Part shown: one piece after another, positions 1 through 64,000 of the stretch | How the letters are laid out: every line of letters starts with the position of its first letter | How positions within the stretch are numbered: position 1 is the stretch's first letter | Source of the DNA: Ardenticatena maritima | GTDB lineage: Bacteria; Chloroflexota; Anaerolineae; Ardenticatenales; Ardenticatenaceae | Assembly: GCF_001306175.1 (NCBI RefSeq) | Contig: NZ_LGKN01000005.1 | Coordinates: 62,001-126,000, forward strand | DNA: 64,000 nt | Reading direction: 5' to 3' | Translations under genes and position numbers: made by a program | The notes under the pieces: generated by a model | Told to the model about the DNA's origin: nothing | What the model saw: the letters and a program-made list of their open reading frames with translations, nothing else | Database searches by the model: none

Positions 1-1
1 G

Positions 2-2281
2 CTTGCCGCCGCTCCCCACCAGCGCGCCACCGTCGAAGAAGTGTGCGCCGGCGTGGGGTGCCGCCCCGCCCTGTTGGAAGAGATGGCGCAAGCGGGCGAT
101 ATCCGCCTCGTGCCGGAACGCTACATGGTGCGCCTGGCGGTGCCGCTCGAAGACGCCCTGTCAGCCGTGCGGGGCGAACAGCAACAAGCCGTGGTGCGCT
201 TTCTTGCTGAACAGGGCGGGCAAGCCGAAATCAGCGCCGTGCGCGACGCCACACACGCGCCGCCCCCCGTCTTGCGGGCGTTGGTGCAGCGCGGCATCCT
301 TGCCGACGCGCCGCAACCCGCCACGGTTGAACTGGCGCTTTCTCCCGCGCACCTCTGGCGTCGTCTCATGGAACTGCGCCAAAGCCAAAAATACGCCGCC
401 ATTCTGCACTACCTGCAACGCAACCCCATCGAACTGACCGTCGCCGAAGTGCGCCGCGCCACAGGCGCTTCCTACGACCAGTTGCGCCGCCTGGCTGAGG
501 TGGGCTTGATTACCATCGAGGAGCGCGAGGTCTTTCGTTCACCGCTTGCCGAACGCGCCTACGCCCCCACCACACCCCCGCCCCTCACGCCCGACCAACA
601 AGCCGCCTGGGAGCAGATTCGCCCCGCCATTCACCGCCGCGATGGGCAAGTCTTTGTCTTGCAAGGCATCACCGGTTCAGGCAAAACCGAGTTGTATCTG
701 CGCGCCGTCGCCGAGGTGCTGGAACAGGGGCAACAAGCCATCGTGCTGGTGCCTGAAATTGCGCTTACGCCGCAAACGGTAGCGCGTTTTGCCGGGCGCT
801 TTGGCAACCGCATCGCGCTTCAACATTCGCGGCTTTCCGCCGGCGAACGGTTCGACGAATGGCGACGGGCGCGCGACGGGCTGGCGGATGTCGTGGTTGG
901 GTCGCGCAGCGCCATTTTTACGCCTGTGCCCAACCTGGGGCTGATTGTCATTGATGAAGAGCACGAGTGGACCTACAAGCAAGACGCCATTCCCGGCATG
1001 CAAGCGCCCCACTACCACGCCCGCGATGTGGCTGAAACGCTGGCACGCCTCACCGGCGCAACGGTCATCCTGGGGAGTGCCACGCCGAGCCTGGAAGCCT
1101 ATGTGCGCGCCCAACAGGGGCGCTACCACCTTGTGCGTATGCAAAACCGCGTCATCCGCTACACCAGCCCGCAAGACCACTTCCGCATGCTGGTTGAGAC
1201 GAGCGACGCCGCCCCAGACGCCCCACCGCTGGCGGCGGAACGCCTGGCGGGAGATTTGCCGCCGGTGCAGGTGGTGGATTTGCGCGCGGAGTTGCGCGCC
1301 GGGCACAAGAGCATTTTTAGCCGCGCCCTCATCAAAGCCATGCAAGCCACTCTTGCGGCGGGGGAACAATGCCTGCTCTTCCTCAACCGCCGCGGCACCG
1401 CCACCTTCGCCATGTGCCGCGATTGTGGGTGGGTCGCCAAATGCGACCGGTGCGATATTCCGCTGACATGGCACAGTGGGCAAGCGCGCATGGTCTGCCA
1501 TCAGTGCAACACCACCGCGCCGCTCCCGCGCATCTGCCCCTTTTGCCTGAGTACGCGCGTCAAAACGTTCGGCGTCGGCACGCAACAAGTGGAAGAAGTC
1601 GCGCAAGCGCTTTTCCCCCAAGCCCGCATCTTGCGCTGGGACCGTGATACAGCGCTCGCCCCCGACGCCCACGAGCGCATTTTGAACACGTTTGCATCGG
1701 GGCAAGCCGACATCCTGATTGGCACGCAGATGATTGCCAAGGGGCTTGACCTGCCCAACGTCACGCTGGTGGGGGTCATCTCCGCCGACACCGCCCTACA
1801 CCTGCCGGATTTTCGCGCCGCGGAGCGCACGTTCCAGTTGCTCACGCAAGTCGCAGGGCGCGCAGGACGCAGTGCGCGCGGCGGGCGTGTCATCGTGCAA
1901 ACGTACACCCCACAACATTACGCCATCCTCGCCGCCGCCGAACACGACTACGAGCGCTTTGCACGCGCGGAACTGGCTTTTCGGCAAACCCACGCCTACC
2001 CCCCACTCACGCGGCTGGTGAAACTGACGTTTGCCGCACCACGCGCCGCCGCGGCTGAAAACGCCGCCCGCGAATTGGCTATTTTGTTGCGCCGCACCCT
2101 GAAACAACTGGGCTTGCCCGCCACCGACATTCTGGGACCCGCGCCGGCATTCTTCTCACGGGTGCGGGGGCGCTACCGCTGGAACATTTTTATTCGCGGC
2201 ACCGAAGCGCTCACCTTGCTCCGAGCAACGCCGATTCCGCTGGGGTGGGATGTGGATGTTGACCCGCTGAATGTGTTGTAG
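2..2281 (+). CDS. priA: Primosomal protein N' (PriA helicase), 5' truncated by window edge
   Basis: This is the C-terminal 759 codons of the PriA replication-restart helicase, which rebinds stalled forks and loads the primosome. The reading frame is open from base 2, so the start lies left of the window; the full protein is usually about 730-830 residues. Visible in order are an N-terminal winged-helix-like region, a Walker A motif (GITGSGKT, about codon 222), a DEEH Walker B box (about codon 318), a cluster of eight cysteines in CxxC pairs (about codons 472-517) expected to bind two zinc ions, and helicase motif VI (QVAGRAGR). The gene ends just before a strong hairpin shared with the convergent gene. 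Identification is secure. Confidence 0.96.
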   Translation, partial: LAAAPHQRATVEEVCAGVGCRPALLEEMAQAGDIRLVPERYMVRLAVPLEDALSAVRGEQQQAVVRFLAEQGGQAEISAVRDATHAPPPVLRALVQRGILADAPQPATVELALSPAHLWRRLMELRQSQKYAAILHYLQRNPIELTVAEVRRATGASYDQLRRLAEVGLITIEEREVFRSPLAERAYAPTTPPPLTPDQQAAWEQIRPAIHRRDGQVFVLQGITGSGKTELYLRAVAEVLEQGQQAIVLVPEIALTPQTVARFAGRFGNRIALQHSRLSAGERFDEWRRARDGLADVVVGSRSAIFTPVPNLGLIVIDEEHEWTYKQDAIPGMQAPHYHARDVAETLARLTGATVILGSATPSLEAYVRAQQGRYHLVRMQNRVIRYTSPQDHFRMLVETSDAAPDAPPLAAERLAGDLPPVQVVDLRAELRAGHKSIFSRALIKAMQATLAAGEQCLLFLNRRGTATFAMCRDCGWVAKCDRCDIPLTWHSGQARMVCHQCNTTAPLPRICPFCLSTRVKTFGVGTQQVEEVAQALFPQARILRWDRDTALAPDAHERILNTFASGQADILIGTQMIAKGLDLPNVTLVGVISADTALHLPDFRAAERTFQLLTQVAGRAGRSARGGRVIVQTYTPQHYAILAAAEHDYERFARAELAFRQTHAYPPLTRLVKLTFAAPRAAAAENAARELAILLRRTLKQLGLPATDILGPAPAFFSRVRGRYRWNIFIRGTEALTLLRATPIPLGWDVDVDPLNVL

Positions 2282-2330
2282 CGGGGAGAGGGCATGTGCA
2301 AGCGGCTTGCCTGCTACGACACGCTGCAAA

Positions 2331-2363
2331 AAAAACAGACCTGACGGCGTCAGGTCTGTTTTT
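2331..2363. terminator. Bidirectional intrinsic terminator between priA and the PH-domain gene
   Basis: A perfect hairpin has arms AAAAACAGACCTGAC and GTCAGGTCTGTTTTT around a GGC loop. The A-run on one side and T-run on the other make it a rho-independent terminator for both convergent genes. Confidence 0.92.
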
Positions 2364-2379
2364 GCTTCCGCTTTCCCTG

Positions 2380-4116
2380 TTATGAAGCCTGAGACGTGGA
2401 AGGGGGCAACCGCTTTTCAACCACTTCTTCGTTGTAGAGTTTCAAAATTTCGAGGATACTCTGGTCCAAACGGGCTTGCTGGCGTACCCGTTCCTCTTCT
2501 TCCAAATCGCGAAGCCGCTGATAAATGTGGAACGCGACTTCGCGCGGGTGGTGCACAAAATCGAACGTGAGTTTCCCTTCCTGGCTAGCGGTTTCAATCG
2601 TCACATGTCCAACATCAAAAAACGTGTACAGCATGTTCGGAATGTTGTAGGAAATATCTTGAATCGTTGTCAGTGGGGCGCGCCGTGTGCGCACATCGAA
2701 GCCCAGCGGTTCGCGTTCTTCATCCACAATCGCGTCTTTGGTCAGAATGTAAACGTCATTGCGCCAGTCCTCAATTGTCCAGAGCAACCAACCAAAGCCA
2801 AAAACCATAAACACGCCATACAGCACAAAAATCAGCCATTCAAGGCGCCGCGAAAACCGTGAGAGTTCAGGCACCGCCCACAGCAGGAGCATCATCCCTA
2901 CCACTGTCAACAGCAGGAACATGAGTGGTTTCCACGCCTGGTCGCGCCCGATGAGCGCAATCCAGTGCTTGCGCCAGACAATCGTCCCATCATCGTGGAT
3001 GGTCGTCACGGCAAGCCGTCGCCCCAGGGCGTGCAAAGGTGTGAACCGCCGTTTTTTCTCAGGTTCGCCCGCCTGTGGCGGGGGCGCTTCACTCGGTTTT
3101 GCCTGCTCCGGCGGGGGTTCAAGCCCCAAAGCGCGGCGCAACAGGCGGCGCTTTTCTTCCTCGGCGCGCTTGCGTACACGTTGCGCAAACCGGTCGCGGT
3201 GTTCGGTCAACAATCGTTGCACCACAGCGGGGTGCGGAACGTAGTCGAAGAGGATGGGCGGCGAGTTCGAGGCGGTTGCAATGCGCACATTGCCGTAGTC
3301 AAGCAGTGTATGGATGATCGTTGCCTGTTCCAGTTGCACATCCTGCACTTTTTCAAAGGGCGCTTCACGCCGTTCTTCTTTGTAGGCGATAATTTGTTCG
3401 ATGTGAATGGCGCGCTGGTTGGTCACGATGAAATAATCGTTTTGCCAGTCAAACACAATCCAGGCAAGCCAGGGCGTCAATACCATCATCAACGCCCCCC
3501 ATCCAACAAGGAACCAGACGCGAGAAATGGTTTGGGAATCCACAAAGAGAATCGCCACTGTGAACAAAATCGTCGCCAGCAACATGCCCGTCAAGGGACC
3601 CAGTAGCAAACGGCGCAACAGCAAAATCCAATGGCGACGCTGGACAAACAAAATCTCCTCGTCTTCGCGCAAATCGGGGAGCAACTCTTTCGCGCGGCTG
3701 ACGGGCGAGGTGTGGCGATAGCCCAAGCGCTGGCGCAATTGGGGGCTGGCTTCAATCATCTCGATAAACGCAGCAGCGGGAATGGCGATGACTTCTGTCG
3801 GTTCCAGCGCAATGGCGTCGTAGGGGTAGGGGTGCTGGTAATAGCAACTGTGATCGCCGACCATTTCAAAGGGGCGCAAGATGGCTTCAACAGAGGGTTC
3901 GGGCTTGTCTTGCTCGTAGCGTTCCAAAGCCACCGCCCCGCTGAGCAGGATGTACACGGTGGTCGGCATTTCGCCCTGGCGAAACAGCGCTTCCCCCTGG
4001 GCAAAGGTGTGCGCTTTCGCCATCTCGCTCACGCGTTCCAGCACTTCAGGCGGGACGTTTTCCACCAAATACGAAATCTGTTGTATTTTTTCCCAAACGT
4101 TCAGGTGTTCGCTCAT
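2380..4116 (-). CDS. Membrane protein with cyclic-nucleotide-binding domain and two bacterial PH (DUF304-type) domains
   Basis: A 578-residue protein of unknown role. Residues about 15-125 form a Crp-like cyclic-nucleotide-binding domain (GEALFRQGEMPTTVYILLSG followed by a GDHSCY segment). Two transmembrane helices near 180-230 precede a PH-like domain (YFIVTNQRAIHIEQ). A basic/proline-rich linker, a second pair of helices (about 395-450) and a second PH-like domain (VYILTKDAIVDEE) follow. The two membrane-PH units look like an internal duplication. The ATG at 4116 was chosen because a good promoter lies just upstream; an upstream in-frame extension would cross that promoter. It may sense a nucleotide second messenger at the membrane, but that is inference. 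Confidence 0.75.
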   Translation of the reverse strand: MSEHLNVWEKIQQISYLVENVPPEVLERVSEMAKAHTFAQGEALFRQGEMPTTVYILLSGAVALERYEQDKPEPSVEAILRPFEMVGDHSCYYQHPYPYDAIALEPTEVIAIPAAAFIEMIEASPQLRQRLGYRHTSPVSRAKELLPDLREDEEILFVQRRHWILLLRRLLLGPLTGMLLATILFTVAILFVDSQTISRVWFLVGWGALMMVLTPWLAWIVFDWQNDYFIVTNQRAIHIEQIIAYKEERREAPFEKVQDVQLEQATIIHTLLDYGNVRIATASNSPPILFDYVPHPAVVQRLLTEHRDRFAQRVRKRAEEEKRRLLRRALGLEPPPEQAKPSEAPPPQAGEPEKKRRFTPLHALGRRLAVTTIHDDGTIVWRKHWIALIGRDQAWKPLMFLLLTVVGMMLLLWAVPELSRFSRRLEWLIFVLYGVFMVFGFGWLLWTIEDWRNDVYILTKDAIVDEEREPLGFDVRTRRAPLTTIQDISYNIPNMLYTFFDVGHVTIETASQEGKLTFDFVHHPREVAFHIYQRLRDLEEEERVRQQARLDQSILEILKLYNEEVVEKRLPPSTSQAS

Positions 4117-4155
4117 ACTGATACGGTTTTTGTTCAATTTTTGGGTACAAAAATG

Positions 4156-4184
4156 ATTATACCAAAGCGCAAAAGGGATTACAA
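4156..4184 (-). promoter_or_regulatory. Promoter of the CNB/PH-domain membrane protein
   Basis: On the minus strand, TTGTAA, a 17-nt spacer and a perfect TATAAT lie about 40 nt upstream of the chosen ATG. The match to the vegetative consensus is good (4/6 and 6/6). Confidence 0.7.
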
Positions 4185-4263
4185 CATTTTTGAAAAGCGA
4201 ACCACCCACACAGTTGACCGCTCATCTTGACCTGCACACCAACCAACAGACACGAGGAACGCT

Positions 4264-5766
4264 ATGCCGCTCGCACCTGTTCTCATGATTCAAGGCACAC
4301 ACTCCAACGCCGGCAAATCGCTGATGGTCACGGCGCTCTGCCGCATTTTTGCCCGTCGGGGCTTGCGTGTCGCCCCTTTCAAAGCCCAAAATATGGCGCT
4401 CAACAGTTTCGTCACGCCCGAAGGGCACGAAATTGGGCGGGCGCAAGCCGTGCAAGCCGAAGCCGCGGGCGTCGCCCCCCATGTGGATATGAATCCGATT
4501 CTCATCAAGCCCGAAGGGGACGGCGTCAGCCAATTGATGCTGAATGGTCGCCCCTACACACGCCTGCACGCGGGCAACTTCTACGCGCTCAAAACCGAAC
4601 TCTGGCCGCACGTCACCGCCGCGCTTGACCGCTTGCGCCAACGTTTCGACCTGGTGATTGCCGAAGGGGCGGGGAGCCCCGCGGAAATCAACTTGAAAGC
4701 GGGCGATATTGTGAACATGCGCGTCGCGCGCTACGCCAATGCGCCGGTTTTGCTGGTGGGCGATATTGACCGCGGCGGGGTGTTTGCCGCCCTGGTGGGC
4801 ACGATGGTGCTGTTGGAACCGGAAGAACGCGCGCTCGTCAAAGGCTTCATCATCAACAAGTTTCGCGGCGATGTGCGCTTGCTGGGGGATGGGCTGACCA
4901 TGCTGCAAGAACGCGCCTTCGGCGTGCCCACGCTCGGCGTGGTGCCTTTCTTGCCCAACTTGCGCATTGCCGACGAAGATAGCGTGGCGCTGGAAACGCG
5001 CCATGTGCGCGGCGACGGCGAGATTGAGATTGCCGTGGTGCGCCTGCCGCGTATCAGCAACTTTGACGATTTCGACGCGCTGGCGGCGGAGCCGGGGGTG
5101 CGCGTGCGTTTCGTGCAACACCCCGACGAGATGACCGAGCGCCCAACCGCGCTGATTCTGCCCGGTAGCAAAGCCACCATTGCCGATTTGGCGTGGCTGC
5201 GGGCAACGGGGTTGGCGGCGCGTATCCAGGCGCTGGCGCGTGAAGGGGTGCCGCTGGTGGGCATTTGCGGCGGCTATCAAATGCTGGGACAATGGCTGGA
5301 AGACCCCGACGGGGTGGAAGCGCCACCAGGAACGCGCGTGCCCGGGCTGGGTTTGCTCCCTACACACACAATCTTCGCACGCCAAAAAGCCACATTCCAG
5401 GTCGAGGTCGAGGGCTGTTCGGGTGCGCTTTTTGCCGGCATTGCAGGCGCGCGTGGGTACGAAATCCACATGGGGCGCACGCAAAGCCCCGCGCCGCTTC
5501 TGCGTTTGCGGCGCACATCGGGCGAAACGGTGCTGGACGGCGCACAACAGGGGGCGGTGTGGGGCACCTATGTGCACGGGCTTTTCGACAATGCGGCGCT
5601 GCGGCATGCCTGGTTGAAAAGCCTGGGCTGGCGTCCCCAAGGCGTCGGCCTCTCGGAGAACTGGCGCGAACGCGAATACGACCGCCTCGCCGACCATGTG
5701 GCGGCGCATGTGGATATCAACGCGATTGCGGCACTGGTGGAACAAGCAGGCAAGCCATCTGCGTGA
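4264..5766 (+). CDS. cobQ: Cobyric acid synthase (adenosylcobyrate amidotransferase)
   Basis: A 500-residue CobQ/CbiP, which amidates side chains of adenosylcobyrinate a,c-diamide with glutamine-derived ammonia and ATP in cobalamin synthesis. The N-terminal dethiobiotin-synthetase-like ATPase domain has a P-loop variant (HSNAGKS, residues 13-19) and the family segment FKAQNMALNS. The C-terminal class I glutamine amidotransferase domain has the nucleophile in GICGGYQ (about residue 335) and the catalytic histidine in TYVHGLF (about residue 438). GAGGAA precedes the ATG. No other cobalamin genes are nearby, so the cell may salvage cobinamide or encode the rest elsewhere. A lipoprotein gene follows 12 nt downstream. 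Confidence 0.95.
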   Translation: MPLAPVLMIQGTHSNAGKSLMVTALCRIFARRGLRVAPFKAQNMALNSFVTPEGHEIGRAQAVQAEAAGVAPHVDMNPILIKPEGDGVSQLMLNGRPYTRLHAGNFYALKTELWPHVTAALDRLRQRFDLVIAEGAGSPAEINLKAGDIVNMRVARYANAPVLLVGDIDRGGVFAALVGTMVLLEPEERALVKGFIINKFRGDVRLLGDGLTMLQERAFGVPTLGVVPFLPNLRIADEDSVALETRHVRGDGEIEIAVVRLPRISNFDDFDALAAEPGVRVRFVQHPDEMTERPTALILPGSKATIADLAWLRATGLAARIQALAREGVPLVGICGGYQMLGQWLEDPDGVEAPPGTRVPGLGLLPTHTIFARQKATFQVEVEGCSGALFAGIAGARGYEIHMGRTQSPAPLLRLRRTSGETVLDGAQQGAVWGTYVHGLFDNAALRHAWLKSLGWRPQGVGLSENWREREYDRLADHVAAHVDINAIAALVEQAGKPSA

Positions 5767-5778
5767 GGAGGGCGAGGT

Positions 5779-6207
5779 ATGCGTACAAGGCTTATTCTGG
5801 CATGTCTGGCGTTGCTGCTTGGCGCGTGCGCCCCAGGCGCACCAACGGCGACGCCCACACCGGCTCCTCAGGTCTGGATTGAGTACCACATTGAGGGGGG
5901 AATTGTCGGGTTCTGCGATAGCCTGACGATTTTCAGCGACGGCACGGTGTGGGTGGACTCATGCCGGCTGGACGAGCCGCGCATGTTCACGCTGCGCGAC
6001 GATCAAAAGCGCCAACTTGCCGGGTGGGTTCAGCGGTTCAGCAGTGAGACGATGGAGCAGCGCGACCCACCCGACGTGGCGGACGGCATGCGTGTTCGGC
6101 TGGTGTTTCATGGGGAAGGGCGCACCCCCGCCAACTCAACCACGCTTGAAGCCCTGCGGGCGCTCGCCGACGCCTTCGTCGCCAAAGCGCATTCACCCAG
6201 CGAGTGA
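5779..6207 (+). CDS. Small predicted lipoprotein of unknown function
   Basis: A 142-residue protein with a lipoprotein signal: basic start, hydrophobic stretch and lipobox LLGAC with Cys17, then a short Thr/Pro linker. The remainder (EYHIEGGIVGFCDSLTIF...) is a small beta-rich domain with two further cysteines. It follows cobQ by 12 nt with GAGGGCGAGG as ribosome site, so it is probably cotranscribed. Its 3' end overlaps the convergent mutarotase-like gene by 15 nt. No functional family was recognised. Confidence 0.75.
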   Translation: MRTRLILACLALLLGACAPGAPTATPTPAPQVWIEYHIEGGIVGFCDSLTIFSDGTVWVDSCRLDEPRMFTLRDDQKRQLAGWVQRFSSETMEQRDPPDVADGMRVRLVFHGEGRTPANSTTLEALRALADAFVAKAHSPSE

Positions 6208-7080
6208 GCGCACCCGTTCGGCAACCCGCGCCCCCCACCCGTCGGGTAGGGCGTCGAGCGATTGGGCGAGCACCCACGTTTCGGTGTGCTGGACGCTTTC
6301 GCCCGGCGCCAGTCTGGTCAGCGGCGCCAGGCTTTCCAGTTCAACAATGGCATCGTTGCAGTAGAGTTCAGCGTTGCATCCCAAATCGGGGTAGGCGACG
6401 GTGGGTGAGCCGTCAACTTCAAAATGTTTGATGAAAAGGAGACCGCGCCACCAGTACGCCAGCCAACCATGCGGATTGGCGTATCCAAGTTTCAAGGGGG
6501 GCAACGCCGGTTCCGCCTTCACCAGAACGGCATCGTCGCCCAGGTGCAAACGCGCATCGTTGATTGAGGCATACGGCCACAACGCAAGGTGCCGATTGGG
6601 CAACAACGCCGCTTCGTCCGAGGGGGTGAGCGGTTGCGGCAAAATCGCAACGCCGCCCAAGCGCAGCATGGTAATCGCCCACGGGGCAAGGGTGATAGAC
6701 CAGGCGCCTTCGTTGCGCAATGTGTGCTGTATCACCACGCGGGGCGCATCGGGGTCGAGCGCAATGCGCCAGGCTTTGGCAACATGGGTGAAGGGGTCGG
6801 CGGGTTGTTCGTAGGCGAGGGTGTGGGGGGTCTGTTCGACGAGACGCGCCGCGCCCTGGTCGGGCACGTAGGTGCGAGGTAAGGCTTCGGGCGCATGCCA
6901 GAGGCGGTGCCCGCCGATGAAGAAAAAGCGTCCCCACGGCGTCTCGACAGAGGCTTGCTCGTCCAGGGTTGCCAACACAGACGGCTGTCCAAAGGCTTCC
7001 AGGCGCACAATGCGCAGGGTGTCCGCCAGGCATTCCAGGCGGATTGTGTCGGATTGGATGGCGATGGTTTCGTTCGGCAT
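6193..7080 (-). CDS. Mutarotase-like (DUF4380-type) protein, last gene of the xylose operon
   Basis: A 295-residue protein with the sequence style of aldose-epimerase-fold (supersandwich) proteins: an N-terminal IRLECLADTLRIVRLEAFG stretch, a GGHRLWHAPE motif reminiscent of DUF4380 proteins, and a C-terminal ETWVL strand. It starts 9 nt after the xylB stop, with GAGTCG near the ATG, so it is translated from the xylose operon. Context suggests it binds or anomerises a pentose or xylooligosaccharide, but catalytic residues could not be confirmed. There is no signal peptide, so it is cytoplasmic. Confidence 0.65.
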   Translation of the reverse strand: MPNETIAIQSDTIRLECLADTLRIVRLEAFGQPSVLATLDEQASVETPWGRFFFIGGHRLWHAPEALPRTYVPDQGAARLVEQTPHTLAYEQPADPFTHVAKAWRIALDPDAPRVVIQHTLRNEGAWSITLAPWAITMLRLGGVAILPQPLTPSDEAALLPNRHLALWPYASINDARLHLGDDAVLVKAEPALPPLKLGYANPHGWLAYWWRGLLFIKHFEVDGSPTVAYPDLGCNAELYCNDAIVELESLAPLTRLAPGESVQHTETWVLAQSLDALPDGWGARVAERVRSLAG

Positions 7081-7089
7081 GCTCGACTC

Positions 7090-8586
7090 CTATGCAAACG
7101 TTGCCATGCGTGGGAAAAGCCCTTCCAGCGCCGGGTAGAGGTCGCGGTAGAGGTTGTAGGCGTCGGCGTAGCGTACCGTTGCGGCGGGGTCGGGTGTGGT
7201 GCGCCCGGTGGCACGAACAGCACAGCGGCACGCGGTAGGGACGTCAGCCCACTGCCCGACGCCCACGGCGGCGAGCAAAGCGGCGCCATACGCGGCGCCT
7301 TCGGTCGTGTTCACCGTCACCAAATCGCTCGCCAGCACCGAAGCCAAAATCCGCCGCCAGAGCGCGCTCCGCGCCCCGCCGCCCGAAACACGCACTTCAC
7401 GAATCGGCGCTGTACCGGCTTCAGCAATCAGCGTGAAACTGTCCTTCAAGCCAAACGCCACACCTTCCAGCAGGGCGCGGGTCATGTGGGCGCGGCGGTG
7501 GCGCACAGTCAGCCCAATCCACGCACCGCGCGCGAGGGGGTTGGGGTGGGGCGTGCGTTCGCCGCTCAGGTAGGGCAAGAAGAAGAGCCCTTCACTCGCG
7601 GGGGGAATCTCGCGGGCTTCGTCAAGCAGGGCGTCAAAGTCGGTATCGGGGGCGAGGGTATCACGATACCATTGCAGGCTTCCCGCCGCCGAAAGCATGA
7701 CGCCCATCAAGTGCCACATGCCCGGCACTGCGTGGCAAAAAGCATGCAGGCGTCCTTGCGGCTCAATCAGCGGCTCCGTCGTGGGCGCGAACACAACGCC
7801 GCTGGTGCCCACCGTCAACGCGACAATTCCCGGTTCAACCGCTCCAACGCCAACGGCTTGCGCGGCTTGGTCGCCGCCCCCCGCCACCACGGGCGTGCCA
7901 ACCGCCAACCCGGTGGCGTCGGCGGCGGCTTGATGGACATGCCCCGTGATGTCTGTGCCTTCAAATGTGGGCGGCAACCAGGCGGGATTGATGTCGAGCG
8001 CTTCCAGAAGGTCGGTCGCCCAGGTGCGGCGGCGCACGTCGAACAGGGCGGTGCCTGCGCCGTCGGCTTTGTCCATGGCATAGCCGCCGGTGAGACGATA
8101 GCGCACGTAGTCTTTGGGCAAGAGGATATGCCGTACACGCGCATACAGATGGGGTTCGTGTTCCGCAACCCACAGGATTTTGGGGGCGGTGAAGCCGGTC
8201 AGCGCCACATTGCCCGTGGTTTGGATGAAGCGCTCGCGCCCAATGCGGGCGTGAATGGCGTCGCATTGGGCTTGTGTGCGCTGGTCGTTCCACAGAATGG
8301 CGGGGCGCAAAACGTTGCCCGCTTCGTCCAACAGCACCAAGCCATGCATCTGCCCCGTCAAGCCAACAGCCGCCACGTCCTCACCGCGCACGCCGGCTTT
8401 CTGCAACACGCGGCGAATACTTTGCGCCGTTGCCTGCCACCACTCGGCGGGGTTCTGTTCCGACCAGAGGGGGCGGGGCGTCTGCACGGTATGCGGCGAA
8501 GACGCTACGACAACGACATTGCCGGTGGCATCCATCAGCAGCGCCTTGCTCGATGTTGTTGAGGTATCAATTCCGAGAAAGTACAT
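7090..8586 (-). CDS. xylB: Xylulokinase
   Basis: A 498-residue FGGY-family kinase that phosphorylates D-xylulose to xylulose 5-phosphate in the cytoplasm. The N-terminal ATPase motif GIDTSTTSSKALL, the xylulokinase segment GLTGQMHGLVLLD, ILWNDQRT, the C-lobe VGTSGVV and the phosphate-binding VSGGGARS are all present, and length is typical. It lies 51 nt downstream of xylA in the same orientation and completes the xylose to xylulose 5-phosphate route. An SD-like GGAGAG precedes the ATG. Confidence 0.94.
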   Translation of the reverse strand: MYFLGIDTSTTSSKALLMDATGNVVVVASSPHTVQTPRPLWSEQNPAEWWQATAQSIRRVLQKAGVRGEDVAAVGLTGQMHGLVLLDEAGNVLRPAILWNDQRTQAQCDAIHARIGRERFIQTTGNVALTGFTAPKILWVAEHEPHLYARVRHILLPKDYVRYRLTGGYAMDKADGAGTALFDVRRRTWATDLLEALDINPAWLPPTFEGTDITGHVHQAAADATGLAVGTPVVAGGGDQAAQAVGVGAVEPGIVALTVGTSGVVFAPTTEPLIEPQGRLHAFCHAVPGMWHLMGVMLSAAGSLQWYRDTLAPDTDFDALLDEAREIPPASEGLFFLPYLSGERTPHPNPLARGAWIGLTVRHRRAHMTRALLEGVAFGLKDSFTLIAEAGTAPIREVRVSGGGARSALWRRILASVLASDLVTVNTTEGAAYGAALLAAVGVGQWADVPTACRCAVRATGRTTPDPAATVRYADAYNLYRDLYPALEGLFPRMATFA

Positions 8587-8637
8587 GGTTCGCGTCTCTC
8601 CTTTGTGGCGTCTGGGCGCACCGCACGCCTCGGATGG

Positions 8638-9804
8638 TTAGCGCACGCCCAACAGCACTTCCACCGTCAACTGGTCAAGACGTTCGTAACGCAAACCGCG
8701 CGCGCCCATTGCTTCGCGATCAAACGCTTTGGCTTTGAGGGCGGTCGCTTTTGACGCACTGTATGCGCCCAGGAATTGGCTGTTTTCGGCATCATCCGCG
8801 TTGATGTCTGCCAGCAACGCCTGAATTTCGGGGTCGGCGTTGAAACGGGCGGCTTTTTCTTTCAGAATGAGGTAGGTGCGCATACACCCACGCGCAAAAT
8901 CTTTCACGCCTTCGGCGTCTTCGGTGCGGTAGGCGTGCGCGTCGAAGTGGCGCGGTCCATCATAGCCCACGTCTTCCAGGAATTTCACCAGGAAGAAGGC
9001 GGCTTTGATGTCGCGCGAGCCGAAACGATAATCCTGGTCGTAGCGGCTGGGGTATTGGTCGTTGAGGTCAATGTGAAAGAGTTTGCCCGCTTCCCACGCC
9101 TGCGCCACGTTGTGCAAGAAGTTCAAGCCCGCCATGTGTTCGTGCGCCACTTCGGGGTTGACGCCCACCATTTCGGGGTGGTCCAGCGTTTCGATGAAGG
9201 CGAGCATGTGCCCCGTGGTGGCAAAGTAAATGTCGCCGCGCGGTTCGTTGGGCTTGGCTTCCAGCGCAAATTTGAGGTCGTAGCCTTGGTCGAGCACGTA
9301 TTCGCACAGGAAGTTGAGCGCCTCGCGATAGCGCTTGATGGCTTCGACGGGGTTTTTAGCGGCGTCGGTTTCGACGCCTTCGCGCCCGCCCCAGAAAACA
9401 TAGATGTGCGCGCCCAGTTCGACGCCCAGGTCAATCGCGTGCATGGTTTTCTGCAAGGCATAGGCGCGCACAGCGGGGTCGTTGCTGGTGAAAGCGCCGT
9501 CTTTGAACGCGGGGTCGCTGAACAGGTTGGTGGTCGCCATGGGCACAACCAAGCCGGTCTCGTCGAGTGCGCGGCGGAATTCGCGCACGATCTGGTTGCG
9601 TTCGGCGGGCGTGGCGTCAATGGGCACCAGGTCGTTATCATGGAAGTTGACGCCCCATGCGCCTACGTCGGCGAGCAGATAGACGATGTCCACAGGTGAG
9701 AGGGCGGGACGGACGGGATGACCAAACGGGTCGCGCCCCACATTACCCACCGTCCAGAGGCCAAAACTGAATTTGTGTTCGGGTTTGGGGGTGTAGTCGT
9801 TCAT
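8638..9804 (-). CDS. xylA: Xylose isomerase
   Basis: A 388-residue class I (short, Thermus/Actinobacteria-type) xylose isomerase that converts D-xylose to D-xylulose with two divalent metals. Family motifs include [15 protein letters not shown] at the start, [13 protein letters not shown], the metal-binding region [12 protein letters not shown], and HIDLNDQ. The ATG at 9804 was chosen because AAGGAGG lies 7 nt upstream; an in-frame ATG at 9834 overlaps the stop of the preceding GH3 gene but lacks this site. It sits between the GH3 gene and xylB, so it probably processes xylose released by the glycosidase. Confidence 0.95.
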
Positions 9805-9830
9805 GCTTCCTCCTTCGTGGCATTGGTTGT

Positions 9831-12143
9831 TCATTCGGCAACGGTCTCGACACGCCAGGCAAACGAGCGGCGAGCGAGCCGTGTGCGTTCACCAACAATC
9901 TCAAACACCCCCCGTGCGCGAATGTCCGCGCTCGACGCCCCCACCATGATTTCGATGGTTCCCGGTTCTACAACGAGATCGAGCGCCACGTCGTAAAAGG
10001 CGAACATTGCCACAGGAAGATGAAACCGCAGGGTACGGGCTTCGCCGGGCGCCAATGTCAGCCGCGCAAACGCTTTCAGTTCCTTGACGGGGCGCGGTGA
10101 TGAGGCAAAGCGGTCGCGCGAGTACAACTGAACGACCTCATCGGCGGCGACGTCCCCACTGTTGCGCACACGGATCTGGACGTGAACGGTCTCGTCCAGA
10201 GTTGCCTGCTTCGGCCAGACGGCAAATTGGTCGTACTCGAACGTCGTATAACTCAAGCCGTGCCCAAAGGGGTAAAGCGGGGTGGTTGGCTCCGTGAGAT
10301 AATCGCCGTACCAATGCGAACGCCCGCCGGACGGTTTGCGGTAGTAATACACCGGCAACTGCCCCACCGAGCGCGGGAACGAAACCGGCAATTTTCCGCC
10401 AGGCACCACCCGCCCAAACAACGCATCGGCAATGGCGGGTCCGCCTTCTTCACCCGGAATCCACGCTTCCAAAATCGCCTGCGCCAGCGGTTCAATAGCA
10501 CTCAGTGCCGGCACACGCCCACTGAGCAGCACCAGCACGACCGGCGTACCGGTGGCGGCAACAGCGCGCAGGAGTTCTTCTTGCACGGCGGGCAAACGCA
10601 AGGTGGATGAATCGCGGGTTTCCCCACTGGTGGCGTCGGGCGTCAGACCGGAGCGGTCGCCCAGCACCACGACAGCCACTTCCGCCTGTTGCGCAAGGCG
10701 CACGGCTTCTTCGATACCGTGCTCGATAGGCGTTGTGAGACGGCATCCCGGCGTGTAGAGCACGTCTGCGTGCGGCACCACCGCGCGAATGCTTTCCAAC
10801 ACAGAGGGGACGGCGACGGCATGGCGGCGCACATGCTCGGCGTCAAAATCATCAGCGCCAAACCCCAAGCCGGGCATGGGCGCAAACCGCAACAATTCGA
10901 TGACGGCGGCATAACTGTAATCGCCCAGGTGTGCGCGCGGGGCGTCAGCATTGGGACCAATGACGGCAAGTGTGCGCACATGTTCTGAAAGCGGTAACAG
11001 GTTGGCATCATTTTTGAGAAGCGTCAAACTCTTTGCGGCGATGGTGCGCGCCAATTGGCGTTGGGCGGGCGTTTCAAAATGCAAATGCACAGCGCCTTCA
11101 TCAACGTATGGGTTGTCGAACAAGCCCAAGGCTTCTTTCATGCGCAACACACGTTCCACGGCTGTATCGAGCGTCTCCATGGAAAGGCGTCCCTGTTCGA
11201 GCGCGGTTTTGAGTGCGTCGCCATAGCAACGCCGCGTGGGGAGTTCCATGTCAATACCGGCTTGCAACGCCAGCAGAGCGGCTTCGATTTCATTGGCGGC
11301 GACGAAGTGGAAGGAGTTGAGCATGGTGATGGCTTCGTAATCCGACACAACAATGCCGTTGAAACCGAGTTGCTCCCGCAACACCTGCGTCAGCAAGCGG
11401 CGGGACGCGGCGACGACTTCTCCATCAATTTCAGGGTAAGCGTTCATGATGGCGGCGATGTTGGTTTCCTGCACCACGGCTTGAAACGGCATCATGAGCA
11501 CATTCCAGATGTCGTTCCACCCCATGTGGACGGGATTACAGTTCAAGCCGCCTTCGGAGAGGCTATGGCCGATGAAATGCTTGCCGGTGGCAAGAATACC
11601 GGTGCGCAGGTCGTTTCCCTGCAAGCCGCGCACATACGCCATGCCAAAATGGCTGGCGAGCAGGGGGTCTTCGCCAAAGGTTTCCTCACAACGCCCCCAA
11701 CGCGGGTCAAGCGCCAGGTCGAGCACAGGGGCGAGCGCCTGGTGCGCGCCCACGGCGCGGGCTTGCTCGCGAATCACGCGCGTCATGGCTTCGGCGAGGT
11801 CGGGCATCCACGTTGCGGCGACGCCGAGCATTTGGGGGAATGCGGTGCTTCCGAGGCTCATTAAGCCGGCGCATGTCTCTTCATGGACGATGGCGGGGAT
11901 ACCCAGGCGAGTCTCTTCCACCAGGTAGCGCTGGATGGCGTTGGCGAAACGCGCCGCGGCAGGCGGTTCGAGGGTTGTATCGCCGCCAATGCGTGTGATT
12001 TGTCCAATACCGTGGGGAATCAGCGTGCGGGCTTTGGCGTGGGAAAATGCGCGTCCGTCTTGCACTTCGTGCGCCCAGACGGCGCCAAGTTGCGCGATTT
12101 TTTCATCCAGTGTCATGCGGTTCAAGAGTTCTGAGATAACCAT
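9831..12143 (-). CDS. GH3 glycosidase, probable beta-xylosidase or beta-glucosidase
   Basis: A 770-residue glycoside hydrolase family 3 enzyme: N-terminal TIM-barrel domain, the alpha/beta domain, and a C-terminal fibronectin-III-like domain (about 660-735). The nucleophile is the Asp in VVSDYEAI (about residue 266), with the KHFIGH motif upstream. There is no signal peptide, so it likely acts on imported oligosaccharides. Position as first gene of an operon with xylA and xylB makes beta-xylosidase activity likely; GH3 sequence alone cannot separate xylosidase from glucosidase. AAGGAG precedes the ATG at 12143; longer in-frame extensions lack a ribosome site. Confidence 0.9.
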
Positions 12144-12223
12144 AGGGGCTCCTTGGGAAGGTTGGTTCCTGAAGGAATGTGCCAGCATGCTTTGGCAAAG
12201 CGCCGTTGCTTTGGGGCTAGCGG

Positions 12224-12248
12224 TGCCCGCAGCACCGCGGGCAGTATA
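12224..12248 (-). promoter_or_regulatory. Probable -10 and operator-like dyad of the xylose operon
   Basis: On the minus strand a TATACT hexamer (12248-12243) is abutted by a perfect inverted repeat, TGCCCGC and GCGGGCA around a 6-nt centre (12224-12243), roughly where transcription would begin and about 80 nt before the GH3 ATG. No convincing -35 was found, which would fit an activated or repressor-controlled promoter. The same dyad could instead be an mRNA hairpin. Confidence 0.45.
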
Positions 12249-12319
12249 CACCCAAGGAGCAGAGAAGACCACCAGTGGGGGTGAGGTGGTGCTAGGGGTG
12301 TTCTTCGATGGAGCGGGCG

Positions 12320-15300
12320 TTATTTCTGGGTGGGCGCGACAATGGGATACTCGGAAGAGTCAGACGACCACAAGAAATGACACCCATCGGCAAACGTCAT
12401 GTCCCACTCAAAAGCGACGGATTGCGCCCAGCCAATTTGAGCCATGAGACGTTGCGCCGGTAACCATTGCACTTTTTCCAATGCTAATTTTACAGGCGAT
12501 GCGGCAGGGACTTTTATTTGTGGCGCAAGGATGGCATCATCCGCCAACAGAGTGAGAACCATTAAGGGCGCTGGGTCTGACCATGTCAACGTCCATGTCG
12601 ATGGAGAAAGCGGCTGTTCCGTCGCGTTGACCATTTCTATAAACCAAACGCCTTCCTGTTGGAACAGTCGTGTCAACCGCACACCACATGTTGAAGGAGT
12701 GGGTGGGAATGGCGTAAGCGCCGGTTCGAGCAGAGGTGTCGGCGTATTCGTCGGTGTTGAGGTTGGTGTCGACGTGTTGGTTAGTGTCGGCGTGTTCGTT
12801 GGTGTCGGCGTCGGCGTGCTCATCGGTATGGGCGTGCTCGTTGGTGTCGGCGTCGGTGTAGGCGTGCTTGTGATGGGCAACGGCGGTGTCGTCGTTTTCG
12901 ATGGGAACATTGGTAAAGGTGAATACGTTGGCGTTGGCATCCCCCCCTGCCCTGGTGTAGGCGTGTTGGTTGGCGTTGGCGAGCGTGTTGGTATGCTCGT
13001 CAACACAAGAACAGGTGGCAGAGTGGGGTGTGGCTGAGGTGTTGGTCCAATGATGCTCAACGCATTGCACATTCCGCTCCCAGAATGGCGGTTTTGTGGC
13101 GTCGCCAGTTGCCATACAAAATCGCGAGCATTATCGTTCGTATCACGGCATAAGCCATAGGCGCCATCTGAACGACGCCCCCAGGCTCCATCAAAAAATG
13201 TTTGAGCATACGAAGAATCGAGTGGTGTACCTTCACCAAATAAAGTCTGTGCTGTCCACCCCACTTCATCTGCAATAGTCAAGCCATCCGGTTCTACCAA
13301 GGCGATACCAACCCGTTTCGGAATACCAGTGGTATAAACCAAATCCGGCGGAATTGGCGAATGATATCCAGGTCCGGCTAGCAAAAGATGTTGCCCCGGC
13401 AACAATCGCACAGAAGGAAACTCAAACCATCTGCTTGCCAAGTTAGGATGCGCCGAAACCCAGATACTCCATCCTTCCAGGTCTATTGATTCATTACTTT
13501 GATTGTATAATTCAATAAATTCATCATCAGCACCATTGACACCATACGTTCGTACTTCACTGAGACGTACCGGCGCCCTGGCATCACGGTGCGTCGGTAA
13601 GCGCGGCGCTCGAGAAACCAGCGGGTCAAAAGCGATAACGGGCGTTTGTGTCGGCAAAGGCATCGGCGTAGGGCTTGCAGCCGTCGCAACACGCCCCTGC
13701 GACAACGGCGAGAGCGCACTCAACGTTCCGCAATTATTCCGCTCACGCGGTGTTCCATAAATAGTTGCGCCACTTCCGTCTCTTGATGTTCCCAACGCAC
13801 TTGTACACCAACTGGTACTCAACCCTCCATCGTCAGGTGGGTTCCCCGTTCGAGCCATGGAAGTTGTCGATGAGCCTGCATACCATGCACCATTGCGGTT
13901 TGCCCGTTCGAATGCTGCAAAGTTTTCGTCAACGTCAAACAGTTCAAGCAACGCGCCACTGTCAGAAAGTCTGTCAGTCCCCCACAAGATGTCGCCGGCA
14001 ATATCTGTACTGTTTGCCTGACGCTCAATCAGATAGTATGCACCAGGGTAAAGCAAGATTGTTTCCGTTGCCGGTATCAATGGTGCAGGAGCAGGTGGGT
14101 CAATCACAATTTCTGAAAATGGTGTCGCATCACTATTTGAAACTGTTATCTTGAACGCCAACCGGATAACAACACTATTTGTCGTGTCAGGATTTTTCAA
14201 TTCGATGTACTCATAATCACCATTCCCCCACATAATTTCATTGAAAATGACCTGACGAGTGTCAAATTTTTGGCGTACATATACCGTCAACGATGCTGTG
14301 TTCGATGTTGCTATGTTATCCGTCAATGTAAACGTACATGTATCAGTATATGTACCCAGAGCGGGTGTATACCAGATTGAACGCTCACTCGTCACCACAG
14401 TCCCATTATTGCAGGTTGCTGAAGAAACACGTATCGGGTCAAACTCGGCATCAAATGCATTAAAAGTGGCATCCAGGACAAAACCTCTTCCCTCGTAAGT
14501 GTAGACTATTATATCCTTCGCTTGGGGTGGCGTATTCGCACAAGACGTACATGTTGTAAATTGCGTTTTGACCGTTACTCCCATATTTCTATTTTCGGCA
14601 TTTTGGACCAGCGTTTTTACAATGACATGATATGTTGTACCTGGAGAAAGTGAACTGAGTGGACGCAGGTAAGCTTTTTGAGTTCCCGGATCATACGCCA
14701 CGGTTGCAGGAACCGCCTGCGCCCCTGATGGATTTGTTGAAAGCAAGATATTTGTCGTATTAATAGTTAGGTCATTCATTGGCTGGTTAAATTGAATTAC
14801 AATCTCCGGCATCAAAGAGACCCCTGTTGCACCATCTCCAGGAGCAATCCACTGCACATGCCCACCTAAGTACGTATACGGCGTAGGCGTCGGTGTAGGC
14901 AACACCGGCGTCGGCGTGGGCGTGTTCGTCGGCGTCGGTGTCGGTGTGTTCGTCGGCGTCGGTGTGGGCGTGTTCGTCGGCGTGGGCGTGGGCGTGTTCG
15001 TCGGCGTCGGCGTCGGCGGCACCGGCGTGGGTGTCGGTGTGCTCGTTGGCGTCGGCGTGGGCGTGTTCGTCGGCGTCGGCGTGGGCGTGCTGGTCGGCGT
15101 CGGCGTGGGCGTCGGCGTGGGCGTCGGTGTGTTCGTCGGCGTCGGCGTGCTGGTTGGCGTCGGTGTCGGCGTGTTCGTCGGCGTCGGTGTCGGTGTGTTC
15201 GTCGGCGTCGGCGTCGGCGTGCTGGTCGGCGTCGGCGTCGGCGGCACCGGCGTGGGCGTGTTCGTCGGCATCGGCGTTGGCGGCACCGGCGTGGGTGTCG

Positions 15301-15916
15301 GTGTGCTCGTTGGTGTTGCAGTGCTTGCTGCAACAGGTGTGGCTGTTGCAGCTACAAAGATCTTTGTTGGTGTCGGAAAGCGTGTCCCAACAGGCTCCTG
15401 CGTAGGACGTGGCGTCAGTAATGGTGTAGTACGTGGCACAGGCGTGGGTTGTGGTGTTCCCAAGGGCGCACGTGTTGCTACCGGTGTCAATAGAGAGACA
15501 ACTGATGGAATTGGTTCAACTGACTGCGTTGGAACAGAAGTTGGAATAGGAACAGTTGGCATTGGTGTCCGAAATGGGTCCGGTGTCACCGTTGGGACAG
15601 GCGTCAACAAAGCCACCAAAACTTGGCGCTTGCGTTCCTCCAAATCTTTTACAAAAGGCTCTCGGTCCCGAATGGTCTCCCAAATCAGGTTCAAACTGGC
15701 AGGTGGAAGCGGTGTTGGTAGTGGATCAGGGGCATAATTTGCCTGACGACTTGCGTGCAAGGCAACATCAATCGCTTGGATTGAGCTTACAATGGGAAAT
15801 CGCATGATGATGGCGCAAAGAAACACAATTCCCAATGCAAGCAGAGCAAGCGAGAGCAAAAGCCACCACTGACGCCATCCACCGAATTGTGAGTGTGAAG
15901 AAGAATTTTTCGCCAT
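12320..15916 (-). CDS. Large Thr-Pro-repeat exported protein with Ig-like and lamin-tail-like domains
   Basis: A 1198-residue protein anchored by one N-terminal transmembrane helix (about residues 17-42). It continues with a long [12 protein letters not shown] low-complexity stalk (about 195-349), a Big_5-like Ig domain (about 355-455, with [19 protein letters not shown]-type sequence), a region with paired cysteines, a first lamin-tail-like domain ([19 protein letters not shown], about 560-700), a second one (LSEVRTYG...DEFIELYN, about 780-910), a second Thr-Pro stalk (about 965-1062) and a C-terminal beta domain. It begins 6 nt after the cyclase stop, so the two are cotranscribed. It is probably a cell-surface protein; ligand and role are unknown. 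Codon use is more AT-rich outside the stalk than in flanking operons. Confidence 0.8.
12721..13016 (-). repeat. Second Thr-Pro coding repeat
   Basis: Degenerate tandem units of about 6-18 nt (plus-strand GGTGTCGGCGT-like) encode the second Thr-Pro stalk of the surface protein. The repeat is less regular than the upstream block. Confidence 0.8.
14870..15330 (-). repeat. Main Thr-Pro coding repeat (G/T-rich tandem array)
   Basis: About 460 bp of tandem 6-nt (ACNCCN) and longer 18-30-nt units encode [12 protein letters not shown]. Units alternate Asn, Ser and Val-Pro-Pro variants. Such an array is prone to slippage, so stalk length may vary between strains. Confidence 0.9.
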
Positions 15917-15922
15917 TACCGC

Positions 15923-18172
15923 TTACTTTGAGCGCTCAGCATCAACAGTGGAAAACTGGATATCACCATCAAACACCGGTAATAAGCGATAGATACGTAT
16001 TGGGCGTGTTTTCCCTTTCAAAAGATGCTCCCCCAAAAACTCAAATTGAAAATATGAACGGTATTCCCCCAAAGCCTCATAGGTATATTCACTCACAACA
16101 GCGCTTGTCTCGCCAAAAATGCGTGTAAAACTCTCCAAACGCTGTGCAGTATTTACCGTATCGCCAATCAATGTGAATTGCAACCGGTCAGCAGCCCCAA
16201 CGCCTCCTACTGTTACTTCACCAGTGTTGACACCAATACCCGTCACAAAAGGCGGTAGCCCCTGGCTCAGGCGCTCAGCGTTGAACGCAGTAATAGTTTG
16301 AATAAGCCGGACAGCAGCCACACATGCATAATATGCACTCTGTTCAGGCGGCAATGGGCGTGGTAAAATACCAAAAAAGGTCAACATGGCATCGCCATCA
16401 AAACGTGAGACAACCCCTTGCAGAGTGGTTACGATCGGAACAATACGACCAAAATATTCATTTAGCCAATGAAAAATCGTTTCTGGGTTGGTTTGCTCTG
16501 AAATCGTGGTGAATCCACGAATATCAGTCATCAATACCGTTGCAACCGTTTTTTGTCCCTCGAGTTTCAGATTGCCTTGGGAAAGTTGCATACGCAATTG
16601 TTCACGCACTTCTGGCGAAACAGTCCGCCCCAAAAGGTCACGGTAAATAGCCCCTTCTCGCAATGACGCCACCATGTAATTGAAGGACTCCGCTAAAACA
16701 GCAATTTCATCATTCCCGCGTGGAATCACTCGCACATCAAGGTTTCCCTGTGCCACTTCATCAGACGCGTCCACAATCTCCATTAATGGGGTTGTGATAC
16801 GATTAGCAAGATAGACACCTACTATAATGATAAGCAAAAATGCTAAAGTAATGAGCAAGAAAATATTAATCCGTGTCGTACGTGTTGCGCGTACAAGAAA
16901 GTTTTGTGCAAGTGACGCACCAATTACCCCTATATCTTCGCCACCGCGAGCCTCCCAAGGAGCTAACACTTCACTATACCGTAAATCAAACACCTCAAAC
17001 GTTCGTACAGGGGATTCAACTTGCTGACGGTTGAGGACAACGGTTATCAGGTCAGATGATAACGGGAATGCTCGTGGCAAAGTCGTTCCCAATACGTTTC
17101 CATCGACATCATACAGACTTACACGCGCCAATGCCACACTTGATAACTCGCTGGCAAGTGTTTGTACCGAGCGCCCAACTAAAAGAACACCTACGAGTTC
17201 GCCGCGATTATCATACACAGGACCTGCAACATAAAAATAAGATCCAAAAGGAAGTTGTACCACGCCAGCAAATTTATCCCCAATCTCATCTGCTTGGCGC
17301 CGCAATACTTTTTGCACAAAAGGCCATTCAGCGTAAATATCAGATCCCTGGGAAAATACGTAGTTTTCTGGATTTTGCCCTTGATGACGCAACGAAAGCA
17401 CGCTCACAGCCTGGGCATCCAAAATTTCAATGATTTCTTCCCCATAATTTACAGCAATTGGCAATGCTATTGTGCGTAATTTTTCAGCATCATGCGCTTG
17501 AATCGCATCTGCCACTCCCTCTGTATTTGCCAGCAATCGCAACACTTCCAACCGCTGATCTTCAATATCCACAAAAACTTCCACCGCCACCTTGCCAGCC
17601 TCTGCCAATTGGTTGCGAAAACGTTCTTCCACAGTCTCAAATAACCATCGACTCACAACATACGAAGCCGCCATGGCAACAAGCAAAGCAAGGAGCATAT
17701 AAGGCAACGTAATCTTCACACTAACCGGTACACGAACACGTGAACGCCACGAAGCCCCCGGCTTTTTAAAAGTGTCAAGAGCCTGTAAGCGCTCAAGTGC
17801 TTGTTCAATCCAAAACTCAGTGAATGGTGCCCGCAAAAAAACTTCTATACCTAAGTTCTTCGCAAGCAACTCCTGGTTAAAATCAGGGTAACGGTTCGTC
17901 ATAACGAAACGGGCATGCGGAAAACGTTTCCGTATTTCGCCAATAAAATCCACCCATTCATCAGATGGCAGGTGTAAATCAATTAAAACAAGGTCAGGGG
18001 AAAATGTATCAATTTCATTGCGAGCTTTTTTTATAGATTGAAACCGATACACATCAGCGCCACGCTGCAAAAAAAACTCGGAAAGCAACTCCGCACTACG
18101 CAAATCCCCCTGTACAATGAGAACTTTCTTGAAAGGAAAATTTTTGCTTTCTAATTGTTGCTTCCCGTTCAC
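15923..18172 (-). CDS. Receiver-membrane sensor-HAMP-class III adenylate/guanylate cyclase
   Basis: A 749-residue signalling protein. Residues about 15-130 form a CheY-like receiver with the phospho-acceptor Asp in LIDLHLP, but the acidic pair is replaced by QGD and the conserved Lys by Arg (RAPF), so it may be degenerate. Then come a transmembrane helix (about 152-174), an extracytoplasmic cache-like sensor, a second helix (about 435-457), a HAMP domain and a class III nucleotide cyclase domain (about 545-740) with both metal Asps (MTDIRGFT; FDGDAML) and IGDTVNTAQRLE. The GTG at 18172 was chosen because GGAGG lies 5 nt upstream. It is followed by the Thr-Pro surface protein. It probably makes cAMP in response to an external signal. 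Confidence 0.88.
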   Translation of the reverse strand: MNGKQQLESKNFPFKKVLIVQGDLRSAELLSEFFLQRGADVYRFQSIKKARNEIDTFSPDLVLIDLHLPSDEWVDFIGEIRKRFPHARFVMTNRYPDFNQELLAKNLGIEVFLRAPFTEFWIEQALERLQALDTFKKPGASWRSRVRVPVSVKITLPYMLLALLVAMAASYVVSRWLFETVEERFRNQLAEAGKVAVEVFVDIEDQRLEVLRLLANTEGVADAIQAHDAEKLRTIALPIAVNYGEEIIEILDAQAVSVLSLRHQGQNPENYVFSQGSDIYAEWPFVQKVLRRQADEIGDKFAGVVQLPFGSYFYVAGPVYDNRGELVGVLLVGRSVQTLASELSSVALARVSLYDVDGNVLGTTLPRAFPLSSDLITVVLNRQQVESPVRTFEVFDLRYSEVLAPWEARGGEDIGVIGASLAQNFLVRATRTTRINIFLLITLAFLLIIIVGVYLANRITTPLMEIVDASDEVAQGNLDVRVIPRGNDEIAVLAESFNYMVASLREGAIYRDLLGRTVSPEVREQLRMQLSQGNLKLEGQKTVATVLMTDIRGFTTISEQTNPETIFHWLNEYFGRIVPIVTTLQGVVSRFDGDAMLTFFGILPRPLPPEQSAYYACVAAVRLIQTITAFNAERLSQGLPPFVTGIGVNTGEVTVGGVGAADRLQFTLIGDTVNTAQRLESFTRIFGETSAVVSEYTYEALGEYRSYFQFEFLGEHLLKGKTRPIRIYRLLPVFDGDIQFSTVDAERSK

Positions 18173-18380
18173 ACTTACCTCCAAAAGCCTTTTCGCAAAA
18201 AGCGCATGCTCCCAAAATACAGTTTAAATTGTATCTCACTTTTCTTACAATTTTCATTACATCATATCATTTACCGCACTGCCAGCACCGCTTTTTCACT
18301 ACACTCTCTACTCCCATCCGCCGCCATTCCTCCTTTACAGATCGCTCTTCACAATGCATCGCTTGTACACTCCGAAGGCT

Positions 18381-18409
18381 TTGACAAGCCCAGGTGGCAT
18401 TGCTAAGAT
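18381..18409 (+). promoter_or_regulatory. Thioredoxin promoter
   Basis: A perfect TTGACA, a 17-nt spacer and TAAGAT lie about 70 nt upstream of the thioredoxin ATG. The rest of the roughly 300-nt gap between the cyclase and thioredoxin starts is AT-rich with no gene seen. Confidence 0.75.
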
Positions 18410-18477
18410 GACACGGCTTTGAAAGCCAACGAGGTACTCAGCCAGAGTACAAGTCTGCAATGAGAGAGGAGATTGTT

Positions 18478-18816
18478 ATGGCAAAGCCAATTGAACTCAC
18501 TGATGCGAACTTTGATGCGGAAGTAAAACAATCTGATGTGCCTGTCATCGTTGATTTTTGGGCTGTTTGGTGTGGCCCCTGCCGCATGATTGCCCCTATT
18601 CTGGAAGAAATCGCCAACGAATATGAAGGCACGTTGAAGGTGACGAAACTGGATGTAGACCAATATCCGCAGTTGGCTATGGAATATGGGGTACAAAGCA
18701 TTCCCACGCTGTTGCTCTTCAAAGATGGGCAACCCGTGGAACGCCTGATCGGCTACATGCCTAAAAAGCGCCTGCTCGACCGCATTCTGCCGCACGTCGA
18801 AGCCCAAGCGTCCTGA
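18478..18816 (+). CDS. trxA: Thioredoxin
   Basis: A 112-residue cytoplasmic thioredoxin with the active site WCGPC (Cys about residues 32 and 35) and the cis-proline segment SIPTLLLF. Length and motif order are canonical. GAGAGGAG lies 7-8 nt before the ATG at 18478, which decides against an upstream in-frame start at 18460. It is monocistronic, with its own consensus promoter and terminator, and reduces protein disulfides using thioredoxin reductase encoded elsewhere. Confidence 0.96.
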   Translation: MAKPIELTDANFDAEVKQSDVPVIVDFWAVWCGPCRMIAPILEEIANEYEGTLKVTKLDVDQYPQLAMEYGVQSIPTLLLFKDGQPVERLIGYMPKKRLLDRILPHVEAQAS

Positions 18817-18840
18817 GAAAGTCAACGTCCACTAGCACAC

Positions 18841-18872
18841 AACACCTCGCCGATGGCGGGGTGTTGTTGTTT
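18841..18872 (+). terminator. Thioredoxin terminator
   Basis: The hairpin AACACCTCGCC / GGCGGGGTGTT (one G-T pair) with a GAT loop is followed by a T-rich tract (GTTGTTTCCCC). It ends the trxA transcript. Confidence 0.8.
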
Positions 18873-19128
18873 CCCCTCGTCAAAAGCATCATCTCACCAA
18901 TTTTCCTTCATTTTTCACCAAAAATTCACTACTCAAATGTCTGTTTTGGTGATGAAATTGTCGCGAGGAAAGTGTATATTCATGCTACGAGTCGTCTGAA
19001 GAAAAATGCTCGCCGTGATGATCTGTGATGATGAACCAATCTTGAGAACATACCTTAGTATTTGGTCTTGCGAGTACACCTCAAAAACTTCCCTTGAAAA
19101 TGCAAAATTATCCGCTTGGACAAAACAA
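18873..19128. other. AT-rich intergenic region upstream of the CRISPR-linked regulator
   Basis: No gene is visible in this stretch. It contains a 9-bp inverted repeat (TCACCAAAA at 18915-18923 and TTTTGGTGA at 18944-18952) and short TGATGATC/TGATGATG repeats. No CRISPR repeat-spacer pattern and no clear sigma70 promoter were found, although the promoter of the CRISPR regulatory genes probably lies here. Confidence 0.5.
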
Positions 19129-19191
19129 TTGTTGCAAATCCTGCAACAAGGCACCTCTACAGTGGGAGCAAATCCCACTTAATGGAGGTGC
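19129..19191 (+). promoter_or_regulatory. Structured 5' leader that sequesters the ribosome binding site of the small regulator
   Basis: Two consecutive hairpins precede the winged-helix gene. The first is TTGTTGCA / TGCAACAA around AATCC (19129-19149). The second is nested: outer arms GCACCTC (19151-19157) and GAGGTGC (19185-19191) enclose AGTGGGA / TCCCACT (19161-19179). The outer right arm contains most of the GGAGG ribosome site (19184-19188), so folding should hide it from the ribosome. Whether it is a protein-binding site, a thermosensor or a ligand switch cannot be told from the sequence. Confidence 0.6.
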
Positions 19192-19195
19192 TCTC

Positions 19196-19411
19196 ATGGC
19201 CTTCTGGAAGTGCAAACAAAAGGAGTTCGAGAAGACGATTCGCATCATCAAAGAAAACCCCGGTATCCGTCCTGCGGAGTTGGCTCGCAAACTGGGTGTT
19301 TCACGCTCCACAGTGATCCGCCGATTACCAGCATTGGAAGAAGCAGGGTTCCTTCTTTATGAAGACGAACGAGGAGGCTTATATCCCTACCGCAAAGGAA
19401 AGGAAAAGTGA
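19196..19411 (+). CDS. Small winged-helix DNA-binding protein next to the CRISPR operon
   Basis: A 71-residue protein consisting almost entirely of a winged helix-turn-helix (IRPAELARKLGVSRSTVIRRLPALEEAG) followed by a short wing (YEDERGGLYPY). The ATG at 19196 has GGAGG 7 nt upstream; the frame stays open further left but that would run through the structured leader. It lies on the same strand as the WYL regulator and cas genes and is probably a repressor acting on itself or on the cas promoter, which is inference. Confidence 0.75.
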   Translation: MAFWKCKQKEFEKTIRIIKENPGIRPAELARKLGVSRSTVIRRLPALEEAGFLLYEDERGGLYPYRKGKEK

Positions 19412-19447
19412 AGGAAACTTTGTCCTCCTGCTAAATGCCAAAAACAC

Positions 19448-19483
19448 GAAGGGGCGACGCGCTTGGATATGTGTTGCCCCTTC
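19448..19483 (+). promoter_or_regulatory. Hairpin between the two regulator genes
   Basis: An 11-bp stem GAAGGGGCGAC / GTTGCCCCTTC (one G-T pair) closes a 14-nt loop 37 nt after the small regulator's stop. There is no T-run, so it is not a typical terminator; it could be a partial terminator, an mRNA processing site or an operator. The surrounding 215-nt gap shows no other gene. Confidence 0.45.
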
Positions 19484-19626
19484 AACACAACGATTGCAAC
19501 CAGATGCACAGGTTTGGACGAATTCGCCGCAAATTTTTGAAAAAGTGCTCTCTTGTTGCGGGATTTTACCTACACATGTGATAAAGTGTTACAAACCGCT
19601 ACATACATGATATGAGGGCTACCACA

Positions 19627-20676
19627 ATGGAAAAGATCGAGGGAAAAGCCACGCGCCTGGAGCAAATGATTTACATTCTCCTCGCCTATCCGGAAGGACT
19701 TACCCGAGCGGAAATTGCGCGTCGTTTGGGGGTTCATCGTTCCACAGTGGCACGATATGTCCATGACTTGGAACAGTTGGGCATCCCCATTTGGATAGAC
19801 GGACAACGCGTTGGCATCAACTCTGACGCGTATCAGATAAAAGTGGGCGTGACCATTCATGAAGCCACAGCCATACATTTGGCCGCACGCCTCATGGCAA
19901 CACGCATGGACGAGCGAAACCCACATGCAGCCAGTGCCCTGCGCAAGCTGGGCCACGAGTTACGTATCCTCGCGCCCCATGTGAGCCGCCACCTCCTTCT
20001 TTCTGCCGAGGTAATAGAAGCACAAGCACAACGTCAAGACCCTGTTTTTATCACCATTTTGGAAACGCTCACTCGTGCCTGGTCCCAAGGGCGCAAGGTA
20101 AAAGTATGGCACTGGCATGAGAAAACAAATCGGGTTTATGAATATCTGCTCTCTCCCTATTTTCTCGAACCCTATGCAGTAGGGCGGACAATCCATGTGA
20201 TCGGATTTCGTGAGCCACCGGGGGCTATCCGCACGCTGAAAGTAGAACGTATTCGACGCGCCGAAATTACGGCAACACCCTACACCATCCCCCACGATTT
20301 CGACCCCCGCAATCTGCTGCGCGATGCGTGGGGTATCTGGTACACCGAAGAAGAACCAGTAGAGGTTATTTTACGCTTTCATCCACGTGTGGCTCACAGA
20401 GTGAAAGAAACGCGCTGGCATCCATCTGAACACCTGGAAGAACAACCCAATGGTGCGCTCATCTGGCGGGCGCGGGTGGCTGAGCCGCAAGAAATGCTCC
20501 CCTGGATTCGCGGTTGGGGTGCAGATGTTGAGGTGCTAGCTCCCGAGGAATTGCGCCTGACCCTCATTCGTGAAGCGAAAGCGTTGGCGCGCTTATATGG
20601 CGTTGCGTCAGAACCAACACCCGATGACCCTGACTACGACCAAAAACGTTTCCAGCAACTCTTTGATACGGAGTAA
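19627..20676 (+). CDS. WYL-type HTH transcriptional regulator of the CRISPR-Cas operon
   Basis: A 349-residue regulator with an N-terminal DeoR/HTH_11 winged helix (LTRAEIARRLGVHRSTVARYVHDLEQLGI, about residues 22-55) and a WYL-like ligand-binding region (about 158-215), followed by a C-terminal WCX-like extension. The ATG at 19627 has GAGGG 8 nt upstream; an in-frame ATG at 19612 lacks a site. The stop is 4 nt before the cas3 ATG, so it is cotranscribed with the cas genes. WYL proteins are known regulators of several CRISPR systems; autoregulation of this operon is the simplest inference. Confidence 0.88.
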   Translation: MEKIEGKATRLEQMIYILLAYPEGLTRAEIARRLGVHRSTVARYVHDLEQLGIPIWIDGQRVGINSDAYQIKVGVTIHEATAIHLAARLMATRMDERNPHAASALRKLGHELRILAPHVSRHLLLSAEVIEAQAQRQDPVFITILETLTRAWSQGRKVKVWHWHEKTNRVYEYLLSPYFLEPYAVGRTIHVIGFREPPGAIRTLKVERIRRAEITATPYTIPHDFDPRNLLRDAWGIWYTEEEPVEVILRFHPRVAHRVKETRWHPSEHLEEQPNGALIWRARVAEPQEMLPWIRGWGADVEVLAPEELRLTLIREAKALARLYGVASEPTPDDPDYDQKRFQQLFDTE

Positions 20677-20680
20677 TTGC

Positions 20681-23281
20681 ATGAAACTCTACCCCTACCA
20701 GATACAGGTTGCTCAACTCTTACGCAATGGCACCAGTGTTCTTCTTCAGGCGCCGACTGGGGCAGGCAAAACCCTGGCTGCACTTTGGCCCTTTCTCGAA
20801 GCATGGGACCGAGATGATCCCGAAATGTTTCCACGCCAAGCCATCTATACCGTACCGATGCGCGTACTTGCCAACCAATTTTTGACGGAGACACGCCGCC
20901 TGGTCCAACGACTCCGCACCCCTACTTTGCCCCACATTACCATCCAAACGGGCGAGCAACCATTGGACCCTGAATTTCGGGGGGACATAATCTTCACAAC
21001 TCTCGACCAAACACTGAGCAGCCTGTTGGGAGTTCCGTACAGCCTTTCTACTACACGCTCCAACCTGAATGTAGGTGCAGTACTTGGGTCCTACCTCGTT
21101 TTTGATGAATTTCATCTTTTCCCATACGAAGCCTCTCTCACTGTGCTGCAACTCTTGCGCCAGATCGGACGCATTACGCCCTTTGTGCTCATGACGGCCA
21201 CATTCTCCAGCACGCTACTACAGCAAATTGCCACCCTGCTCAGGGATTCTGGAGTCACCGTGGAGACAGTGGTCGTATCACCTGAAGAAGCACGCGCTAT
21301 CGCGACACGTGACCAACAGAAGGAACGCCGTTTTTACATAGCGGATACACCACTGATTGATTTGGAAAACGGTACACACCAAGCCCAAAACATTCTGGGC
21401 CATCACCATCAGCGCTCGTTAGTTGTTGTAAACACTGTAGGACGAGCACAGTCTATGTATGAAGCTTTACTGAACGCGGGGGCGCAAGGTATCCCCTTCT
21501 CTTCTTTGGTCACGGATGAAGAATACGAAGAGGCACTGAGAGCAAGTTTACAGAAAGAAGAAAAGGGGCAGAAAACGAGTGAAAACCCGTGGCTCCCCTT
21601 GGTCGAACGGGTTCGCGAACACCTCCTTCAGCACGCGGAAGCCCCCTGGGTGATGTTGCTGCACAGCCGATTTGAGAGCAAACATCGGCGTTTCAAAGAA
21701 GAACTTTTGCGCATGCTCTGGGGGCCAAAAAGTACAGAAGCGCAACAACCCTCCATCATCGTTATCGCGACCCAAGTTGTCGAAGTCGGATTGGATATCA
21801 GTGCTGAGGTTCTACACACAGAAAGCGCGCCTGCAGCCGCGGTGCTCCAGCGGGCGGGGCGCTGTGCGCGTTATCCCGGAGAAAAAGGGCGTGTCTATGT
21901 GTATCCAGCCCCTCCACAAGCCAATGGTATGCCCAATTTCAAACCTTATGACCAGACAACTGTCGAACGGGAGACGTGCGAACGTTCGTGGGCTGCACTG
22001 CAAAAGTACCATGGTCAAGTCGTGGATTTCCCTGAAGAGCAAGCTATTATTGATGAAGCACACACCAAGCAAGATGAAGCGTTGCTAAACGATATTGATC
22101 AAAAAGAAGGGGAGATCTGGCGTGGCATATGCGATGCACTAGACCTGGGCATTACCGCCACACGCACCCAACTCATTCGTAATACCATCTCCTCACGCAC
22201 GATTATCGTGTATGATGCGCCTGATGAAAGCGAAGAACCGCCCTTTGGTCGTGAGGGATTTTCCATCCACATTGGTTCACTCCATGCATCTCTTGGAGAA
22301 CTTCGCACATTGCAGAATACCCTTGGCTTGGAATGGGCGTTGCGCCGATTAGAAGTTCGCGAAGGGAAGGACGACAACGAGGCCCTTTATTTCTGGCTTC
22401 CTGTGAATACCAATGAAGACTTGCAAGGTGCATTCTTCCTCGCCGTACATCCACACTTGGCCGCCTATGACGCGGAGCGTGGATTCCGCCTCGGTGTGGC
22501 AAGCAACGGCAATTATGAATCTTCAATCACATTTCGCCCCCTTCGGGAGCAACCCGATTACGGAGCGTATCAGTTGGAATGCTACCACGAACATATTGAA
22601 GGTATGGTGAAGGTACTGAAAATGGGCCCCTGGGAGAAGCGCTTTGCCTGGTCTGCCCGTCGCCTGGCGGAAGTTTTAGGCATTTCCAAAGAAGCGGTAT
22701 GGCAGATGCTCTATTTGACCATTGCTCTGCACGATGTGGGCAAACTGCAAAAAGATTGGCAAAAGTGGGCGTGGATATATCAGAAACGTATTGGTCAACC
22801 GCTTTACGAGAACCACTGTCTGGTTGCCCACACGTGGAGTGATGGCAGCGAAACACACAAGCAAATTGCCCGATCAGTGCGGCCGAAACGTCCACCACAT
22901 GCTGCTGAAGGGGCCGTAGCCTCCTGGCCTCTTCTCTATCAGCAGCTGGACAACAGCCAAGGGCGGGGGTGGTTGGCACGTATCGTTTGCACGGCCATTG
23001 CTCGCCACCATGCCGCGCGGGCGAGCAATGTGAGCCCTTTCTGTATGCACCCCCGTGCCCCACAAGCCGTCCATACCGCCATGAAAGCCATTGGCAAATG
23101 GGGAGAAAGCGTAGATGAAACGAAGTTGCTTCTCAGGCATTCGGCGCCTCGATTGGAGGACTATCTCATTGACCCACCAGATGAGCGCGCTTCCGACGAC
23201 GTGTGGTGGGACTGGTGGGCGTACTTCTTGCTGGTGCGAACTTTACGACTGACTGATGGACTGTCACAGGAACGAAGATAG
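20681..23281 (+). CDS. cas3: Cas3 helicase-nuclease with C-terminal HD domain
   Basis: An 866-residue type I effector that unwinds and degrades target DNA recruited by Cascade. The helicase comes first: Walker A in QAPTGAGKT (about residue 24), DEFH box in VFDEFHLF, motif III MTATFS, motif VI QRAGRCARYP. The HD nuclease follows: LHDVGKLQ with His684-Asp685, then histidines in NHCLVAHTW and ARHHAAR. Most Cas3 proteins have HD at the N-terminus, so this helicase-HD order is unusual. Start: ATG 20681, nearly abutting the WYL gene, matching the conserved N-terminus YPYQIQ. No frameshift is seen and key motifs are intact. Confidence 0.93.
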   Translation: MKLYPYQIQVAQLLRNGTSVLLQAPTGAGKTLAALWPFLEAWDRDDPEMFPRQAIYTVPMRVLANQFLTETRRLVQRLRTPTLPHITIQTGEQPLDPEFRGDIIFTTLDQTLSSLLGVPYSLSTTRSNLNVGAVLGSYLVFDEFHLFPYEASLTVLQLLRQIGRITPFVLMTATFSSTLLQQIATLLRDSGVTVETVVVSPEEARAIATRDQQKERRFYIADTPLIDLENGTHQAQNILGHHHQRSLVVVNTVGRAQSMYEALLNAGAQGIPFSSLVTDEEYEEALRASLQKEEKGQKTSENPWLPLVERVREHLLQHAEAPWVMLLHSRFESKHRRFKEELLRMLWGPKSTEAQQPSIIVIATQVVEVGLDISAEVLHTESAPAAAVLQRAGRCARYPGEKGRVYVYPAPPQANGMPNFKPYDQTTVERETCERSWAALQKYHGQVVDFPEEQAIIDEAHTKQDEALLNDIDQKEGEIWRGICDALDLGITATRTQLIRNTISSRTIIVYDAPDESEEPPFGREGFSIHIGSLHASLGELRTLQNTLGLEWALRRLEVREGKDDNEALYFWLPVNTNEDLQGAFFLAVHPHLAAYDAERGFRLGVASNGNYESSITFRPLREQPDYGAYQLECYHEHIEGMVKVLKMGPWEKRFAWSARRLAEVLGISKEAVWQMLYLTIALHDVGKLQKDWQKWAWIYQKRIGQPLYENHCLVAHTWSDGSETHKQIARSVRPKRPPHAAEGAVASWPLLYQQLDNSQGRGWLARIVCTAIARHHAARASNVSPFCMHPRAPQAVHTAMKAIGKWGESVDETKLLLRHSAPRLEDYLIDPPDERASDDVWWDWWAYFLLVRTLRLTDGLSQERR

Positions 23282-23331
23282 TCCGCCTAGAAGGTCCCGT
23301 TTTGAAGACATCACATGTAGGAGGAGACGAT

Positions 23332-25134
23332 ATGACGCTTCGCGTACCCAAAACCTCTCAAACCTACGCCGATGCGCTGTTAGCTCTGGGCCTCGCCAGG
23401 CTCGTTGACCGTTGGCTGAGTCAGGTGCAAGGCTGGCGGGATCTGTTCGTTGTTGACGCAGGGGCTTATTACGAAATTCGCGTTGTGGACCGCCGCGAGC
23501 AGATCTTTCCCCTGCCCGACCCCATGCAGGCCCGATATTTCGCCAGCATCGCCCGCTATATCAAAAGCAAACACTTCGCTGAGCTCCCTGAGGAACGATT
23601 TCCTTCTCGTGACGTGGATAAGGTATGGGAGCGTGTGCGCACATACGCCAATTCGCGTAGCAGCCTGAGCAAAAAAGGCGTCAAGGGCACAGAGGCCGAA
23701 CAACAACAACTGAAAGACAATGAGCCACCACCCGAATGGCAAATTGTGGCTTGGCTTGGTACGCGCCAGATGCAAGCTCTGCCAACCTACAATAAGATTG
23801 TTGCCGCCTGGGCACGATTGGAGCAACACTTCCCCCAGTATCTTCAAGCCTTTCTGTCACTGGCAACCCAGGCGGAAGATGCCGAAAGTGTGTACAAAGA
23901 GTGGCGTCGGCTTGCCAAAGAGGATGGCGTACCCAATACCGTTACCGCCTCCCAGTTGCTCAACCCACATCAGGGAAAGGGACAAAATCAACCCAAAATT
24001 GCTTCTCTCCAGCCAAGCAATATGAGCAATCCATGGCCAATCGAGTACCTGAAGGCGGCTGGCCTCTGGGAAATCACTTTCCCACGTCAGACATCCGATA
24101 CGAAAGACTGGAAAGTGTACGTCCTGGCGCCACGGCGTATCTGGATACGTGATCTCCGTCGGGTGTATGCTCGTTTCGCTCGCACATTATGGCGTGAACG
24201 CCGTCAGGACACCACCAGCCTGAAAACGGATATCACTAGCATTCTGCTCTTCTACCAAACTTGGCTGGACTACTCACTGGAGCACGCAAACGATCCAAAT
24301 GTACCCACCAACCCCACCACGGTCGTCCACGGTTTCTATACCGTGCAGTTCAAAATGATGAGTCGGAACGCCTATACAATGCTCAACCAATCCTTCCTGC
24401 ACCTGCCGGAGTGGGGCAAGGATATCAAGACACAGGAAGACGTACAGAGTTGGAAACATCTCCTCCAAGAGCATCTGAACGTTGTACATAGCATTGATGA
24501 GAGGCATAGTGGTGGCTACGACTTACTCAAAGAGTATCGGGATTTCGTCGCTGGCGGGAAGTGGGAGGCTTTCTTCAATTTTACACGAGGATATGCCCAC
24601 TACCTTATGCAACGGTTAGCACAGAATCAGTATGCTGTTCAATTCACCACAAACAATCTAAGGAGGTTACTCATGACTGGACCAAAGAGATTTTCTCAAA
24701 TTCTCGAAACCCCAGGGTTTCAGGAAATCGCATACGCAATCCGACACAGCACCGTTATTCCTCAATTTTGGAAGGCGCAGTACAAACGCCAAAAGACGAA
24801 TGAGCCGCCGCTCTATGAAGTGCGCTATGGGTTGGCCGCAGAACTCCAACGCAAGGCCACAGTTGCCGAGGAGTTCATTACTGCGCTCATGAATTTCTTG
24901 CAAAGTTACAATCAGGAAAACGCCCAAAAACTGGAAAGCACTGGAAAGCAACGGCGTAAAGATGTGCGGACTACAGCCATTGACGAGATTGTACATCTCA
25001 TTGACGAATATGGTTCCGAGGTTGTTGCCAATCTGCTCATTGCCTATGGCTACGCTCGTGAACCCCGCGAAAATGTGGAAGAAACGGGAGAAGCGCCCGT
25101 TTTAGAAGAAAACGTGGAAGAACATGCAGAATAG
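23332..25134 (+). CDS. cas8: Cas8-like large subunit of a type I CRISPR effector, subtype unassigned
   Basis: A 600-residue protein between cas3 and cas7, the position of the Cascade large subunit that recognises the PAM. I did not recognise a named Cas8 family with certainty; the assignment rests on position, size and a helical C-terminus. There are no CxxC zinc fingers or GGDEF/HD motifs, so it is not Cas10-like. The ATG at 23332 follows TAGGAGGAGACGAT. A perfect internal ribosome site and in-frame ATG at codon 448 suggest that the C-terminal 153 residues are also made as a separate small subunit. The last 25 residues are Glu-rich. Confidence 0.8.
   Translation: MTLRVPKTSQTYADALLALGLARLVDRWLSQVQGWRDLFVVDAGAYYEIRVVDRREQIFPLPDPMQARYFASIARYIKSKHFAELPEERFPSRDVDKVWERVRTYANSRSSLSKKGVKGTEAEQQQLKDNEPPPEWQIVAWLGTRQMQALPTYNKIVAAWARLEQHFPQYLQAFLSLATQAEDAESVYKEWRRLAKEDGVPNTVTASQLLNPHQGKGQNQPKIASLQPSNMSNPWPIEYLKAAGLWEITFPRQTSDTKDWKVYVLAPRRIWIRDLRRVYARFARTLWRERRQDTTSLKTDITSILLFYQTWLDYSLEHANDPNVPTNPTTVVHGFYTVQFKMMSRNAYTMLNQSFLHLPEWGKDIKTQEDVQSWKHLLQEHLNVVHSIDERHSGGYDLLKEYRDFVAGGKWEAFFNFTRGYAHYLMQRLAQNQYAVQFTTNNLRRLLMTGPKRFSQILETPGFQEIAYAIRHSTVIPQFWKAQYKRQKTNEPPLYEVRYGLAAELQRKATVAEEFITALMNFLQSYNQENAQKLESTGKQRRKDVRTTAIDEIVHLIDEYGSEVVANLLIAYGYAREPRENVEETGEAPVLEENVEEHAE
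24660..24667 (+). promoter_or_regulatory. Internal Shine-Dalgarno sequence inside cas8
   Basis: AAGGAGGT is fully complementary to the 3' end of 16S rRNA and ends 5 nt before an in-frame ATG at 24673 (6 nt after GGAGG). It is encoded across Leu-Arg-Arg-Leu using tandem AGG codons, whereas arginine elsewhere in cas8 is mostly CGN, suggesting selection for the ribosome site. Confidence 0.8.
24673..25134 (+). CDS. cas11: Predicted Cas11 small subunit translated from inside cas8
   Basis: This in-frame internal ORF would give a 153-residue, helix-rich protein starting MTGPKRFSQILETPG and ending with the Cas8 C-terminus. Size and helical character fit Cascade small subunits (Cas11), several copies of which line the crRNA-target belly. 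Internal translation of Cas11 from the large-subunit gene is established for subtypes I-B, I-C and I-D. The evidence here is the perfect ribosome site with ideal spacing, tandem AGG codons, and the absence of a separate small-subunit gene in the operon. Expression is not proven. Confidence 0.72.
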   Translation: MTGPKRFSQILETPGFQEIAYAIRHSTVIPQFWKAQYKRQKTNEPPLYEVRYGLAAELQRKATVAEEFITALMNFLQSYNQENAQKLESTGKQRRKDVRTTAIDEIVHLIDEYGSEVVANLLIAYGYAREPRENVEETGEAPVLEENVEEHAE

Positions 25135-25144
25135 GAGGCGAACC

Positions 25145-26089
25145 ATGACTGAACAAAAAGCCGTCTATGCTCTTTCTATCTCCGGCCGCCTGACTCTGGA
25201 GATGCACTCTCTGAATAACGAAGGGGGAGAAGGCAACCAGACCATGACCCGTACTGTGGCTATCGTCACCCCTGATGGCAATGTCCACAAGGTCAATGCG
25301 ATTAGCGGCGATATGTTCAAACATATTCAAGCCGAGCACTACTATCTGTTGGCAAAGGAAGGGCGACTGCCTTTGTGCCGCGGGTGCCAAGTCTTCGATG
25401 CTGCCCGTATCCTCGCCGACAAAGAGTTTCTCAACAACCTCCCCAAGACAGACGAAGATGTACTGAATCAATTACTCTCTTACTGCGCCCTTGACGATAC
25501 AGAAGGGACACTCATTGCCCGTGGAGCTCGCTCCATTCCCCGCAAATCCATCGCCGAGTTCGCATGGGTGGTGGGTATTCCCGAAAAAGTACGTACCGAG
25601 TCCTACTTCCATGTGCGCTACGCACGCGAACGTGGCGGCGAGGAAGCCACCGATCAACCCATCTTCCATCGCCCCGCGTCCTCTGGTGTGTATGCGTCTG
25701 TCGCCACCTTTGAAATCGCACGCATTGGCTTCAATGACGTGAGTCAGACCTACGCAATTGACGCCGAAGAGCGTCAGCGCCGCTATGAAACCTTCTTGAA
25801 GAGCGTCATGTACACCTATATCGAACCCAGTGGCGCTATGCGTGGCACCCAGAACCCTCATATCCACGCCTTCGAGGGTGTCATTACCATCAGTTATGGC
25901 GTCATGCCCGCACCGACCATCAGCCCTTTGGCCGATGAATATGCCGACCAAATTGCACGTATTGCGCAAAACCTGGACCCTGAAGGCACTGTTTTGGAAG
26001 TCAAACGATTCGAGAATATGGCCGAATTTACCGAGATGATGCAAGGCATTTTGCAGAACACGCGCCCATATACGCTCTTCGCATCATAG
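25145..26089 (+). CDS. cas7: Cas7 (DevR/Csa2-like) Cascade backbone
   Basis: A 314-residue RAMP protein of the DevR/MJ0381-type Cas7 group. It shows ALSISGRLTLEMHSLNNEG at the N-terminus, the segment VNAISGDMFKHIQAEHY and the middle region ARGARSIPRKSIAEFAWVVGIP. It forms the helical backbone that binds the crRNA spacer. The ATG at 25145 follows AGGAGGCGAACC and lies 10 nt after cas8. The DevR-type Cas7 points towards an I-A/I-B-like effector, not I-C, I-E, I-F or I-G. Confidence 0.88.
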   Translation: MTEQKAVYALSISGRLTLEMHSLNNEGGEGNQTMTRTVAIVTPDGNVHKVNAISGDMFKHIQAEHYYLLAKEGRLPLCRGCQVFDAARILADKEFLNNLPKTDEDVLNQLLSYCALDDTEGTLIARGARSIPRKSIAEFAWVVGIPEKVRTESYFHVRYARERGGEEATDQPIFHRPASSGVYASVATFEIARIGFNDVSQTYAIDAEERQRRYETFLKSVMYTYIEPSGAMRGTQNPHIHAFEGVITISYGVMPAPTISPLADEYADQIARIAQNLDPEGTVLEVKRFENMAEFTEMMQGILQNTRPYTLFAS

Positions 26090-26099
26090 GAGGGATGCT

Positions 26100-26816
26100 A
26101 TGCCCTGGCTCATTGCCTATTACCAACCTGTAGGGCTATTTTCCCTGAAACACGGAGAAGCCACCTCCACAGGAGGAAAAAGCCTGCTTATACCCACCCC
26201 TTTTAGCATTCGTACCGCGCTGGTGGATGCAGCTCTGCGCATAGAAGGTATCCAACGGGCCGAAGAAATTGTAGAAGACGTCAGGAGGCTGTCCTTGGCT
26301 ATCAAGCCGCCGAAGTATGTAGCTGTTAGCGCACTTTTTGCCAAAGTGCTCAAACCCGAACGTTCTGATGCAGATAGCGATCGCCCCTTCCAAAAAACTA
26401 TAGCCTTTCGTGAGTATGTGCATTGGTGGGGCACCTTGGGCGTGGCTCTCCAAGGAGATGCACCAATCTTGCATCGGGCAACTTCTTGGTTGGAGCATAT
26501 TACCTACTTCGGCAAGCGCGGCAGTCTCGTACAACTAGAAGCGTCACCATCTCTCCAGGATGACCTACCGCATGGCTTCGTTACTCTTCTTGGTCACGAC
26601 CTGAGCCAAGAGCTGCCCGCCTCGTTCCCTCTCGGGCTGCTTCAACGGGTAGATGAGTGGGGAAACGATCTCACCTGGGAGCGCCTGAATGTGTATAACC
26701 ACGCGGGTAAAATCCGTGTTGGGAAGGAGCGTATCCGCTTCGATGTCATCCTTCCTTACCAAATGACACAAGCGGGACGTGGGTTTACGGTGTACGAAAA
26801 TACGGGAGCAAAGTAA
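26100..26816 (+). CDS. cas5: Cas5
   Basis: A 238-residue protein in the Cas5 position directly after cas7. The first residues (MPWLIAYYQPVGLFSLKHGEA) form the initial RAMP strand, and PTPFSIRTALVDAALR matches the helix after the glycine-containing loop in archaeal-type Cas5 proteins. It should cap the 5' handle of the crRNA. The start is the ATG at 26100 with GGAGGGATGCT immediately upstream; it is 10 nt after cas7. Confidence 0.8.
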   Translation: MPWLIAYYQPVGLFSLKHGEATSTGGKSLLIPTPFSIRTALVDAALRIEGIQRAEEIVEDVRRLSLAIKPPKYVAVSALFAKVLKPERSDADSDRPFQKTIAFREYVHWWGTLGVALQGDAPILHRATSWLEHITYFGKRGSLVQLEASPSLQDDLPHGFVTLLGHDLSQELPASFPLGLLQRVDEWGNDLTWERLNVYNHAGKIRVGKERIRFDVILPYQMTQAGRGFTVYENTGAK

Positions 26817-26836
26817 CGCAATCGAGAGTAACAATG

Positions 26837-26889
26837 GCAGGCGGTTGTTCACGATGAAGATAGGCACGGCGAAAAGAACAACCGCCTGC
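26837..26889 (+). promoter_or_regulatory. Perfect 14-bp inverted repeat between cas5 and cas6
   Basis: Arms GCAGGCGGTTGTTC (26837-26850) and GAACAACCGCCTGC (26876-26889) are perfectly complementary around a 25-nt loop, in the only sizeable gap (101 nt) within the cas operon. No T-run follows, so transcription should pass. It could be an mRNA processing or stability element, a Cas6 binding site or a protein operator. Confidence 0.65.
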
Positions 26890-26917
26890 AAGACCAACAT
26901 CGAGGAAGAAAACACCT

Positions 26918-27928
26918 ATGCATAACTTGAAAGCCTGTATTCTCGAATTTACAGTCGCAGCGAAAACACCGCTCGAGCTCCCCCATTGGGCAGGTTCAGC
27001 ACTGCGAGGCGCGCTACTTGGCGTGCTCCGACGCCATTACTGCCCTGTGCCCGAAGGTGGCGATACAGCCCATACAGCCACCTGCCCAGCTTGCTGGCTT
27101 ATAGCACGCGAGAATCCGCAATGGTGGCGCGGACGTCAGCCCGTCCGACCTTACACTGTGGCTGTTTCCGGCGGTCAGGGTCGCCCTATAGACCACGTCC
27201 TCAACGGTGGTCCTGGCTGGTACCGGCTTGAGCCTGGCGATACGTTTACTTTCCGAATGACGCTCTTCGGTGTAGCTGTCAACCTGTTGCCCTACCTTGT
27301 ATTAGCTATACCCGCCATGGGGCAAATCGGTATAGGACGCAGAATGGCTGAGCTTCGGGGGAAACGAGGCCAGTTCACCCTACGACGCATCGAGGCGCTC
27401 AATCCTCTCACCGGACAACGCGAGTTGATTATGAAATCACCCAACCATGAGGTCACTGTGCCAACACTCTTTATAGACCAATCAACAATTGATGCGGCCA
27501 CCCATCGCCTATTAGATTCCATGACGCAGAATGAGATCACGGTACAATTTCGTTCGCCTACACGCTTGGTAGAACAAGGCCACTTGCTCAAGGTTCCGCA
27601 CTTCCGCCCCATCTTTCAACGATTGCTGGAACGAGTAGAGGGAGTGATTGATCAATACGCCGATGGAGAACCAGAATGGAACTACGCATCGCTCATTGAA
27701 GCAGCTACACAAGTGCGAATGGTTCGCAATCAAACTCATTGGGTGGAAGTGAAAAGTGGCTCTCGGCGTACGGGCAGAGTAACACCCCTGAGCGGCTTCG
27801 TGGGACAGGCCACCTATACCGCCAAAGACTGGCGCCCACTGCTCCCTATACTGCTGTGGGGCTGTGTTGTTCAAATAGGGCGAAGCACTGTGAAAGGGAA
27901 CGGGTGGATTTCGATCCACGCGGCATAA
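26918..27928 (+). CDS. cas6: Cas6 pre-crRNA endoribonuclease
   Basis: A 336-residue Cas6-type RAMP nuclease that cuts the CRISPR transcript within repeats. It has the N-terminal first RAMP fold (WAGSALRGALLGVLRRHYCP), a CPACW pair of cysteines typical of the COG5551-like group, and the C-terminal glycine-rich region RRTGRVTPLSGFVGQATYTAKDWRPLLPILLWG. It follows the 14-bp inverted repeat; GAGGAAG lies before the ATG at 26918. Catalytic histidines were not pinned down. Confidence 0.88.
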   Translation: MHNLKACILEFTVAAKTPLELPHWAGSALRGALLGVLRRHYCPVPEGGDTAHTATCPACWLIARENPQWWRGRQPVRPYTVAVSGGQGRPIDHVLNGGPGWYRLEPGDTFTFRMTLFGVAVNLLPYLVLAIPAMGQIGIGRRMAELRGKRGQFTLRRIEALNPLTGQRELIMKSPNHEVTVPTLFIDQSTIDAATHRLLDSMTQNEITVQFRSPTRLVEQGHLLKVPHFRPIFQRLLERVEGVIDQYADGEPEWNYASLIEAATQVRMVRNQTHWVEVKSGSRRTGRVTPLSGFVGQATYTAKDWRPLLPILLWGCVVQIGRSTVKGNGWISIHAA

Positions 27929-27961
27929 TACCAATTGCTGCCTGAAACCGGGAGGAAACCA

Positions 27962-28981
27962 GTGCCCAAGAAGTATCTCATCGCTGATGAATTCGGCACC
28001 CATATTGGCAAACATTCGCAACGCTTGCGGCTTACACGTTCCAAAACCCGCGAAAAACTGGGCGACTACCCTCTGCTGCACCTCGAAGCGGTACTCGTCT
28101 TATCCCAAGGTGTGAGTGTTTCAGCTGATGCGGTTCAGGCATGCAGCGAACGTGGTATTCCCATCTTCTTCATCGCGGGCACGGGCCGTGTGTACGCTCT
28201 GCTCTACAGTGCCGCATTGGTTGGGACGGTAAGCACTCGGCGCGCCCAAATTCGCGCCTACGATGATGAACGTGGGGTCGCCGTAGCTATTGCCATGGCG
28301 CAGGGAAAACTACGCAATCAGCGTGCTGCATTGCGCTATTTCGCCAAAAATGCCGAGGCAGTGCGTGCCGATGCCGTACAAATCGCAGCGCAGCATGTGC
28401 AAGATGGCATTGTCGAACTCGACCGCCTGCCCCGCACTGCTTCCCTTGACGAGATACGCAACATTCTTCTGGGCATCGAAGGACGTGCCGCCACCCATTA
28501 CTGGGAAGGTGTGCGCGCCATTCTGCGGCCAACATTCGACTGGCCAGGCCGCCGTACACGCGGGGCAAACGATGTTTTCAACCAAGCGCTCAATTACGGC
28601 TACGGGGTTCTCTACGGACAAGTCGAGCGCGCCTTGTTGCTCGCCGGGCTCGATCCCTACGCAGGCTTTCTCCACGCCGACCGCCCCGGCAAACCCAGCC
28701 TCGTTCTCGACCTCATTGAAGAATTTCGCCAACAGGTGGTAGACCGCCCTCTGATTGGCTACGTCAACAAGGGGGGACACCTGGAACAAGATGAGGAAGG
28801 CCTTGCGAAACCTACACGGCGTAAAATCGCCGAGTTGGTACTGGACCGATTGACGACGCGGATGCCCTTTGAGGGAGAACGTCTTTCACTCAACACAATT
28901 TTGCAAACACAGGCACGCCGGCTGGCGATGTTTCTGCGGGGTGAACGTGACGCCTATGAACCGTTTGTGGGAACGTGGTGA
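27962..28981 (+). CDS. cas1: Cas1 integrase
   Basis: A 339-residue spacer integrase. The expected metal ligands are visible: Glu about 173 in LLGIEGRAATHYW, His238 in FLHADRPGKPSLVLDL and the following acidic residues. The start is a GTG at 27962 with a perfect GGAGG 7 nt upstream; an in-frame TTG further left has no site. With Cas2 it captures and inserts new spacers. Motifs are intact, so adaptation should be functional. Confidence 0.95.
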   Translation: MPKKYLIADEFGTHIGKHSQRLRLTRSKTREKLGDYPLLHLEAVLVLSQGVSVSADAVQACSERGIPIFFIAGTGRVYALLYSAALVGTVSTRRAQIRAYDDERGVAVAIAMAQGKLRNQRAALRYFAKNAEAVRADAVQIAAQHVQDGIVELDRLPRTASLDEIRNILLGIEGRAATHYWEGVRAILRPTFDWPGRRTRGANDVFNQALNYGYGVLYGQVERALLLAGLDPYAGFLHADRPGKPSLVLDLIEEFRQQVVDRPLIGYVNKGGHLEQDEEGLAKPTRRKIAELVLDRLTTRMPFEGERLSLNTILQTQARRLAMFLRGERDAYEPFVGTW

Positions 28982-28989
28982 GGTATGCC

Positions 28990-29247
28990 ATGCGCTGCCT
29001 GCTCGTGTACGACATTCCGGACGATCGTACCCGGACGCGCGTTTCCGAAGCCTGCCTTGATTATGGGCTGGAACGCATTCAGTATAGCGCTTTCCTGGGT
29101 GAACTGACTCCCACCTACCGGCGTGAGCTGATGAAACGTTTGCGGCATATCCTCGGTAAGCACGACGGCAAAATCCAATGCTTCCCCCTCTGCGAACGCG
29201 ACTGGAACGCTCGCGATGAAATTATTCATCAAGAGACATCGACTTGA
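28990..29247 (+). CDS. cas2: Cas2
   Basis: An 85-residue ferredoxin-fold protein (MRCLLVYDIPDDRTRTRVSEAC) with the conserved Asp8 of the Cas2 family; it dimerises and bridges Cas1 dimers. The ATG at 28990 follows GAGG from the end of cas1 by 6 nt and was preferred to an upstream in-frame GTG. Its stop overlaps the cas4 start. Confidence 0.93.
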   Translation: MRCLLVYDIPDDRTRTRVSEACLDYGLERIQYSAFLGELTPTYRRELMKRLRHILGKHDGKIQCFPLCERDWNARDEIIHQETST

Positions 29248-29906
29248 AACGCAGGAGTCGTCCGGTGTATGCCACTCCTTCAACAGATGAACCGCTAGCG
29301 AACGAACCGCAAGCGCTCGCCATCGCTGATGGTCTCGATCCACTGATTCTCACCGCCAGCGATGTCAAACAATGGTTTGTTTGCGCTCGTGTGGTCTGGT
29401 ATCAACGCCTGCTGGGCACATGGCGCCCCACCACCTACGCCATGCAAGTCGGCGATGAGATGCACACACGCCAACGGGCTCGCCTGCGCCGTCGCCACCT
29501 ACGCACCTTGCCAGAGGGCGATTACCACATGGATATGCCCCTCTTCGATGCCGAACTGGGGCTCTCAGGACGCCCCGACCTGGTGATTGAAGCGCAGCAT
29601 GAACACATCCCCGTGGATTTCAAAGACAGCACCAACGTGCAGGGGAAGCATGTTGCCATGCAAATTGCCGCCTATGGTCTGCTTCTCATACGGCAAGGGC
29701 GGAAAGTCAAACGCGGTATTGTCTACAGTCTGCCACGCCGTCGTATGCGTGAAATTCGATTGGATACCCACCGCCTGCGCGAGGTTGAAAGCGTGGTTCA
29801 GTCCATGCACACGCATTTGCTGGCTGAGCAGTTGCCGCCGCCAACGACCAAGCGAGCGTTGTGTGTCTCGTGCGAATTTCGGCGCTACTGCAACGATGTT
29901 TTCTAA
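29244..29906 (+). CDS. cas4: Cas4 RecB-like exonuclease
   Basis: A 220-residue Cas4 that trims prespacers and sets PAM orientation with Cas1-Cas2. One cysteine lies in WFVCAR near the N-terminus and three in the C-terminal CVSCEFRRYC, the four ligands of the Fe-S cluster. RecB nuclease motifs are visible in GRPDLVIE and IPVDFKDS. The start is inferred as TTG at 29244, overlapping the cas2 stop (TTGA) for translational coupling; an alternative GTG lies at 29265. It is the last gene of the operon, and no array or terminator follows. Confidence 0.9.
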   Translation: MKRRSRPVYATPSTDEPLANEPQALAIADGLDPLILTASDVKQWFVCARVVWYQRLLGTWRPTTYAMQVGDEMHTRQRARLRRRHLRTLPEGDYHMDMPLFDAELGLSGRPDLVIEAQHEHIPVDFKDSTNVQGKHVAMQIAAYGLLLIRQGRKVKRGIVYSLPRRRMREIRLDTHRLREVESVVQSMHTHLLAEQLPPPTTKRALCVSCEFRRYCNDVF

Positions 29907-30032
29907 CCACCTTCCCCACCCAAATGGATAGCCCACACCTCACCATCTGGAAGATGCATTTTCGCCACACCTGGCGTATACTGGTCAATGCAGAACACGT
30001 TTCAAGACAAGCGGATCAAGGAGGATACGCTC

Positions 30033-30680
30033 ATGTTCGTTCGCGATCGAATGTCCAGCCCCGTTGTGACTATTACGCCCGACACCTCATTCGTTGACGC
30101 CATGCAACTGTTGAAAGAAAAAGGTTTTCGTCGGCTTCCCGTGGTCAATAAAAAAGGGCGGCTCATCGGGATTGTCGCCGAGCGCGATTTGCTCTACGCC
30201 TCTCCGTCCCCGGCAACAACGCTCACCGTGTGGGAGATGAACTACCTCCTCTCGCAACTCAAAATTGAAGAACTGATGACGCGCAACGTCATCACCGTCA
30301 CACCGGATACCCCTATTGAAGAAGCCGCCAATCTCATGGTCACCAACAAAATCGGCGGGCTTCCCGTGGTTGATGAAAACGACCAAGTTGTCGGCATCAT
30401 CACCGAGACCGACATTTTCAAAGCATTTGTCGAATTACTGGGTGGCGGTCAATCGGGATTGCGGCTGACTATCGAAGTACCGGAGCGCCGCGGGGTCTTG
30501 GCGCAATTGGCAACCGCCATTGCCGAACAAGGCGGCAATATCATCAGCGTAGGCACATTTTACGGCGATACGCCCGAAGAGCGCCACCTGCTCGTCAAAG
30601 TACGTGGCGTTTCCAAAGAGCAAATCGTGGATGTGCTCGAAGCCTTGGGTGATCACGTGTTGGATGCCCGCGAGGTCTAG
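30033..30680 (+). CDS. CBS-pair protein with C-terminal ACT domain
   Basis: A 215-residue regulatory-type protein: two CBS domains ([20 protein letters not shown] and [22 protein letters not shown]), then an ACT-like domain ([26 protein letters not shown]). CBS-ACT proteins resemble AcuB-type sensors of adenine nucleotides and amino acids; the partner is unknown. GGAGG lies before the ATG at 30033, deciding against upstream in-frame starts. A TATACT hexamer at 29977-29982 may be its -10, without a clear -35. It is probably unrelated to the cas genes. Confidence 0.85.
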
Positions 30681-30704
30681 CACATTCCTCACAGGCAACA
30701 CATG

Positions 30705-30741
30705 CAAAGAGCGGCGCATTGCTCGTGTGCGCCGCTCTTTG
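30705..30741. terminator. Bidirectional terminator between the CBS-ACT and rhodanese genes
   Basis: Arms CAAAGAGCGGCGCA and TGCGCCGCTCTTTG are perfectly complementary over 14 bp around a 9-nt loop, between convergent genes. Confidence 0.8.
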
Positions 30742-30762
30742 TGTATCACCCACCATCGTGCA

Positions 30763-31179
30763 TTACGGGTTCAACGGCAACCCCTGCCGCACCCATTGCG
30801 CAATGCCGCCACGCAACTCATACACCTGTTGAAAGCCCAACTTCTTCATAATGGGAATTGTCTGCCCGCTCCGATTGCCGCTTCGGCAATACACAAAGTA
30901 GGTCTTGCTCTTGTCCAATTGCGCCAATTGTTGCTCAAAATCGGGCGCATAGAAATCAATGTTGATGGCGCCTTCAAGATGCCCACCGGCAAACTCTTCC
31001 GGCGTGCGCACATCCAGAATCACAAAATTGGGGTCATCCTTGTGCTCGCGAATGAGCGTCAACCCCTCTTTTGGCGTCACAGTCTCAAACGTGCCGCTTG
31101 CCGTATCGCTCGAACACGCAACCGCGCCACCAACAAGCACAAGCAAGAATGCCAACAGCTGCCACACAATACGCTTCAT
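30763..31179 (-). CDS. Rhodanese-domain lipoprotein
   Basis: A 138-residue exported lipoprotein (lipobox GAVAC, Cys22) carrying a single rhodanese domain: FVILDVRTPEEFAGGHLEGAINI and the active-site loop YCRSGNRSG with the catalytic Cys. It probably transfers sulfur or handles thiols outside the cytoplasmic membrane. The ATG at 31179 follows GGAGAACGCCTT; the upstream in-frame extension overlaps the promoter. Confidence 0.9.
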   Translation of the reverse strand: MKRIVWQLLAFLLVLVGGAVACSSDTASGTFETVTPKEGLTLIREHKDDPNFVILDVRTPEEFAGGHLEGAINIDFYAPDFEQQLAQLDKSKTYFVYCRSGNRSGQTIPIMKKLGFQQVYELRGGIAQWVRQGLPLNP

Positions 31180-31220
31180 AAGGCGTTCTCCTCCGCTCTC
31201 TCTTTTTGATACATGCGGGG

Positions 31221-31248
31221 AGTATAGCCAACTCGTCATAGCCGCCAA
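31221..31248 (-). promoter_or_regulatory. Rhodanese lipoprotein promoter
   Basis: TTGGCG, a 16-nt spacer and TATACT on the minus strand, about 40 nt upstream of the ATG. Confidence 0.65.
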
Positions 31249-31254
31249 ATAAAC

Positions 31255-31287
31255 AAGCCCGCCGCGGTGGATAAACCGGGCGGGCTT
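31255..31287 (-). terminator. Terminator of the glycogen phosphorylase gene
   Basis: Arms AAGCCCGCC and GGCGGGCTT form a perfect 9-bp stem; on the minus strand it is followed by GTTTATTT. It lies 22 nt after the glgP stop and just before the rhodanese promoter. Confidence 0.75.
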
Positions 31288-31308
31288 GGTGTGCAGAAGC
31301 GCGCAGGC

Positions 31309-33858
31309 TTATTCAGCCCATGTAATCAGCGCCATGGCGTGGGGCGTCAACAAATCTTCATGATGCGGCACGACGCGCACACCAACCTCCAAGCGCCCAT
31401 TTTCCTCAGGCACCAGTTCGCCCGTAAAGCGAATCGAACCATCAGATTCGAGCCCCGCTGGTGTGAGCGTCAGCGTGCGAATCGGCGTGCGCACGTCTTC
31501 GCGTTCGTAGCGATACACCACTTCCACGCGCACATCGTCAGGCGTCAGGTTGCCCAGCCAGGCGCGCGCCGAGAAAGGAATCGGCTCGCGAATATGCACA
31601 ACGTGCGTCGCCGGGCGTTCCGCTACCAGGCGAATGCGCGGCCATTCAGCACGCACGCGCTGTTTCCACGCCGCCAGCGCCCGCGCACGGGCAAAATTGT
31701 CCGCGGTGAAGCGCGCCCACGCCTCGGCGGCGGGAATGTAGTACATGTGGACGTACTCTTTCAACATGCGCACTGTGTTGAATTGCGGCGCGACCGTGCG
31801 AATAGACGCCCGCACTGTCTGCAACCATCCGTGCGGCACCGCCTCATCCCGGTCAAAGTAGAGCGGCACGATATCGTTTTCCAGCGTCTCGTAAAGCGAG
31901 CGCGCATCGGCATCGTCCTGCTCATCCTCGCTCTCATATTCGCGTTCGTCGCCAATCGGCCAACCGTTGGTGCCATCGTACGCTTCACGCCACCAGCCGT
32001 CCAGCACGCTAAAGTTGGGCACACCGTTGATTGCCGCCTTCATGCCACTGGTGCCGCTGGCTTCAAGCGGACGGCGCGGGTTGTTCATCCAAATATCCAC
32101 ACCATGTGTCAACAGGCGTGCCACATGCATGTCGTAATCTTCCACAAAGAGCACACGGTCTTTGAAACCAGGCATCTTGGAAATCTCGGTGATGCGTTTG
32201 ATAAGCGCTTTGCCTGGCTCATCAGCCGGGTGCGCCTTCCCCGCGAAAATAATTTGCACGGGGCGCTCGCTATTGGTGATGATCGCGTGTGCCCGTTCCA
32301 AATCACGGAAGAAGAGAGTGGCACGCTTGTACGTCGCGAAACGACGCGCAAAGCCAATGGTCAGCGCCTTGGGGTCGAGCAAGTCCGCCACATGGCGCAA
32401 TTCGGCACTGGTTTGCCCATGGCGCGTGCGTTGCACAGTCACACGCGCGCGCAACGCCTCAATCATTTGCTGCTTCAACTCGCGGCGCAGTGCCCACAAC
32501 TCATCATCAGGAATTGCATCGAGCGCCTCCCACACTTCGGGGTCGTCAATGCGTTCGCGCCAATCGGTCGGCAAATACTTGTCGAACAAAGCCGCCAGTT
32601 CAGGCGCAATCCACGACCAGAAGTGCACCCCATTGGTGATATGCCCAATGGGAATCTCTTCCACCGGCACCCCCGGCCAGAGCTCTTGCCACATCTCGCG
32701 CGAGACGTGCCCATGCAGTTCGCTCACACCATTATGGAAAGCGCTCAACCGCAACGCCAGCACCGTCATGCTGAAGCGCGGTCCCCACGGCAAATCATGG
32801 TGCGCCAGCGCGAAAAATTCCTCACGTGAAAGCCCCAGGCGCGGCCAGTAGGTGTAGAAGTAGCGCTCAATGAGGTCGAATGTGAACGCATCGTGCCCCG
32901 CCGGCACCGGCGTGTGAGTGGTAAAGAGCGTGCTCGCCGCCACCGCCTCACGGGCTTCAGCGAAAGAGAGCCCATGCTCTTCAACCAATTCGCGCACACG
33001 TTCAAGCCCCAAGAACGCCGAATGGCCTTCGTTCATGTGCCAGGCCACAGGTTCAATCCCCAGCACGCGGAGCGCACGCACACCACCAATACCCAAAATA
33101 ATTTCCTGCGAGAGACGCATTTCGTTGTCGCCCCCATACAAGCGGGCGGCTAACTCACGGTCTTCGGGCGCGTTGGGGTCCACATCCGTATCAAGCAAGT
33201 AGAGCGGTACGCGCCCCACCTGAATCTTCCACACACGTGCGGTGACGGTGCGCCCAGGCAACTCCACACGCACGTAGGCATCTTCGCCGTCAGGCGTTTT
33301 GGCGGGCTGCACCGGCACTTCTTCAAAGTTAATTTTCTCGTAAATGGCTTCCTGCGTTCCGTCAGCGCTAATCCGCTGCTGGAAATACCCCTGTGGGTAC
33401 AGGAAACCGACGCCTACAAGGGGAATCCCCAAATCGCTCGCGGTTTTGCAATGGTCGCCCGCCAGCACACCTAACCCGCCTGAATAAATCGGCAGTGATT
33501 CGTGCAAGCCAAATTCAGCCGAAAAGTAGGCAATAGGTTTGTCGGCTTTGTCGGGAAATGTGCGCGCAAACCATGTGTCTGTTGCGTTCATATATGCATC
33601 GAACGCATGCATCACCCGCCGGTAGCGTTCGAGATAGGTCGCATCGGCGGCGGCTTCATTGAGGCGCTCCTGTGAAATAAAGCGCAACAACTTCACCGGA
33701 TTGTGGTTCACGCGAAGCCACAATGCAGGATCGAGGGTTTCAAACAGTTCTGCGGCTTCCGGATGCCACGACCACCACAGGTTGTATGCCAGTTCTTCAA
33801 GCCGTTCGATCGGTTCGGGCAGTTCTGGCAACACGAGAACGCGGTCGAGTGTTTTCAA
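31309..33858 (-). CDS. glgP: Glycogen/alpha-glucan phosphorylase
   Basis: An 849-residue phosphorylase that releases glucose 1-phosphate from alpha-1,4-glucans using pyridoxal phosphate. The PLP lysine lies in EASGTSGMKAAINGVPN, and the conserved RFATYKRA and GKAHPADEPGK segments are present. Length and the N-terminal PEPIERLEELAYNLWWSWHPEA domain match the GT35 subgroup of Thermus and many thermophiles. The start is a TTG at 33858 with a perfect AAGGAGG 6 nt upstream; longer in-frame starts lack it. It is monocistronic. Confidence 0.93.
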   Translation of the reverse strand: MKTLDRVLVLPELPEPIERLEELAYNLWWSWHPEAAELFETLDPALWLRVNHNPVKLLRFISQERLNEAAADATYLERYRRVMHAFDAYMNATDTWFARTFPDKADKPIAYFSAEFGLHESLPIYSGGLGVLAGDHCKTASDLGIPLVGVGFLYPQGYFQQRISADGTQEAIYEKINFEEVPVQPAKTPDGEDAYVRVELPGRTVTARVWKIQVGRVPLYLLDTDVDPNAPEDRELAARLYGGDNEMRLSQEIILGIGGVRALRVLGIEPVAWHMNEGHSAFLGLERVRELVEEHGLSFAEAREAVAASTLFTTHTPVPAGHDAFTFDLIERYFYTYWPRLGLSREEFFALAHHDLPWGPRFSMTVLALRLSAFHNGVSELHGHVSREMWQELWPGVPVEEIPIGHITNGVHFWSWIAPELAALFDKYLPTDWRERIDDPEVWEALDAIPDDELWALRRELKQQMIEALRARVTVQRTRHGQTSAELRHVADLLDPKALTIGFARRFATYKRATLFFRDLERAHAIITNSERPVQIIFAGKAHPADEPGKALIKRITEISKMPGFKDRVLFVEDYDMHVARLLTHGVDIWMNNPRRPLEASGTSGMKAAINGVPNFSVLDGWWREAYDGTNGWPIGDEREYESEDEQDDADARSLYETLENDIVPLYFDRDEAVPHGWLQTVRASIRTVAPQFNTVRMLKEYVHMYYIPAAEAWARFTADNFARARALAAWKQRVRAEWPRIRLVAERPATHVVHIREPIPFSARAWLGNLTPDDVRVEVVYRYEREDVRTPIRTLTLTPAGLESDGSIRFTGELVPEENGRLEVGVRVVPHHEDLLTPHAMALITWAE

Positions 33859-33987
33859 AGCAAGCCTCCTTTGCCATTGTTGTGTTCCCTTGAAAATAGG
33901 GAACGTTCCCAAAATTGGCGCACGCGATTTTAACCAACAAATTGCGTTTTGTCCAATGCAACCGAGTGGCTGGGAAAAACGTCTTAT

Positions 33988-34015
33988 TTGATTGCACAAA
34001 AAAACGCTGTATACT
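33988..34015 (+). promoter_or_regulatory. Promoter of the unknown gene at 34 kb
   Basis: TTGATT, a 16-nt spacer and TATACT. The expected transcription start (about 34022) falls just after the GGAGG at 34017, so the TTG start and this promoter are in tension; a leaderless or ATG-34052 start would reconcile them. Confidence 0.6.
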
Positions 34016-34027
34016 CGGAGGCATCAA

Positions 34028-35026
34028 TTGACGAGCCCAAACGTGCGCATTATGGAAACACTACTTCCACACGTCCCATTTGAACAACACTCGCTCGATA
34101 GCCTGGATGTGGAAAACTTTCTGGAGAACTTGCGCAAGCGCCGCTTTACCGGTGCGGTCTGGCTACAATCGGCCACCAACGCAAGTGCCGCCATCCTGTT
34201 TATTGACGGTTTATTGCTGGAAGAATTTTTTTGCCCCTTAGGGACACCCCCTTGCCGTCCCACATCGCTCGAAAACATCCTCAGCCAATTCCGCCTGGGG
34301 CATGTGGCTGTTCTGGTACAACACTTGCCGGTTGAAGCCCTGCAAGCCGTGCGCCTCATGCTCAACGCTGCGCAAGAACATGAGGCCACCTTGTCTGAGC
34401 CGGCCGCGTTGGACGCCATGATTCAGACATACATGGAGACAGAAGGCTCAACAGTCCTGCGGCTCTCATGGTCGGACTCAGATGCGTGCATCGTGGTGAC
34501 AAGTGGGCACCCAGACCCGCTGACCATTGTCCTCTGGACACCAGGCACGTCGTTGACTGGGGATGAAGCCTTGCCGGCTATTCGCAACAAAGTCGCCGGC
34601 GAAACAGCCACCTTAGTCGTTTTTCGCGTTCAGCAAGTCAATCAACAAGAACACGAGCAAACACACTCTCTGCACACGGCATTTACTGCGCTCTTCAATC
34701 AAATGCTGTTCCTGTACAAAGATTTTGTGGGGCAACACCTCACAGCGCGATTGACGCGCCACCTCAACCGCCTTATTGTTTCAAAATATGGGTGGGATAT
34801 TCGTATTTCCACCAACGGTATCGAAGGCGGCGGCAATTTCGCCACCGTAGAAGAAGCGCGACTCGCTTACGAACAAATCATCAACGATTTTATCCACCTG
34901 GCCGGTATTGTGATTGGCCCGCAATTGGCGCAATTACTGGTGCGCGAAAGTTTTCAATTGCTCCCCCGCGATTTGCGGGATACACTGAACGCTCACAATC
35001 TCCCACCTTTTGAAACGCAGTGGTAA
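34028..35026 (+). CDS. Unknown protein with possible PATAN/DUF4388-like N-terminal domain
   Basis: A 332-residue soluble protein. The N-terminal part (VENFLENLRKRRFTGAVWL ... AAILFIDGLLLEEFF) resembles the PatA N-terminal (PATAN/DUF4388) domains found in bacterial signalling proteins. The rest was not recognised, apart from a late conserved-looking segment (YGWDIRISTNGIEGGGNF). The TTG at 34028 has GGAGG 6 nt upstream; the ATG at 34052 is an alternative without a ribosome site. A 7TM gene follows 13 nt downstream, and a two-component pair lies after a terminator. Confidence 0.65.
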   Translation: MTSPNVRIMETLLPHVPFEQHSLDSLDVENFLENLRKRRFTGAVWLQSATNASAAILFIDGLLLEEFFCPLGTPPCRPTSLENILSQFRLGHVAVLVQHLPVEALQAVRLMLNAAQEHEATLSEPAALDAMIQTYMETEGSTVLRLSWSDSDACIVVTSGHPDPLTIVLWTPGTSLTGDEALPAIRNKVAGETATLVVFRVQQVNQQEHEQTHSLHTAFTALFNQMLFLYKDFVGQHLTARLTRHLNRLIVSKYGWDIRISTNGIEGGGNFATVEEARLAYEQIINDFIHLAGIVIGPQLAQLLVRESFQLLPRDLRDTLNAHNLPPFETQW

Positions 35027-35039
35027 GGAGTTGATATTG

Positions 35040-35828
35040 ATGAACACGAAGCGCCTCATCCTCCTCCTTGGTGGCATCAACCTGGCGCTTTATGCCTATT
35101 TGTACCAATACGAGCCGATTCAAGGCTTCTGGTTGGACTTTCTTCTTGATGTTGAGTTCCCTCTTTGGGCTTTGCTGTCCACCTACTGGCTCTATCGCGT
35201 TGCGCAAGCCTATCAGCCGGGCGAGAAACCACGCTTGATTTGGCTCACGTTTGCCAGCGGTTTGGGCGTTTGGTCCCTTGCCGAACTCATCTGGATGTAT
35301 CTTGATCTCGTTCCATATGCAGACAGTCCTGTCCCCGCTATCACCATAGCCGATATTCCCTGGTTTGGGGGGTATCTCTTCTTCTTTGTCTCTTTTTGGC
35401 TTCAATATGTGCGTCTCAAACGCGGCAACCTCTCTGCGCTCCGTCATCGTTTCATGCAAGGCGTCCTTTTCATCGCCATCGTGACAACGTTGCTTGCGTG
35501 GCTCTTACAACGCAGTGGTTCAGACCTTCCTTTATGGCAACTCTTTATCCTTGCGTTCTACCCCGTCGCAGATTTGGCTTTAGGCATTGCAGCTCTCCGC
35601 CTCTGGCGTTCGTTTGGGCGTGGGCGTTGGGTCTATCCATGGATTGGCTTACTTGCCTTTGTGCTTGGCGATATTCCCTTCACACTCCTCGGCGCATTTG
35701 ATTATTTGCAAGAAGAACCATGGCTTTTACTAGCCGATTTGACATACCTCGCCGCCTATGTTTTGCTCGCTTATTTCTGCTATCACCTGTATGCCCTTTT
35801 TTACAGCGAAGACGATGCGTTGGTATAA
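35040..35828 (+). CDS. Polytopic membrane protein, about 7 transmembrane helices
   Basis: A 262-residue integral membrane protein with about seven hydrophobic segments, and aromatic and charged residues (ELIWMYLDL; DIPWFGGY) placed as in 7TM sensor domains. It has no fused signalling output. AAGGAG lies 9 nt before the ATG at 35040. It is cotranscribed with the PATAN-like gene and ends at a strong terminator, so the two may form a sensory pair. Confidence 0.75.
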   Translation: MNTKRLILLLGGINLALYAYLYQYEPIQGFWLDFLLDVEFPLWALLSTYWLYRVAQAYQPGEKPRLIWLTFASGLGVWSLAELIWMYLDLVPYADSPVPAITIADIPWFGGYLFFFVSFWLQYVRLKRGNLSALRHRFMQGVLFIAIVTTLLAWLLQRSGSDLPLWQLFILAFYPVADLALGIAALRLWRSFGRGRWVYPWIGLLAFVLGDIPFTLLGAFDYLQEEPWLLLADLTYLAAYVLLAYFCYHLYALFYSEDDALV

Positions 35829-35845
35829 CTTCCAGTGTGAACAGC

Positions 35846-35878
35846 AACGCCAGGTTCAAAGCCTGGCGTTTTTCTTTT
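35846..35878 (+). terminator. Terminator after the 7TM gene
   Basis: Perfect stem AACGCCAGG / CCTGGCGTT with a 7-nt loop, followed by TTTCTTTT. Confidence 0.93.
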
Positions 35879-35914
35879 CTGCACATTTTCTCATCAACGC
35901 AACAATCATGTTTA

Positions 35915-35944
35915 TTGTGTTCTCCATTCGCTTCATGGTACAAT
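35915..35944 (+). promoter_or_regulatory. Two-component operon promoter
   Basis: TTGTGT, an 18-nt spacer and TACAAT lie 40 nt upstream of the response-regulator ATG. Confidence 0.6.
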
Positions 35945-35983
35945 CATTTGAGGGGACGTAAACTGAATGAAGGGGGCTTTTCC

Positions 35984-36676
35984 ATGCGTATCCTGGTTGT
36001 GGACGATAACAAGCCGGCCGTCAAACTGACCCAATTCGTCTTGTCAGAAGAAGGCTTTGAAGTGCGTACAGCCGACAACGGCCGCGATGCGTTGCGTATC
36101 GTCGAAACCGAACCGATTGACCTCGTTGTGCTCGATGTGATGATGCCGCACATGGACGGCTTCGATGTCTGCCGCCGCATTCGCGCCATTTCGCCGGACA
36201 CCGCCGTCATTTTCTTGACCGCCAAAGGCGAACTGGAAGATAAAGTGCGCGGTCTGCAAATTGGCGCTGACGATTACCTGACCAAACCGTTTGAACCAAG
36301 TGAACTCGTGGCACGCGTACAAGCCGTCTTGCGCCGCACACTCCGCACACGTGAATTTGAAGCCAACAGCATCATCGAGCATGGCGGGCTGCGGCTTGAC
36401 CCCGTCGCCAACCAATTGACATTGCCCGACGGCAAAGTCGTTGACTTGACGCCCATCGAATCGCGTTTATTGCACGCCCTGATGCGCAACATAGGGCGCG
36501 TATTGACGCACGAGATGCTTTTGGAAGCGGGATGGGGCAGCAACTACATCGGCTCCAACAATCAAGTAGCGGTCTACATCCGGCGGCTGCGCGCCAAAAT
36601 GAACGATGATTCCGAAGAACCGCGCTACATTCAAACCATTCGCGGCGTCGGCTATCGTTTTGAACCGCAAGAATAA
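35984..36676 (+). CDS. OmpR/PhoB-family response regulator
   Basis: A 230-residue DNA-binding regulator. The receiver has the acidic pair in VVDDNK, the phospho-acceptor Asp in VVLDVMMP, Thr in FLTAKG and Lys in TKPF. The C-terminal OmpR winged helix has LTPIESRLLHALMRN and YIRRLRAKMND...RYIQTIRGVGYRF. AGGGGG lies upstream of the ATG at 35984. It is followed 26 nt later by its probable histidine kinase. Targets are unknown. Confidence 0.95.
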   Translation: MRILVVDDNKPAVKLTQFVLSEEGFEVRTADNGRDALRIVETEPIDLVVLDVMMPHMDGFDVCRRIRAISPDTAVIFLTAKGELEDKVRGLQIGADDYLTKPFEPSELVARVQAVLRRTLRTREFEANSIIEHGGLRLDPVANQLTLPDGKVVDLTPIESRLLHALMRNIGRVLTHEMLLEAGWGSNYIGSNNQVAVYIRRLRAKMNDDSEEPRYIQTIRGVGYRFEPQE

Positions 36677-36702
36677 GACAAAAGCGAGTTGAAGGAAGGA
36701 CA

Positions 36703-39375
36703 ATGAACGCGTCTTCACGCGCCGTTTACCTCATGCACATCGAACGCCGTATGGCGCTCCTGACGCATTGGGGCTTGATGGCATTAAGTGCATGGCTTTG
36801 GTGGCCTGAACGTCAAGCCCTGCTTGTGATGGCGTTTTTGTTCGTGCTCGTCATCTCCTTCGTCACACTGCGCCCGCCACAAGGATGGTCACGGCGGCAG
36901 GTGTTTGTCTTTTCCTCAATCTCGTACATCGCCGACGTCTTGTTGGCGGCACTGGCAAGCGCTGCGCCGGCGGCTGATTTCTCGCTCAGCGCCCTGCTCA
37001 TGGGGATGCTCTTCATTCGCGCCATTCCCCTCACGCCAATTCACCTCTGGCCATTAGCGCTCCCCATCCTGTTTTGGCCCCTCGCGCTGCTCAATCACGC
37101 CGCATCCATCACGTGGTCGCCGGAAACATTCGTCGCCCCCTTGCTGCTCTCCGGCATTGGCGTTGGGCTAGCCATCTGGTACCGCCAAGCCGTGATTGAC
37201 CGTGAAATCTTGCGGCGCGATTTGCAATGGCTGGAAACGCAACACGCCCAACAGCAAGAGCGCATGCACCAAGTGACGAACCGCCTGGCGCGTGAATTGC
37301 TGGTTCTGCGCGGCTTGCGCGAGGGCGCACGTGCCATTTCGGGGCAGATTGCCTTTGGCAAACAACTCGACATGATTGCCCGCAACGCGGCGCTTTCTCT
37401 CGGCGATGCCACCGTCTTCATCGCGCTTCCTGTGAGCGCGGAAGAAGTGCGTATCCGTGCCACCAGCGGCCACATTGAAAGCGGCGCCCTGGCGACACTC
37501 GAATACCTGGCGCAAGAAAGCATCCGCACCATGACACCCATCCGAAAACCCGCCACCATGTCGCTGGGCGGCCCCTTCGTCTGCTTGCCGCTCACCACGG
37601 CAGATGTCCCCATTGGCGTCATCGGCGCGCTGGGAAACGAAACCCGCTTGGGGTTCAGTGAAGAAGAAATCGAACGCTTGAGCGCCTTTGCCGACCAGGC
37701 GGCACTCGCCATCACCCAAAGCCGCCTGTACGAAGAACTGCGCGAAGCCAATACCGACAAAGAGCAACGCCTGCGCCAACTCGAAGCCATTTACGAAGCC
37801 GCCAAAGCCGCCGTCTCTGTGCTCGAAAGCGGCGAACTCATGCAACGCCTGCTGCAACAAATGGTCAACGCCATCCAGGCCGACGCCGCCGCCGTCTTCA
37901 TGTACGACAAAAACGACGGCGACTTGCGCCGCGCTCCCGAAGCCGCCATTGGACCACTGCCCCCCTTCCCCAGCATGAGCGAGCCCATGTGGATACGCGC
38001 ACTGAAAACCCAAGAGCCGGTGCTCGTTCTGCGGAGCGAAGAAGGCACCCACCCCGGCGACCAGGTCGCCCAAGCGTGGGGAATGGCCACCTATATGGTG
38101 ATACCGCTTGTGGGGCGGCAAGAATCGCTCGGCGTGCTGTACGTGGCGCGCCGCGAACACGCCGCCTTCACGCCGCAAGACCGCCAACTTGCTGAAAGTC
38201 TCGCCTCATTCGCGGCGACGGCGCTGGAAAATGTGGACCTGTATCGGCGTCTCCATGCCCAATGGAAACAACTGCGCGGCATTGTGCAAAACATCGGCGA
38301 TGGGCTGATTGTGATTGACCTGGAAGGGCGCATCCTGCTTACCAATCCCACCATCCATACCGTGCTCGAACTTGATGAAGCCGCCTTTGAAGGGCGCACC
38401 CTGCAAGAGATTCCACAACTGCGCGGGCTCCATACACTCGTCACCAACGTATTGACAACCCTCGACCGCGACCCCCACATGGGGCGCGTCACCGTTTCTT
38501 ACGGTCCACATCGCCCCAAACGCATTTTTGAAGCCGTTGTCAACCTGATGACCGACGAAAACGACCAGCCTACAGGTGTTGTGGCCACGTTGCGCGACAT
38601 CACCGCCAAACATGAACTGGAAGAGATGAAATCCAACTTCGTCAGCGTCATCTCGCACGAATTGCGCACACCACTGCACTCCATCTCTGGATTTATCAAA
38701 GTCATTCTCGACGGCAAAGCCGGTCCCATCAACGACTTGCAGCGCGATTTTCTGGAAACCGTGCGCGACCAAACACAACATCTCTACCGGCTCATTGAAG
38801 ATTTGCTCGAATTCAACCGCCTGGAATCGGGGCAAATTCAACTGCACCTTGAACCAATCGCTGTGAATACTCTGCTCTCCGAAACACTCGAAATCTTCCG
38901 CCCCGAAGCCGAACAGCGCTCAATCGAACTCAAACTTGCGACGGCGCGTGGCTTGGGGCTTTTGGAAGGCGACCGCGGGCGTTTACGTCAAGTGCTGAGC
39001 AACCTCATCAGCAATGCGCTCAAATTCACGCCGAGCGGCGGCACGGTTGAACTGGGCGCTAAAGACGAAGGCAAAAGCATCCTCATCTGGGTGCGCGACA
39101 CCGGCATCGGGATTCCACCAGAAGAACAAAAACGCATCTTCGACCGCTTCTACCAGGTGGATAGCAGCCTTACACGCGAACACCGCGGCGCCGGTTTAGG
39201 CTTAGCCATCGCCAAACACATTGTCACGCAACATGGCGGCGAGATTTGGGTGGAAAGCGAGGAGCAGAAGGGAAGCACCTTCTTCGTGCGCTTGCCGCGC
39301 GAAGTGCCCAAGAGCGAGCCGGTGCTGGATTTTGCGAGCCTGACAAGCCCCAAGAAAAAACAGCGTGACGCCTAG
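36703..39375 (+). CDS. Membrane histidine kinase with GAF and PAS domains
   Basis: An 890-residue sensor kinase and the probable partner of the upstream regulator. In order: several N-terminal transmembrane helices (about 20-165), a coiled-coil, a GAF-like domain (about 200-340), a second GAF-like domain (about 365-515), a PAS domain (about 520-635), HisKA with the H-box ISHELRTPLHSIS (about 650) and a HATPase domain with NLISNALKFTPSGG, DTGIGIPPEEQ and GAGLGLAIAKH. The ATG at 36703 follows GAAGGAAGGACA. The stimulus is unknown; two GAF domains suggest small-molecule sensing. Confidence 0.94.
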   Translation: MNASSRAVYLMHIERRMALLTHWGLMALSAWLWWPERQALLVMAFLFVLVISFVTLRPPQGWSRRQVFVFSSISYIADVLLAALASAAPAADFSLSALLMGMLFIRAIPLTPIHLWPLALPILFWPLALLNHAASITWSPETFVAPLLLSGIGVGLAIWYRQAVIDREILRRDLQWLETQHAQQQERMHQVTNRLARELLVLRGLREGARAISGQIAFGKQLDMIARNAALSLGDATVFIALPVSAEEVRIRATSGHIESGALATLEYLAQESIRTMTPIRKPATMSLGGPFVCLPLTTADVPIGVIGALGNETRLGFSEEEIERLSAFADQAALAITQSRLYEELREANTDKEQRLRQLEAIYEAAKAAVSVLESGELMQRLLQQMVNAIQADAAAVFMYDKNDGDLRRAPEAAIGPLPPFPSMSEPMWIRALKTQEPVLVLRSEEGTHPGDQVAQAWGMATYMVIPLVGRQESLGVLYVARREHAAFTPQDRQLAESLASFAATALENVDLYRRLHAQWKQLRGIVQNIGDGLIVIDLEGRILLTNPTIHTVLELDEAAFEGRTLQEIPQLRGLHTLVTNVLTTLDRDPHMGRVTVSYGPHRPKRIFEAVVNLMTDENDQPTGVVATLRDITAKHELEEMKSNFVSVISHELRTPLHSISGFIKVILDGKAGPINDLQRDFLETVRDQTQHLYRLIEDLLEFNRLESGQIQLHLEPIAVNTLLSETLEIFRPEAEQRSIELKLATARGLGLLEGDRGRLRQVLSNLISNALKFTPSGGTVELGAKDEGKSILIWVRDTGIGIPPEEQKRIFDRFYQVDSSLTREHRGAGLGLAIAKHIVTQHGGEIWVESEEQKGSTFFVRLPREVPKSEPVLDFASLTSPKKKQRDA

Positions 39376-39392
39376 CGCAAGTCCACTCGTTC

Positions 39393-39599
39393 TCACGAAC
39401 GAAGAACAAACAAGGCCAGGCGACACCCCAAGCCCAGCAACATCACGGCGAGCCACGTCACAAGCAAGCGCAAGTAGGTTCGATAGCGCTTGCCTCCATA
39501 CCGTTCGAGGAGAACATCCAGCGTTGTGTGCCCACGATAGAGCACCCATAAGCCCATACCCAGCAATAAACCCGCCACAACCAATTGCGTGATTGACAT
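39393..39599 (-). CDS. Small two-helix membrane protein
   Basis: A 68-residue protein with two hydrophobic segments (LVVAGLLLGMGLWVLY and LLVTWLAVMLLGLGCRLALFVL) around a basic loop. GGGAG precedes the ATG at 39599. It is convergent with the histidine kinase and divergent from the acyl-CoA synthetase. No family was recognised; the composition supports a real short protein, but there is no homology evidence. Confidence 0.55.
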   Translation of the reverse strand: MSITQLVVAGLLLGMGLWVLYRGHTTLDVLLERYGGKRYRTYLRLLVTWLAVMLLGLGCRLALFVLRS

Positions 39600-39704
39600 G
39601 TTTCGGCTCCCTTGATGTGTTGCACGCCACTCTATGCAATGCAACCGCTCTGTCAATCTCATGCACTTCGCAAAACGTACACCACGATTGTGATTCAGAA
39701 CCTG

Positions 39705-39733
39705 TTTACAAAATTGAATGTTTCTTCTACAAT
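39705..39733 (+). promoter_or_regulatory. Acyl-CoA synthetase promoter
   Basis: TTTACA, a 17-nt spacer and TACAAT lie 46 nt upstream of the synthetase ATG. Confidence 0.65.
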
Positions 39734-39778
39734 GCATCCGCCCACACAAACAATCAAACAAAACCAATGGGGGGAGAG

Positions 39779-41560
39779 ATGCCAGGCACAATTCCCGCAC
39801 TTCTGCGCCGTAACGCCCAGATGCGCCCCAACGACCCTGCCTACTACGAAAAAGTCAACGGGGCATGGGTTCCCAGCACCTGGTCGGAATACTGGCAACA
39901 AACACGCCGTGCGGCAGCGGCGCTGGTTGCGCTCGGCTTCCAACCAGGACAGACGGTTGGCATTTTGGGTTTCAATCGCCCTGAATGGACGATTTCATTG
40001 TTGGCGGCACAAGCGGCCGGCGGAGCGCCTGTTGGCATTTACACAACAAACTCTCCCAGCGAAGTACAATACATTCTCCATCACGCCGAATCGCCTGTCG
40101 TCGTCGTCGAAAACCAGCATCAATTAGACAAAATTCTCGCTGTCTGGCATGAATTGCCCCACCTCAAATATGTAGTGCTCATGCGCGGCACCGACGCCCC
40201 CGACGATGAACGCATCCTCACATGGGAAGGCTTTCTGGCGAAGGGGGGCACGGCCGAAGAAGAGGAAGTCGAGCGACGTGTGGACGCCCTCAAACCAGAG
40301 GATTTGGGCACGCTCATCTACACATCCGGCACCACCGGACCGCCCAAAGGCGTCATGCTTTCACACAGCAACCTGGTACGCACATCGGAGATTGTGAGCG
40401 GCATGTTCGGCACTGGTCCCGGCGACACGTCGCTTTCGTATCTTCCGCTCTCCCACATCGCCGAGCAAATGTTCTCGGTGCATGGCGCCATCACCAGCCA
40501 ATACACCATTTACTTTGCCGAATCGCCGCAAAAGGTGGCCGACAACCTGCGCGAAGTCCAGCCCACAATTGTGTTTGGCGTGCCGCGCGTCTGGGAACGC
40601 ATGTACCAGGGCGTGAAAGAACGCTTGGGCGAAGCGACCGGCGCACGCAAAAAACTCGCTGAATGGGCGATGGGTGTCGGCGCGCAAGTCACCGCACTGC
40701 GCAACCGTGGGCAAGAACCCAGTGGCTTGCTGGCTCTGCAATATCGCCTGGCGGAACGCCTCATCTTCTCCAAAGTGAAAGCCGCCCTCGGGTTGAGCCG
40801 CGCGCGCATTTGCGCTTCGGGCGCTGCGCCCGTTTCCAAAGACCTTTTGGAATTCATGGGCAGCCTCGACATCATCATCTACGAAGTGTATGGGCAATCC
40901 GAAGGGTGCGGCCCCACCACATGGAACCGACCAGGACAAACCAAGTTTGGCTCGGTTGGCAAACCACTCCCCGAAGTCGAAGTCCGCATCGCCGACGACG
41001 GCGAAATTCTGGTCAAAGGGCCTAACGTCTTCATGGGCTACTACAAAGACCCCGAAGCCACGGCGCGCACGCTCGTTGACGGCTGGCTCCATTCGGGCGA
41101 TTTGGGGCGCTTTGATGAAGACGGCTATCTCTACATCACCGGGCGCAAGAAAGACATCATCATCACCTCAGGCGGCAAGAACATCGCGCCCGCTAACATC
41201 GAAACCGCCCTCAAACAACTGCCGCTTGTCGCCGATGCGGTGGTCATAGGCGAAGGGCAACGCTACCTCACAGCCCTCATTTCACTGGACATGGAAGCGG
41301 CGCAAAAATTCGCCGAAGAGCACGGCATTCAAGAGCGCGAAAATCTGCACCTGCACCCCACCATTCTGAAAACCCTCGAAGAAGGCATCAACCAGGTCAA
41401 TCAGCAATTTGCCCGTGTGGAACACGTCCGAAACTTCCGCGTTGTGCCTACGCCCTTTTCCATTGAAGGCGGCGAATTGACACCGACGCTGAAAGTCAAG
41501 CGCAACGTTGTGATGGAACGCTACGCCGAACTCATCCGCGAAATGTACAATGAAGCGTAA
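39779..41560 (+). CDS. Long-chain acyl-CoA synthetase (AMP-forming)
   Basis: A 593-residue ANL-superfamily ligase that activates fatty acids to acyl-CoA via acyl-AMP. The P-loop-like motif TSGTTGPPKGVMLSH, the YGQSEGCG motif, the GWLHSGDLG segment and the C-terminal lysine loop GRKKDIIITSGGKNIAP are all present, as in FadD15-type enzymes. The ATG at 39779 follows GGGGGGAGAG; an ATG 12 nt upstream is in frame but less well placed. Chain-length preference cannot be told from sequence. Confidence 0.92.
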   Translation: MPGTIPALLRRNAQMRPNDPAYYEKVNGAWVPSTWSEYWQQTRRAAAALVALGFQPGQTVGILGFNRPEWTISLLAAQAAGGAPVGIYTTNSPSEVQYILHHAESPVVVVENQHQLDKILAVWHELPHLKYVVLMRGTDAPDDERILTWEGFLAKGGTAEEEEVERRVDALKPEDLGTLIYTSGTTGPPKGVMLSHSNLVRTSEIVSGMFGTGPGDTSLSYLPLSHIAEQMFSVHGAITSQYTIYFAESPQKVADNLREVQPTIVFGVPRVWERMYQGVKERLGEATGARKKLAEWAMGVGAQVTALRNRGQEPSGLLALQYRLAERLIFSKVKAALGLSRARICASGAAPVSKDLLEFMGSLDIIIYEVYGQSEGCGPTTWNRPGQTKFGSVGKPLPEVEVRIADDGEILVKGPNVFMGYYKDPEATARTLVDGWLHSGDLGRFDEDGYLYITGRKKDIIITSGGKNIAPANIETALKQLPLVADAVVIGEGQRYLTALISLDMEAAQKFAEEHGIQERENLHLHPTILKTLEEGINQVNQQFARVEHVRNFRVVPTPFSIEGGELTPTLKVKRNVVMERYAELIREMYNEA

Positions 41561-41579
41561 AACGCCCCGCAGCGCAGAA

Positions 41580-41603
41580 GCGCCTGCCGCAAACGGCAGG
41601 CGC
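41580..41603 (+). terminator. Possible terminator after the acyl-CoA synthetase
   Basis: A perfect 10-bp stem GCGCCTGCCG / CGGCAGGCGC with a CAAA loop. Only a weak T-tract (CTTTT) occurs 10 nt later, so termination may be partial, and the next gene may be read through. Confidence 0.5.
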
Positions 41604-41640
41604 TCGCCGTCTTTTGGCAAACAACCCTGGCGAGGAAACC

Positions 41641-42138
41641 ATGCCACTCGTGCGCACACCTGAGGATTTGCAATCGTACCTGGAACAACACGGCATCGAA
41701 GCACGCCTTTTTCGCCCAGCGGGCGAAACCCCCACTGTCGAAGCCGCCGCACGCGCCATTGGTTGCACGCCCGAGCAAGTCATCAAGTCGGTGCTCTTCA
41801 TGGTCAAGCGCAATAACAGACGCGAACCCGCGCTTGTCCTTGTGGCTGGCACTGCCCCTATCTCGTACCGTGCTTTGGGAGAGGTGTTTGGCGTGGGGCG
41901 TAAAAAGGTTCGCATGGCAACCCCTGATGAAGTGATTGCCTACACCGGCTATCCCGTTGGGGGCGTGCCGCCTTTTGGACATCCCCAACCGTTGCCAACA
42001 TTTGTAGATCAAACCGTACTTGCCCAACCCATCCTCTACGCCGGAGGTGGTGACGACCGCACAATGATGGAAATCAGCCGGGAGACACTTCTGCGTATCA
42101 CCCGCGCCACTGTCATTGACGTGACATCGGCGTCATAA
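41641..42138 (+). CDS. YbaK/EbsC-family aminoacyl-tRNA deacylase
   Basis: A 165-residue protein of the YbaK/ProX-like fold that hydrolyses mischarged tRNAs such as Cys- or Ala-tRNA(Pro). It shows the family features GCTPEQVIKSVLFMV, LVLVAGTAPISYRAL, and the late GGVPPFGHP motif. The ATG at 41641 follows GAGGAAACC. The aminohydrolase gene follows 17 nt downstream, probably in one transcript. Substrate specificity is not determinable here. Confidence 0.88.
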   Translation: MPLVRTPEDLQSYLEQHGIEARLFRPAGETPTVEAAARAIGCTPEQVIKSVLFMVKRNNRREPALVLVAGTAPISYRALGEVFGVGRKKVRMATPDEVIAYTGYPVGGVPPFGHPQPLPTFVDQTVLAQPILYAGGGDDRTMMEISRETLLRITRATVIDVTSAS

Positions 42139-42155
42139 GCCCAAAGGAGTTTTGT

Positions 42156-43514
42156 ATGCCCACCTTGCTCATTCGCAACGCCACCATCGTCCCCGACCCC
42201 GCCAATCCCGAAGCCGCCTGTTTGCCGGGCTATTCTGTTTTGGTCGAAGGGGAAACCATCAGCGCCATTGTGCCCGATGCCGACGCGCCCACCACCGCCG
42301 ACGAAGTGATCGAAGCGCATGGGCGTCTCCTCATGCCGGGGAACATTTGCGCCCACACCCACTTTTACGGCGCATTTGCGCGCGGTATGGCCATTCCCGG
42401 CCCACCGCCCCGCGACTTCCCGGAAATTTTGCGCCGCCTCTGGTGGGCGCTCGACAAGGCGCTTTCGCTTGAAGATGTGCGTCTGAGCGCCCTCGTCTGC
42501 CTGGCGGACGCCATTCGGCATGGCACAACCACACTGATTGACCATCATGCCAGCCCCAACGCCATTGACGGCAGTTTGAGCGTGATTGCTGAGGCGGTCG
42601 AAACAGCGGGGGTGCGTGCCTGTCTCTGCTACGAAGTCAGCGACCGTGACGGGCGGGACAAGGCATTGGCGGGGATTGCCGAAAACGTGCGCTGGATTCG
42701 CGAAAGCCGCCAACGCGGTTCGACACGTCTGGCCGGCACATTCGGCTTGCACGCCGCCATGACACTCAGCGACGCCACACTGGAACGCGCCGTCGCCGAA
42801 GCGCAATCCCTCGGCGTTGGGTTTCACATCCACGCCGCCGAGGGACCAGCCGACCAGGAACACAGCCTGGCGACGTATGGCGAACGGGTCATCGAACGCC
42901 TGCACCGCCTGGGCGTGCTCGGGCCACAAACCATCGTGGCGCACGCCATCACCATTGATGCGTGGGAGATGGGCTTACTCCGCGAAACAGACACCTGGGT
43001 CACGCATCAACCCCGTTCCAACATGAATAACGCCGTGGGCGTGGCGGATATCCCCACCATGTTGCGCGGCAATATGCGGGTTGGTTTGGGCAATGATGGC
43101 TTTGCCTTCGATATGTTCGAGGAAATGAAAACCGCGTATCTCCTGCACAAAGTGCACCGGCTCGATCCGCGCGTCATGAATGGCTATGAAGTAATGCGCC
43201 TGGCGTACACCAACAATGCCGCGTTGGCGGGGCGCTTCTTCCCCCGCCCCATTGGGCGTGTCGCCGTAGGCGCCTTTGCCGACCTCATCCTGCTCGACTA
43301 CGCCCCTTACACCCCATTGACAGCGGGCAATGTTCCCTGGCATATCCTGTTTGGCATTCGCGGGAGTCACGTCACCCACACCATTGTCGGCGGGCGTGTA
43401 TTGATGGCTGAGCGGCAACTCCGCACACTGGACGAAGCCGCCATTGCCGCAGAAGCGCGGACACGTGCGCCCGAGGTCTGGCAACGCTTTGAAACGTTCA
43501 GCCGCTACACCTGA
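42156..43514 (+). CDS. ssnA: SsnA-like metal-dependent aminohydrolase
   Basis: A 452-residue amidohydrolase-superfamily enzyme. The metal-binding histidines are visible in CAHTHFYG and, later, in FHIHAAEG, with a conserved His in VAHAITID and an Asp in LGNDGFAFD. The segments LWWALDKAL and IDHHASPNAIDGSLS closely match SsnA, a putative aminohydrolase often found with selenium- or purine-dependent hydroxylase genes. No such genes are near, so the substrate is uncertain. AAAGGAG precedes the ATG. Confidence 0.85.
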   Translation: MPTLLIRNATIVPDPANPEAACLPGYSVLVEGETISAIVPDADAPTTADEVIEAHGRLLMPGNICAHTHFYGAFARGMAIPGPPPRDFPEILRRLWWALDKALSLEDVRLSALVCLADAIRHGTTTLIDHHASPNAIDGSLSVIAEAVETAGVRACLCYEVSDRDGRDKALAGIAENVRWIRESRQRGSTRLAGTFGLHAAMTLSDATLERAVAEAQSLGVGFHIHAAEGPADQEHSLATYGERVIERLHRLGVLGPQTIVAHAITIDAWEMGLLRETDTWVTHQPRSNMNNAVGVADIPTMLRGNMRVGLGNDGFAFDMFEEMKTAYLLHKVHRLDPRVMNGYEVMRLAYTNNAALAGRFFPRPIGRVAVGAFADLILLDYAPYTPLTAGNVPWHILFGIRGSHVTHTIVGGRVLMAERQLRTLDEAAIAAEARTRAPEVWQRFETFSRYT

Positions 43515-43568
43515 CCATGGGATATTCGCTGCGCACAATAGAACATATCGCGCACCGTCGTTGGACGA

Positions 43569-43600
43569 TTCTGTGCACTCTCTTCCCCGGGTGCACAGAA
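43569..43600. terminator. Inverted repeat between ssnA-like and DinB genes
   Basis: Perfect 10-bp arms TTCTGTGCAC / GTGCACAGAA around a 12-nt loop lie between the two convergent stops. T-runs are weak on both sides. Confidence 0.55.
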
Positions 43601-43604
43601 AGTC

Positions 43605-44126
43605 TCACGAGCGGCCGGTTGGTTCCCACTGCCATCCAGCGCGCTGAAGATAGAATGCCAACAAGTCGGTACTCTCCGGCTCATGTCCAAGCTGCGTCAA
43701 CAAAGCCGCAACTTCACTGCGGTGATGTGTCGAGTGATTGGCGCAATGCAGGATCACTTGCCAGCGTGGCAAGGCATATGGCTGTCCGCGCATGTTTGTC
43801 CAATGAACGATTGCAGCCAGATCAGCCTCACTCAAATTCACGAGGTAGGCCCGTCTCTCTTCACTCAATGCCGCCCAACGCTCGCGCATCACCGATATCG
43901 TCGGCGCCTCGCTCGGCGAGAGCATTGTCTTTGGCGATAAGCCTTGCCACCGTGCAAACCATAACTCCTCCGCACCCAAGATGTGGGCCAGCGTAAGATG
44001 GACAGACCCGAAGCCAGCACCAACCTCCCGCGTGAACTGCTCTTGGGTCAAATCTGCGGCGGGCTTCAACAGGCGTTGATTGACCCAATCGCCATACTCG
44101 TACAAGGAAATCAGATGTTCTTTCAT
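43605..44126 (-). CDS. DinB-family metalloprotein
   Basis: A 173-residue four-helix-bundle protein of the DinB/YfiT group, with the expected metal-binding histidines in SVHLTLAHILGAEELWF and in HCANHSTHHRSEV. Members are often thiol-dependent S-transferases or of unknown function. The ATG at 44126 begins the conserved MKEHLISLYEYGDW start; GGAGACACAGAGG lies upstream. A longer in-frame reading would enter the tmRNA terminator region and is rejected. Confidence 0.85.
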   Translation of the reverse strand: MKEHLISLYEYGDWVNQRLLKPAADLTQEQFTREVGAGFGSVHLTLAHILGAEELWFARWQGLSPKTMLSPSEAPTISVMRERWAALSEERRAYLVNLSEADLAAIVHWTNMRGQPYALPRWQVILHCANHSTHHRSEVAALLTQLGHEPESTDLLAFYLQRAGWQWEPTGRS

Positions 44127-44318
44127 ACCTCTGTGTCTCCTTTCACTCGCCAACGTTTCGATGTCAAAAATCCGCGCCACTATTCCGTAGGAATCAGCCG
44201 CCTCATATGCGGCCTGTTCGACAACTGCACTTGAATGCTCGCTCTGCACGTTGAATGGGAAAACGAAGAGCAGTATAACAGATGCTGCCACATACGGTAT
44301 ACACAACACAGAAAACAA

Positions 44319-44348
44319 AAACGACCGCGTGGTTGCACGCGGTCGTTT
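44319..44348 (-). terminator. tmRNA terminator
   Basis: On the minus strand the perfect stem AAACGACCGCGTG / CACGCGGTCGTTT (13 bp, 4-nt loop) is followed by a T-rich TTGTTTTC tract, just after the tmRNA 3' end. Confidence 0.92.
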
Positions 44349-44355
44349 GCTATGA

Positions 44356-44705
44356 GGTGGAGATGGCGGGAATCGAACCCGCGTCCGGAGAGTTGACCCA
44401 GAGGCATCTACAGGCTTAGCCCGGTTGTTTGATAGTCGCGGTCGTGGCTGCCCAACCGGGCAAGGCTACCACGCCGCCAGCCGCTCGATCTTTCGTTGGG
44501 CCTCGCGGCACCAGCCCAACGGCACCCCGGCTTTGTGTCGCCTGCTCAGCACCCGCCGGGGTGGGGTGCTGGCAGACGTCGCCGCGATTAGGCGGCGAGG
44601 GCGAGTTGAGGTTCGCCAGTTATCTTTATGTGCCCGTTTTTAAGAGGTCGGGCGCCTCTGCCTGCAGCCCCTGGGCTGCCCTCCCCGTCGAGACCATTCA
44701 TCCCC
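44356..44705 (-). ncRNA. ssrA: Transfer-messenger RNA
   Basis: This is a tmRNA of about 350 nt, which rescues stalled ribosomes and tags the unfinished peptide for degradation. The 5' end (GGGGAUG) pairs with CAUCUCC near the 3' end to form the acceptor stem, the T-arm GGGUUCGAUUCCCGCC is present, and the GGUCUCGACGGGG-like 5' region is typical. CC of the CCA end is encoded but not the final A. The tag ORF reads GEPQLALAA then stop. It has its own consensus promoter and a strong terminator. Pseudoknot boundaries were not drawn. Confidence 0.95.
44588..44617 (-). other. tmRNA proteolysis-tag reading frame
   Basis: Ten codons starting at a GGC resume codon encode GEPQLALAA and end at TAA. The LALAA terminus is the usual ClpXP-type degron. 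Beginning the tag with Gly-Glu recalls the Dehalococcoides tag. The resume codon is inferred from frame and terminus. Confidence 0.8.
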
Positions 44706-44718
44706 AGGGCATCAACAA

Positions 44719-44746
44719 AGTATACACCAAAATGCGATATTGTCAA
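44719..44746 (-). promoter_or_regulatory. tmRNA promoter
   Basis: Perfect TTGACA, a 16-nt spacer and TATACT on the minus strand, ending 14 nt upstream of the mature 5' end. Identical hexamers and spacing drive the 5S rRNA gene. Confidence 0.9.
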
Positions 44747-44804
44747 GATTTTTTGCTTTTTTATTTTCAAAACAGATTGAAACAAAGTCACAACAACAAG
44801 GGCG

Positions 44805-45863
44805 TCATGGTTGAACACCAGGCGCTTTGGTTGACGTAGGCGCCGCATGCCGAGGTACAGCACGCCCTTCACCTCGCCGGTAGGCGCGCACAACATGCCG
44901 ATTGTGCCAACCTTCCGGTAAACCAATCGGATAACCGTACATCTTGGCAACGTCTCCCGTGAGACGAATGATTGGAATCAACGCCGCCGCCACCGCCAGG
45001 CGTTTCCAACCCAAAGCGTGGCGCATACGCCACAACCGTTTGTACGGCGTGTAGAACATCGCCGCCGCACCAAGCGCCAATCCGCCAAACCCCAGCGTGG
45101 GGTTTTTCTTCATCCCCACCCACGTCAGGAGAGGCGCCAGCACCCCATACGTTCCATATCGAATCAGGTGGCGCAACGGCCACAGCAACCCCTGCCCGTC
45201 GCCATAGGCATAGTTGCGATACTGGCGAGCAAAAGCGCGGAGAGAGGGGCGCGGTCGAAACCAGACGATGGCGTCCGGTTCATACACGATACGAAAACCG
45301 CGTGCCATCACCGCAAGGTCGAACAACACATCTTCCGAATAATCCGCCCACTCCGGGTAGCCGCCAACCGCTTCCCACACCGACCGCCGAAACGCGACAC
45401 TCCGGCTGCTCGGCATAAATCGCCCACGCCCCATTTCCTCGCGCGCCGGCAAGGTCGCCGCCGCCAACGCATACTCAAACGTTGTTTGGGGGTCGGGCAA
45501 GAAAAAGCCGCTCACAAAGTCTGCGGATTCAGGGGGGGCAAAATGGCGCACCAGCCGCGCCAACCATTCGGGGTCAAGGCGCACGCCGGCGTCAGTCACG
45601 GCGATGAGGTTGTGGCGCGCTTCGGCAATCGCGCGGTTGCGCCCCCGGCTGATATTCGCTCCCGGTTCAACAAACAGCCGCACGGGCAACCCCAAGGCAC
45701 TGCTCAGGCGGTCAATAATGCGCACCGTCTCATCTGTCGAACCGCCGTCCACAATCACAATATCATCAGGCGGGACTGTTTGCGCCGCAATGGAATGCAA
45801 CAGCGGGGCAATAGACTCGCCTTCGTTCAAAACCGTAAGAATCAGGCTTACCGGCTCGCTCAT
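44805..45863 (-). CDS. Family 2 glycosyltransferase
   Basis: A 352-residue GT-A glycosyltransferase: VSLILTVLNEGESIAPLLHSI nucleotide-binding start, IVDGGSTDETV, an acidic metal site near TDAGVRLD, and a C-terminal segment with possible membrane association (LLTWVGMKKNPTLGFGGLALGAA). The ATG at 45863 shares its A with the psuG stop (TGATG), so translation is coupled to the pseudouridine genes. Donor and acceptor sugars are unknown. Confidence 0.88.
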   Translation of the reverse strand: MSEPVSLILTVLNEGESIAPLLHSIAAQTVPPDDIVIVDGGSTDETVRIIDRLSSALGLPVRLFVEPGANISRGRNRAIAEARHNLIAVTDAGVRLDPEWLARLVRHFAPPESADFVSGFFLPDPQTTFEYALAAATLPAREEMGRGRFMPSSRSVAFRRSVWEAVGGYPEWADYSEDVLFDLAVMARGFRIVYEPDAIVWFRPRPSLRAFARQYRNYAYGDGQGLLWPLRHLIRYGTYGVLAPLLTWVGMKKNPTLGFGGLALGAAAMFYTPYKRLWRMRHALGWKRLAVAAALIPIIRLTGDVAKMYGYPIGLPEGWHNRHVVRAYRRGEGRAVPRHAAPTSTKAPGVQP

Positions 45864-46771
45864 CAGTCCGCCCACTCCCCATCAAGTTGGGTCAGTGCCA
45901 CCGCCAGCCGCGCCGCCATAGTGGCATTATTGCGGAGCAAGGCTTCATTTGCCCGCAGCGTTGCGCCCTCGCTGATACGCGCCAAAGCGTCCAACAACGC
46001 CGGTGTTACATCGGCGCCTCGAATGTTCCGCGCCGCCAATTCTGCATTGGCTGCCGCCAAAAAGCGGTTGAACGCCGCCACAGGCACTTCATGCTCCGCG
46101 GGAACCGGCACCGTTACCAAAATACCGCTTTCGCGCACCGTGAGGTGAACGCCGACAATGGATGCCGCGTCCTCAGGGGTTTCGACACGCACATCAACAG
46201 GCAACTCCGTCAGGCGGGAGAAGAAGGCGGGAAACACATCGGTTTCCACGCCCACCACAGGGATGCCCCACGTTTCCAGCCATTCGCGCGTGCGTCGCAA
46301 ATCCAGAATGGACTTCGCCCCACTGCACACCACCGCAACCGGTGTCTGCGCCAGGGCGGGCAAATCACTGCTTACATCCCAATCATCCCCCCGGTGTACG
46401 CCGCCAATGCCGCCGGTCGCCATCACATCAATCCCCACCCGCGCCGCGCACCAAATCGTGGCGGCCACGGTGGTTGCCCCCACGCCTTTGGAAGCCAGCA
46501 CCAGGCTCAGGTTCGACAAATTCACTTTCTCGACGCCCGGCTCAGCCAGCTGCTCCAACTGCGCTTCGGTCAAGCCGACATGCACCGCGCCATCGAACAG
46601 CGCAATTGTCGCCGGCACCGCACCAGCGGCGCGCACATTGGCTTCCATTTCGCGGGCAATTTCCACATTTTTGGGATACGGAAGCCCGTGCGCAATCACC
46701 GTACTTTCCAGAGCGACAACCGGTTGGTCGTTCGCGAGGGCTTCACGCACTTCTTCAGCGATGACAAACAT
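45863..46771 (-). CDS. psuG: Pseudouridine-5'-phosphate glycosidase
   Basis: A 302-residue PsuG that splits pseudouridine 5'-phosphate into uracil and ribose 5-phosphate, cutting the C-C glycosidic bond. Family motifs include VALESTVIAHGLPYPKN, ASKGVGATTVAAT, GGIGGVHRG and VETDVFPAF. It follows psuK by 15 nt and its stop overlaps the start of a glycosyltransferase gene. With PsuK it completes pseudouridine catabolism, probably of modified-RNA turnover products. Confidence 0.95.
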   Translation of the reverse strand: MFVIAEEVREALANDQPVVALESTVIAHGLPYPKNVEIAREMEANVRAAGAVPATIALFDGAVHVGLTEAQLEQLAEPGVEKVNLSNLSLVLASKGVGATTVAATIWCAARVGIDVMATGGIGGVHRGDDWDVSSDLPALAQTPVAVVCSGAKSILDLRRTREWLETWGIPVVGVETDVFPAFFSRLTELPVDVRVETPEDAASIVGVHLTVRESGILVTVPVPAEHEVPVAAFNRFLAAANAELAARNIRGADVTPALLDALARISEGATLRANEALLRNNATMAARLAVALTQLDGEWAD

Positions 46772-46786
46772 GGCTTCCCCCTCATC

Positions 46787-47719
46787 TCACAAAACTAAGT
46801 GGTCGTACAACTGTTCGAGCGACAAATCGGGCGCGACCGTCTCGGTACTGCGCATTGTCAAGGCCGCGGCGCTTGCACCTAGCCGCACGGCTTCATCCAC
46901 CGGAAAATCATTCAGCAAGCCAAACACAAGTCCCGCGGTGAAAGCGTCCCCCACGCCGGTAATATCCACCACATCGCCCCCTAAAGCGGGCACCCGCCCC
47001 GATTCTCGCCGTGTCGCATAGACCAGCCCCTCACTGCCCAACGTAATCACCGCCATACGCACACCGCGCGCCACCAGTTCACGCGCGGCCGACATGGCTT
47101 CATCATCATCGCGAATGGGATGCCCACACAACACTTCCGCCTCAGCAACATTGGGGGTGATAATCCAAATATCGCGCAAGTGCGGCAACAAACGGGGCGC
47201 CAAAATCGTCGAGGTGGGGTCGGCGCAGAGCATAATGTTGTGGCGGCGGCACAATTCAGCAACTGCCTGCAACGTCACCGGGGGCAAATTCGCGTCAACA
47301 ATCACAGCGCGGGCATCGCGAAACCAGGCGCGGCGCTCCTGAATGTAGGCGGGGGACAGCAAATAAATCACCCCCATATCATCAATGCTCCACTCCGGTT
47401 CGCCCCGGTGGTTCAATACCGCCAGATACGCGCCCGTCCGAAATTCAGGTGAAACGAGTACCTGGCTGACATCCACGCCTGCCTGCGCTGTTCGTTCGAT
47501 GAGAAAGGGGCCAAAGTCGTGCGCCCCCACCGCCGAAAAGAGGGCAACGCTCATTTCAAGCCGCGCCAAATTTTCAGCGATATTGCGCGCCGTGCCCCCC
47601 ACCTGAACACGAATCACGCCCGGCACCGGGCTCCCCGATTCAGGCTTGGTATGAATGCGCGTTTTGATATCGAACGCCGACGCCCCAATGACCAGCACAT
47701 CATGCGCACTTGCAGGCAT
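46787..47719 (-). CDS. psuK: PfkB-family pseudouridine kinase
   Basis: A 310-residue ribokinase-family enzyme. It has the N-terminal glycine motif VGGTARNIAENLARL and the C-terminal catalytic motif DITGVGDAFTAGL. Its position directly before psuG identifies it as the pseudouridine kinase. The ATG at 47719 follows GAGAGGGTG; an in-frame start further upstream was rejected. A 7-bp hairpin (GACACGC/GCGTGTC, 47763-47780) lies in its 180-nt upstream region. Confidence 0.9.
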   Translation of the reverse strand: MPASAHDVLVIGASAFDIKTRIHTKPESGSPVPGVIRVQVGGTARNIAENLARLEMSVALFSAVGAHDFGPFLIERTAQAGVDVSQVLVSPEFRTGAYLAVLNHRGEPEWSIDDMGVIYLLSPAYIQERRAWFRDARAVIVDANLPPVTLQAVAELCRRHNIMLCADPTSTILAPRLLPHLRDIWIITPNVAEAEVLCGHPIRDDDEAMSAARELVARGVRMAVITLGSEGLVYATRRESGRVPALGGDVVDITGVGDAFTAGLVFGLLNDFPVDEAVRLGASAAALTMRSTETVAPDLSLEQLYDHLVL

Positions 47720-47900
47720 GCAACACCCTCTCACTTCATTCGTTGTACGGTTTTCCTCCAAAGACACGCAGGCGCGTGTCGTGCTTCCACGTACAGAGCA
47801 GGCTTGGGCCGGGTCTCCATGTGGCTGAACAGAGACAGGTGGGCTTTATCGGCGAATCATTTCATACTCACAGGCTTGGGAAATAGACATGCGGTGCATT

Positions 47901-49415
47901 TCAATCATGCTGGGCTCTATCATACCCAAAGACATGCCTGCGGACAACTCCAAGCCGACGCCAATGCCGTTTGAGCCGCCAATGCTGCCACATGGTTTGT
48001 CCACTCACCCACCAAAACCCAATGGTATAAAGCATCAGAAACGGCAATGCGCCCCAACGCCCCTGTACCCAGGCAAAACCGGTTGTCACAAACGCATACC
48101 ATCCCAAAAGCGCCTCGACGAGCGTCCACATATCGGGCGCGATGGTGTAGGCAAAAGGTGTCAAGCCACGCGCATCGGCGGCGCCTGTTTTGGGTGTGCG
48201 CTCAAAAACACCGCCCTCTCGCCAGACTCCTTCCCAGACAGCACGGGCATTGTTCAGCGCCATACCAAGCCCCAAAGCCATCAACAAAGGAAGCCAGGTC
48301 AGCCGCCGCCGCCAGGTGCGGGGGTAGCCGTCATATTGCGCGACAGCGTAGAGCAACGGGGCGCTCATGCCCAACACGCTCAGCCAGATAGGCGGCATGC
48401 CAGCCGGCACCGGCCAGCCCGCCGCCATCAGCGGTAATGAGAGCAACAACAAAACCAACATCGCCGGATGCACCGAATAGCCGGTCAAGTGCAACGTGGC
48501 GGCAAGTTTCACGCGCCACGGGACAGGGGCACGCCACACAGCGGGCAGCAAGAGACGCGCCGCCTGGATTGAGCCTTTCGCCCAGCGGAATTGTTGCCGC
48601 TTGAAAGCCGCCATCTGCATCGGGATTTCTGCGTGAGCGATGATCTCCGGGCTATAAAGCAGCCGCCAGCCGCACAACTGTGCGCGATACGATAAATCCA
48701 AATCTTCGGAAAGCGTGGTTGCACGCCAGCCGCCGGCATCCTCTATGCAGACACGCCGCCATACCCCCGCCGTCCCATTGAAATTGAGGAACAAACCATG
48801 CGCATGACGCGCCACCTGCTCCACCAGGAAGTGACCATCCAGCGCGACCGCCTGCGCACGTGTCAAAAGCGACGCAGTATCGTTGAGATGCCCCCAGCGC
48901 GTTTGCACCAACCCGATGCGCTCATCTTGCATCAACAGCGCCACCGCGCGCCGCAACCAATCCGGCGGCGGCACAAAATCAGCATCGAAAATGGCAATGC
49001 ACTCGCCGTGCGCCATCTGCAATCCAAATTGCAGCGCCCCCGCTTTGAAATGCTCGCGGTGCGGACGGCGCACGTGCATCATATTGACGCCCCGTGCCCG
49101 CCAAAAAGTCACCCGTTGGGCAACAATCAGGCTGGTTTCATCCGTCGAATCATCGAGCACCTGAATTTCCAACTGCTCGCGCGGGTAATCGAACTGCGCC
49201 ACAGCATCCAAAATGCGCGCCGCCACCGCGCGCTCGTTATACAAGGGAATCTGCACCGTGACGCGCGGCCATGTGGTTGGGGGCGCAACAGACGCCTGCC
49301 TTCGCCGCCCCCGCCGCGAGAGCAACGTCAACAGCAAGGCATGCGCGCCATAGAGCGCCAGCCAGGTCGCTATGCCGATGTAGAGCCACGCCAGCACTGT
49401 CGTCAAGGTCGTCAT
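47901..49415 (-). CDS. Membrane-bound processive family 2 glycosyltransferase
   Basis: A 504-residue cellulose-synthase-like enzyme. One N-terminal transmembrane helix precedes a GT-A domain with QIPLYNER, LDDSTDET, DADFVPP, TLSEDLDLSYRAQLCGW and the QQFRW (QxxRW) motif of processive transferases; several C-terminal membrane helices follow. It probably elongates an exopolysaccharide or glucan-type glycolipid. No strong SD was seen at the ATG (49415). It lies upstream of, and in the same direction as, the psuK operon. Confidence 0.9.
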   Translation of the reverse strand: MTTLTTVLAWLYIGIATWLALYGAHALLLTLLSRRGRRRQASVAPPTTWPRVTVQIPLYNERAVAARILDAVAQFDYPREQLEIQVLDDSTDETSLIVAQRVTFWRARGVNMMHVRRPHREHFKAGALQFGLQMAHGECIAIFDADFVPPPDWLRRAVALLMQDERIGLVQTRWGHLNDTASLLTRAQAVALDGHFLVEQVARHAHGLFLNFNGTAGVWRRVCIEDAGGWRATTLSEDLDLSYRAQLCGWRLLYSPEIIAHAEIPMQMAAFKRQQFRWAKGSIQAARLLLPAVWRAPVPWRVKLAATLHLTGYSVHPAMLVLLLLSLPLMAAGWPVPAGMPPIWLSVLGMSAPLLYAVAQYDGYPRTWRRRLTWLPLLMALGLGMALNNARAVWEGVWREGGVFERTPKTGAADARGLTPFAYTIAPDMWTLVEALLGWYAFVTTGFAWVQGRWGALPFLMLYTIGFWWVSGQTMWQHWRLKRHWRRLGVVRRHVFGYDRAQHD

Positions 49416-49528
49416 ACGAATACGCCATCGCTATTTGTGTCATCTGGAACAAACGGCGCGGATTGTAGCATGCGCCCTTGAAGCGGCAAACCTTGTTCAA
49501 CAGCACTCAGACAGGCGCACAAGGCGAT

Positions 49529-49556
49529 TTGACAAAACATCAAAAGCGCATATACT
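49529..49556 (+). promoter_or_regulatory. 5S rRNA promoter
   Basis: Perfect TTGACA, a 16-nt spacer and TATACT; the predicted start is only about 8 nt before the 5S gene. Confidence 0.92.
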
Positions 49557-49570
49557 CGCCGACCAGATGA

Positions 49571-49690
<120 letters not shown>

Positions 49691-49712
49691 TCTTTTTTTG
49701 TTTTTCAACGCC

Positions 49713-49738
49713 AAGCACGACACCCGTCGTGCTTTTTT
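49713..49738 (+). terminator. 5S rRNA terminator
   Basis: Perfect stem AAGCACGAC / GTCGTGCTT with an ACCC loop, followed by six Ts. Confidence 0.93.
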
Positions 49739-49744
49739 GTTTTG

Positions 49745-49774
49745 TTGCGTCCCACACGGCATACGTGTTATAAA
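49745..49774 (+). promoter_or_regulatory. moaC promoter
   Basis: TTGCGT, an 18-nt spacer and TATAAA, about 35 nt upstream of the moaC ATG. Confidence 0.55.
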
Positions 49775-49809
49775 TGGAAAGAACCCACTGCTTTTCCACA
49801 GGAGGCTTT

Positions 49810-50295
49810 ATGAGCAAACTCACGCACTTGGATGAAGAAGGGCGCGCCCGCATGGTGGACGTCGGCGCCAAAGATGATACCGAACGCATCGCGATTGCCC
49901 GTGGACGCATCACCATGGCGCCCGAAACATTGCGTCTTATTCGCGCCGGGCAGATGAAAAAAGGCGATGTCCTCGCGGTGGCAAACGTCGCCGGCATCAT
50001 GGCGGCGAAACAAACGCACACGCTTATTCCCATGTGCCATCCACTTTTGCTCACCCACGTAAGCCTGACCTTCACGCTTTCTGATGAGACGAGCGATCCG
50101 GCTTTCATTGATATTGAAGCGACCGTAAAAACCCGTGGAAAAACCGGCGTCGAAATGGAAGCCTTGACCGCCGTTTCAGTCGCCGCCCTGACCATCTATG
50201 ACATGGCAAAAGCCGTTGACCGCGCCATGCGCATCGGCGAGATTCGATTGGTACGCAAAAGTGGGGGCAAAAGCGGGGATATTATCCTCGAATGA
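49810..50295 (+). CDS. moaC: Cyclic pyranopterin monophosphate synthase
   Basis: A 161-residue MoaC that makes cyclic pyranopterin monophosphate from the MoaA product in molybdenum cofactor synthesis. Clear motifs are [13 protein letters not shown] and [32 protein letters not shown] lies before the ATG at 49810. No other moa/moe genes are present in the window. Confidence 0.95.
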
Positions 50296-50317
50296 ACCGA
50301 CTGCTTCACAGCGTCAA

Positions 50318-50346
50318 TTGCCACACATGCACCTTCCTTGTATGAT
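50318..50346 (+). promoter_or_regulatory. Promoter of the sigma/anti-sigma pair
   Basis: TTGCCA, a 17-nt spacer and TATGAT lie about 36 nt before the sigma-like gene. Confidence 0.65.
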
Positions 50347-50381
50347 GAAACGAGAGAGGAAATTGAGCGAGCCAAAACCCT

Positions 50382-51071
50382 ATGTCACGTCAACGATCGC
50401 GTGAACATATTGATCAACTGATCGCCGAATGTACGCAACAGAGCAATCGCTTTTTCAAAGATGGGAAAAGCGATAATGAAGCCTGCTTTGAACTCTTCCG
50501 GCGCGCCATTGTCCACCGCAACCAAACAGCATGGGAAGCCATTTACCAGCAATACCACAAACTCGTCCGCTACTGGATTCAACATTGCAGTAGCGCCTAC
50601 TTTTCACAAGAAGAGGATATCCAAAGCCTCGTCAATGCCACTTTTGCCAAATTCTGGCATTCGATTTCCCCTGAAAAATTTGAGCAATTCGACTCTCTGC
50701 GGGCGCTGTTAGGCTATCTCAAACTGTGCGCCGGCAGTGTCACGACCGATCGCATTCGACGGCAAAAGTATCAAAAACTTCTGACCGATTTGGAAGAAAT
50801 TCATACGCTTCCTTCAAATGAAGATATCGAGCAAACAACACTTGATAAAGCCGCTCGCCAACAATTCTGGGACTACATTCAAGCCCAACTCAAAAATGAA
50901 GATGAATGGTTCGTGATTTATCATATGTTTGTCCTGGGATGGAAACCGCGCGATATTCACAAACACTACCCGCAACGGTTTGCTGATATTCAGGATATTT
51001 ATCGCATCAAACGCAATGTACTTGACCGATTACGTCGCTCGGAAGATCTGCGCAAGTGGATGACAAACTAA
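50382..51071 (+). CDS. ECF-type RNA polymerase sigma factor
   Basis: A 229-residue sigma70-family protein. Sigma region 2 is visible (AWEAIYQQYHKLVRYWIQHC ... EEDIQSLVNATFAKFWHSI), and a C-terminal helix-turn-helix-like segment (WKPRDIHKHYPQRFADIQDIYRIKRNVLDRLRR) stands in for region 4, though it is divergent. It is followed 98 nt later by a protein with anti-sigma-type zinc fingers. Target promoters are unknown. Gene start is the ATG at 50382, with GAGC upstream as a weak site. Confidence 0.8.
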   Translation: MSRQRSREHIDQLIAECTQQSNRFFKDGKSDNEACFELFRRAIVHRNQTAWEAIYQQYHKLVRYWIQHCSSAYFSQEEDIQSLVNATFAKFWHSISPEKFEQFDSLRALLGYLKLCAGSVTTDRIRRQKYQKLLTDLEEIHTLPSNEDIEQTTLDKAARQQFWDYIQAQLKNEDEWFVIYHMFVLGWKPRDIHKHYPQRFADIQDIYRIKRNVLDRLRRSEDLRKWMTN

Positions 51072-51169
51072 ATTTTTTAAGATACTGGCGCACAAAAGGC
51101 ATAGTTAGCCACGTTTAGTATGCCGAAGGATACGATATCCTCGTTATCACGAAGTAAAAGGAGTTTTGT

Positions 51170-51898
51170 ATGACTTGCTCGTTTCTCGACACACTCACCG
51201 ATACCGTCTTTGAGCATCTTGTGTCTGGGGATATTCCCGAAAATGTGCGCCATCATCTGGAAACATGTGAAAGTTGCCGTACACACCTTGCGGAAATAGC
51301 GTCCCTTTCATCTTTTGCCCAACGTTATTTGTACCGTGTCGTCTGTCCTTCCCCTGATGATCTGGCACTCTTTGCCGACGCCCCACACCATTTCTCACAG
51401 GAAGAACAAACGCGCATTCAACACCACCTCGACCAGTGTGTTGAGTGCCGCACCGAATACGAACTGCTTACCGAAATGCTTGGATTGCCGTTGACGCTTC
51501 CTTCCTCAATGGACCTTGGCACGACCATACGCACGATTATCGCCCGCTTGCGCCCTACATCTGCTTCCAGCATGAGCCCTACGATGGCTTTGCGCGGCGC
51601 GGCATTGCTCCCGGAAGGGTTGGTGTACGAGACGGATGATGTGCTCATTGTGTTAGACCTGGAACGTGAACACAACGCGGCTTTTTCCCTCAGCGGGTTC
51701 ATCTCTTCCAAAGAAACGGACCAGCTTGTTTTTGAGGGGGTGAATGTCCATCTTCGCCACAATGGTGAAATCCTGCAAACCACCACGATTGACGAGTTTG
51801 ATACGTTCGTTTTCTCCAATGTCCCACCGGGAATGTATCACCTGGAACTCGAGCTGCCAGACGCACGCATTCTCATCGAAACGGTTGAAGTTGCCTAA
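51170..51898 (+). CDS. Probable anti-sigma factor with two zinc-finger motifs
   Basis: A 242-residue protein downstream of the ECF sigma gene. It contains two HxxxCxxC zinc-finger motifs of the anti-sigma (ZAS-like) type, HHLETCESC and HHLDQCVEC, at about residues 26-35 and 85-93, and then a beta-rich domain (ETDDVLIVLDLEREHNAAFSLSGFI). It has no membrane helix, unlike most ECF anti-sigmas, so it is probably a soluble sensor. AAAGGAG precedes the ATG. Binding to the upstream sigma factor is inferred from position. Confidence 0.75.
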   Translation: MTCSFLDTLTDTVFEHLVSGDIPENVRHHLETCESCRTHLAEIASLSSFAQRYLYRVVCPSPDDLALFADAPHHFSQEEQTRIQHHLDQCVECRTEYELLTEMLGLPLTLPSSMDLGTTIRTIIARLRPTSASSMSPTMALRGAALLPEGLVYETDDVLIVLDLEREHNAAFSLSGFISSKETDQLVFEGVNVHLRHNGEILQTTTIDEFDTFVFSNVPPGMYHLELELPDARILIETVEVA

Positions 51899-51920
51899 TG
51901 TTCCAGCGTTCGACGCCAAA

Positions 51921-51944
51921 AGCCCCGCATCAGCGGGGTTTTTT
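51921..51944 (+). terminator. Terminator of the sigma/anti-sigma operon
   Basis: Stem CCCCGC / GCGGGG with an ATCA loop, preceded by As and followed by six Ts. Confidence 0.9.
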
Positions 51945-51969
51945 GTTGCGAGTGCGTTTTTCCCCATGT

Positions 51970-51997
51970 TTGCTTCATCTTCCAAATTTCATATAAT
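51970..51997 (+). promoter_or_regulatory. rpsF-rpsR promoter
   Basis: TTGCTT, a 16-nt spacer and a perfect TATAAT lie about 114 nt before the rpsF start. Confidence 0.75.
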
Positions 51998-52110
51998 TCG
52001 CCGCTGGGCTGGCGCCCGATAAGCCTGCCCATTTTTGTTTGTCTTGTCGTTGACTTTCTGCTCAGGTGTGTGCCACCTGGGCCATCATGTCCAAAGAAAG
52101 GAGAGGAACA

Positions 52111-52593
52111 GTGTCCAACATTCGACGGTACGAATTGTATATCGTGCTGCGTCCCGATCTGGACGACGAACAGCGTGAAGCCTTCATTGAAAGCCTCAAC
52201 GCGTTCGTCGGCGAGCAAGCCGGGCAAATTATCTCCACGCAGCGGTTGGGCAAGCGCCGCCTGGCGTACCCCATCCAGCACTTGCTCGAAGGCTACGACG
52301 TTCTCTACGAACTGCTTTTGCCGGCACCGGCTCCGAACGCCATCGAAGCCCGTCTGCGCCTGAGCGAAAACGTGTTGCGCTACCTGCTGGTGCGCCGCGA
52401 CGACCTGCCGCTTGACGCCGGCGCCGTCGAAGCGGTTGCCCGCCAGGCTGAAGAAAAAGCGCAAGCCGATGCCACCGCCGCTGAAGCCGAAGCGGAAGCC
52501 GCTGAAAGCGAAAGTGCCGAAGCAACCGAAGACGAGACGACGACCGAAGTAAGCGAACCAGCGGTCGCCGAATCTGAAACGAGTGAGGAGTAA
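52111..52593 (+). CDS. rpsF: 30S ribosomal protein S6 with acidic C-terminal extension
   Basis: A 160-residue S6 that binds S18 on the 30S platform. The core ([23 protein letters not shown] ... [23 protein letters not shown]) is standard at about 100 residues; the remaining 60 are Ala/Glu-rich and probably disordered. The GTG at 52111 was chosen because AAAGGAGAGG immediately precedes it; an in-frame ATG at 52087 lies upstream of that site. rpsR follows by 5 nt. Confidence 0.93.
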
Positions 52594-52598
52594 GAACC

Positions 52599-52859
52599 AT
52601 GGCCTACTACCGACGGCGACGAGCACGCAAAGTTTGCCAGTTCTGCGTGGACAAAGTCTCTTACATTGACTACAAAGATACCGATACGCTCTGGCGCTAC
52701 CTGACGCCGCAAGCGAAGATTCAACCGCGCCGCAAGACCGGTACGTGCGCCAAGCACCAGCGCATGCTGGCACGCGCCATCAAGCGCGCGCGACACTTGG
52801 CGCTGCTGCCCTTCACCGGCGATCACATTCGCCTGTACGGTAGCGGCAGCGGAGAATAA
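52599..52859 (+). CDS. rpsR: 30S ribosomal protein S18, zinc-binding form
   Basis: An 86-residue S18. Cysteines in CQFC near the N-terminus and Cys-Ala-Lys-His in the middle (CAKH) form a probable zinc site, as in C+ paralogs. The [14 protein letters not shown] and [13 protein letters not shown] segments are characteristic. No ssb lies between it and rpsF, and no rplI follows; the usual rpsF-ssb-rpsR-rplI order is broken. It ends at a strong terminator. Confidence 0.95.
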
Positions 52860-52877
52860 CGCACCATGCCGTAACGG

Positions 52878-52916
52878 GGTCTGTCGTGTCTCATGGAGCA
52901 CGGCAGACCTTTTTTT
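52878..52916 (+). terminator. Terminator after rpsR
   Basis: Stem GGTCTGTCGTG / CACGGCAGACC (11 bp, one G-T pair) with a 10-nt loop and seven Ts. Confidence 0.93.
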
Positions 52917-52950
52917 ATCCCACGAACCGCAAGAGGAGTAAGAGAGGATT

Positions 52951-54609
52951 ATGGCGAAGCGAAGAGAAGAGCAACCACGTGCGCCAACCCGCAAACAACT
53001 TTCACGCGCCCAAAAAGAAGCCGAATTGCAACGCCGTATCATTCTCGGTTCGGCGTTTTTGCTGGGAGCCGTGATCATTATCCTGCTGGCCGGCTTCCTC
53101 TACGACCAACTGGTTGTACCGCGTCAGCCCATCGCGACCGTCAACGGCACCACCATCCCGGTCGAAGCCTACCAAAAACGGGTCAACTACGAGCGGTATC
53201 GCCTGTTTAGCGCGATTGACCGCACCGGAAAACAGTTGCTCCAATTCAACCCCAATGATACGAGCGTGGCGTTTTTGCTGAATATGTACAGCCAACAGCT
53301 CGACCAGCTGATTCAGCAATACCAGAGCATCCCGCTGGATGTGCTCGAAACGATGATCGAAGAGACGTTGATGCGTGAGAAAGCGGCGGAGCTGGGCGTA
53401 ACCGTCAGCGATGAAGAAGTTGAAACGCGCTTGCGCCAAATCATCGCCACCCAACTCAACGCCATCACGCAGGCGGATGCCGACGCGACGGCAACAGCCG
53501 TGGCACAACGCGCCGCCACGCAAACCGCCGAAGCCGCCGCCGCCACACCCACGCCGACCGAGACCATCACCGAAACCGAAAGTATCACCACTACCGCGCC
53601 CATCACACCAACGGCAACGCCGTTCCCCACCCCGACGCCGAACATTTTGACCGAAGAGGCGTACCGCACGGGGCTGGAAACCTACTTGAAGAACACGAAC
53701 GCCTTCTTCGACTTCACGGAAGCCGACCTGCGTGAGGTGGTGTACAACGAAGTCCTGCGCGAGAAGGTGCGCGAAGCGGTGATTGCCGATGTGCCCACCG
53801 AAGAAGAGCAGGTCAATGTGCGCGCCCTGCTTCTGCCGGATGAAGAGACCGCCAAGCAAGCCTTGGAAGAATTACGCGCAGGCAAAGAAATGGAAGCCGT
53901 CGCCAACGAATTGTCTGCCACCTTTGCCGGCGATTTGGGGTGGGTGAGCCGCGGGCAAACCGTGCCCGAATTTGAAGAAGCGGCGTTCTCACTGGAACCG
54001 GGCGAAATCAGCGAACCGGTGCAAACAGATTTTGGCTGGCACATTATCGAAGTGCTGGAACGCGATGAAGAAAACGACCGCGTGCATGTGCGCCACATTC
54101 TTGTGGAAACCGAAGAAGAAGCCCAACAAGTGCGCGAACGCCTGTTGAACGGTGAAAACTTCGCCGACGTGGCGCGCGAAGTATCGCAAGATGCCGGCTC
54201 GCTGGAAGGTATCCGCCCCATTAACCTGGGGTGGATTGTACGCGATCAGGAAGGCATTCCTGAGGATATTCTCAAAGCCGCGTTTGAGTTGTCGGCGGGT
54301 GAATACAGCGAACCATTGCCGCTGGGCGATGGGCGCTACGTCATCCTCTACGTGGTTGAGGGTCCCGAAGTGCGCGAACTGCCCGAAGATGTGTTGCGCC
54401 AGCGCCAGCAAAACGCGTTTGAAACTTGGCTGGCGAAAGTGAAAGGCGAAGCCGAGATTGACCGCAACTGGGACGAAAGCAAAGTACCGGATGATCCCTT
54501 CGCCGATGACATCGCGCTCATTTTGCAGAACTTCCAGAACTTGCAGCAAGCCTTGCAACAGGCACAGCAGCAACAACAATCAGAAGCGACGCCGACACCA
54601 GCCCCCTAA
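52951..54609 (+). CDS. Membrane-anchored peptidyl-prolyl isomerase with two parvulin domains
   Basis: A 552-residue SurA/PrsA-like foldase. A basic cytoplasmic tail and one transmembrane helix (about residues 30-52) precede a SurA_N-like chaperone region (IATVNGTTIPVEAYQKRVNYERYR). An acidic and Thr/Pro linker follows. Two PPIC rotamase domains come next: FAGDLGWVSRGQTVPEFEEAAFSL with FGWHIIEVLERDEE, then VHVRHILVETEEEAQQV through ADVAREVSQDAG. A Gln-rich tail ends the protein. It probably folds exported proteins. The ATG at 52951 follows AAGAGGAG at a slightly long spacing. Confidence 0.88.
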   Translation: MAKRREEQPRAPTRKQLSRAQKEAELQRRIILGSAFLLGAVIIILLAGFLYDQLVVPRQPIATVNGTTIPVEAYQKRVNYERYRLFSAIDRTGKQLLQFNPNDTSVAFLLNMYSQQLDQLIQQYQSIPLDVLETMIEETLMREKAAELGVTVSDEEVETRLRQIIATQLNAITQADADATATAVAQRAATQTAEAAAATPTPTETITETESITTTAPITPTATPFPTPTPNILTEEAYRTGLETYLKNTNAFFDFTEADLREVVYNEVLREKVREAVIADVPTEEEQVNVRALLLPDEETAKQALEELRAGKEMEAVANELSATFAGDLGWVSRGQTVPEFEEAAFSLEPGEISEPVQTDFGWHIIEVLERDEENDRVHVRHILVETEEEAQQVRERLLNGENFADVAREVSQDAGSLEGIRPINLGWIVRDQEGIPEDILKAAFELSAGEYSEPLPLGDGRYVILYVVEGPEVRELPEDVLRQRQQNAFETWLAKVKGEAEIDRNWDESKVPDDPFADDIALILQNFQNLQQALQQAQQQQQSEATPTPAP

Positions 54610-54626
54610 TGGGCATTGAGGAAAAC

Positions 54627-54657
54627 AAAGAGGGTAGCCGCCATGGCTACCCTCTTT
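54627..54657. terminator. Bidirectional terminator between the foldase and recA genes
   Basis: Arms AAAGAGGGTAGCC and GGCTACCCTCTTT form a perfect 13-bp stem with a GCCAT loop and T-runs on both strands. Confidence 0.93.
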
Positions 54658-54676
54658 TGTTGCGCCACGTCCAGCC

Positions 54677-55846
54677 TCAATCGAGGTCCAGGTCACTGAC
54701 CACATCCTCGTCGAGGTCAATATCCACTACGTCGAGGTCGTCATCGTCCGACGATGAGACAACCTTCTTGGGGCGTTTCGGTTGCTTGGGTTTTTCATCG
54801 GCTTCGGCAAGCAACGCCAGCTGTTCAGGCGTCAGCGCGCCGGGCTTGGGCGGCAACCCGGTTTCGATGCGAATGCGCGAATCAATTTCCGCCAGGATTT
54901 CGGGGTTTTCGCGCAAGAATTGTTTGGCGTTTTCGCGCCCTTGCCCCAGGCGGATATCGCCGTAGCTGTAATACGCGCCCCGCTTGGTCACAATGTCCAG
55001 CTCGGTCGCCACATCCAGCACATCGCCTTCCACGCTGATGCCTTCATTGTAGAGAATATCGAATTCGGCTTCGCGGAAGGGCGGGGCAACCTTGTTCTTC
55101 TTGATTTTGACCTTGGTGCGGTTGCCGATAATCTCGCCCCCCTGCTTGATGGCTTCTTTGCGGCGAATATCCATGCGCACCGAGGCGTAGAATTTGAGCG
55201 CGTTCCCGCCCGTTGTCGTTTCAGGGTTGCCAAAAAGCACGCCAATTTTCATGCGAATCTGGTTGGTGAAGATGACCGCCGTGTTGGACTTCTTGATAGC
55301 CCCCGCCAGTTTGCGCAGCGCCTGGCTCATCAAACGGGCTTGCAACCCCACATGGCTATCGCCCATGTCGCCTTCGATTTCGGCGCGCGGCACCAACGCC
55401 GCCACCGAGTCAATGACGATGACATCCACCGCGCCACTGCGCACCAGGGCTTCGGCAATTTCGAGCGCCTGCTCGCCCGTATCCGGCTGGGCGATGTAGA
55501 GATTGGCGACATCCACGCCACACTTGGCGGCGTAGGCGGGGTCGAGGGCGTGCTCCACGTCAATGAAGGCGGCCACGCCCCCCATCTTCTGGGCTTCGGC
55601 GATGATGTGCTGACAGAGCGTCGTCTTCCCGCTGGATTCGGGACCGTAAATTTCGGTAATTCGCCCGCGAGGCACTCCACCAATGCCCAGTGCGAGGTCA
55701 AGCGCAATTGAGCCGGTGGGAATCGCTTCGATTTCCATGTCGGGGGCTTCCCCCAATTTCATGATAGCGCCATCGCCAAAGCGCTTTTTGAGTTGCGCCA
55801 GCGTGGCTTCGAGGGCTTGTTCGCGGCCTTCCGGTTTCTTCGCCAT
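54677..55846 (-). CDS. recA: RecA recombinase
   Basis: A 389-residue RecA that forms filaments on single-stranded DNA for homologous repair and SOS induction. Walker [35 protein letters not shown] and the loop region [28 protein letters not shown] are intact. An acidic C-terminal tail ([16 protein letters not shown]) regulates filament assembly in the family. AAAGGAG precedes the ATG at 55846. Confidence 0.98.
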
Positions 55847-55907
55847 GCGTTCACTCCTTTTGTCGCTCAAACTTGTCTTCACAATTGTAAGCCGCAGTGT
55901 TGCAGGC

Positions 55908-55936
55908 ATTCTATCACAGATGTTGGCGGCGGGCAA
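55908..55936 (-). promoter_or_regulatory. recA promoter
   Basis: TTGCCC, a 17-nt spacer and TAGAAT on the minus strand, about 65 nt upstream of the ATG. No Gram-positive-type LexA box (GAAC-N4-GTTC) was found near it. Confidence 0.6.
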
Positions 55937-56016
55937 ACCTGCCGCAAAGCGGCTTCACATTTGTAAGTGTACAGCATAGGTGCGACAGATGTGAGGCGCG
56001 GAGAAGGGGAACTTTA

Positions 56017-56916
56017 TCAAAAGGTGGTTTCTAGGAAGAGCGTGGGGGGGCATGTTCCATCTTCCACAAACCGCGCACTTTCCACCAATGCCAGCCGGCT
56101 CTCGGTAAAGAAGGGAAAAAGCGGGAAGACATGCGGCATGCCTTGCCAGACGCGCAGGCAGGCGGTTCCCCCCGCTTGCTGAACCTTTTGCGCCAGGCGC
56201 GCCGCATCGTCAAACAAAATTTCTTCCGTGCCGACATGAATGAGCAGCGGCGGCAATCCGCCCAGGTCTGCAAAGAGGGGTGAAATGAGCGGATGGTCAC
56301 GCGGCGTATCGCCGGCATAGGCGCGCGCACACCGCTCCAAAAAAGCGGGCGTGAGAATGGGGTCGCGGTGGGCGCGCTCGCGCAGAGACGCCCCCGACAA
56401 CGTTGCATCCACCCAGGGCGAAAACAGCACCGCGCCGGCGACGGGCGCCGCGCCTTCATCACGCGCACGCACCAGCGCCGCCACCACCAACCCGCCCCCG
56501 GCGGAATCCCCCGCCAGCCAGAGCGGACGCGCCCCCTGCGCCGCCAGCCACTGCAACGCCGCCACGGTGTCGTCCAGCGCCGCGGGGAAGGGGTGTTCGG
56601 GCGCCAGGCGGTAATCCAGCGCGAACAGGCGCATGCGCACCGTTTGCGCCAGCCCGCCCGTCAGCACGCGGTGCGTGCGGGGGCTTCCCACCACGTAGCC
56701 CCCGCCATGCACGTAGAGCATCACCCCCTCGCGGGGCGTCGGCGGTTCTACCCACTCGCCGGGCAAAGGCGCATCCACCGCCGGCGTGATACGCACGCCA
56801 CGCGGGGGGCGGTTCCACCGTGTTTGTCGCGCTTCCCGCCGACGAATGGCGGCAATATCTTCGCGCACCATGGAGCGCGTCATCAGCCGCAACAAAACGC
56901 GCGTGAGCCAATTCAT
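56017..56916 (-). CDS. Alpha/beta hydrolase, hormone-sensitive lipase-type esterase
   Basis: A 299-residue carboxylesterase of the HSL group: oxyanion motif YVHGGGYVVGS, catalytic serine in GDSAGGG, and a C-terminal Asp/His region (HVGTEEILFDDA ... GMPHVFPLF). It lies 11 nt after the oxidoreductase stop in the same orientation and likely shares a transcript. Substrate is unknown. It runs to a Glu/Thr-rich C-terminus. Confidence 0.9.
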   Translation of the reverse strand: MNWLTRVLLRLMTRSMVREDIAAIRRREARQTRWNRPPRGVRITPAVDAPLPGEWVEPPTPREGVMLYVHGGGYVVGSPRTHRVLTGGLAQTVRMRLFALDYRLAPEHPFPAALDDTVAALQWLAAQGARPLWLAGDSAGGGLVVAALVRARDEGAAPVAGAVLFSPWVDATLSGASLRERAHRDPILTPAFLERCARAYAGDTPRDHPLISPLFADLGGLPPLLIHVGTEEILFDDAARLAQKVQQAGGTACLRVWQGMPHVFPLFPFFTESRLALVESARFVEDGTCPPTLFLETTF

Positions 56917-56927
56917 CGCCGCCTCGC

Positions 56928-57926
56928 TCAGGTCAGGGTGTCTTCATCTTCGCCCGGATACCGCACGCCCCAACGGGCGCGCAGCGTATCCATGAGCGCC
57001 AGCAGGCGCTGGCTCTCGTCAAGCGGCATACGTGGGCTTTCGGTCAAGCCGGCGCGCAAACATGCGTGCACTTCGGCAATCTCGTACCCGTAGCCATGGT
57101 CGGGGTGGGGGAACGTGCAGGTGAGCGGCGGCTCGCCGTAGCGTTCAAGCGTCACCTGTTCGGGGTGAAAAAACGGCGCATGCAGGTGGATACGCCCTTC
57201 ATCGCCCACAATCCACGCCTCTTGCGGTTTTTCCACCGCCACACTACTGCTCAACAGCGCCAGCGATTCAGGATAGATGAGCATGAGCGCATTGGTCGCG
57301 TCAACGCCTGTTGGCGCCAGCAAAGCGTTGCCCTGCACCTCATCGGGAAACCCCAACAGCATCGTCGCCAGCGACAACGGATAAATGCCCACATCCAATA
57401 ACGCGCCGCCGCCAAGCGCGGGGTTGTAAAGCCGGCTGTGGGGGTCGAATGGGGCATGAAAACAAAAATCCGCCTGGATGAGCCGCACCGTGCCCAACAC
57501 CCCCGAACGCACCCAGTCGTGCGCTTGCTGAATCGCCGGGAAGAAGCGCATCCAGACCGCTTCCATCAGGAAGAGCCCCTTTTCACGTGCGAGCGCAATA
57601 CAGTCCGCCGCTTGTCGGGCGTTCAGCGTCAACGGTTTTTCACACAACACATGTTTGCCCGCTTCGAGGCAGAGGCGAATGTTGTCGGCGTGCAGGCTAT
57701 GCGGCGTGGCAATGTACACAATCTCCACATCTGGGTCGGCGACAAGGTCTTCGTAGCGACCATACCGGCGCGGGATGCCCCAACGTTCCCCAAATCGGTC
57801 GGCGGCTTCCTGTGAGCGGGAAGCCACCGCGACCAATTCGGCGTCCTCCGCGGCACACAAATCAGCCGCCATCGTCGCGGCAATGCGCCCTGTGGCAAGA
57901 ATGCCCCAACGAAATGCGGTTGGCAT
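56928..57926 (-). CDS. Gfo/Idh/MocA-family oxidoreductase
   Basis: A 332-residue NAD(P)-dependent sugar-type dehydrogenase. The N-terminal Rossmann fold begins WGILATGRIAATMAADL, the family EKP motif is in HVLCEKPLTLN, and the C-terminal beta-sheet domain has GALLDVGIYPLSLA. The active site likely oxidises a polyol or sugar hydroxyl group. It is the first gene of a two-gene operon with the esterase; the upstream 343-nt gap is shared with a divergent lipoprotein gene. Confidence 0.9.
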   Translation of the reverse strand: MPTAFRWGILATGRIAATMAADLCAAEDAELVAVASRSQEAADRFGERWGIPRRYGRYEDLVADPDVEIVYIATPHSLHADNIRLCLEAGKHVLCEKPLTLNARQAADCIALAREKGLFLMEAVWMRFFPAIQQAHDWVRSGVLGTVRLIQADFCFHAPFDPHSRLYNPALGGGALLDVGIYPLSLATMLLGFPDEVQGNALLAPTGVDATNALMLIYPESLALLSSSVAVEKPQEAWIVGDEGRIHLHAPFFHPEQVTLERYGEPPLTCTFPHPDHGYGYEIAEVHACLRAGLTESPRMPLDESQRLLALMDTLRARWGVRYPGEDEDTLT

Positions 57927-58080
57927 CTGCTTGTCCTTTCAGTTCTCAATTGGTGACTGCACTGTGCGCAGTCTATCAGCAAATAAGGCCACGAAGCAAA
58001 CAACGCAAAAAGAACATCGCGCCAGAAAATTGAGTTTCATTTTATATGGTTTTAATTCTAAAATAAAACCGAGTGCAAAT

Positions 58081-58099
58081 GTACTCATAAAGTGAGTAC
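58081..58099. promoter_or_regulatory. Inverted repeat in the divergent intergenic region
   Basis: GTACTCA and TGAGTAC form a perfect 7-bp dyad around TAAAG. It lies in an AT-rich 343-nt gap between the divergent oxidoreductase and lipoprotein genes, which also holds a 7-bp repeat GGTTTTA / TAAAACC at 58048-58070. Symmetry and position suggest a repressor operator, but a promoter was not resolved. Confidence 0.45.
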
Positions 58100-58269
58100 G
58101 CGCGTACCTATGCAAGCAAGATTCTTTTTTGTAAACTGTTGTGTGCCAGACATCTGGAATAACAAGGCGGTCGGCACACGAGTACACTCCGCTGAACAAC
58201 CATCCGGGCGAATATGGCCCCATTCCAACAGATACCACACAACCTGTAACGTCATAAGGAGGAATCCCC

Positions 58270-59052
58270 ATGCGCAATCGCGTCTTCATCTTCCTGAGCC
58301 TACTCATCATGCTCACCACGGCATGCCGCACCACTGAAACATCTTCCTCCCGTTCAGATGCCCCACCAACGCAAACACCCCTGTCCCAAGAAGCCTATCC
58401 TCCACCGGTGTTGCCTGAACAACAACTTGCCCAGGCTGCACCACCAACAACACCTCTTCCGACACCCACGATCCCCCCAACTGAAACGCCACCGCCTATG
58501 GCGACCCCACGCCCTTTACTGCTTGACCTGCCGCAAACATTCAATTCAGCCACACAAGAGTGGCTCTCCTATGAAAATCGCGAGTTGGGCATTCGCTTCC
58601 AATATCCACCCGACTATCCAGAAATTCGCATTCAAACTCAGAAGGATGAAGTCCTTTTGGATATTTTCCGCAAACAACAACGTCCGGACGGCGTGCCAAG
58701 CGAAGAATATTTCGTCAGCTTGTCATTGATACGCGATAAACACGTTTCGCAACATATGGAAACACCACAAGCAGTATTTGATTGGCTACAATCCTCATCA
58801 TTTTCAGAACATGTTGGTGGTCGCATGCGTGTTGTTAAACCGCTTAAATTTAAGCAGTGGGATTACGCTTGGTACTTGCTGTGGGAACCCTTGTGGTTCG
58901 ATTGGAATCAACCCGTTCATACAGTAATGCTTGTCAAAGGTCATCTTGTTGTTCTGGTGAGTATTGGTGATTTGACATACGGCAACGTCGCAAGCGATGA
59001 ATTGTGGCAACAGCAAATGTACTTCCTGCAAACGGTAGAGCCGCTTCAATAA
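58270..59052 (+). CDS. Predicted lipoprotein of unknown function
   Basis: A 260-residue lipoprotein: lipobox LTTAC with Cys19, a long Ser/Pro/Thr-rich linker (residues about 20-80, including PPTTPLPTPTIPPTETPP), and a C-terminal beta-rich domain starting YENRELGIRFQYPPDYPEIRIQTQ, reminiscent of PsbP/DUF1795-like lipoproteins. AAGGAGGAATCCCC precedes the ATG. It is monocistronic with a strong terminator. Confidence 0.78.
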   Translation: MRNRVFIFLSLLIMLTTACRTTETSSSRSDAPPTQTPLSQEAYPPPVLPEQQLAQAAPPTTPLPTPTIPPTETPPPMATPRPLLLDLPQTFNSATQEWLSYENRELGIRFQYPPDYPEIRIQTQKDEVLLDIFRKQQRPDGVPSEEYFVSLSLIRDKHVSQHMETPQAVFDWLQSSSFSEHVGGRMRVVKPLKFKQWDYAWYLLWEPLWFDWNQPVHTVMLVKGHLVVLVSIGDLTYGNVASDELWQQQMYFLQTVEPLQ

Positions 59053-59057
59053 AAACA

Positions 59058-59092
59058 AAACGCCCCCCTCGCGCACCAACGGGGGGGGCGTT
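59058..59092. terminator. Bidirectional terminator between the lipoprotein and GT39 genes
   Basis: Arms AACGCCCCCC and GGGGGGCGTT form a 10-bp GC-rich stem between convergent stops, with AAAAC/GTTTT flanks. Confidence 0.8.
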
Positions 59093-59096
59093 GCGC

Positions 59097-61040
59097 CTAC
59101 TCAGGCATACAATCGTAGAGCTGCACACGACCGGGTGGGCGATTACCTGGACTTGCAATGCCCCCCTCAACCGGTCGGCACGTTGTATCGAGCCAGGTTG
59201 CAATATCAGCACGCGTGCGCCCACTCACCACTACATACCGCAAATCGCCGCACGCCACCATCTGCGCGATATCCTCCGCATCCACCACGGGGTCGCCGCC
59301 GTTGAAGCCTCCCATATAGAGCACCGGTTGCCCTGTGGACAGCACAAGCGGCGCTCCAATCTGTGCATCCGACACAGCAATCAGGTATGACGTACCTGGC
59401 GGGTTCGCCTGTAAAAAGTCCAGCAGTATGTCGGCTGCACCTTCTTGGGTGGGATCGCCTCCCGGTCTCATTTCATCAATAGGGGAATAGGCGGTTGGTA
59501 ACGCTGTGTTGGGCGTCGGGTCAAAGGTCGTCAACCCCGTCCACACGGCGGGCACCCAGAGCATGGCAAGGAGCGTCAGCACGGCACTTGCACGCCCTTG
59601 ATGCCACCAGCCAAGCCCAGCCGCCATGATAAGCAACAGCACAGGCACATACAACCACCCCGCCTGCATGCCCTCCTGGCGAGCAATGAAAAGATGAAAC
59701 GCCACCACACCACTCCCCGCCAGCAAAAGCCCCACACGTGCCCCAACGTGCTCCAGACGCCGCCAAAACCATGCAAAGGTAGCCCCCACAAGCGCCGCAA
59801 GCGGCGGCGTCAGCATTATCGTGTAATACGCGTGAAAAATGCCTTCAATACGACTGAAAAAGACCCAACACGTGAGCAACCACCCCCCCCATAACACCAA
59901 AGCGCGGTGTGTCGCCTGCAAAGGCACATGCCAGCGCGAAGCCCCCAACAGCACCACTCCCAGCAACGCAAACGGCAACAACCACGACATCTGCTTTGCC
60001 AGCGGCTGAACAAAGAATCGCTCAACACCCGGCGAGCCTGTTTCGTTGGCAAAGGGTGTTCCACCTGGTTGCCCATCAGGTTGACCGCCAGGCGGGACGC
60101 CATCATTCACGCGGGCGTCTGGTGGCGCACCGGGGCGAGGCGCCTGCGGGCGCGCGCCCGCAGGCGGCGCGCTATTCGCGGCGTCTCCCGTACTCACCTG
60201 ACGCGGATTCAAAAGGCGCGCTAACCCATTATGCCCGATAATGAGTTCCATCACAGTGTTGTTCGTGCTACTTCCCACATAGGGGCGGTTTTCGGGCGGC
60301 GTCATATCAACCGCCAGCGGCCACGCAAGCCCAATCAGCATAATGACAATGGTGGCGATACCTAAGTGCTTGATTTTGGTGCGCCACGCTTCACGAGACC
60401 CCAATGCATAAAGCGCGTAAAAGGCGGGAAGCGGCAAAAACGCCTGCAACATTTTGATTTCAAACCCCAGCCCAACCAGCACACCACCCAACACCACCCA
60501 ACGCAAACGCCCGCTTTCGGTCGCTTTCAAAAACGCCCACGCTGCCAGCAACAGCGTGAACGTGAGCATGCCATCCATCGTGTTGTTGCGGTTCGTCGCG
60601 ACGAAGATGGGCGTGAGGGTCAATGTCAGCGCGGCCACAAGCCCTGCGCCTTCCCCGAAAGAGCGTTTGACAAGCGCATAGAGTAACGGCACGCTCAACA
60701 CACCAGCCAAAATGTTGGGTAAGACCACAACCCAGCCATGCACGCCCAATATCCACGCAAACGCGGCTTCAATCCACAAGCCAAGTGGGGGTTTATCTAC
60801 CGTCACAGAGGCGCCAGGTTCAGCCGCGACAAAGAAAAAATTATGCCACGATTGCAACATACTTTTGACAGCGGCTGTGTAGTAGCGGTTTGCATCGCCA
60901 ATGGCTTGCAGGTTTGCCAGATGCAAAAAAAGCGCCGCCCCCATGATGGCAATCAACGCCAGGTGCGCCCATGGTATCGAAACGAGACCCTCATAGCGCC
61001 AACCGCGCTTCAGTTCTGTATGCGCCTTCACCTGCTGCAT
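59097..61040 (-). CDS. GT39/ArnT-like membrane glycosyltransferase
   Basis: A 647-residue polytopic enzyme of the dolichyl-phosphate-mannose-type glycosyltransferase group. About ten or more transmembrane helices are interrupted by a Pro/Gly-rich loop (NSAPPAGARPQAPRPG). Family motifs: GDANRYYTAAVKSML with the early catalytic acid, VDKPPLGLWIEAAFAW, and NRNNTMDGMLTFTLLLA. A C-terminal soluble domain (LLDFLQANPPGTSYLIAVSDAQIGAPLVL) is extracytoplasmic. The ATG at 61040 was chosen because AAGGAGAGG lies shortly upstream; an ATG at 61079 is an alternative. It transfers a sugar from a lipid carrier to an unknown acceptor. Confidence 0.87.
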   Translation of the reverse strand: MQQVKAHTELKRGWRYEGLVSIPWAHLALIAIMGAALFLHLANLQAIGDANRYYTAAVKSMLQSWHNFFFVAAEPGASVTVDKPPLGLWIEAAFAWILGVHGWVVVLPNILAGVLSVPLLYALVKRSFGEGAGLVAALTLTLTPIFVATNRNNTMDGMLTFTLLLAAWAFLKATESGRLRWVVLGGVLVGLGFEIKMLQAFLPLPAFYALYALGSREAWRTKIKHLGIATIVIMLIGLAWPLAVDMTPPENRPYVGSSTNNTVMELIIGHNGLARLLNPRQVSTGDAANSAPPAGARPQAPRPGAPPDARVNDGVPPGGQPDGQPGGTPFANETGSPGVERFFVQPLAKQMSWLLPFALLGVVLLGASRWHVPLQATHRALVLWGGWLLTCWVFFSRIEGIFHAYYTIMLTPPLAALVGATFAWFWRRLEHVGARVGLLLAGSGVVAFHLFIARQEGMQAGWLYVPVLLLIMAAGLGWWHQGRASAVLTLLAMLWVPAVWTGLTTFDPTPNTALPTAYSPIDEMRPGGDPTQEGAADILLDFLQANPPGTSYLIAVSDAQIGAPLVLSTGQPVLYMGGFNGGDPVVDAEDIAQMVACGDLRYVVVSGRTRADIATWLDTTCRPVEGGIASPGNRPPGRVQLYDCMPE

Positions 61041-61142
61041 AGCGTGTACCTTTTCCTCTCCTTGTTGTCTGGTTTTCATTCCTGTTGTACTTCATAAATG
61101 TGCAGAACATGTGCAGAAACAATGAAACTCCCATGCAAAGCA

Positions 61143-61170
61143 AAACGGCCTCCTTTGCAGGAGACCGTTT
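61143..61170 (-). terminator. Terminator after the PA14 GH3 gene
   Basis: A stem AAACGG-CTCC / GGAG-CCGTTT with one mismatch and a 6-nt loop lies about 45 nt after the GH3 stop on the minus strand, followed by a TTTTGCTTT tract. Confidence 0.6.
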
Positions 61171-61214
61171 CCCAGAAGGAAGGAAAGGAGGAGAAGTATG
61201 CCGCTTCCGGCTGG

Positions 61215-63731
61215 CTAGCCTGCCAAGACGTTGCCCGCCTCCAACGCCTCGGTGGTCTTGTCCACGATATCCAAACGGGCGCGCAAGCGAATATCCGCCG
61301 CCGAGCGCCCCACCAGCACCTCAAACGCGCCAGGCTCCACAACCCACGCTCCGCGCTTGTCATCGTAAAACGCAAACGCATCCGGGCGCAGGTGAATGGT
61401 CACGGTGCGCGTTTCACCCGGTTCCAGCGTCACTTTGGCAAAGCCCTTCAACTCTTTGGGCGGGCGCGGCAGGCTGGACTCGACATCGTGCAGGTACACC
61501 TGCACCACCTCTTGCCCACGGCGCGCCCCTTGGTTCGTGATGGTGACATGCACATCCACTCCTTCACCCACGCGCACCTGGTCGGCCGCCAATTCCAGCG
61601 CGTCATACGAGAATGTGGTGTACGAAAGCCCATGCCCAAACGGGAAAAGCGGCTCGATTTCTTTCTTGTCATAGTAGCGGTAGCCCACGTAGAGCCGTTC
61701 GCCGTAGTAGACGCGCCCATTCTCGCCGGGGTAGTTGATATACGCGGGCGAATCTTGCAAGCGTTTGGGGAAAGTTGTCGGCAAGCGCCCGCCTGGGTCG
61801 GCTTCGCCAAAGAGCACGTCGGTAATCGCGTTCCCCATCTCTTGCCCCAGATACCAGACCTGCAAGACGGCTTTCACCTTGTCCAGCCAGGGCATGTGCA
61901 CCGGCGACCCCGCATTGACAATGACAATGGTGTTCGGGTTCGCTTCGGCAACCCGCGCCACGAGTTCGTTTTGTTCGCCCGGCAAATCCATGCTCTCGCG
62001 GTCGCTGCCCTCACTCTCCCATTCGGGCGTCAAGCCCACAAACACAACGGCGGCGTCGGCTTCACGCGCAAGGGCGACGGCTTCGCCAATGGGGTCGGCG
62101 GGTTGCGGCGGCAACACGCCCAGGCGAATGGTGCGCCAGCGCCCACCCGGCACCACTGCAAAATCCACGCGGAAGGGGTATTCCCGCCCCGCTTCCAATT
62201 CCAGCGTGACTTCTTCCTGCCGCCAGGGCACGCTCACCATGCCGTCGAAGTTTTGCGGTTGCTCTTCGGGAATGTACTCCCACCAATCCAAAAGCGTTTT
62301 GCCGTCGAACTCGAACCGACCACGCCCGACCGTTGCCATGGAGAACGTGTACGTCCCACTCACCGGCGGCGTCCATGTGCCGCTCATGGTGAGCGAGAAA
62401 GAACGCAAATCGAATTCGGAAATTTGTTCGCCAAACCAAGCCAGTTGCGTCCCTTCGGCGAGGAACACTTTGGACGGTTCGCCTTCCAATTCGGTGTTAT
62501 CATACTGGCGCACCGTCACCTTGCCCGGCGTGCCGTCCTCAGCACGCAACCCGCGCGTGTCGAGCAAGGGGAAATTGCGGTAGAACGCCGGTCCCAGAGC
62601 ATACGTCATCTGGAACGCCTCGCCATACCGTTCGCGCATGGCATCGAGCGGTTGCACCACATAATGAGGGTTCACTTCGGAACTCCCGCCCCCCTGGAAC
62701 GACACCTCAGTCGCCGGGCGACCAATCACCGCCAGGCGCGGGAAGCGCGACGCATCCAGCGGGAGCACGTTGTCCTCGTTCTTCAACAGCACAATGGCTT
62801 CGCGTCCGGCGCGGCGGATAATCTCATGGTGGCGTGGGTTGTCCACCGAACGCTCTTCCTTCGGCGCGGAGTCTTCAAACGCGCCCACACGCTCCAGTGT
62901 GCGCAACAGCCGGCGCACTTTGTCGTCAATATCCGCTTCGGTGATTTCGCCCCGCTCCAGGGCGGCGCGCACCTTTTCAGGCGCCATCCAGCGCCCAGGT
63001 CCCGGCATCTCCAAATCGAGCCGCTCCAAGGGAACCCGGTCGCTGTATGTGCCATACCAGTCGGAAAGCGCGAGACCGTCAAACCCCCATTCGTCTTTGA
63101 GAATGTCAAAGAGGTGGCTGTTTTCGCTCGCATATACCCCGTTGACGCGGTTGTACGCCGTCATCAACGTCCAGACACCGGCTTCCTGCACCGCGGCTTT
63201 GAAAGGCGGCAGGTAGATTTCTCGCAACGTGCGCTCATCAACTTCCGCACTGATCGAAAAGCGCTCAAATTCCTGGTCGTTGCACACATAGTGCTTGATA
63301 CACGCCCCAACCCCCTGGCTCTGCACGCCCTGAATGTACGCCACCGCCATGCGCGCCATCAAGTAGGGGTCTTCGGCAAAGCATTCAAAATTGCGCCCCG
63401 CCAGCGGGTGGCGGTGCATGTTGACCGTCGGACCAAGCAAGACGTGGGCGCCCTTTGTCTTGACTTCTTCGGCCAGGGCTTCACCAATTTCACGCACAAG
63501 GTCGGGGTTCCAGGTGGCGCCCATGGCTGTTCCCACGGGGAAACTGGCCGACGTTTGGCTGCGGGTGTCTTTTTGCGTGCCGCGCACGCCATTCGGACCA
63601 TCGGTCACTTTGAGGGCGGGAATGCCCAGGCGAGGAATGGCGTGGGTGTGCCAGGTATCCGCCCCGGCCAACAGTTTGATTTTTTCATCGAGTGTGAGTG
63701 ATTGCAACAAGGTTTCAACTCGGTCTTGCAT
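61215..63731 (-). CDS. GH3 beta-glucosidase with inserted PA14 domain
   Basis: An 838-residue glycoside hydrolase family 3 enzyme. The TIM-barrel half has TDGPNGVRG, KHYVCNDQEFER and the nucleophile Asp in LALSDWYGTYS. The second domain is interrupted by a PA14 carbohydrate-binding-type insert (about residues 395-530, with SGTWTPPVSGTYTFSMATVGRGRFEFDGK). [11 protein letters not shown] and a C-terminal FnIII-like domain follow. There is no signal peptide. PA14-bearing GH3 enzymes usually act on larger oligosaccharides or glycosides. The ATG at 63731 follows AAGGGGGCG. Confidence 0.92.
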   Translation of the reverse strand: MQDRVETLLQSLTLDEKIKLLAGADTWHTHAIPRLGIPALKVTDGPNGVRGTQKDTRSQTSASFPVGTAMGATWNPDLVREIGEALAEEVKTKGAHVLLGPTVNMHRHPLAGRNFECFAEDPYLMARMAVAYIQGVQSQGVGACIKHYVCNDQEFERFSISAEVDERTLREIYLPPFKAAVQEAGVWTLMTAYNRVNGVYASENSHLFDILKDEWGFDGLALSDWYGTYSDRVPLERLDLEMPGPGRWMAPEKVRAALERGEITEADIDDKVRRLLRTLERVGAFEDSAPKEERSVDNPRHHEIIRRAGREAIVLLKNEDNVLPLDASRFPRLAVIGRPATEVSFQGGGSSEVNPHYVVQPLDAMRERYGEAFQMTYALGPAFYRNFPLLDTRGLRAEDGTPGKVTVRQYDNTELEGEPSKVFLAEGTQLAWFGEQISEFDLRSFSLTMSGTWTPPVSGTYTFSMATVGRGRFEFDGKTLLDWWEYIPEEQPQNFDGMVSVPWRQEEVTLELEAGREYPFRVDFAVVPGGRWRTIRLGVLPPQPADPIGEAVALAREADAAVVFVGLTPEWESEGSDRESMDLPGEQNELVARVAEANPNTIVIVNAGSPVHMPWLDKVKAVLQVWYLGQEMGNAITDVLFGEADPGGRLPTTFPKRLQDSPAYINYPGENGRVYYGERLYVGYRYYDKKEIEPLFPFGHGLSYTTFSYDALELAADQVRVGEGVDVHVTITNQGARRGQEVVQVYLHDVESSLPRPPKELKGFAKVTLEPGETRTVTIHLRPDAFAFYDDKRGAWVVEPGAFEVLVGRSAADIRLRARLDIVDKTTEALEAGNVLAG

Positions 63732-63742
63732 ACGCGCCCCCT

Positions 63743-64000
63743 TCAAGAAGTCATTTTGGCTGTGTTGCCCACGTCTTCCAACACCACATCAAACAGATGC
63801 ACCTGCTCCGTGGGAAGCATGTGCAAAATGGCTCGTGAGATACGCCCCTGCTCATGGGAAAGCGGCTTCCCGTTGAGCATGACCGACTGCACGCGATACC
63901 GCTCCGGCGGCAGACGTTGCGGGTTGTGATACCGCACGCGCAACCGCCACTGCGAAAAGCGTGTTTCGATTTCCGCGTTCCCCTGCTCATCAAACTGTTC
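63743..64000 (-). CDS. C-terminus of an unidentified protein, truncated by window edge
   Basis: The last 85 codons of a minus-strand gene whose start is right of the window. The end reads like a beta-sandwich C-terminal domain (VRYHNPQRLPPERYRVQSV, then MLNGKPLSHEQGR), vaguely like the C-termini of GH94-type phosphorylases or related sugar enzymes. It stops 12 nt before the GH3 start, so both may share an operon. Family is not established. Confidence 0.55.
   Translation of the reverse strand, partial: EQFDEQGNAEIETRFSQWRLRVRYHNPQRLPPERYRVQSVMLNGKPLSHEQGRISRAILHMLPTEQVHLFDVVLEDVGNTAKMTS

Follow-up and report, generated by a model that had tools for sequence, protein, structure and literature searches.

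A conserved folded leader with an internal predicted promoter before a small winged-helix gene at WYL-associated CRISPR loci of Chloroflexota

The window is a 64,000-nt stretch of Ardenticatena maritima contig NZ_LGKN01000005.1, and all coordinates are positions in it. The following features were located around a small winged-helix (wHTH) gene and its leader.

19129-19149, + strand: hairpin 1, TTGTTGCA-AATCC-TGCAACAA, containing the palindrome TTGTTGC-N7-GCAACAA; interpreted as the WYL regulator's operator in DNA, at about -41 to -21
19150-19167, + strand: left arm of hairpin 2 (outer part 19150-19159, inner part 19161-19167), supported by the folds and by the comparison of own with swapped arms
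19158-19163, + strand: predicted -10 element TACAGT, within the hairpin 2 left arm and exactly 10 nt after GCAAC
19170, + strand: predicted transcription start (+1), A19170, in the apical loop of hairpin 2, with YA at -1/+1; placed from the sequence
19173-19192, + strand: right arm of hairpin 2 (inner part 19173-19179, outer part 19183-19192), supported by the cost of opening the Shine-Dalgarno (SD) sequence
19196-19411, + strand: small winged-helix gene, 71 aa, Pfam HTH_24
19554-19587, + strand: putative WYL/cas promoter, with the half-site TGTTGC at 19554-19559, then 22 nt, then the -10 element TAAAGT at 19582-19587
19627-20676, + strand: wHTH-WYL-WCX regulator with BrxR/CapW-like domain order at the head of the cas operon (Pfam HTH_11, WYL and WCX; PADLOC WYL and WYL-bearing Cas3 model)

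By its Pfam domains the regulator at 19627-20676 is of the wHTH-WYL-WCX type, and it stands beside a defence operon in which PADLOC identified Cas3, Cas8a, Cas7, Cas5a, Cas6 and Cas1 of type I-A; likely Cas2 and Cas4 reading frames lie behind the Cas3-to-Cas1 genes. Over 58 aa the small wHTH protein is 41% identical to the N-terminal DNA-binding domain of this adjacent regulator. No CRISPR array was found by tandem-repeat search of the window or by direct-repeat search of 19000-40000, despite the apparently complete type I-A cas operon, and CRISPR repeats were rejected on that ground as a source of the leader motif. Upstream of the leader, after the thioredoxin gene (trxA), a terminator-like GC hairpin followed by TTGTTT lies at 18840-18866; given this hairpin between trxA and the promoter, read-through at the window locus may be low.

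A preliminary description, made from the sequence, had placed two hairpins before a 71-residue, CRISPR-linked winged-helix gene and proposed that pairing hides the gene's ribosome site. This much was borne out: the hairpins lie at those places, the product matches Pfam HTH_24, and the WYL regulator and the type I-A cas operon follow. Hairpin 2 is a nested stem spanning 19150-19192 with the apical loop GCAAA at 19168-19172, and the SD sequence GGAGG (19184-19188) lies in its right outer arm ahead of the ATG at 19196. The 141 nt of 19100-19240 folded at -51 kcal/mol, against -31.6 +/- 3.8 kcal/mol for dinucleotide shuffles (z -5.1), none of the 200 shuffles being as good. A search of Rfam gave no match at the leader, the window yielding only tmRNA and 5S rRNA. 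The leader stretch is single-copy in its own genome. The palindrome GTTGC-N7-GCAAC by itself occurs there in 25 copies and is not rare, so the significance of hairpin 1 comes from its homologues.

About 80 homologues of the small wHTH protein were obtained in Chloroflexota by protein searches among relatives, in the class and in the phylum, and nearly all are followed directly by a WYL gene; no relative was found among viral contigs. In many Chloroflexota (L138, L139, L142, L131 and many others) the WYL regulator and Cas3 form one protein of about 1000-1290 aa, and these fusion genes stand behind the small wHTH gene or behind the palindrome. Two homologues, L100 and L120 (genomes G378 and G210), carry an in-frame stop, with a near-perfect leader hairpin kept in L100. 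A set of 76 distinct wHTH leaders from Chloroflexota was aligned on the hairpin 1 palindrome.

Across these 76 leaders TGTTGC-N7-GCAACA is near-invariant. WYL genes without a small wHTH gene have the full palindrome, the ten-nt spacer and the -10 element directly upstream, so the palindrome follows the WYL regulator. A palindromic site that overlaps the promoter and goes with the WYL gene was found both before WYL-only genes and before wHTH genes beside WYL. Since its sequence is conserved and it goes with the neighbouring regulator, hairpin 1 is best read not as an RNA hairpin but as the putative DNA operator of a BrxR/CapW-like WYL regulator, acting as double-stranded DNA. Its stem hardly varies in sequence and hence offers little covariation evidence for RNA. 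At pair 5/11, which flanks the centre, G.T was seen in 13 of the 76 leaders and A.C in none; this could hint at RNA pairing in hairpin 1 too, though the same G.T bias is also common in WYL-only operators.

Downstream of the palindrome the leaders share the consensus [TC]A-NNN-T-G at a fixed distance. The -10 element always stands 10 nt past GCAAC, with A at -11 in all 76 leaders and T at -7 in 73 of 76. YA falls exactly at -1/+1 at a fixed distance from the -10 element, the A being present in 63/76 leaders, and several WYL-only promoters that have no hairpin carry CAAA at the +1 place. The distance from TGTTGC to the -10 element is 22 nt in both the wHTH and the WYL/cas promoters. The architecture of the latter was found in 50 of the 80 candidate loci scanned, the spacing being exactly 22 in 42 of the 50, and it comes without hairpin 2. 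The WYL/cas promoter has only the left half-site TGTTGC where it stands beside a small wHTH gene, and the full palindrome where that gene is lacking. This suggests that the wHTH gene arose when the WYL promoter and DNA-binding domain were partly duplicated.

Because the predicted +1 lies in the apical loop and the -10 element in the left arm, the native wHTH mRNA should lack the left arm, which should occur only in read-through RNA. This bears on the further proposal of the preliminary description, that both hairpins are part of the normal mRNA, which starts upstream and is translated on unfolding by temperature, a protein or a ligand. A start inside the stem that removes the left arm had been named there as evidence to the contrary, and the predicted start at A19170 agrees with it. 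A strong fold, an SD sequence in the right arm and the compensatory changes reported below are what such an mRNA would be expected to have. The conserved -10 element and +1 sit inside the fold, however, and WYL-only loci use the same promoter without it; neither an unfolding element nor a ligand pocket was seen to be conserved, loops differ in size and stems in register, and an opening cost of 15-24 kcal/mol in read-through RNA of the window and its nearest relatives would make a poor thermometer. We regard conditional unfolding of the normal mRNA as very improbable; of the preliminary description as a whole, the SD hiding, the conserved pairing and the CRISPR link stand.

The cost of opening the SD sequence was computed from folding energies at 37 °C. 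The median was 11.2 kcal/mol in read-through RNA and 4.1 kcal/mol in RNA beginning at the predicted +1, and the cost was higher in read-through RNA for 69 of 70 leaders; the gene in the window gave 15.3 and 6.9 kcal/mol, respectively. The cost falls only once the start of the RNA passes the left arm. For comparison, opening took 4.0 kcal/mol at ordinary genes of the same sequences, only 2 of 182 reaching 11, and 3.6 kcal/mol at cas promoters of the same loci. In the computed folds, then, the SD sequence pairs upstream of the predicted native start and is free in the native RNA. With the high cost confined to RNA started upstream, it is in read-through RNA alone that the fold makes a difference.

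Hairpin 2 goes with the wHTH gene, and selection acts on it. In the wHTH leaders the arms paired with their own partners at a mean of -20.9 kcal/mol and with swapped partners at -13.1 kcal/mol (z -19). The covariation across homologues that the preliminary description had suggested looking for was found: in a sequence alignment that ignored structure, 61 cells were changed on both sides, compared with 34.6 in shuffles, so that pairing is kept by compensatory change, and the covariation score of hairpin 2 was 0.184 against 0.135 in shuffles. Leaders of WYL-only genes, with the same operator and promoter, lack hairpin 2: own versus swapped arms gave z -1.0 (p 0.16), and opening the SD sequence took 4.9 kcal/mol in read-through RNA and 4.0 kcal/mol in native RNA. 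The folded leader is real and ancient.

The form of hairpin 2 varies a great deal. It spans 36-62 nt with loops of 3-28 nt, and its register shifts with the SD sequence still covered. RNAalifold run on the full alignment gave hairpin 1 only and no single consensus for hairpin 2, since the register varies. Hairpin 2 shows no constant half-site sequence or spacing, its spans, loops and sequences all varying, and such variability would be easier to reconcile with a constraint on RNA than with a fixed operator or protein site. The counts of G.U and A.C mismatches in the stems, 52 and 29, seemed to differ significantly but came to 16 and 14 after the -10 and SD positions were removed; with these constrained positions excluded, the asymmetry was discarded as evidence for RNA over DNA.

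The arms might instead have no role and be what remains of a palindromic insertion or of DNA able to form cruciforms. Hairpin 2 is indeed weak or absent in a minority of leaders (L118, L125, L128 and others), and a decayed copy exists in L033. The double compensatory changes are not what leftovers should show, however, nor is SD burial that is kept in new registers and, in L075, with an enlarged loop; nor is the dependence on neighbour orientation described below. This is the least credible of the explanations weighed here. The decayed copy, at L033:1501-1588, is a leader with hairpin 2 mispaired, followed by MAFWNRKSS and then by apparently noncoding sequence; it is a remnant of a wHTH gene.

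Stronger burial where read-through is expected was set as a test of a lock against read-through transcripts, and it was observed. Using our own gene calling, by codon usage, the burial added in read-through RNA came to 8.4 kcal/mol where the upstream gene is co-directional (n=33) and 4.0 kcal/mol where it is divergent (n=30; p 3e-4). The effect held at all the score and distance thresholds applied (p never above 0.004). Corrected for the protein tree, on which orientation changes about 25 times, it was 3.45 +/- 0.91 kcal/mol (p 2e-4). A cruder gene calling, in which several neighbours were misassigned, trxA of the window among them, gave p 0.016. Dependence on orientation is not predicted by a thermometer, a riboswitch or a DNA operator.

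The same result bears on a reading of hairpin 2 as a DNA inverted repeat, the operator across the -10 element and +1 at which a small wHTH dimer represses its own gene and which travels with that gene as its own site. Hairpin 2 does not occur without the wHTH gene, in many leaders its dyad has its centre near +1, where repressors commonly bind, and the G.U test is compatible with a role in DNA. Yet the arm sequences differ widely, almost all lengths between 36 and 62 nt occur among the spans, loops measure 3-28 nt, registers and bulges are variable, and the SD sequence goes on being covered throughout; stronger burial with a co-directional upstream gene is likewise unexpected for an operator. 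An autorepression site is considered unlikely.

The best explanation, which we hold to be probable, is an operator and promoter combined with a fold-back translation lock against read-through transcripts. As conservation suggests, the neighbouring wHTH-WYL-WCX regulator would bind TGTTGC-N7-GCAACA as DNA at about -40 to -22 and control transcription, most likely as a repressor, its site overlapping the -35 region. RNA polymerase directed by TACAGT would start at A19170, again on the strength of conservation, and produce a 26-nt leader in which the SD sequence is accessible. Transcripts arriving from upstream would carry the left arm, so that hairpin 2 would fold and bury the SD sequence, as computed. 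Production of the small regulator would thus be restricted to the promoter of its own that WYL controls. The compensatory change, the WYL-only control and the dependence on upstream orientation support selection for SD burial. As for the product, its 41% identity to the WYL DNA-binding domain leads us to guess that it probably acts on the same TGTTGC boxes, sharing them or competing for them with the WYL regulator.

In a wider sense, we lean towards the view that CRISPR loci across Chloroflexota contain a small regulator which looks like a separated copy of the WYL DNA-binding domain and whose translation is possible from no promoter but its own, controlled by WYL, and that the lock is selected up or down by the read-through potential of the neighbour. 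If this is true, the lock would amount to a read-through insulator that is widespread, tuned to orientation and located outside transposons, and chromosomal regulators, beyond transposases, would also be shielded from accidental read-through expression by a lock tuned to the direction of the neighbour. For a large family of type I CRISPR loci under WYL control, on whose regulation no study was found in the literature searched, the analysis predicts an operator (TGTTGC-N7-GCAACA), a promoter and a start site. Where a strong conserved fold covers a ribosome site, a riboswitch or thermometer is not the only possible reading, and a promoter inside the fold is the first thing to check for.

Among known systems, BrxR of Acinetobacter binds a pseudo-palindrome at about -51 to -27 that overlaps its own promoter, with the start 23 bp before the gene, and a stem-loop of 70 bp, tipped by the palindrome, was predicted there as well (PMC9122589). 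The BrxR of pEFER binds inverted repeats and represses (PMC9122601). As in BrxR and CapW, a wHTH-WYL-WCX protein heads a defence operon here and has a palindromic putative operator over its own promoter. Unlike that of BrxR, the putative operator is TGTTGC-N7-GCAACA at about -40 to -22 and often serves an extra small free-standing wHTH gene, and only in this small gene does an RNA fold lie over the SD sequence. The PADLOC models for CasR and Csa3, which are CARF-wHTH proteins, match the winged helix weakly, but the small wHTH protein has no CARF domain and is only 71 aa long. As in thermometers and riboswitches that hide the SD sequence, the SD sequence is paired in the folded RNA; unlike in these, the predicted native mRNA lacks the fold and there is no conserved ligand or melting element and no Rfam family. 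In IS10/Tn10 and IS50, a fold-back blocks translation of the transposase in read-through transcripts. In IS200, one stem-loop stops impinging transcripts and another hides the ribosome site (PMC3196728). The leader described here resembles IS10 and IS50 in that sequence upstream of the predicted native start pairs with the ribosome site and would block transcripts from outside promoters. It differs from IS10, IS50 and IS200 in that the gene under protection encodes a winged-helix regulator in the chromosome next to cas genes and not the transposase of a mobile element, and from the transposase fold-backs in that the arm contains the gene's own predicted -10 element and the strength of the fold tracks the orientation of the upstream gene.

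Follow-up and report, generated by a model that had tools for sequence, protein, structure and literature searches.

A hairpin between cas5 and cas6 in a type I-A CRISPR-cas operon of Ardenticatena maritima: a candidate decay terminator, with a putative Cas6 site in the cas6 leaders of relatives

The stretch of Ardenticatena maritima DNA studied here, 64,000 nucleotides long and called the window below, carries a CRISPR-cas operon in the order WYL regulator, cas3, cas8, cas7, cas5, cas6, cas1, cas2, cas4 (Table 1). The PADLOC profiles matched are Cas8a, Cas5a, and Cas7/Csa2, and the operon is therefore of type I-A. By open reading frame coordinates, the successive gaps from cas3 to cas4 are 20 nt, an overlap, 10 nt, 101 nt, 6 nt, and two further overlaps; the 101 nt between cas5 and cas6 is the largest gap between cas genes, with the remaining genes at most 20 nt apart or overlapping. 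Among named relatives, the nearest in genome kinship is Ardenticatena MAG G001, of the same genus.

Table 1. Coordinates of the operon, the hairpin, and the terminators within the window
Feature	Position	Strand	Remarks
WYL-type regulator (HTH-WYL-WCX)	19612..20676	+	Upstream of cas3 and overlapping it
cas3	20570..23281	+	Helicase first, HD domain at the C-terminal end
cas8 (Cas8a)	23302..25134	+	PADLOC Cas8a, E 2e-56; weak Cas11a match at the C-terminal end, E 1.1e-4
cas7 (DevR/Csa2 family)	25124..26089	+	Pfam E 8.6e-73; PADLOC Cas7/Csa2
cas5 (Cas5a)	26100..26816	+	PADLOC Cas5a, E 9.5e-52; final effector gene
Hairpin, 5' arm	26837..26850	+	GCAGGCGGTTGTTC
Hairpin, loop (25 nt)	26851..26875	+	No ATCC..GGAT stem and no resemblance to a CRISPR repeat seen
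Hairpin, 3' arm	26876..26889	+	GAACAACCGCCTGC, followed by AAGACCAACATC; no T-run
cas6	26918..27928	+	Pfam CRISPR_Cas6, E 4.1e-14; ATG at 26918; opens the cas6-cas1-cas2-cas4 half
cas1	27935..28981	+	Pfam E 2.4e-69
cas2	28975..29247	+	Pfam E 5.9e-19
cas4	29244..29906	+	NCBIfam cas4, E 2.1e-29
Intrinsic terminator	2331..2363		
Intrinsic terminator	30705..30741		14-bp perfect hairpin after the CBS-ACT gene downstream of cas4; T-rich tails on both strands; ordinary, terminator-like
Intrinsic terminator	44319..44348		

The cas5-cas6 gap holds a hairpin that begins 20 nt after the cas5 stop. The first-pass annotation had described a 14-bp perfect inverted repeat with a 25-nt loop, lying in the sole large gap of a packed operon, at the boundary between the effector genes and cas6 with the adaptation genes, and lacking a T-run, and each of these points is borne out: the arms pair at 14 of 14 positions, and the last stem bases and tail hold one T in 12 nt on the forward strand (five in 12 on the reverse). 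The RNA from 26815 to 26920 has a predicted folding energy of -29.7 kcal/mol (z = -4.16), equalled by none of 200 shuffles, and the stem persists in the folding prediction at 65 and 75 C. The inverted repeat is not due to chance. A mini-frame (ATG GCA GGC GGT TGT TCA CGA TGA, 26834-26857) crosses the 5' arm; no such frame was seen in the corresponding gap of L083, the nearest hairpin-bearing relative.

The genome's intrinsic terminators are likewise long perfect stems after genes, but they have T-rich tails. Perfect repeats no shorter than 11 bp, with a loop of at most 30 nt, were counted over 181 kb (the window and 117 kb more of the same genome). There are 21, including 11 of at least 12 bp; a T-rich tail, defined as at least six T in 12 nt on either strand, follows 10 of those 11, and the sole exception is the cas5-cas6 hairpin. 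Without a U-tract and absent from the list of a terminator scan, the hairpin is rejected as an intrinsic terminator on either strand. The two arms themselves are the only exact copies of their 14-mer in the 3.56-Mb genome, and allowing up to two mismatches gives 47 forward and 55 reverse places, the same level as a control (38 and 58). A search of the genome with the whole gap found no convincing second copy (best other match E 0.17), and by this single occurrence a dispersed palindrome of the REP or MITE kind is ruled out. Rfam at gathering scores reported only tmRNA and 5S rRNA across the window. Elsewhere in the window, positions 14906-15295 hold CGGCGT-rich tandem repeats whose units measure 6, 24, and 39 bases.

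One test of the hairpin set by the first-pass annotation is conservation in related operons. Cas6 served to gather loci, from 24 of 60 relatives, from GTDB genomes (77 loci), and from 108 of the 396 genomes in the class. Profiles made from the window's proteins were then used to annotate 99 loci, with start codons picked by a simple rule. The spacing between cas5 and cas6 is 40-300 nt in 15 loci, under 40 nt in 12, and over 300 nt in 11. Not counted were L157, whose cas6 is broken and has a misplaced start; L138, whose cas6 occupies two frames; L108, where a single open frame spans cas5 and cas6; gaps outside 40-300 nt; and all cas2-cas4 junctions, where the cas4 starts are unsure. Of the 15 cas5-cas6 junctions of 40-300 nt, 10 contain a perfect stem no shorter than 9 bp with a loop of at most 30 nt; mononucleotide shuffles of the same 15 gaps predict 0.2. 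Among the other cas junctions the count is 5 of 76 (Fisher 1e-6). Hairpins thus recur at this place among relatives. The excess holds without the window (9 of 14, 4e-6); the hairpins of L083, L086, L087, L146, and L041 were noticed by eye before the stem threshold was set, and loci unseen before the idea arose have a stem in 4 of 7 (0.002). Folding energy in an earlier locus set, which included L157, gives z below -2 in 8 of 12 cas5-cas6 gaps and in 9 of 54 others. The excess is weaker in a cruder count, which takes any stem of 9 bp or more lying up to 140 nt ahead of the start: 8 of 67 cas6 genes have one, and 8 of 296 other cas genes.

The ten stems measure 14 bp in the window, 10 in L041, 11 in L083, 9 in L085, 12 in L086, 18 in L087, 10 in L100, 12 in L102, 15 in L146, and 11 in L200, while L048, L103, L130, L149, and L202 have room and no stem. 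The stem letters differ, the sole pair with a common 7-mer being L102 and L146, and the loops range from 3 to 29 nt. The tails contain zero to three T, and nine of the ten have no run of five T in the 40 nt after the stem; the exception is L087, with T-runs 15-21 nt downstream. Position is more uniform: nine of the ten stems overlap the cas5 stop (L102, L041) or begin at most 25 nt after it (5-22 nt in L086, L087, L200, L100, L085, the window, and L083), and only that of L146 begins farther on, at 128 nt. On a quick FastTree tree of Cas6, with L143, L148, L152, short and interrupted rows left out, the hairpin label changes four times over 15 rows, and the window's Cas6 joins L082 (support 87, not starred) and then L083. 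The gaps of the window and of L083, which is of the same genus, are unalignable, with 83 of 1000 shuffles scoring as well, and direct homology between them was set aside as not significant. The L083 gap also has no convincing second copy in its own genome, the best other match (E 0.046) being 82% identical over the hairpin. In L048 (G032:C112), the 67-nt gap before cas6 has repeat-like ends, CGATCC ... AGGATAC, around a GC-rich stem, as though a hairpin grew inside the loop of a repeat copy.

Many relatives have a further element at this junction, downstream of the hairpin and at the cas6 start, which resembles a CRISPR repeat. Among the 99 loci, 34 arrays were retained by length and by the presence of GAAA or TTTC, and every repeat has a 4-bp stem immediately before A(C/T)TGAAA, presumably the Cas6 site with its 8-nt handle. 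The stem occurs in six versions: ATCC/GGAT in 19 arrays, GCTC/GAGC in 7, ACCC/GGGT in 5, and three single ones. The window's genome has three arrays of the ATCC/GGAT version, and its CRISPR repeat has the stem ATCC-loop-GGAT followed by ACTGAAAG. The third of these is short (G000:C6:416450-416755, L211), with five repeats, the handle ATTGAAAC, and a degenerate last repeat; a solitary near-complete repeat also lies outside the arrays at G000:C9:100992-101006 (L210), reading CTTTCAGCCGTATTCGATCCGCAGGGGATAC....

The motif CGATCC-N3-10-GGAT is found within 60 nt before the start in 17 of 88 cas6 leaders and in none of 381 leaders of other cas genes (p 1e-13). The ATCC..GGAT stem alone is present in 22 cas6 leaders, including L128 and L139, where the match probably lies inside the preceding gene; CG precedes it in 17 and AC follows it in 11, as in the repeat, with binomial values of 7e-17 and 2e-8 that are too good because the rows are related. 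In L120 the match to the repeat extends through GGATACTGAAAA up to the ATG. The element is not just a ribosome-binding site, since in L087, L095, L193, L194, and L205 that site is found farther downstream. As a sequence, GGAGGAT is also suitable for ribosome binding, and this could favour the ATCC/GGAT version. On the quick FastTree tree it is scattered, with 12 changes, at least 10 of them forced by starred branches. Among the ten hairpin junctions it is present in seven, 8-133 nt after the hairpin (8-24 nt in five), and absent from the window's operon, L102, and L200.

In the window's genome, a whole-genome search for CGATCC-N3-9-GGAT returned the arrays, the leader of an orphan cas6, the solitary C9 repeat, and five scattered places, none of them in the window's operon, and a Cas6 site of this type is thus ruled out there. 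The orphan cas6 (G000:C5:220201; L056, 15078-16187) is 47% identical to the window's cas6, has no cas gene within the 40 kb examined, and is preceded by the repeat-like stem CGATCCACGGAGGAT at G000:C5:220152-220166. Leader stem and repeat stem show no significant association: the GGAT stem is in the leaders of 5 of 17 loci with GGAT-type repeats and of 1 of 15 others (p 0.18), none of the 15 loci with other repeat stems has its own stem before cas6, and L203 is a counter-case, with the element present and a nearby array of another stem. In 13 further genomes with leader elements, all draft assemblies in which array contigs may be missing, GGAT-type arrays are found in two (G113, G063), the only match in G038 is the cas6 leader itself, and ten have none.

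This repeat stem suggests that Cas6 may bind or cut its own mRNA. A wider reading, for Chloroflexota operons of type I-A and related types, makes the cas6 leader an RNA switch of two parts, in which the copy of the repeat stem next to the start would let Cas6 bind or cut its own mRNA, limiting itself and cas1-cas2-cas4, and the hairpin upstream would protect the effector mRNA; the window's operon would have lost the repeat copy, and the orphan cas6 would keep one. This is offered tentatively, as a possibility that is more probably wrong than right.

The junction is also a place where the operon varies. Eleven loci (L094, L095, L111, L121, L135, L147, L193, L194, L205, L206, L208) have 0.8-3.7 kb of extra sequence between cas5 and cas6, and effector halves seem to have been exchanged at this point. 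Some of these inserts hold open frames, one of which, in L111, resembles a REP-type transposase by eye.

The best explanation of the hairpin, held at about even chances, is that it is a decay terminator, an intercistronic RNA structure that marks where the effector half of the operon ends on its 3' side. A single transcript would span cas3-cas8-cas7-cas5-cas6-cas1-cas2-cas4, and its cas6-cas1-cas2-cas4 portion would be cut or begin to decay; 3'-to-5' exonucleases would then be halted by the 14-bp stem just past the cas5 stop, and the effector mRNA would outlast that of cas6 and the adaptation genes. In many relatives, Cas6 itself may do the cutting, at the repeat-like stem that lies between the hairpin and the start of cas6. 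The window's operon has no such site, and a cut there would therefore need another nuclease. The features found agree with a decay terminator: a stable stem between genes of one operon, no U-tract, and a structure kept in relatives. Judged on sequence, stems that are unlike in letters but alike in pairing and place, and that lack a U-tract, are characteristic of an RNA element in which shape counts. A split that would set effector against adaptation expression, as the first-pass annotation had proposed, is likewise part of this reading. The hairpin is not required, since 5 of the 15 junctions with room are stemless and 12 junctions have no room for it.

Pairing and place are kept and letters are not; an RNA structure is therefore favoured over a DNA operator. 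The operator reading, proposed in the first-pass annotation for cas6-cas4, would make the arms two inverted half-sites at an internal promoter for cas6-cas1-cas2-cas4, bound for example by the WYL-type regulator at the head of the operon (19612). The inversion of the half-sites, the presence of that regulator, and a weak promoter-like match at 26927, past the cas6 start, agree with it, but neither half-site letters nor spacing are kept among relatives and promoter-like matches show no excess (11, against 8.6 in shuffles), leaving it very unlikely. The hairpin could instead be the processing site itself, for RNase III or Cas6. Its stem is long and perfect, and Cas6-type sites lie nearby in seven of the ten hairpin junctions; in the case of Cas6, which the first-pass annotation had put forward, the arms do not resemble the genome's CRISPR repeat, differing from the repeat stem in letters and length, and the relatives' stems are unrelated to one another, whereas in a Cas6 site the letters would be retained, as they are in the cas6-leader element. 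This alternative is judged distinctly unlikely.

Partial termination or attenuation, with polymerase sometimes stopping at the stem without a U-tract and fewer transcripts reaching cas6, would have the same expected outcome as a decay terminator and suits both the location after the final effector gene and the T-runs beyond the L087 stem. The general want of T-runs, in nine of ten hairpins, the T-rich tails of the genome's other long stems, and the silence of the terminator scan on this hairpin speak against it, and it is considered unlikely. A neutral leftover at a module boundary, such as the remains of a terminator or of mobile palindromes with no present function, would fit a junction as variable as this one, with its eleven enlarged loci, its five stemless gaps, and L084, of the same family as the window, where cas3 lies directly before cas6. 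Perfect pairing of differing sequences, so much more frequent here than at other cas junctions, is however hard to keep without selection, and the gaps of the window and of L083 lack convincing second copies in their own genomes; this reading is regarded as quite unlikely.

Taken as a decay terminator, the hairpin most likely adds one more case to a class of intercistronic RNA structure that is already known. The sections of PMC5927463 drawn on here describe programmed decay in Escherichia coli, where protective structures downstream of stabilised genes hold back 3'-to-5' exonucleases; those structures are mostly inside coding regions, unlike the hairpin described here. The puf and malEFG hairpins, as the same sections present them, share the layout of the present one: each is a stem without a U-tract inside an operon, after a gene group expected to be needed in larger amounts (PMC5927463). 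The present hairpin differs from these in belonging to a CRISPR-cas operon, where it divides the effector genes from cas6, in being a candidate from sequence, and in being coupled in relatives with a repeat-like, putative Cas6 site.

The repeat copy in the cas6 leaders of relatives is the more novel part, as a putative and unproven Cas6 site. Racr RNA anti-CRISPRs, which are reportedly encoded by phages, are like this element solitary repeat mimics, but the element lies in the cas6 leader. The ectopic repeats of CreTA are, within the portion of PMC9458426 consulted, also degenerate CRISPR repeats outside arrays and near cas genes, and Cas6 can act on them. CreA, in that same portion, has repeat-spacer-repeat units that guide Cascade to the toxin promoter, whereas the cas6-leader element is one repeat stem by itself at the start of cas6, and no second repeat was seen in that gap. 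The relevant part of PMC8616872 covers self-control by DevTRS and by Cas9, and does not extend it to Cas6 and its own mRNA. In the openly licensed literature, preprints excluded, no report was found of a Cas6 site in a cas6 leader or of a cas5-cas6 hairpin.

Each effector complex contains many copies of Cas7. The hairpin lies between the effector genes, whose products are required in high copy, and the half made up of cas6 and the adaptation genes. Little Cas1-Cas2 and much Cas7 is a plausible need, because spacer acquisition risks self-immunity. If the decay-terminator reading is true, the ratio of interference proteins to those for guide processing and spacer acquisition would be set post-transcriptionally, at a fixed point in the operon that is kept by structure and not by sequence. 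If Cas6 acts on the repeat copy in the leaders of relatives, there would also be a direct feedback loop from the guide-processing enzyme to its own gene.
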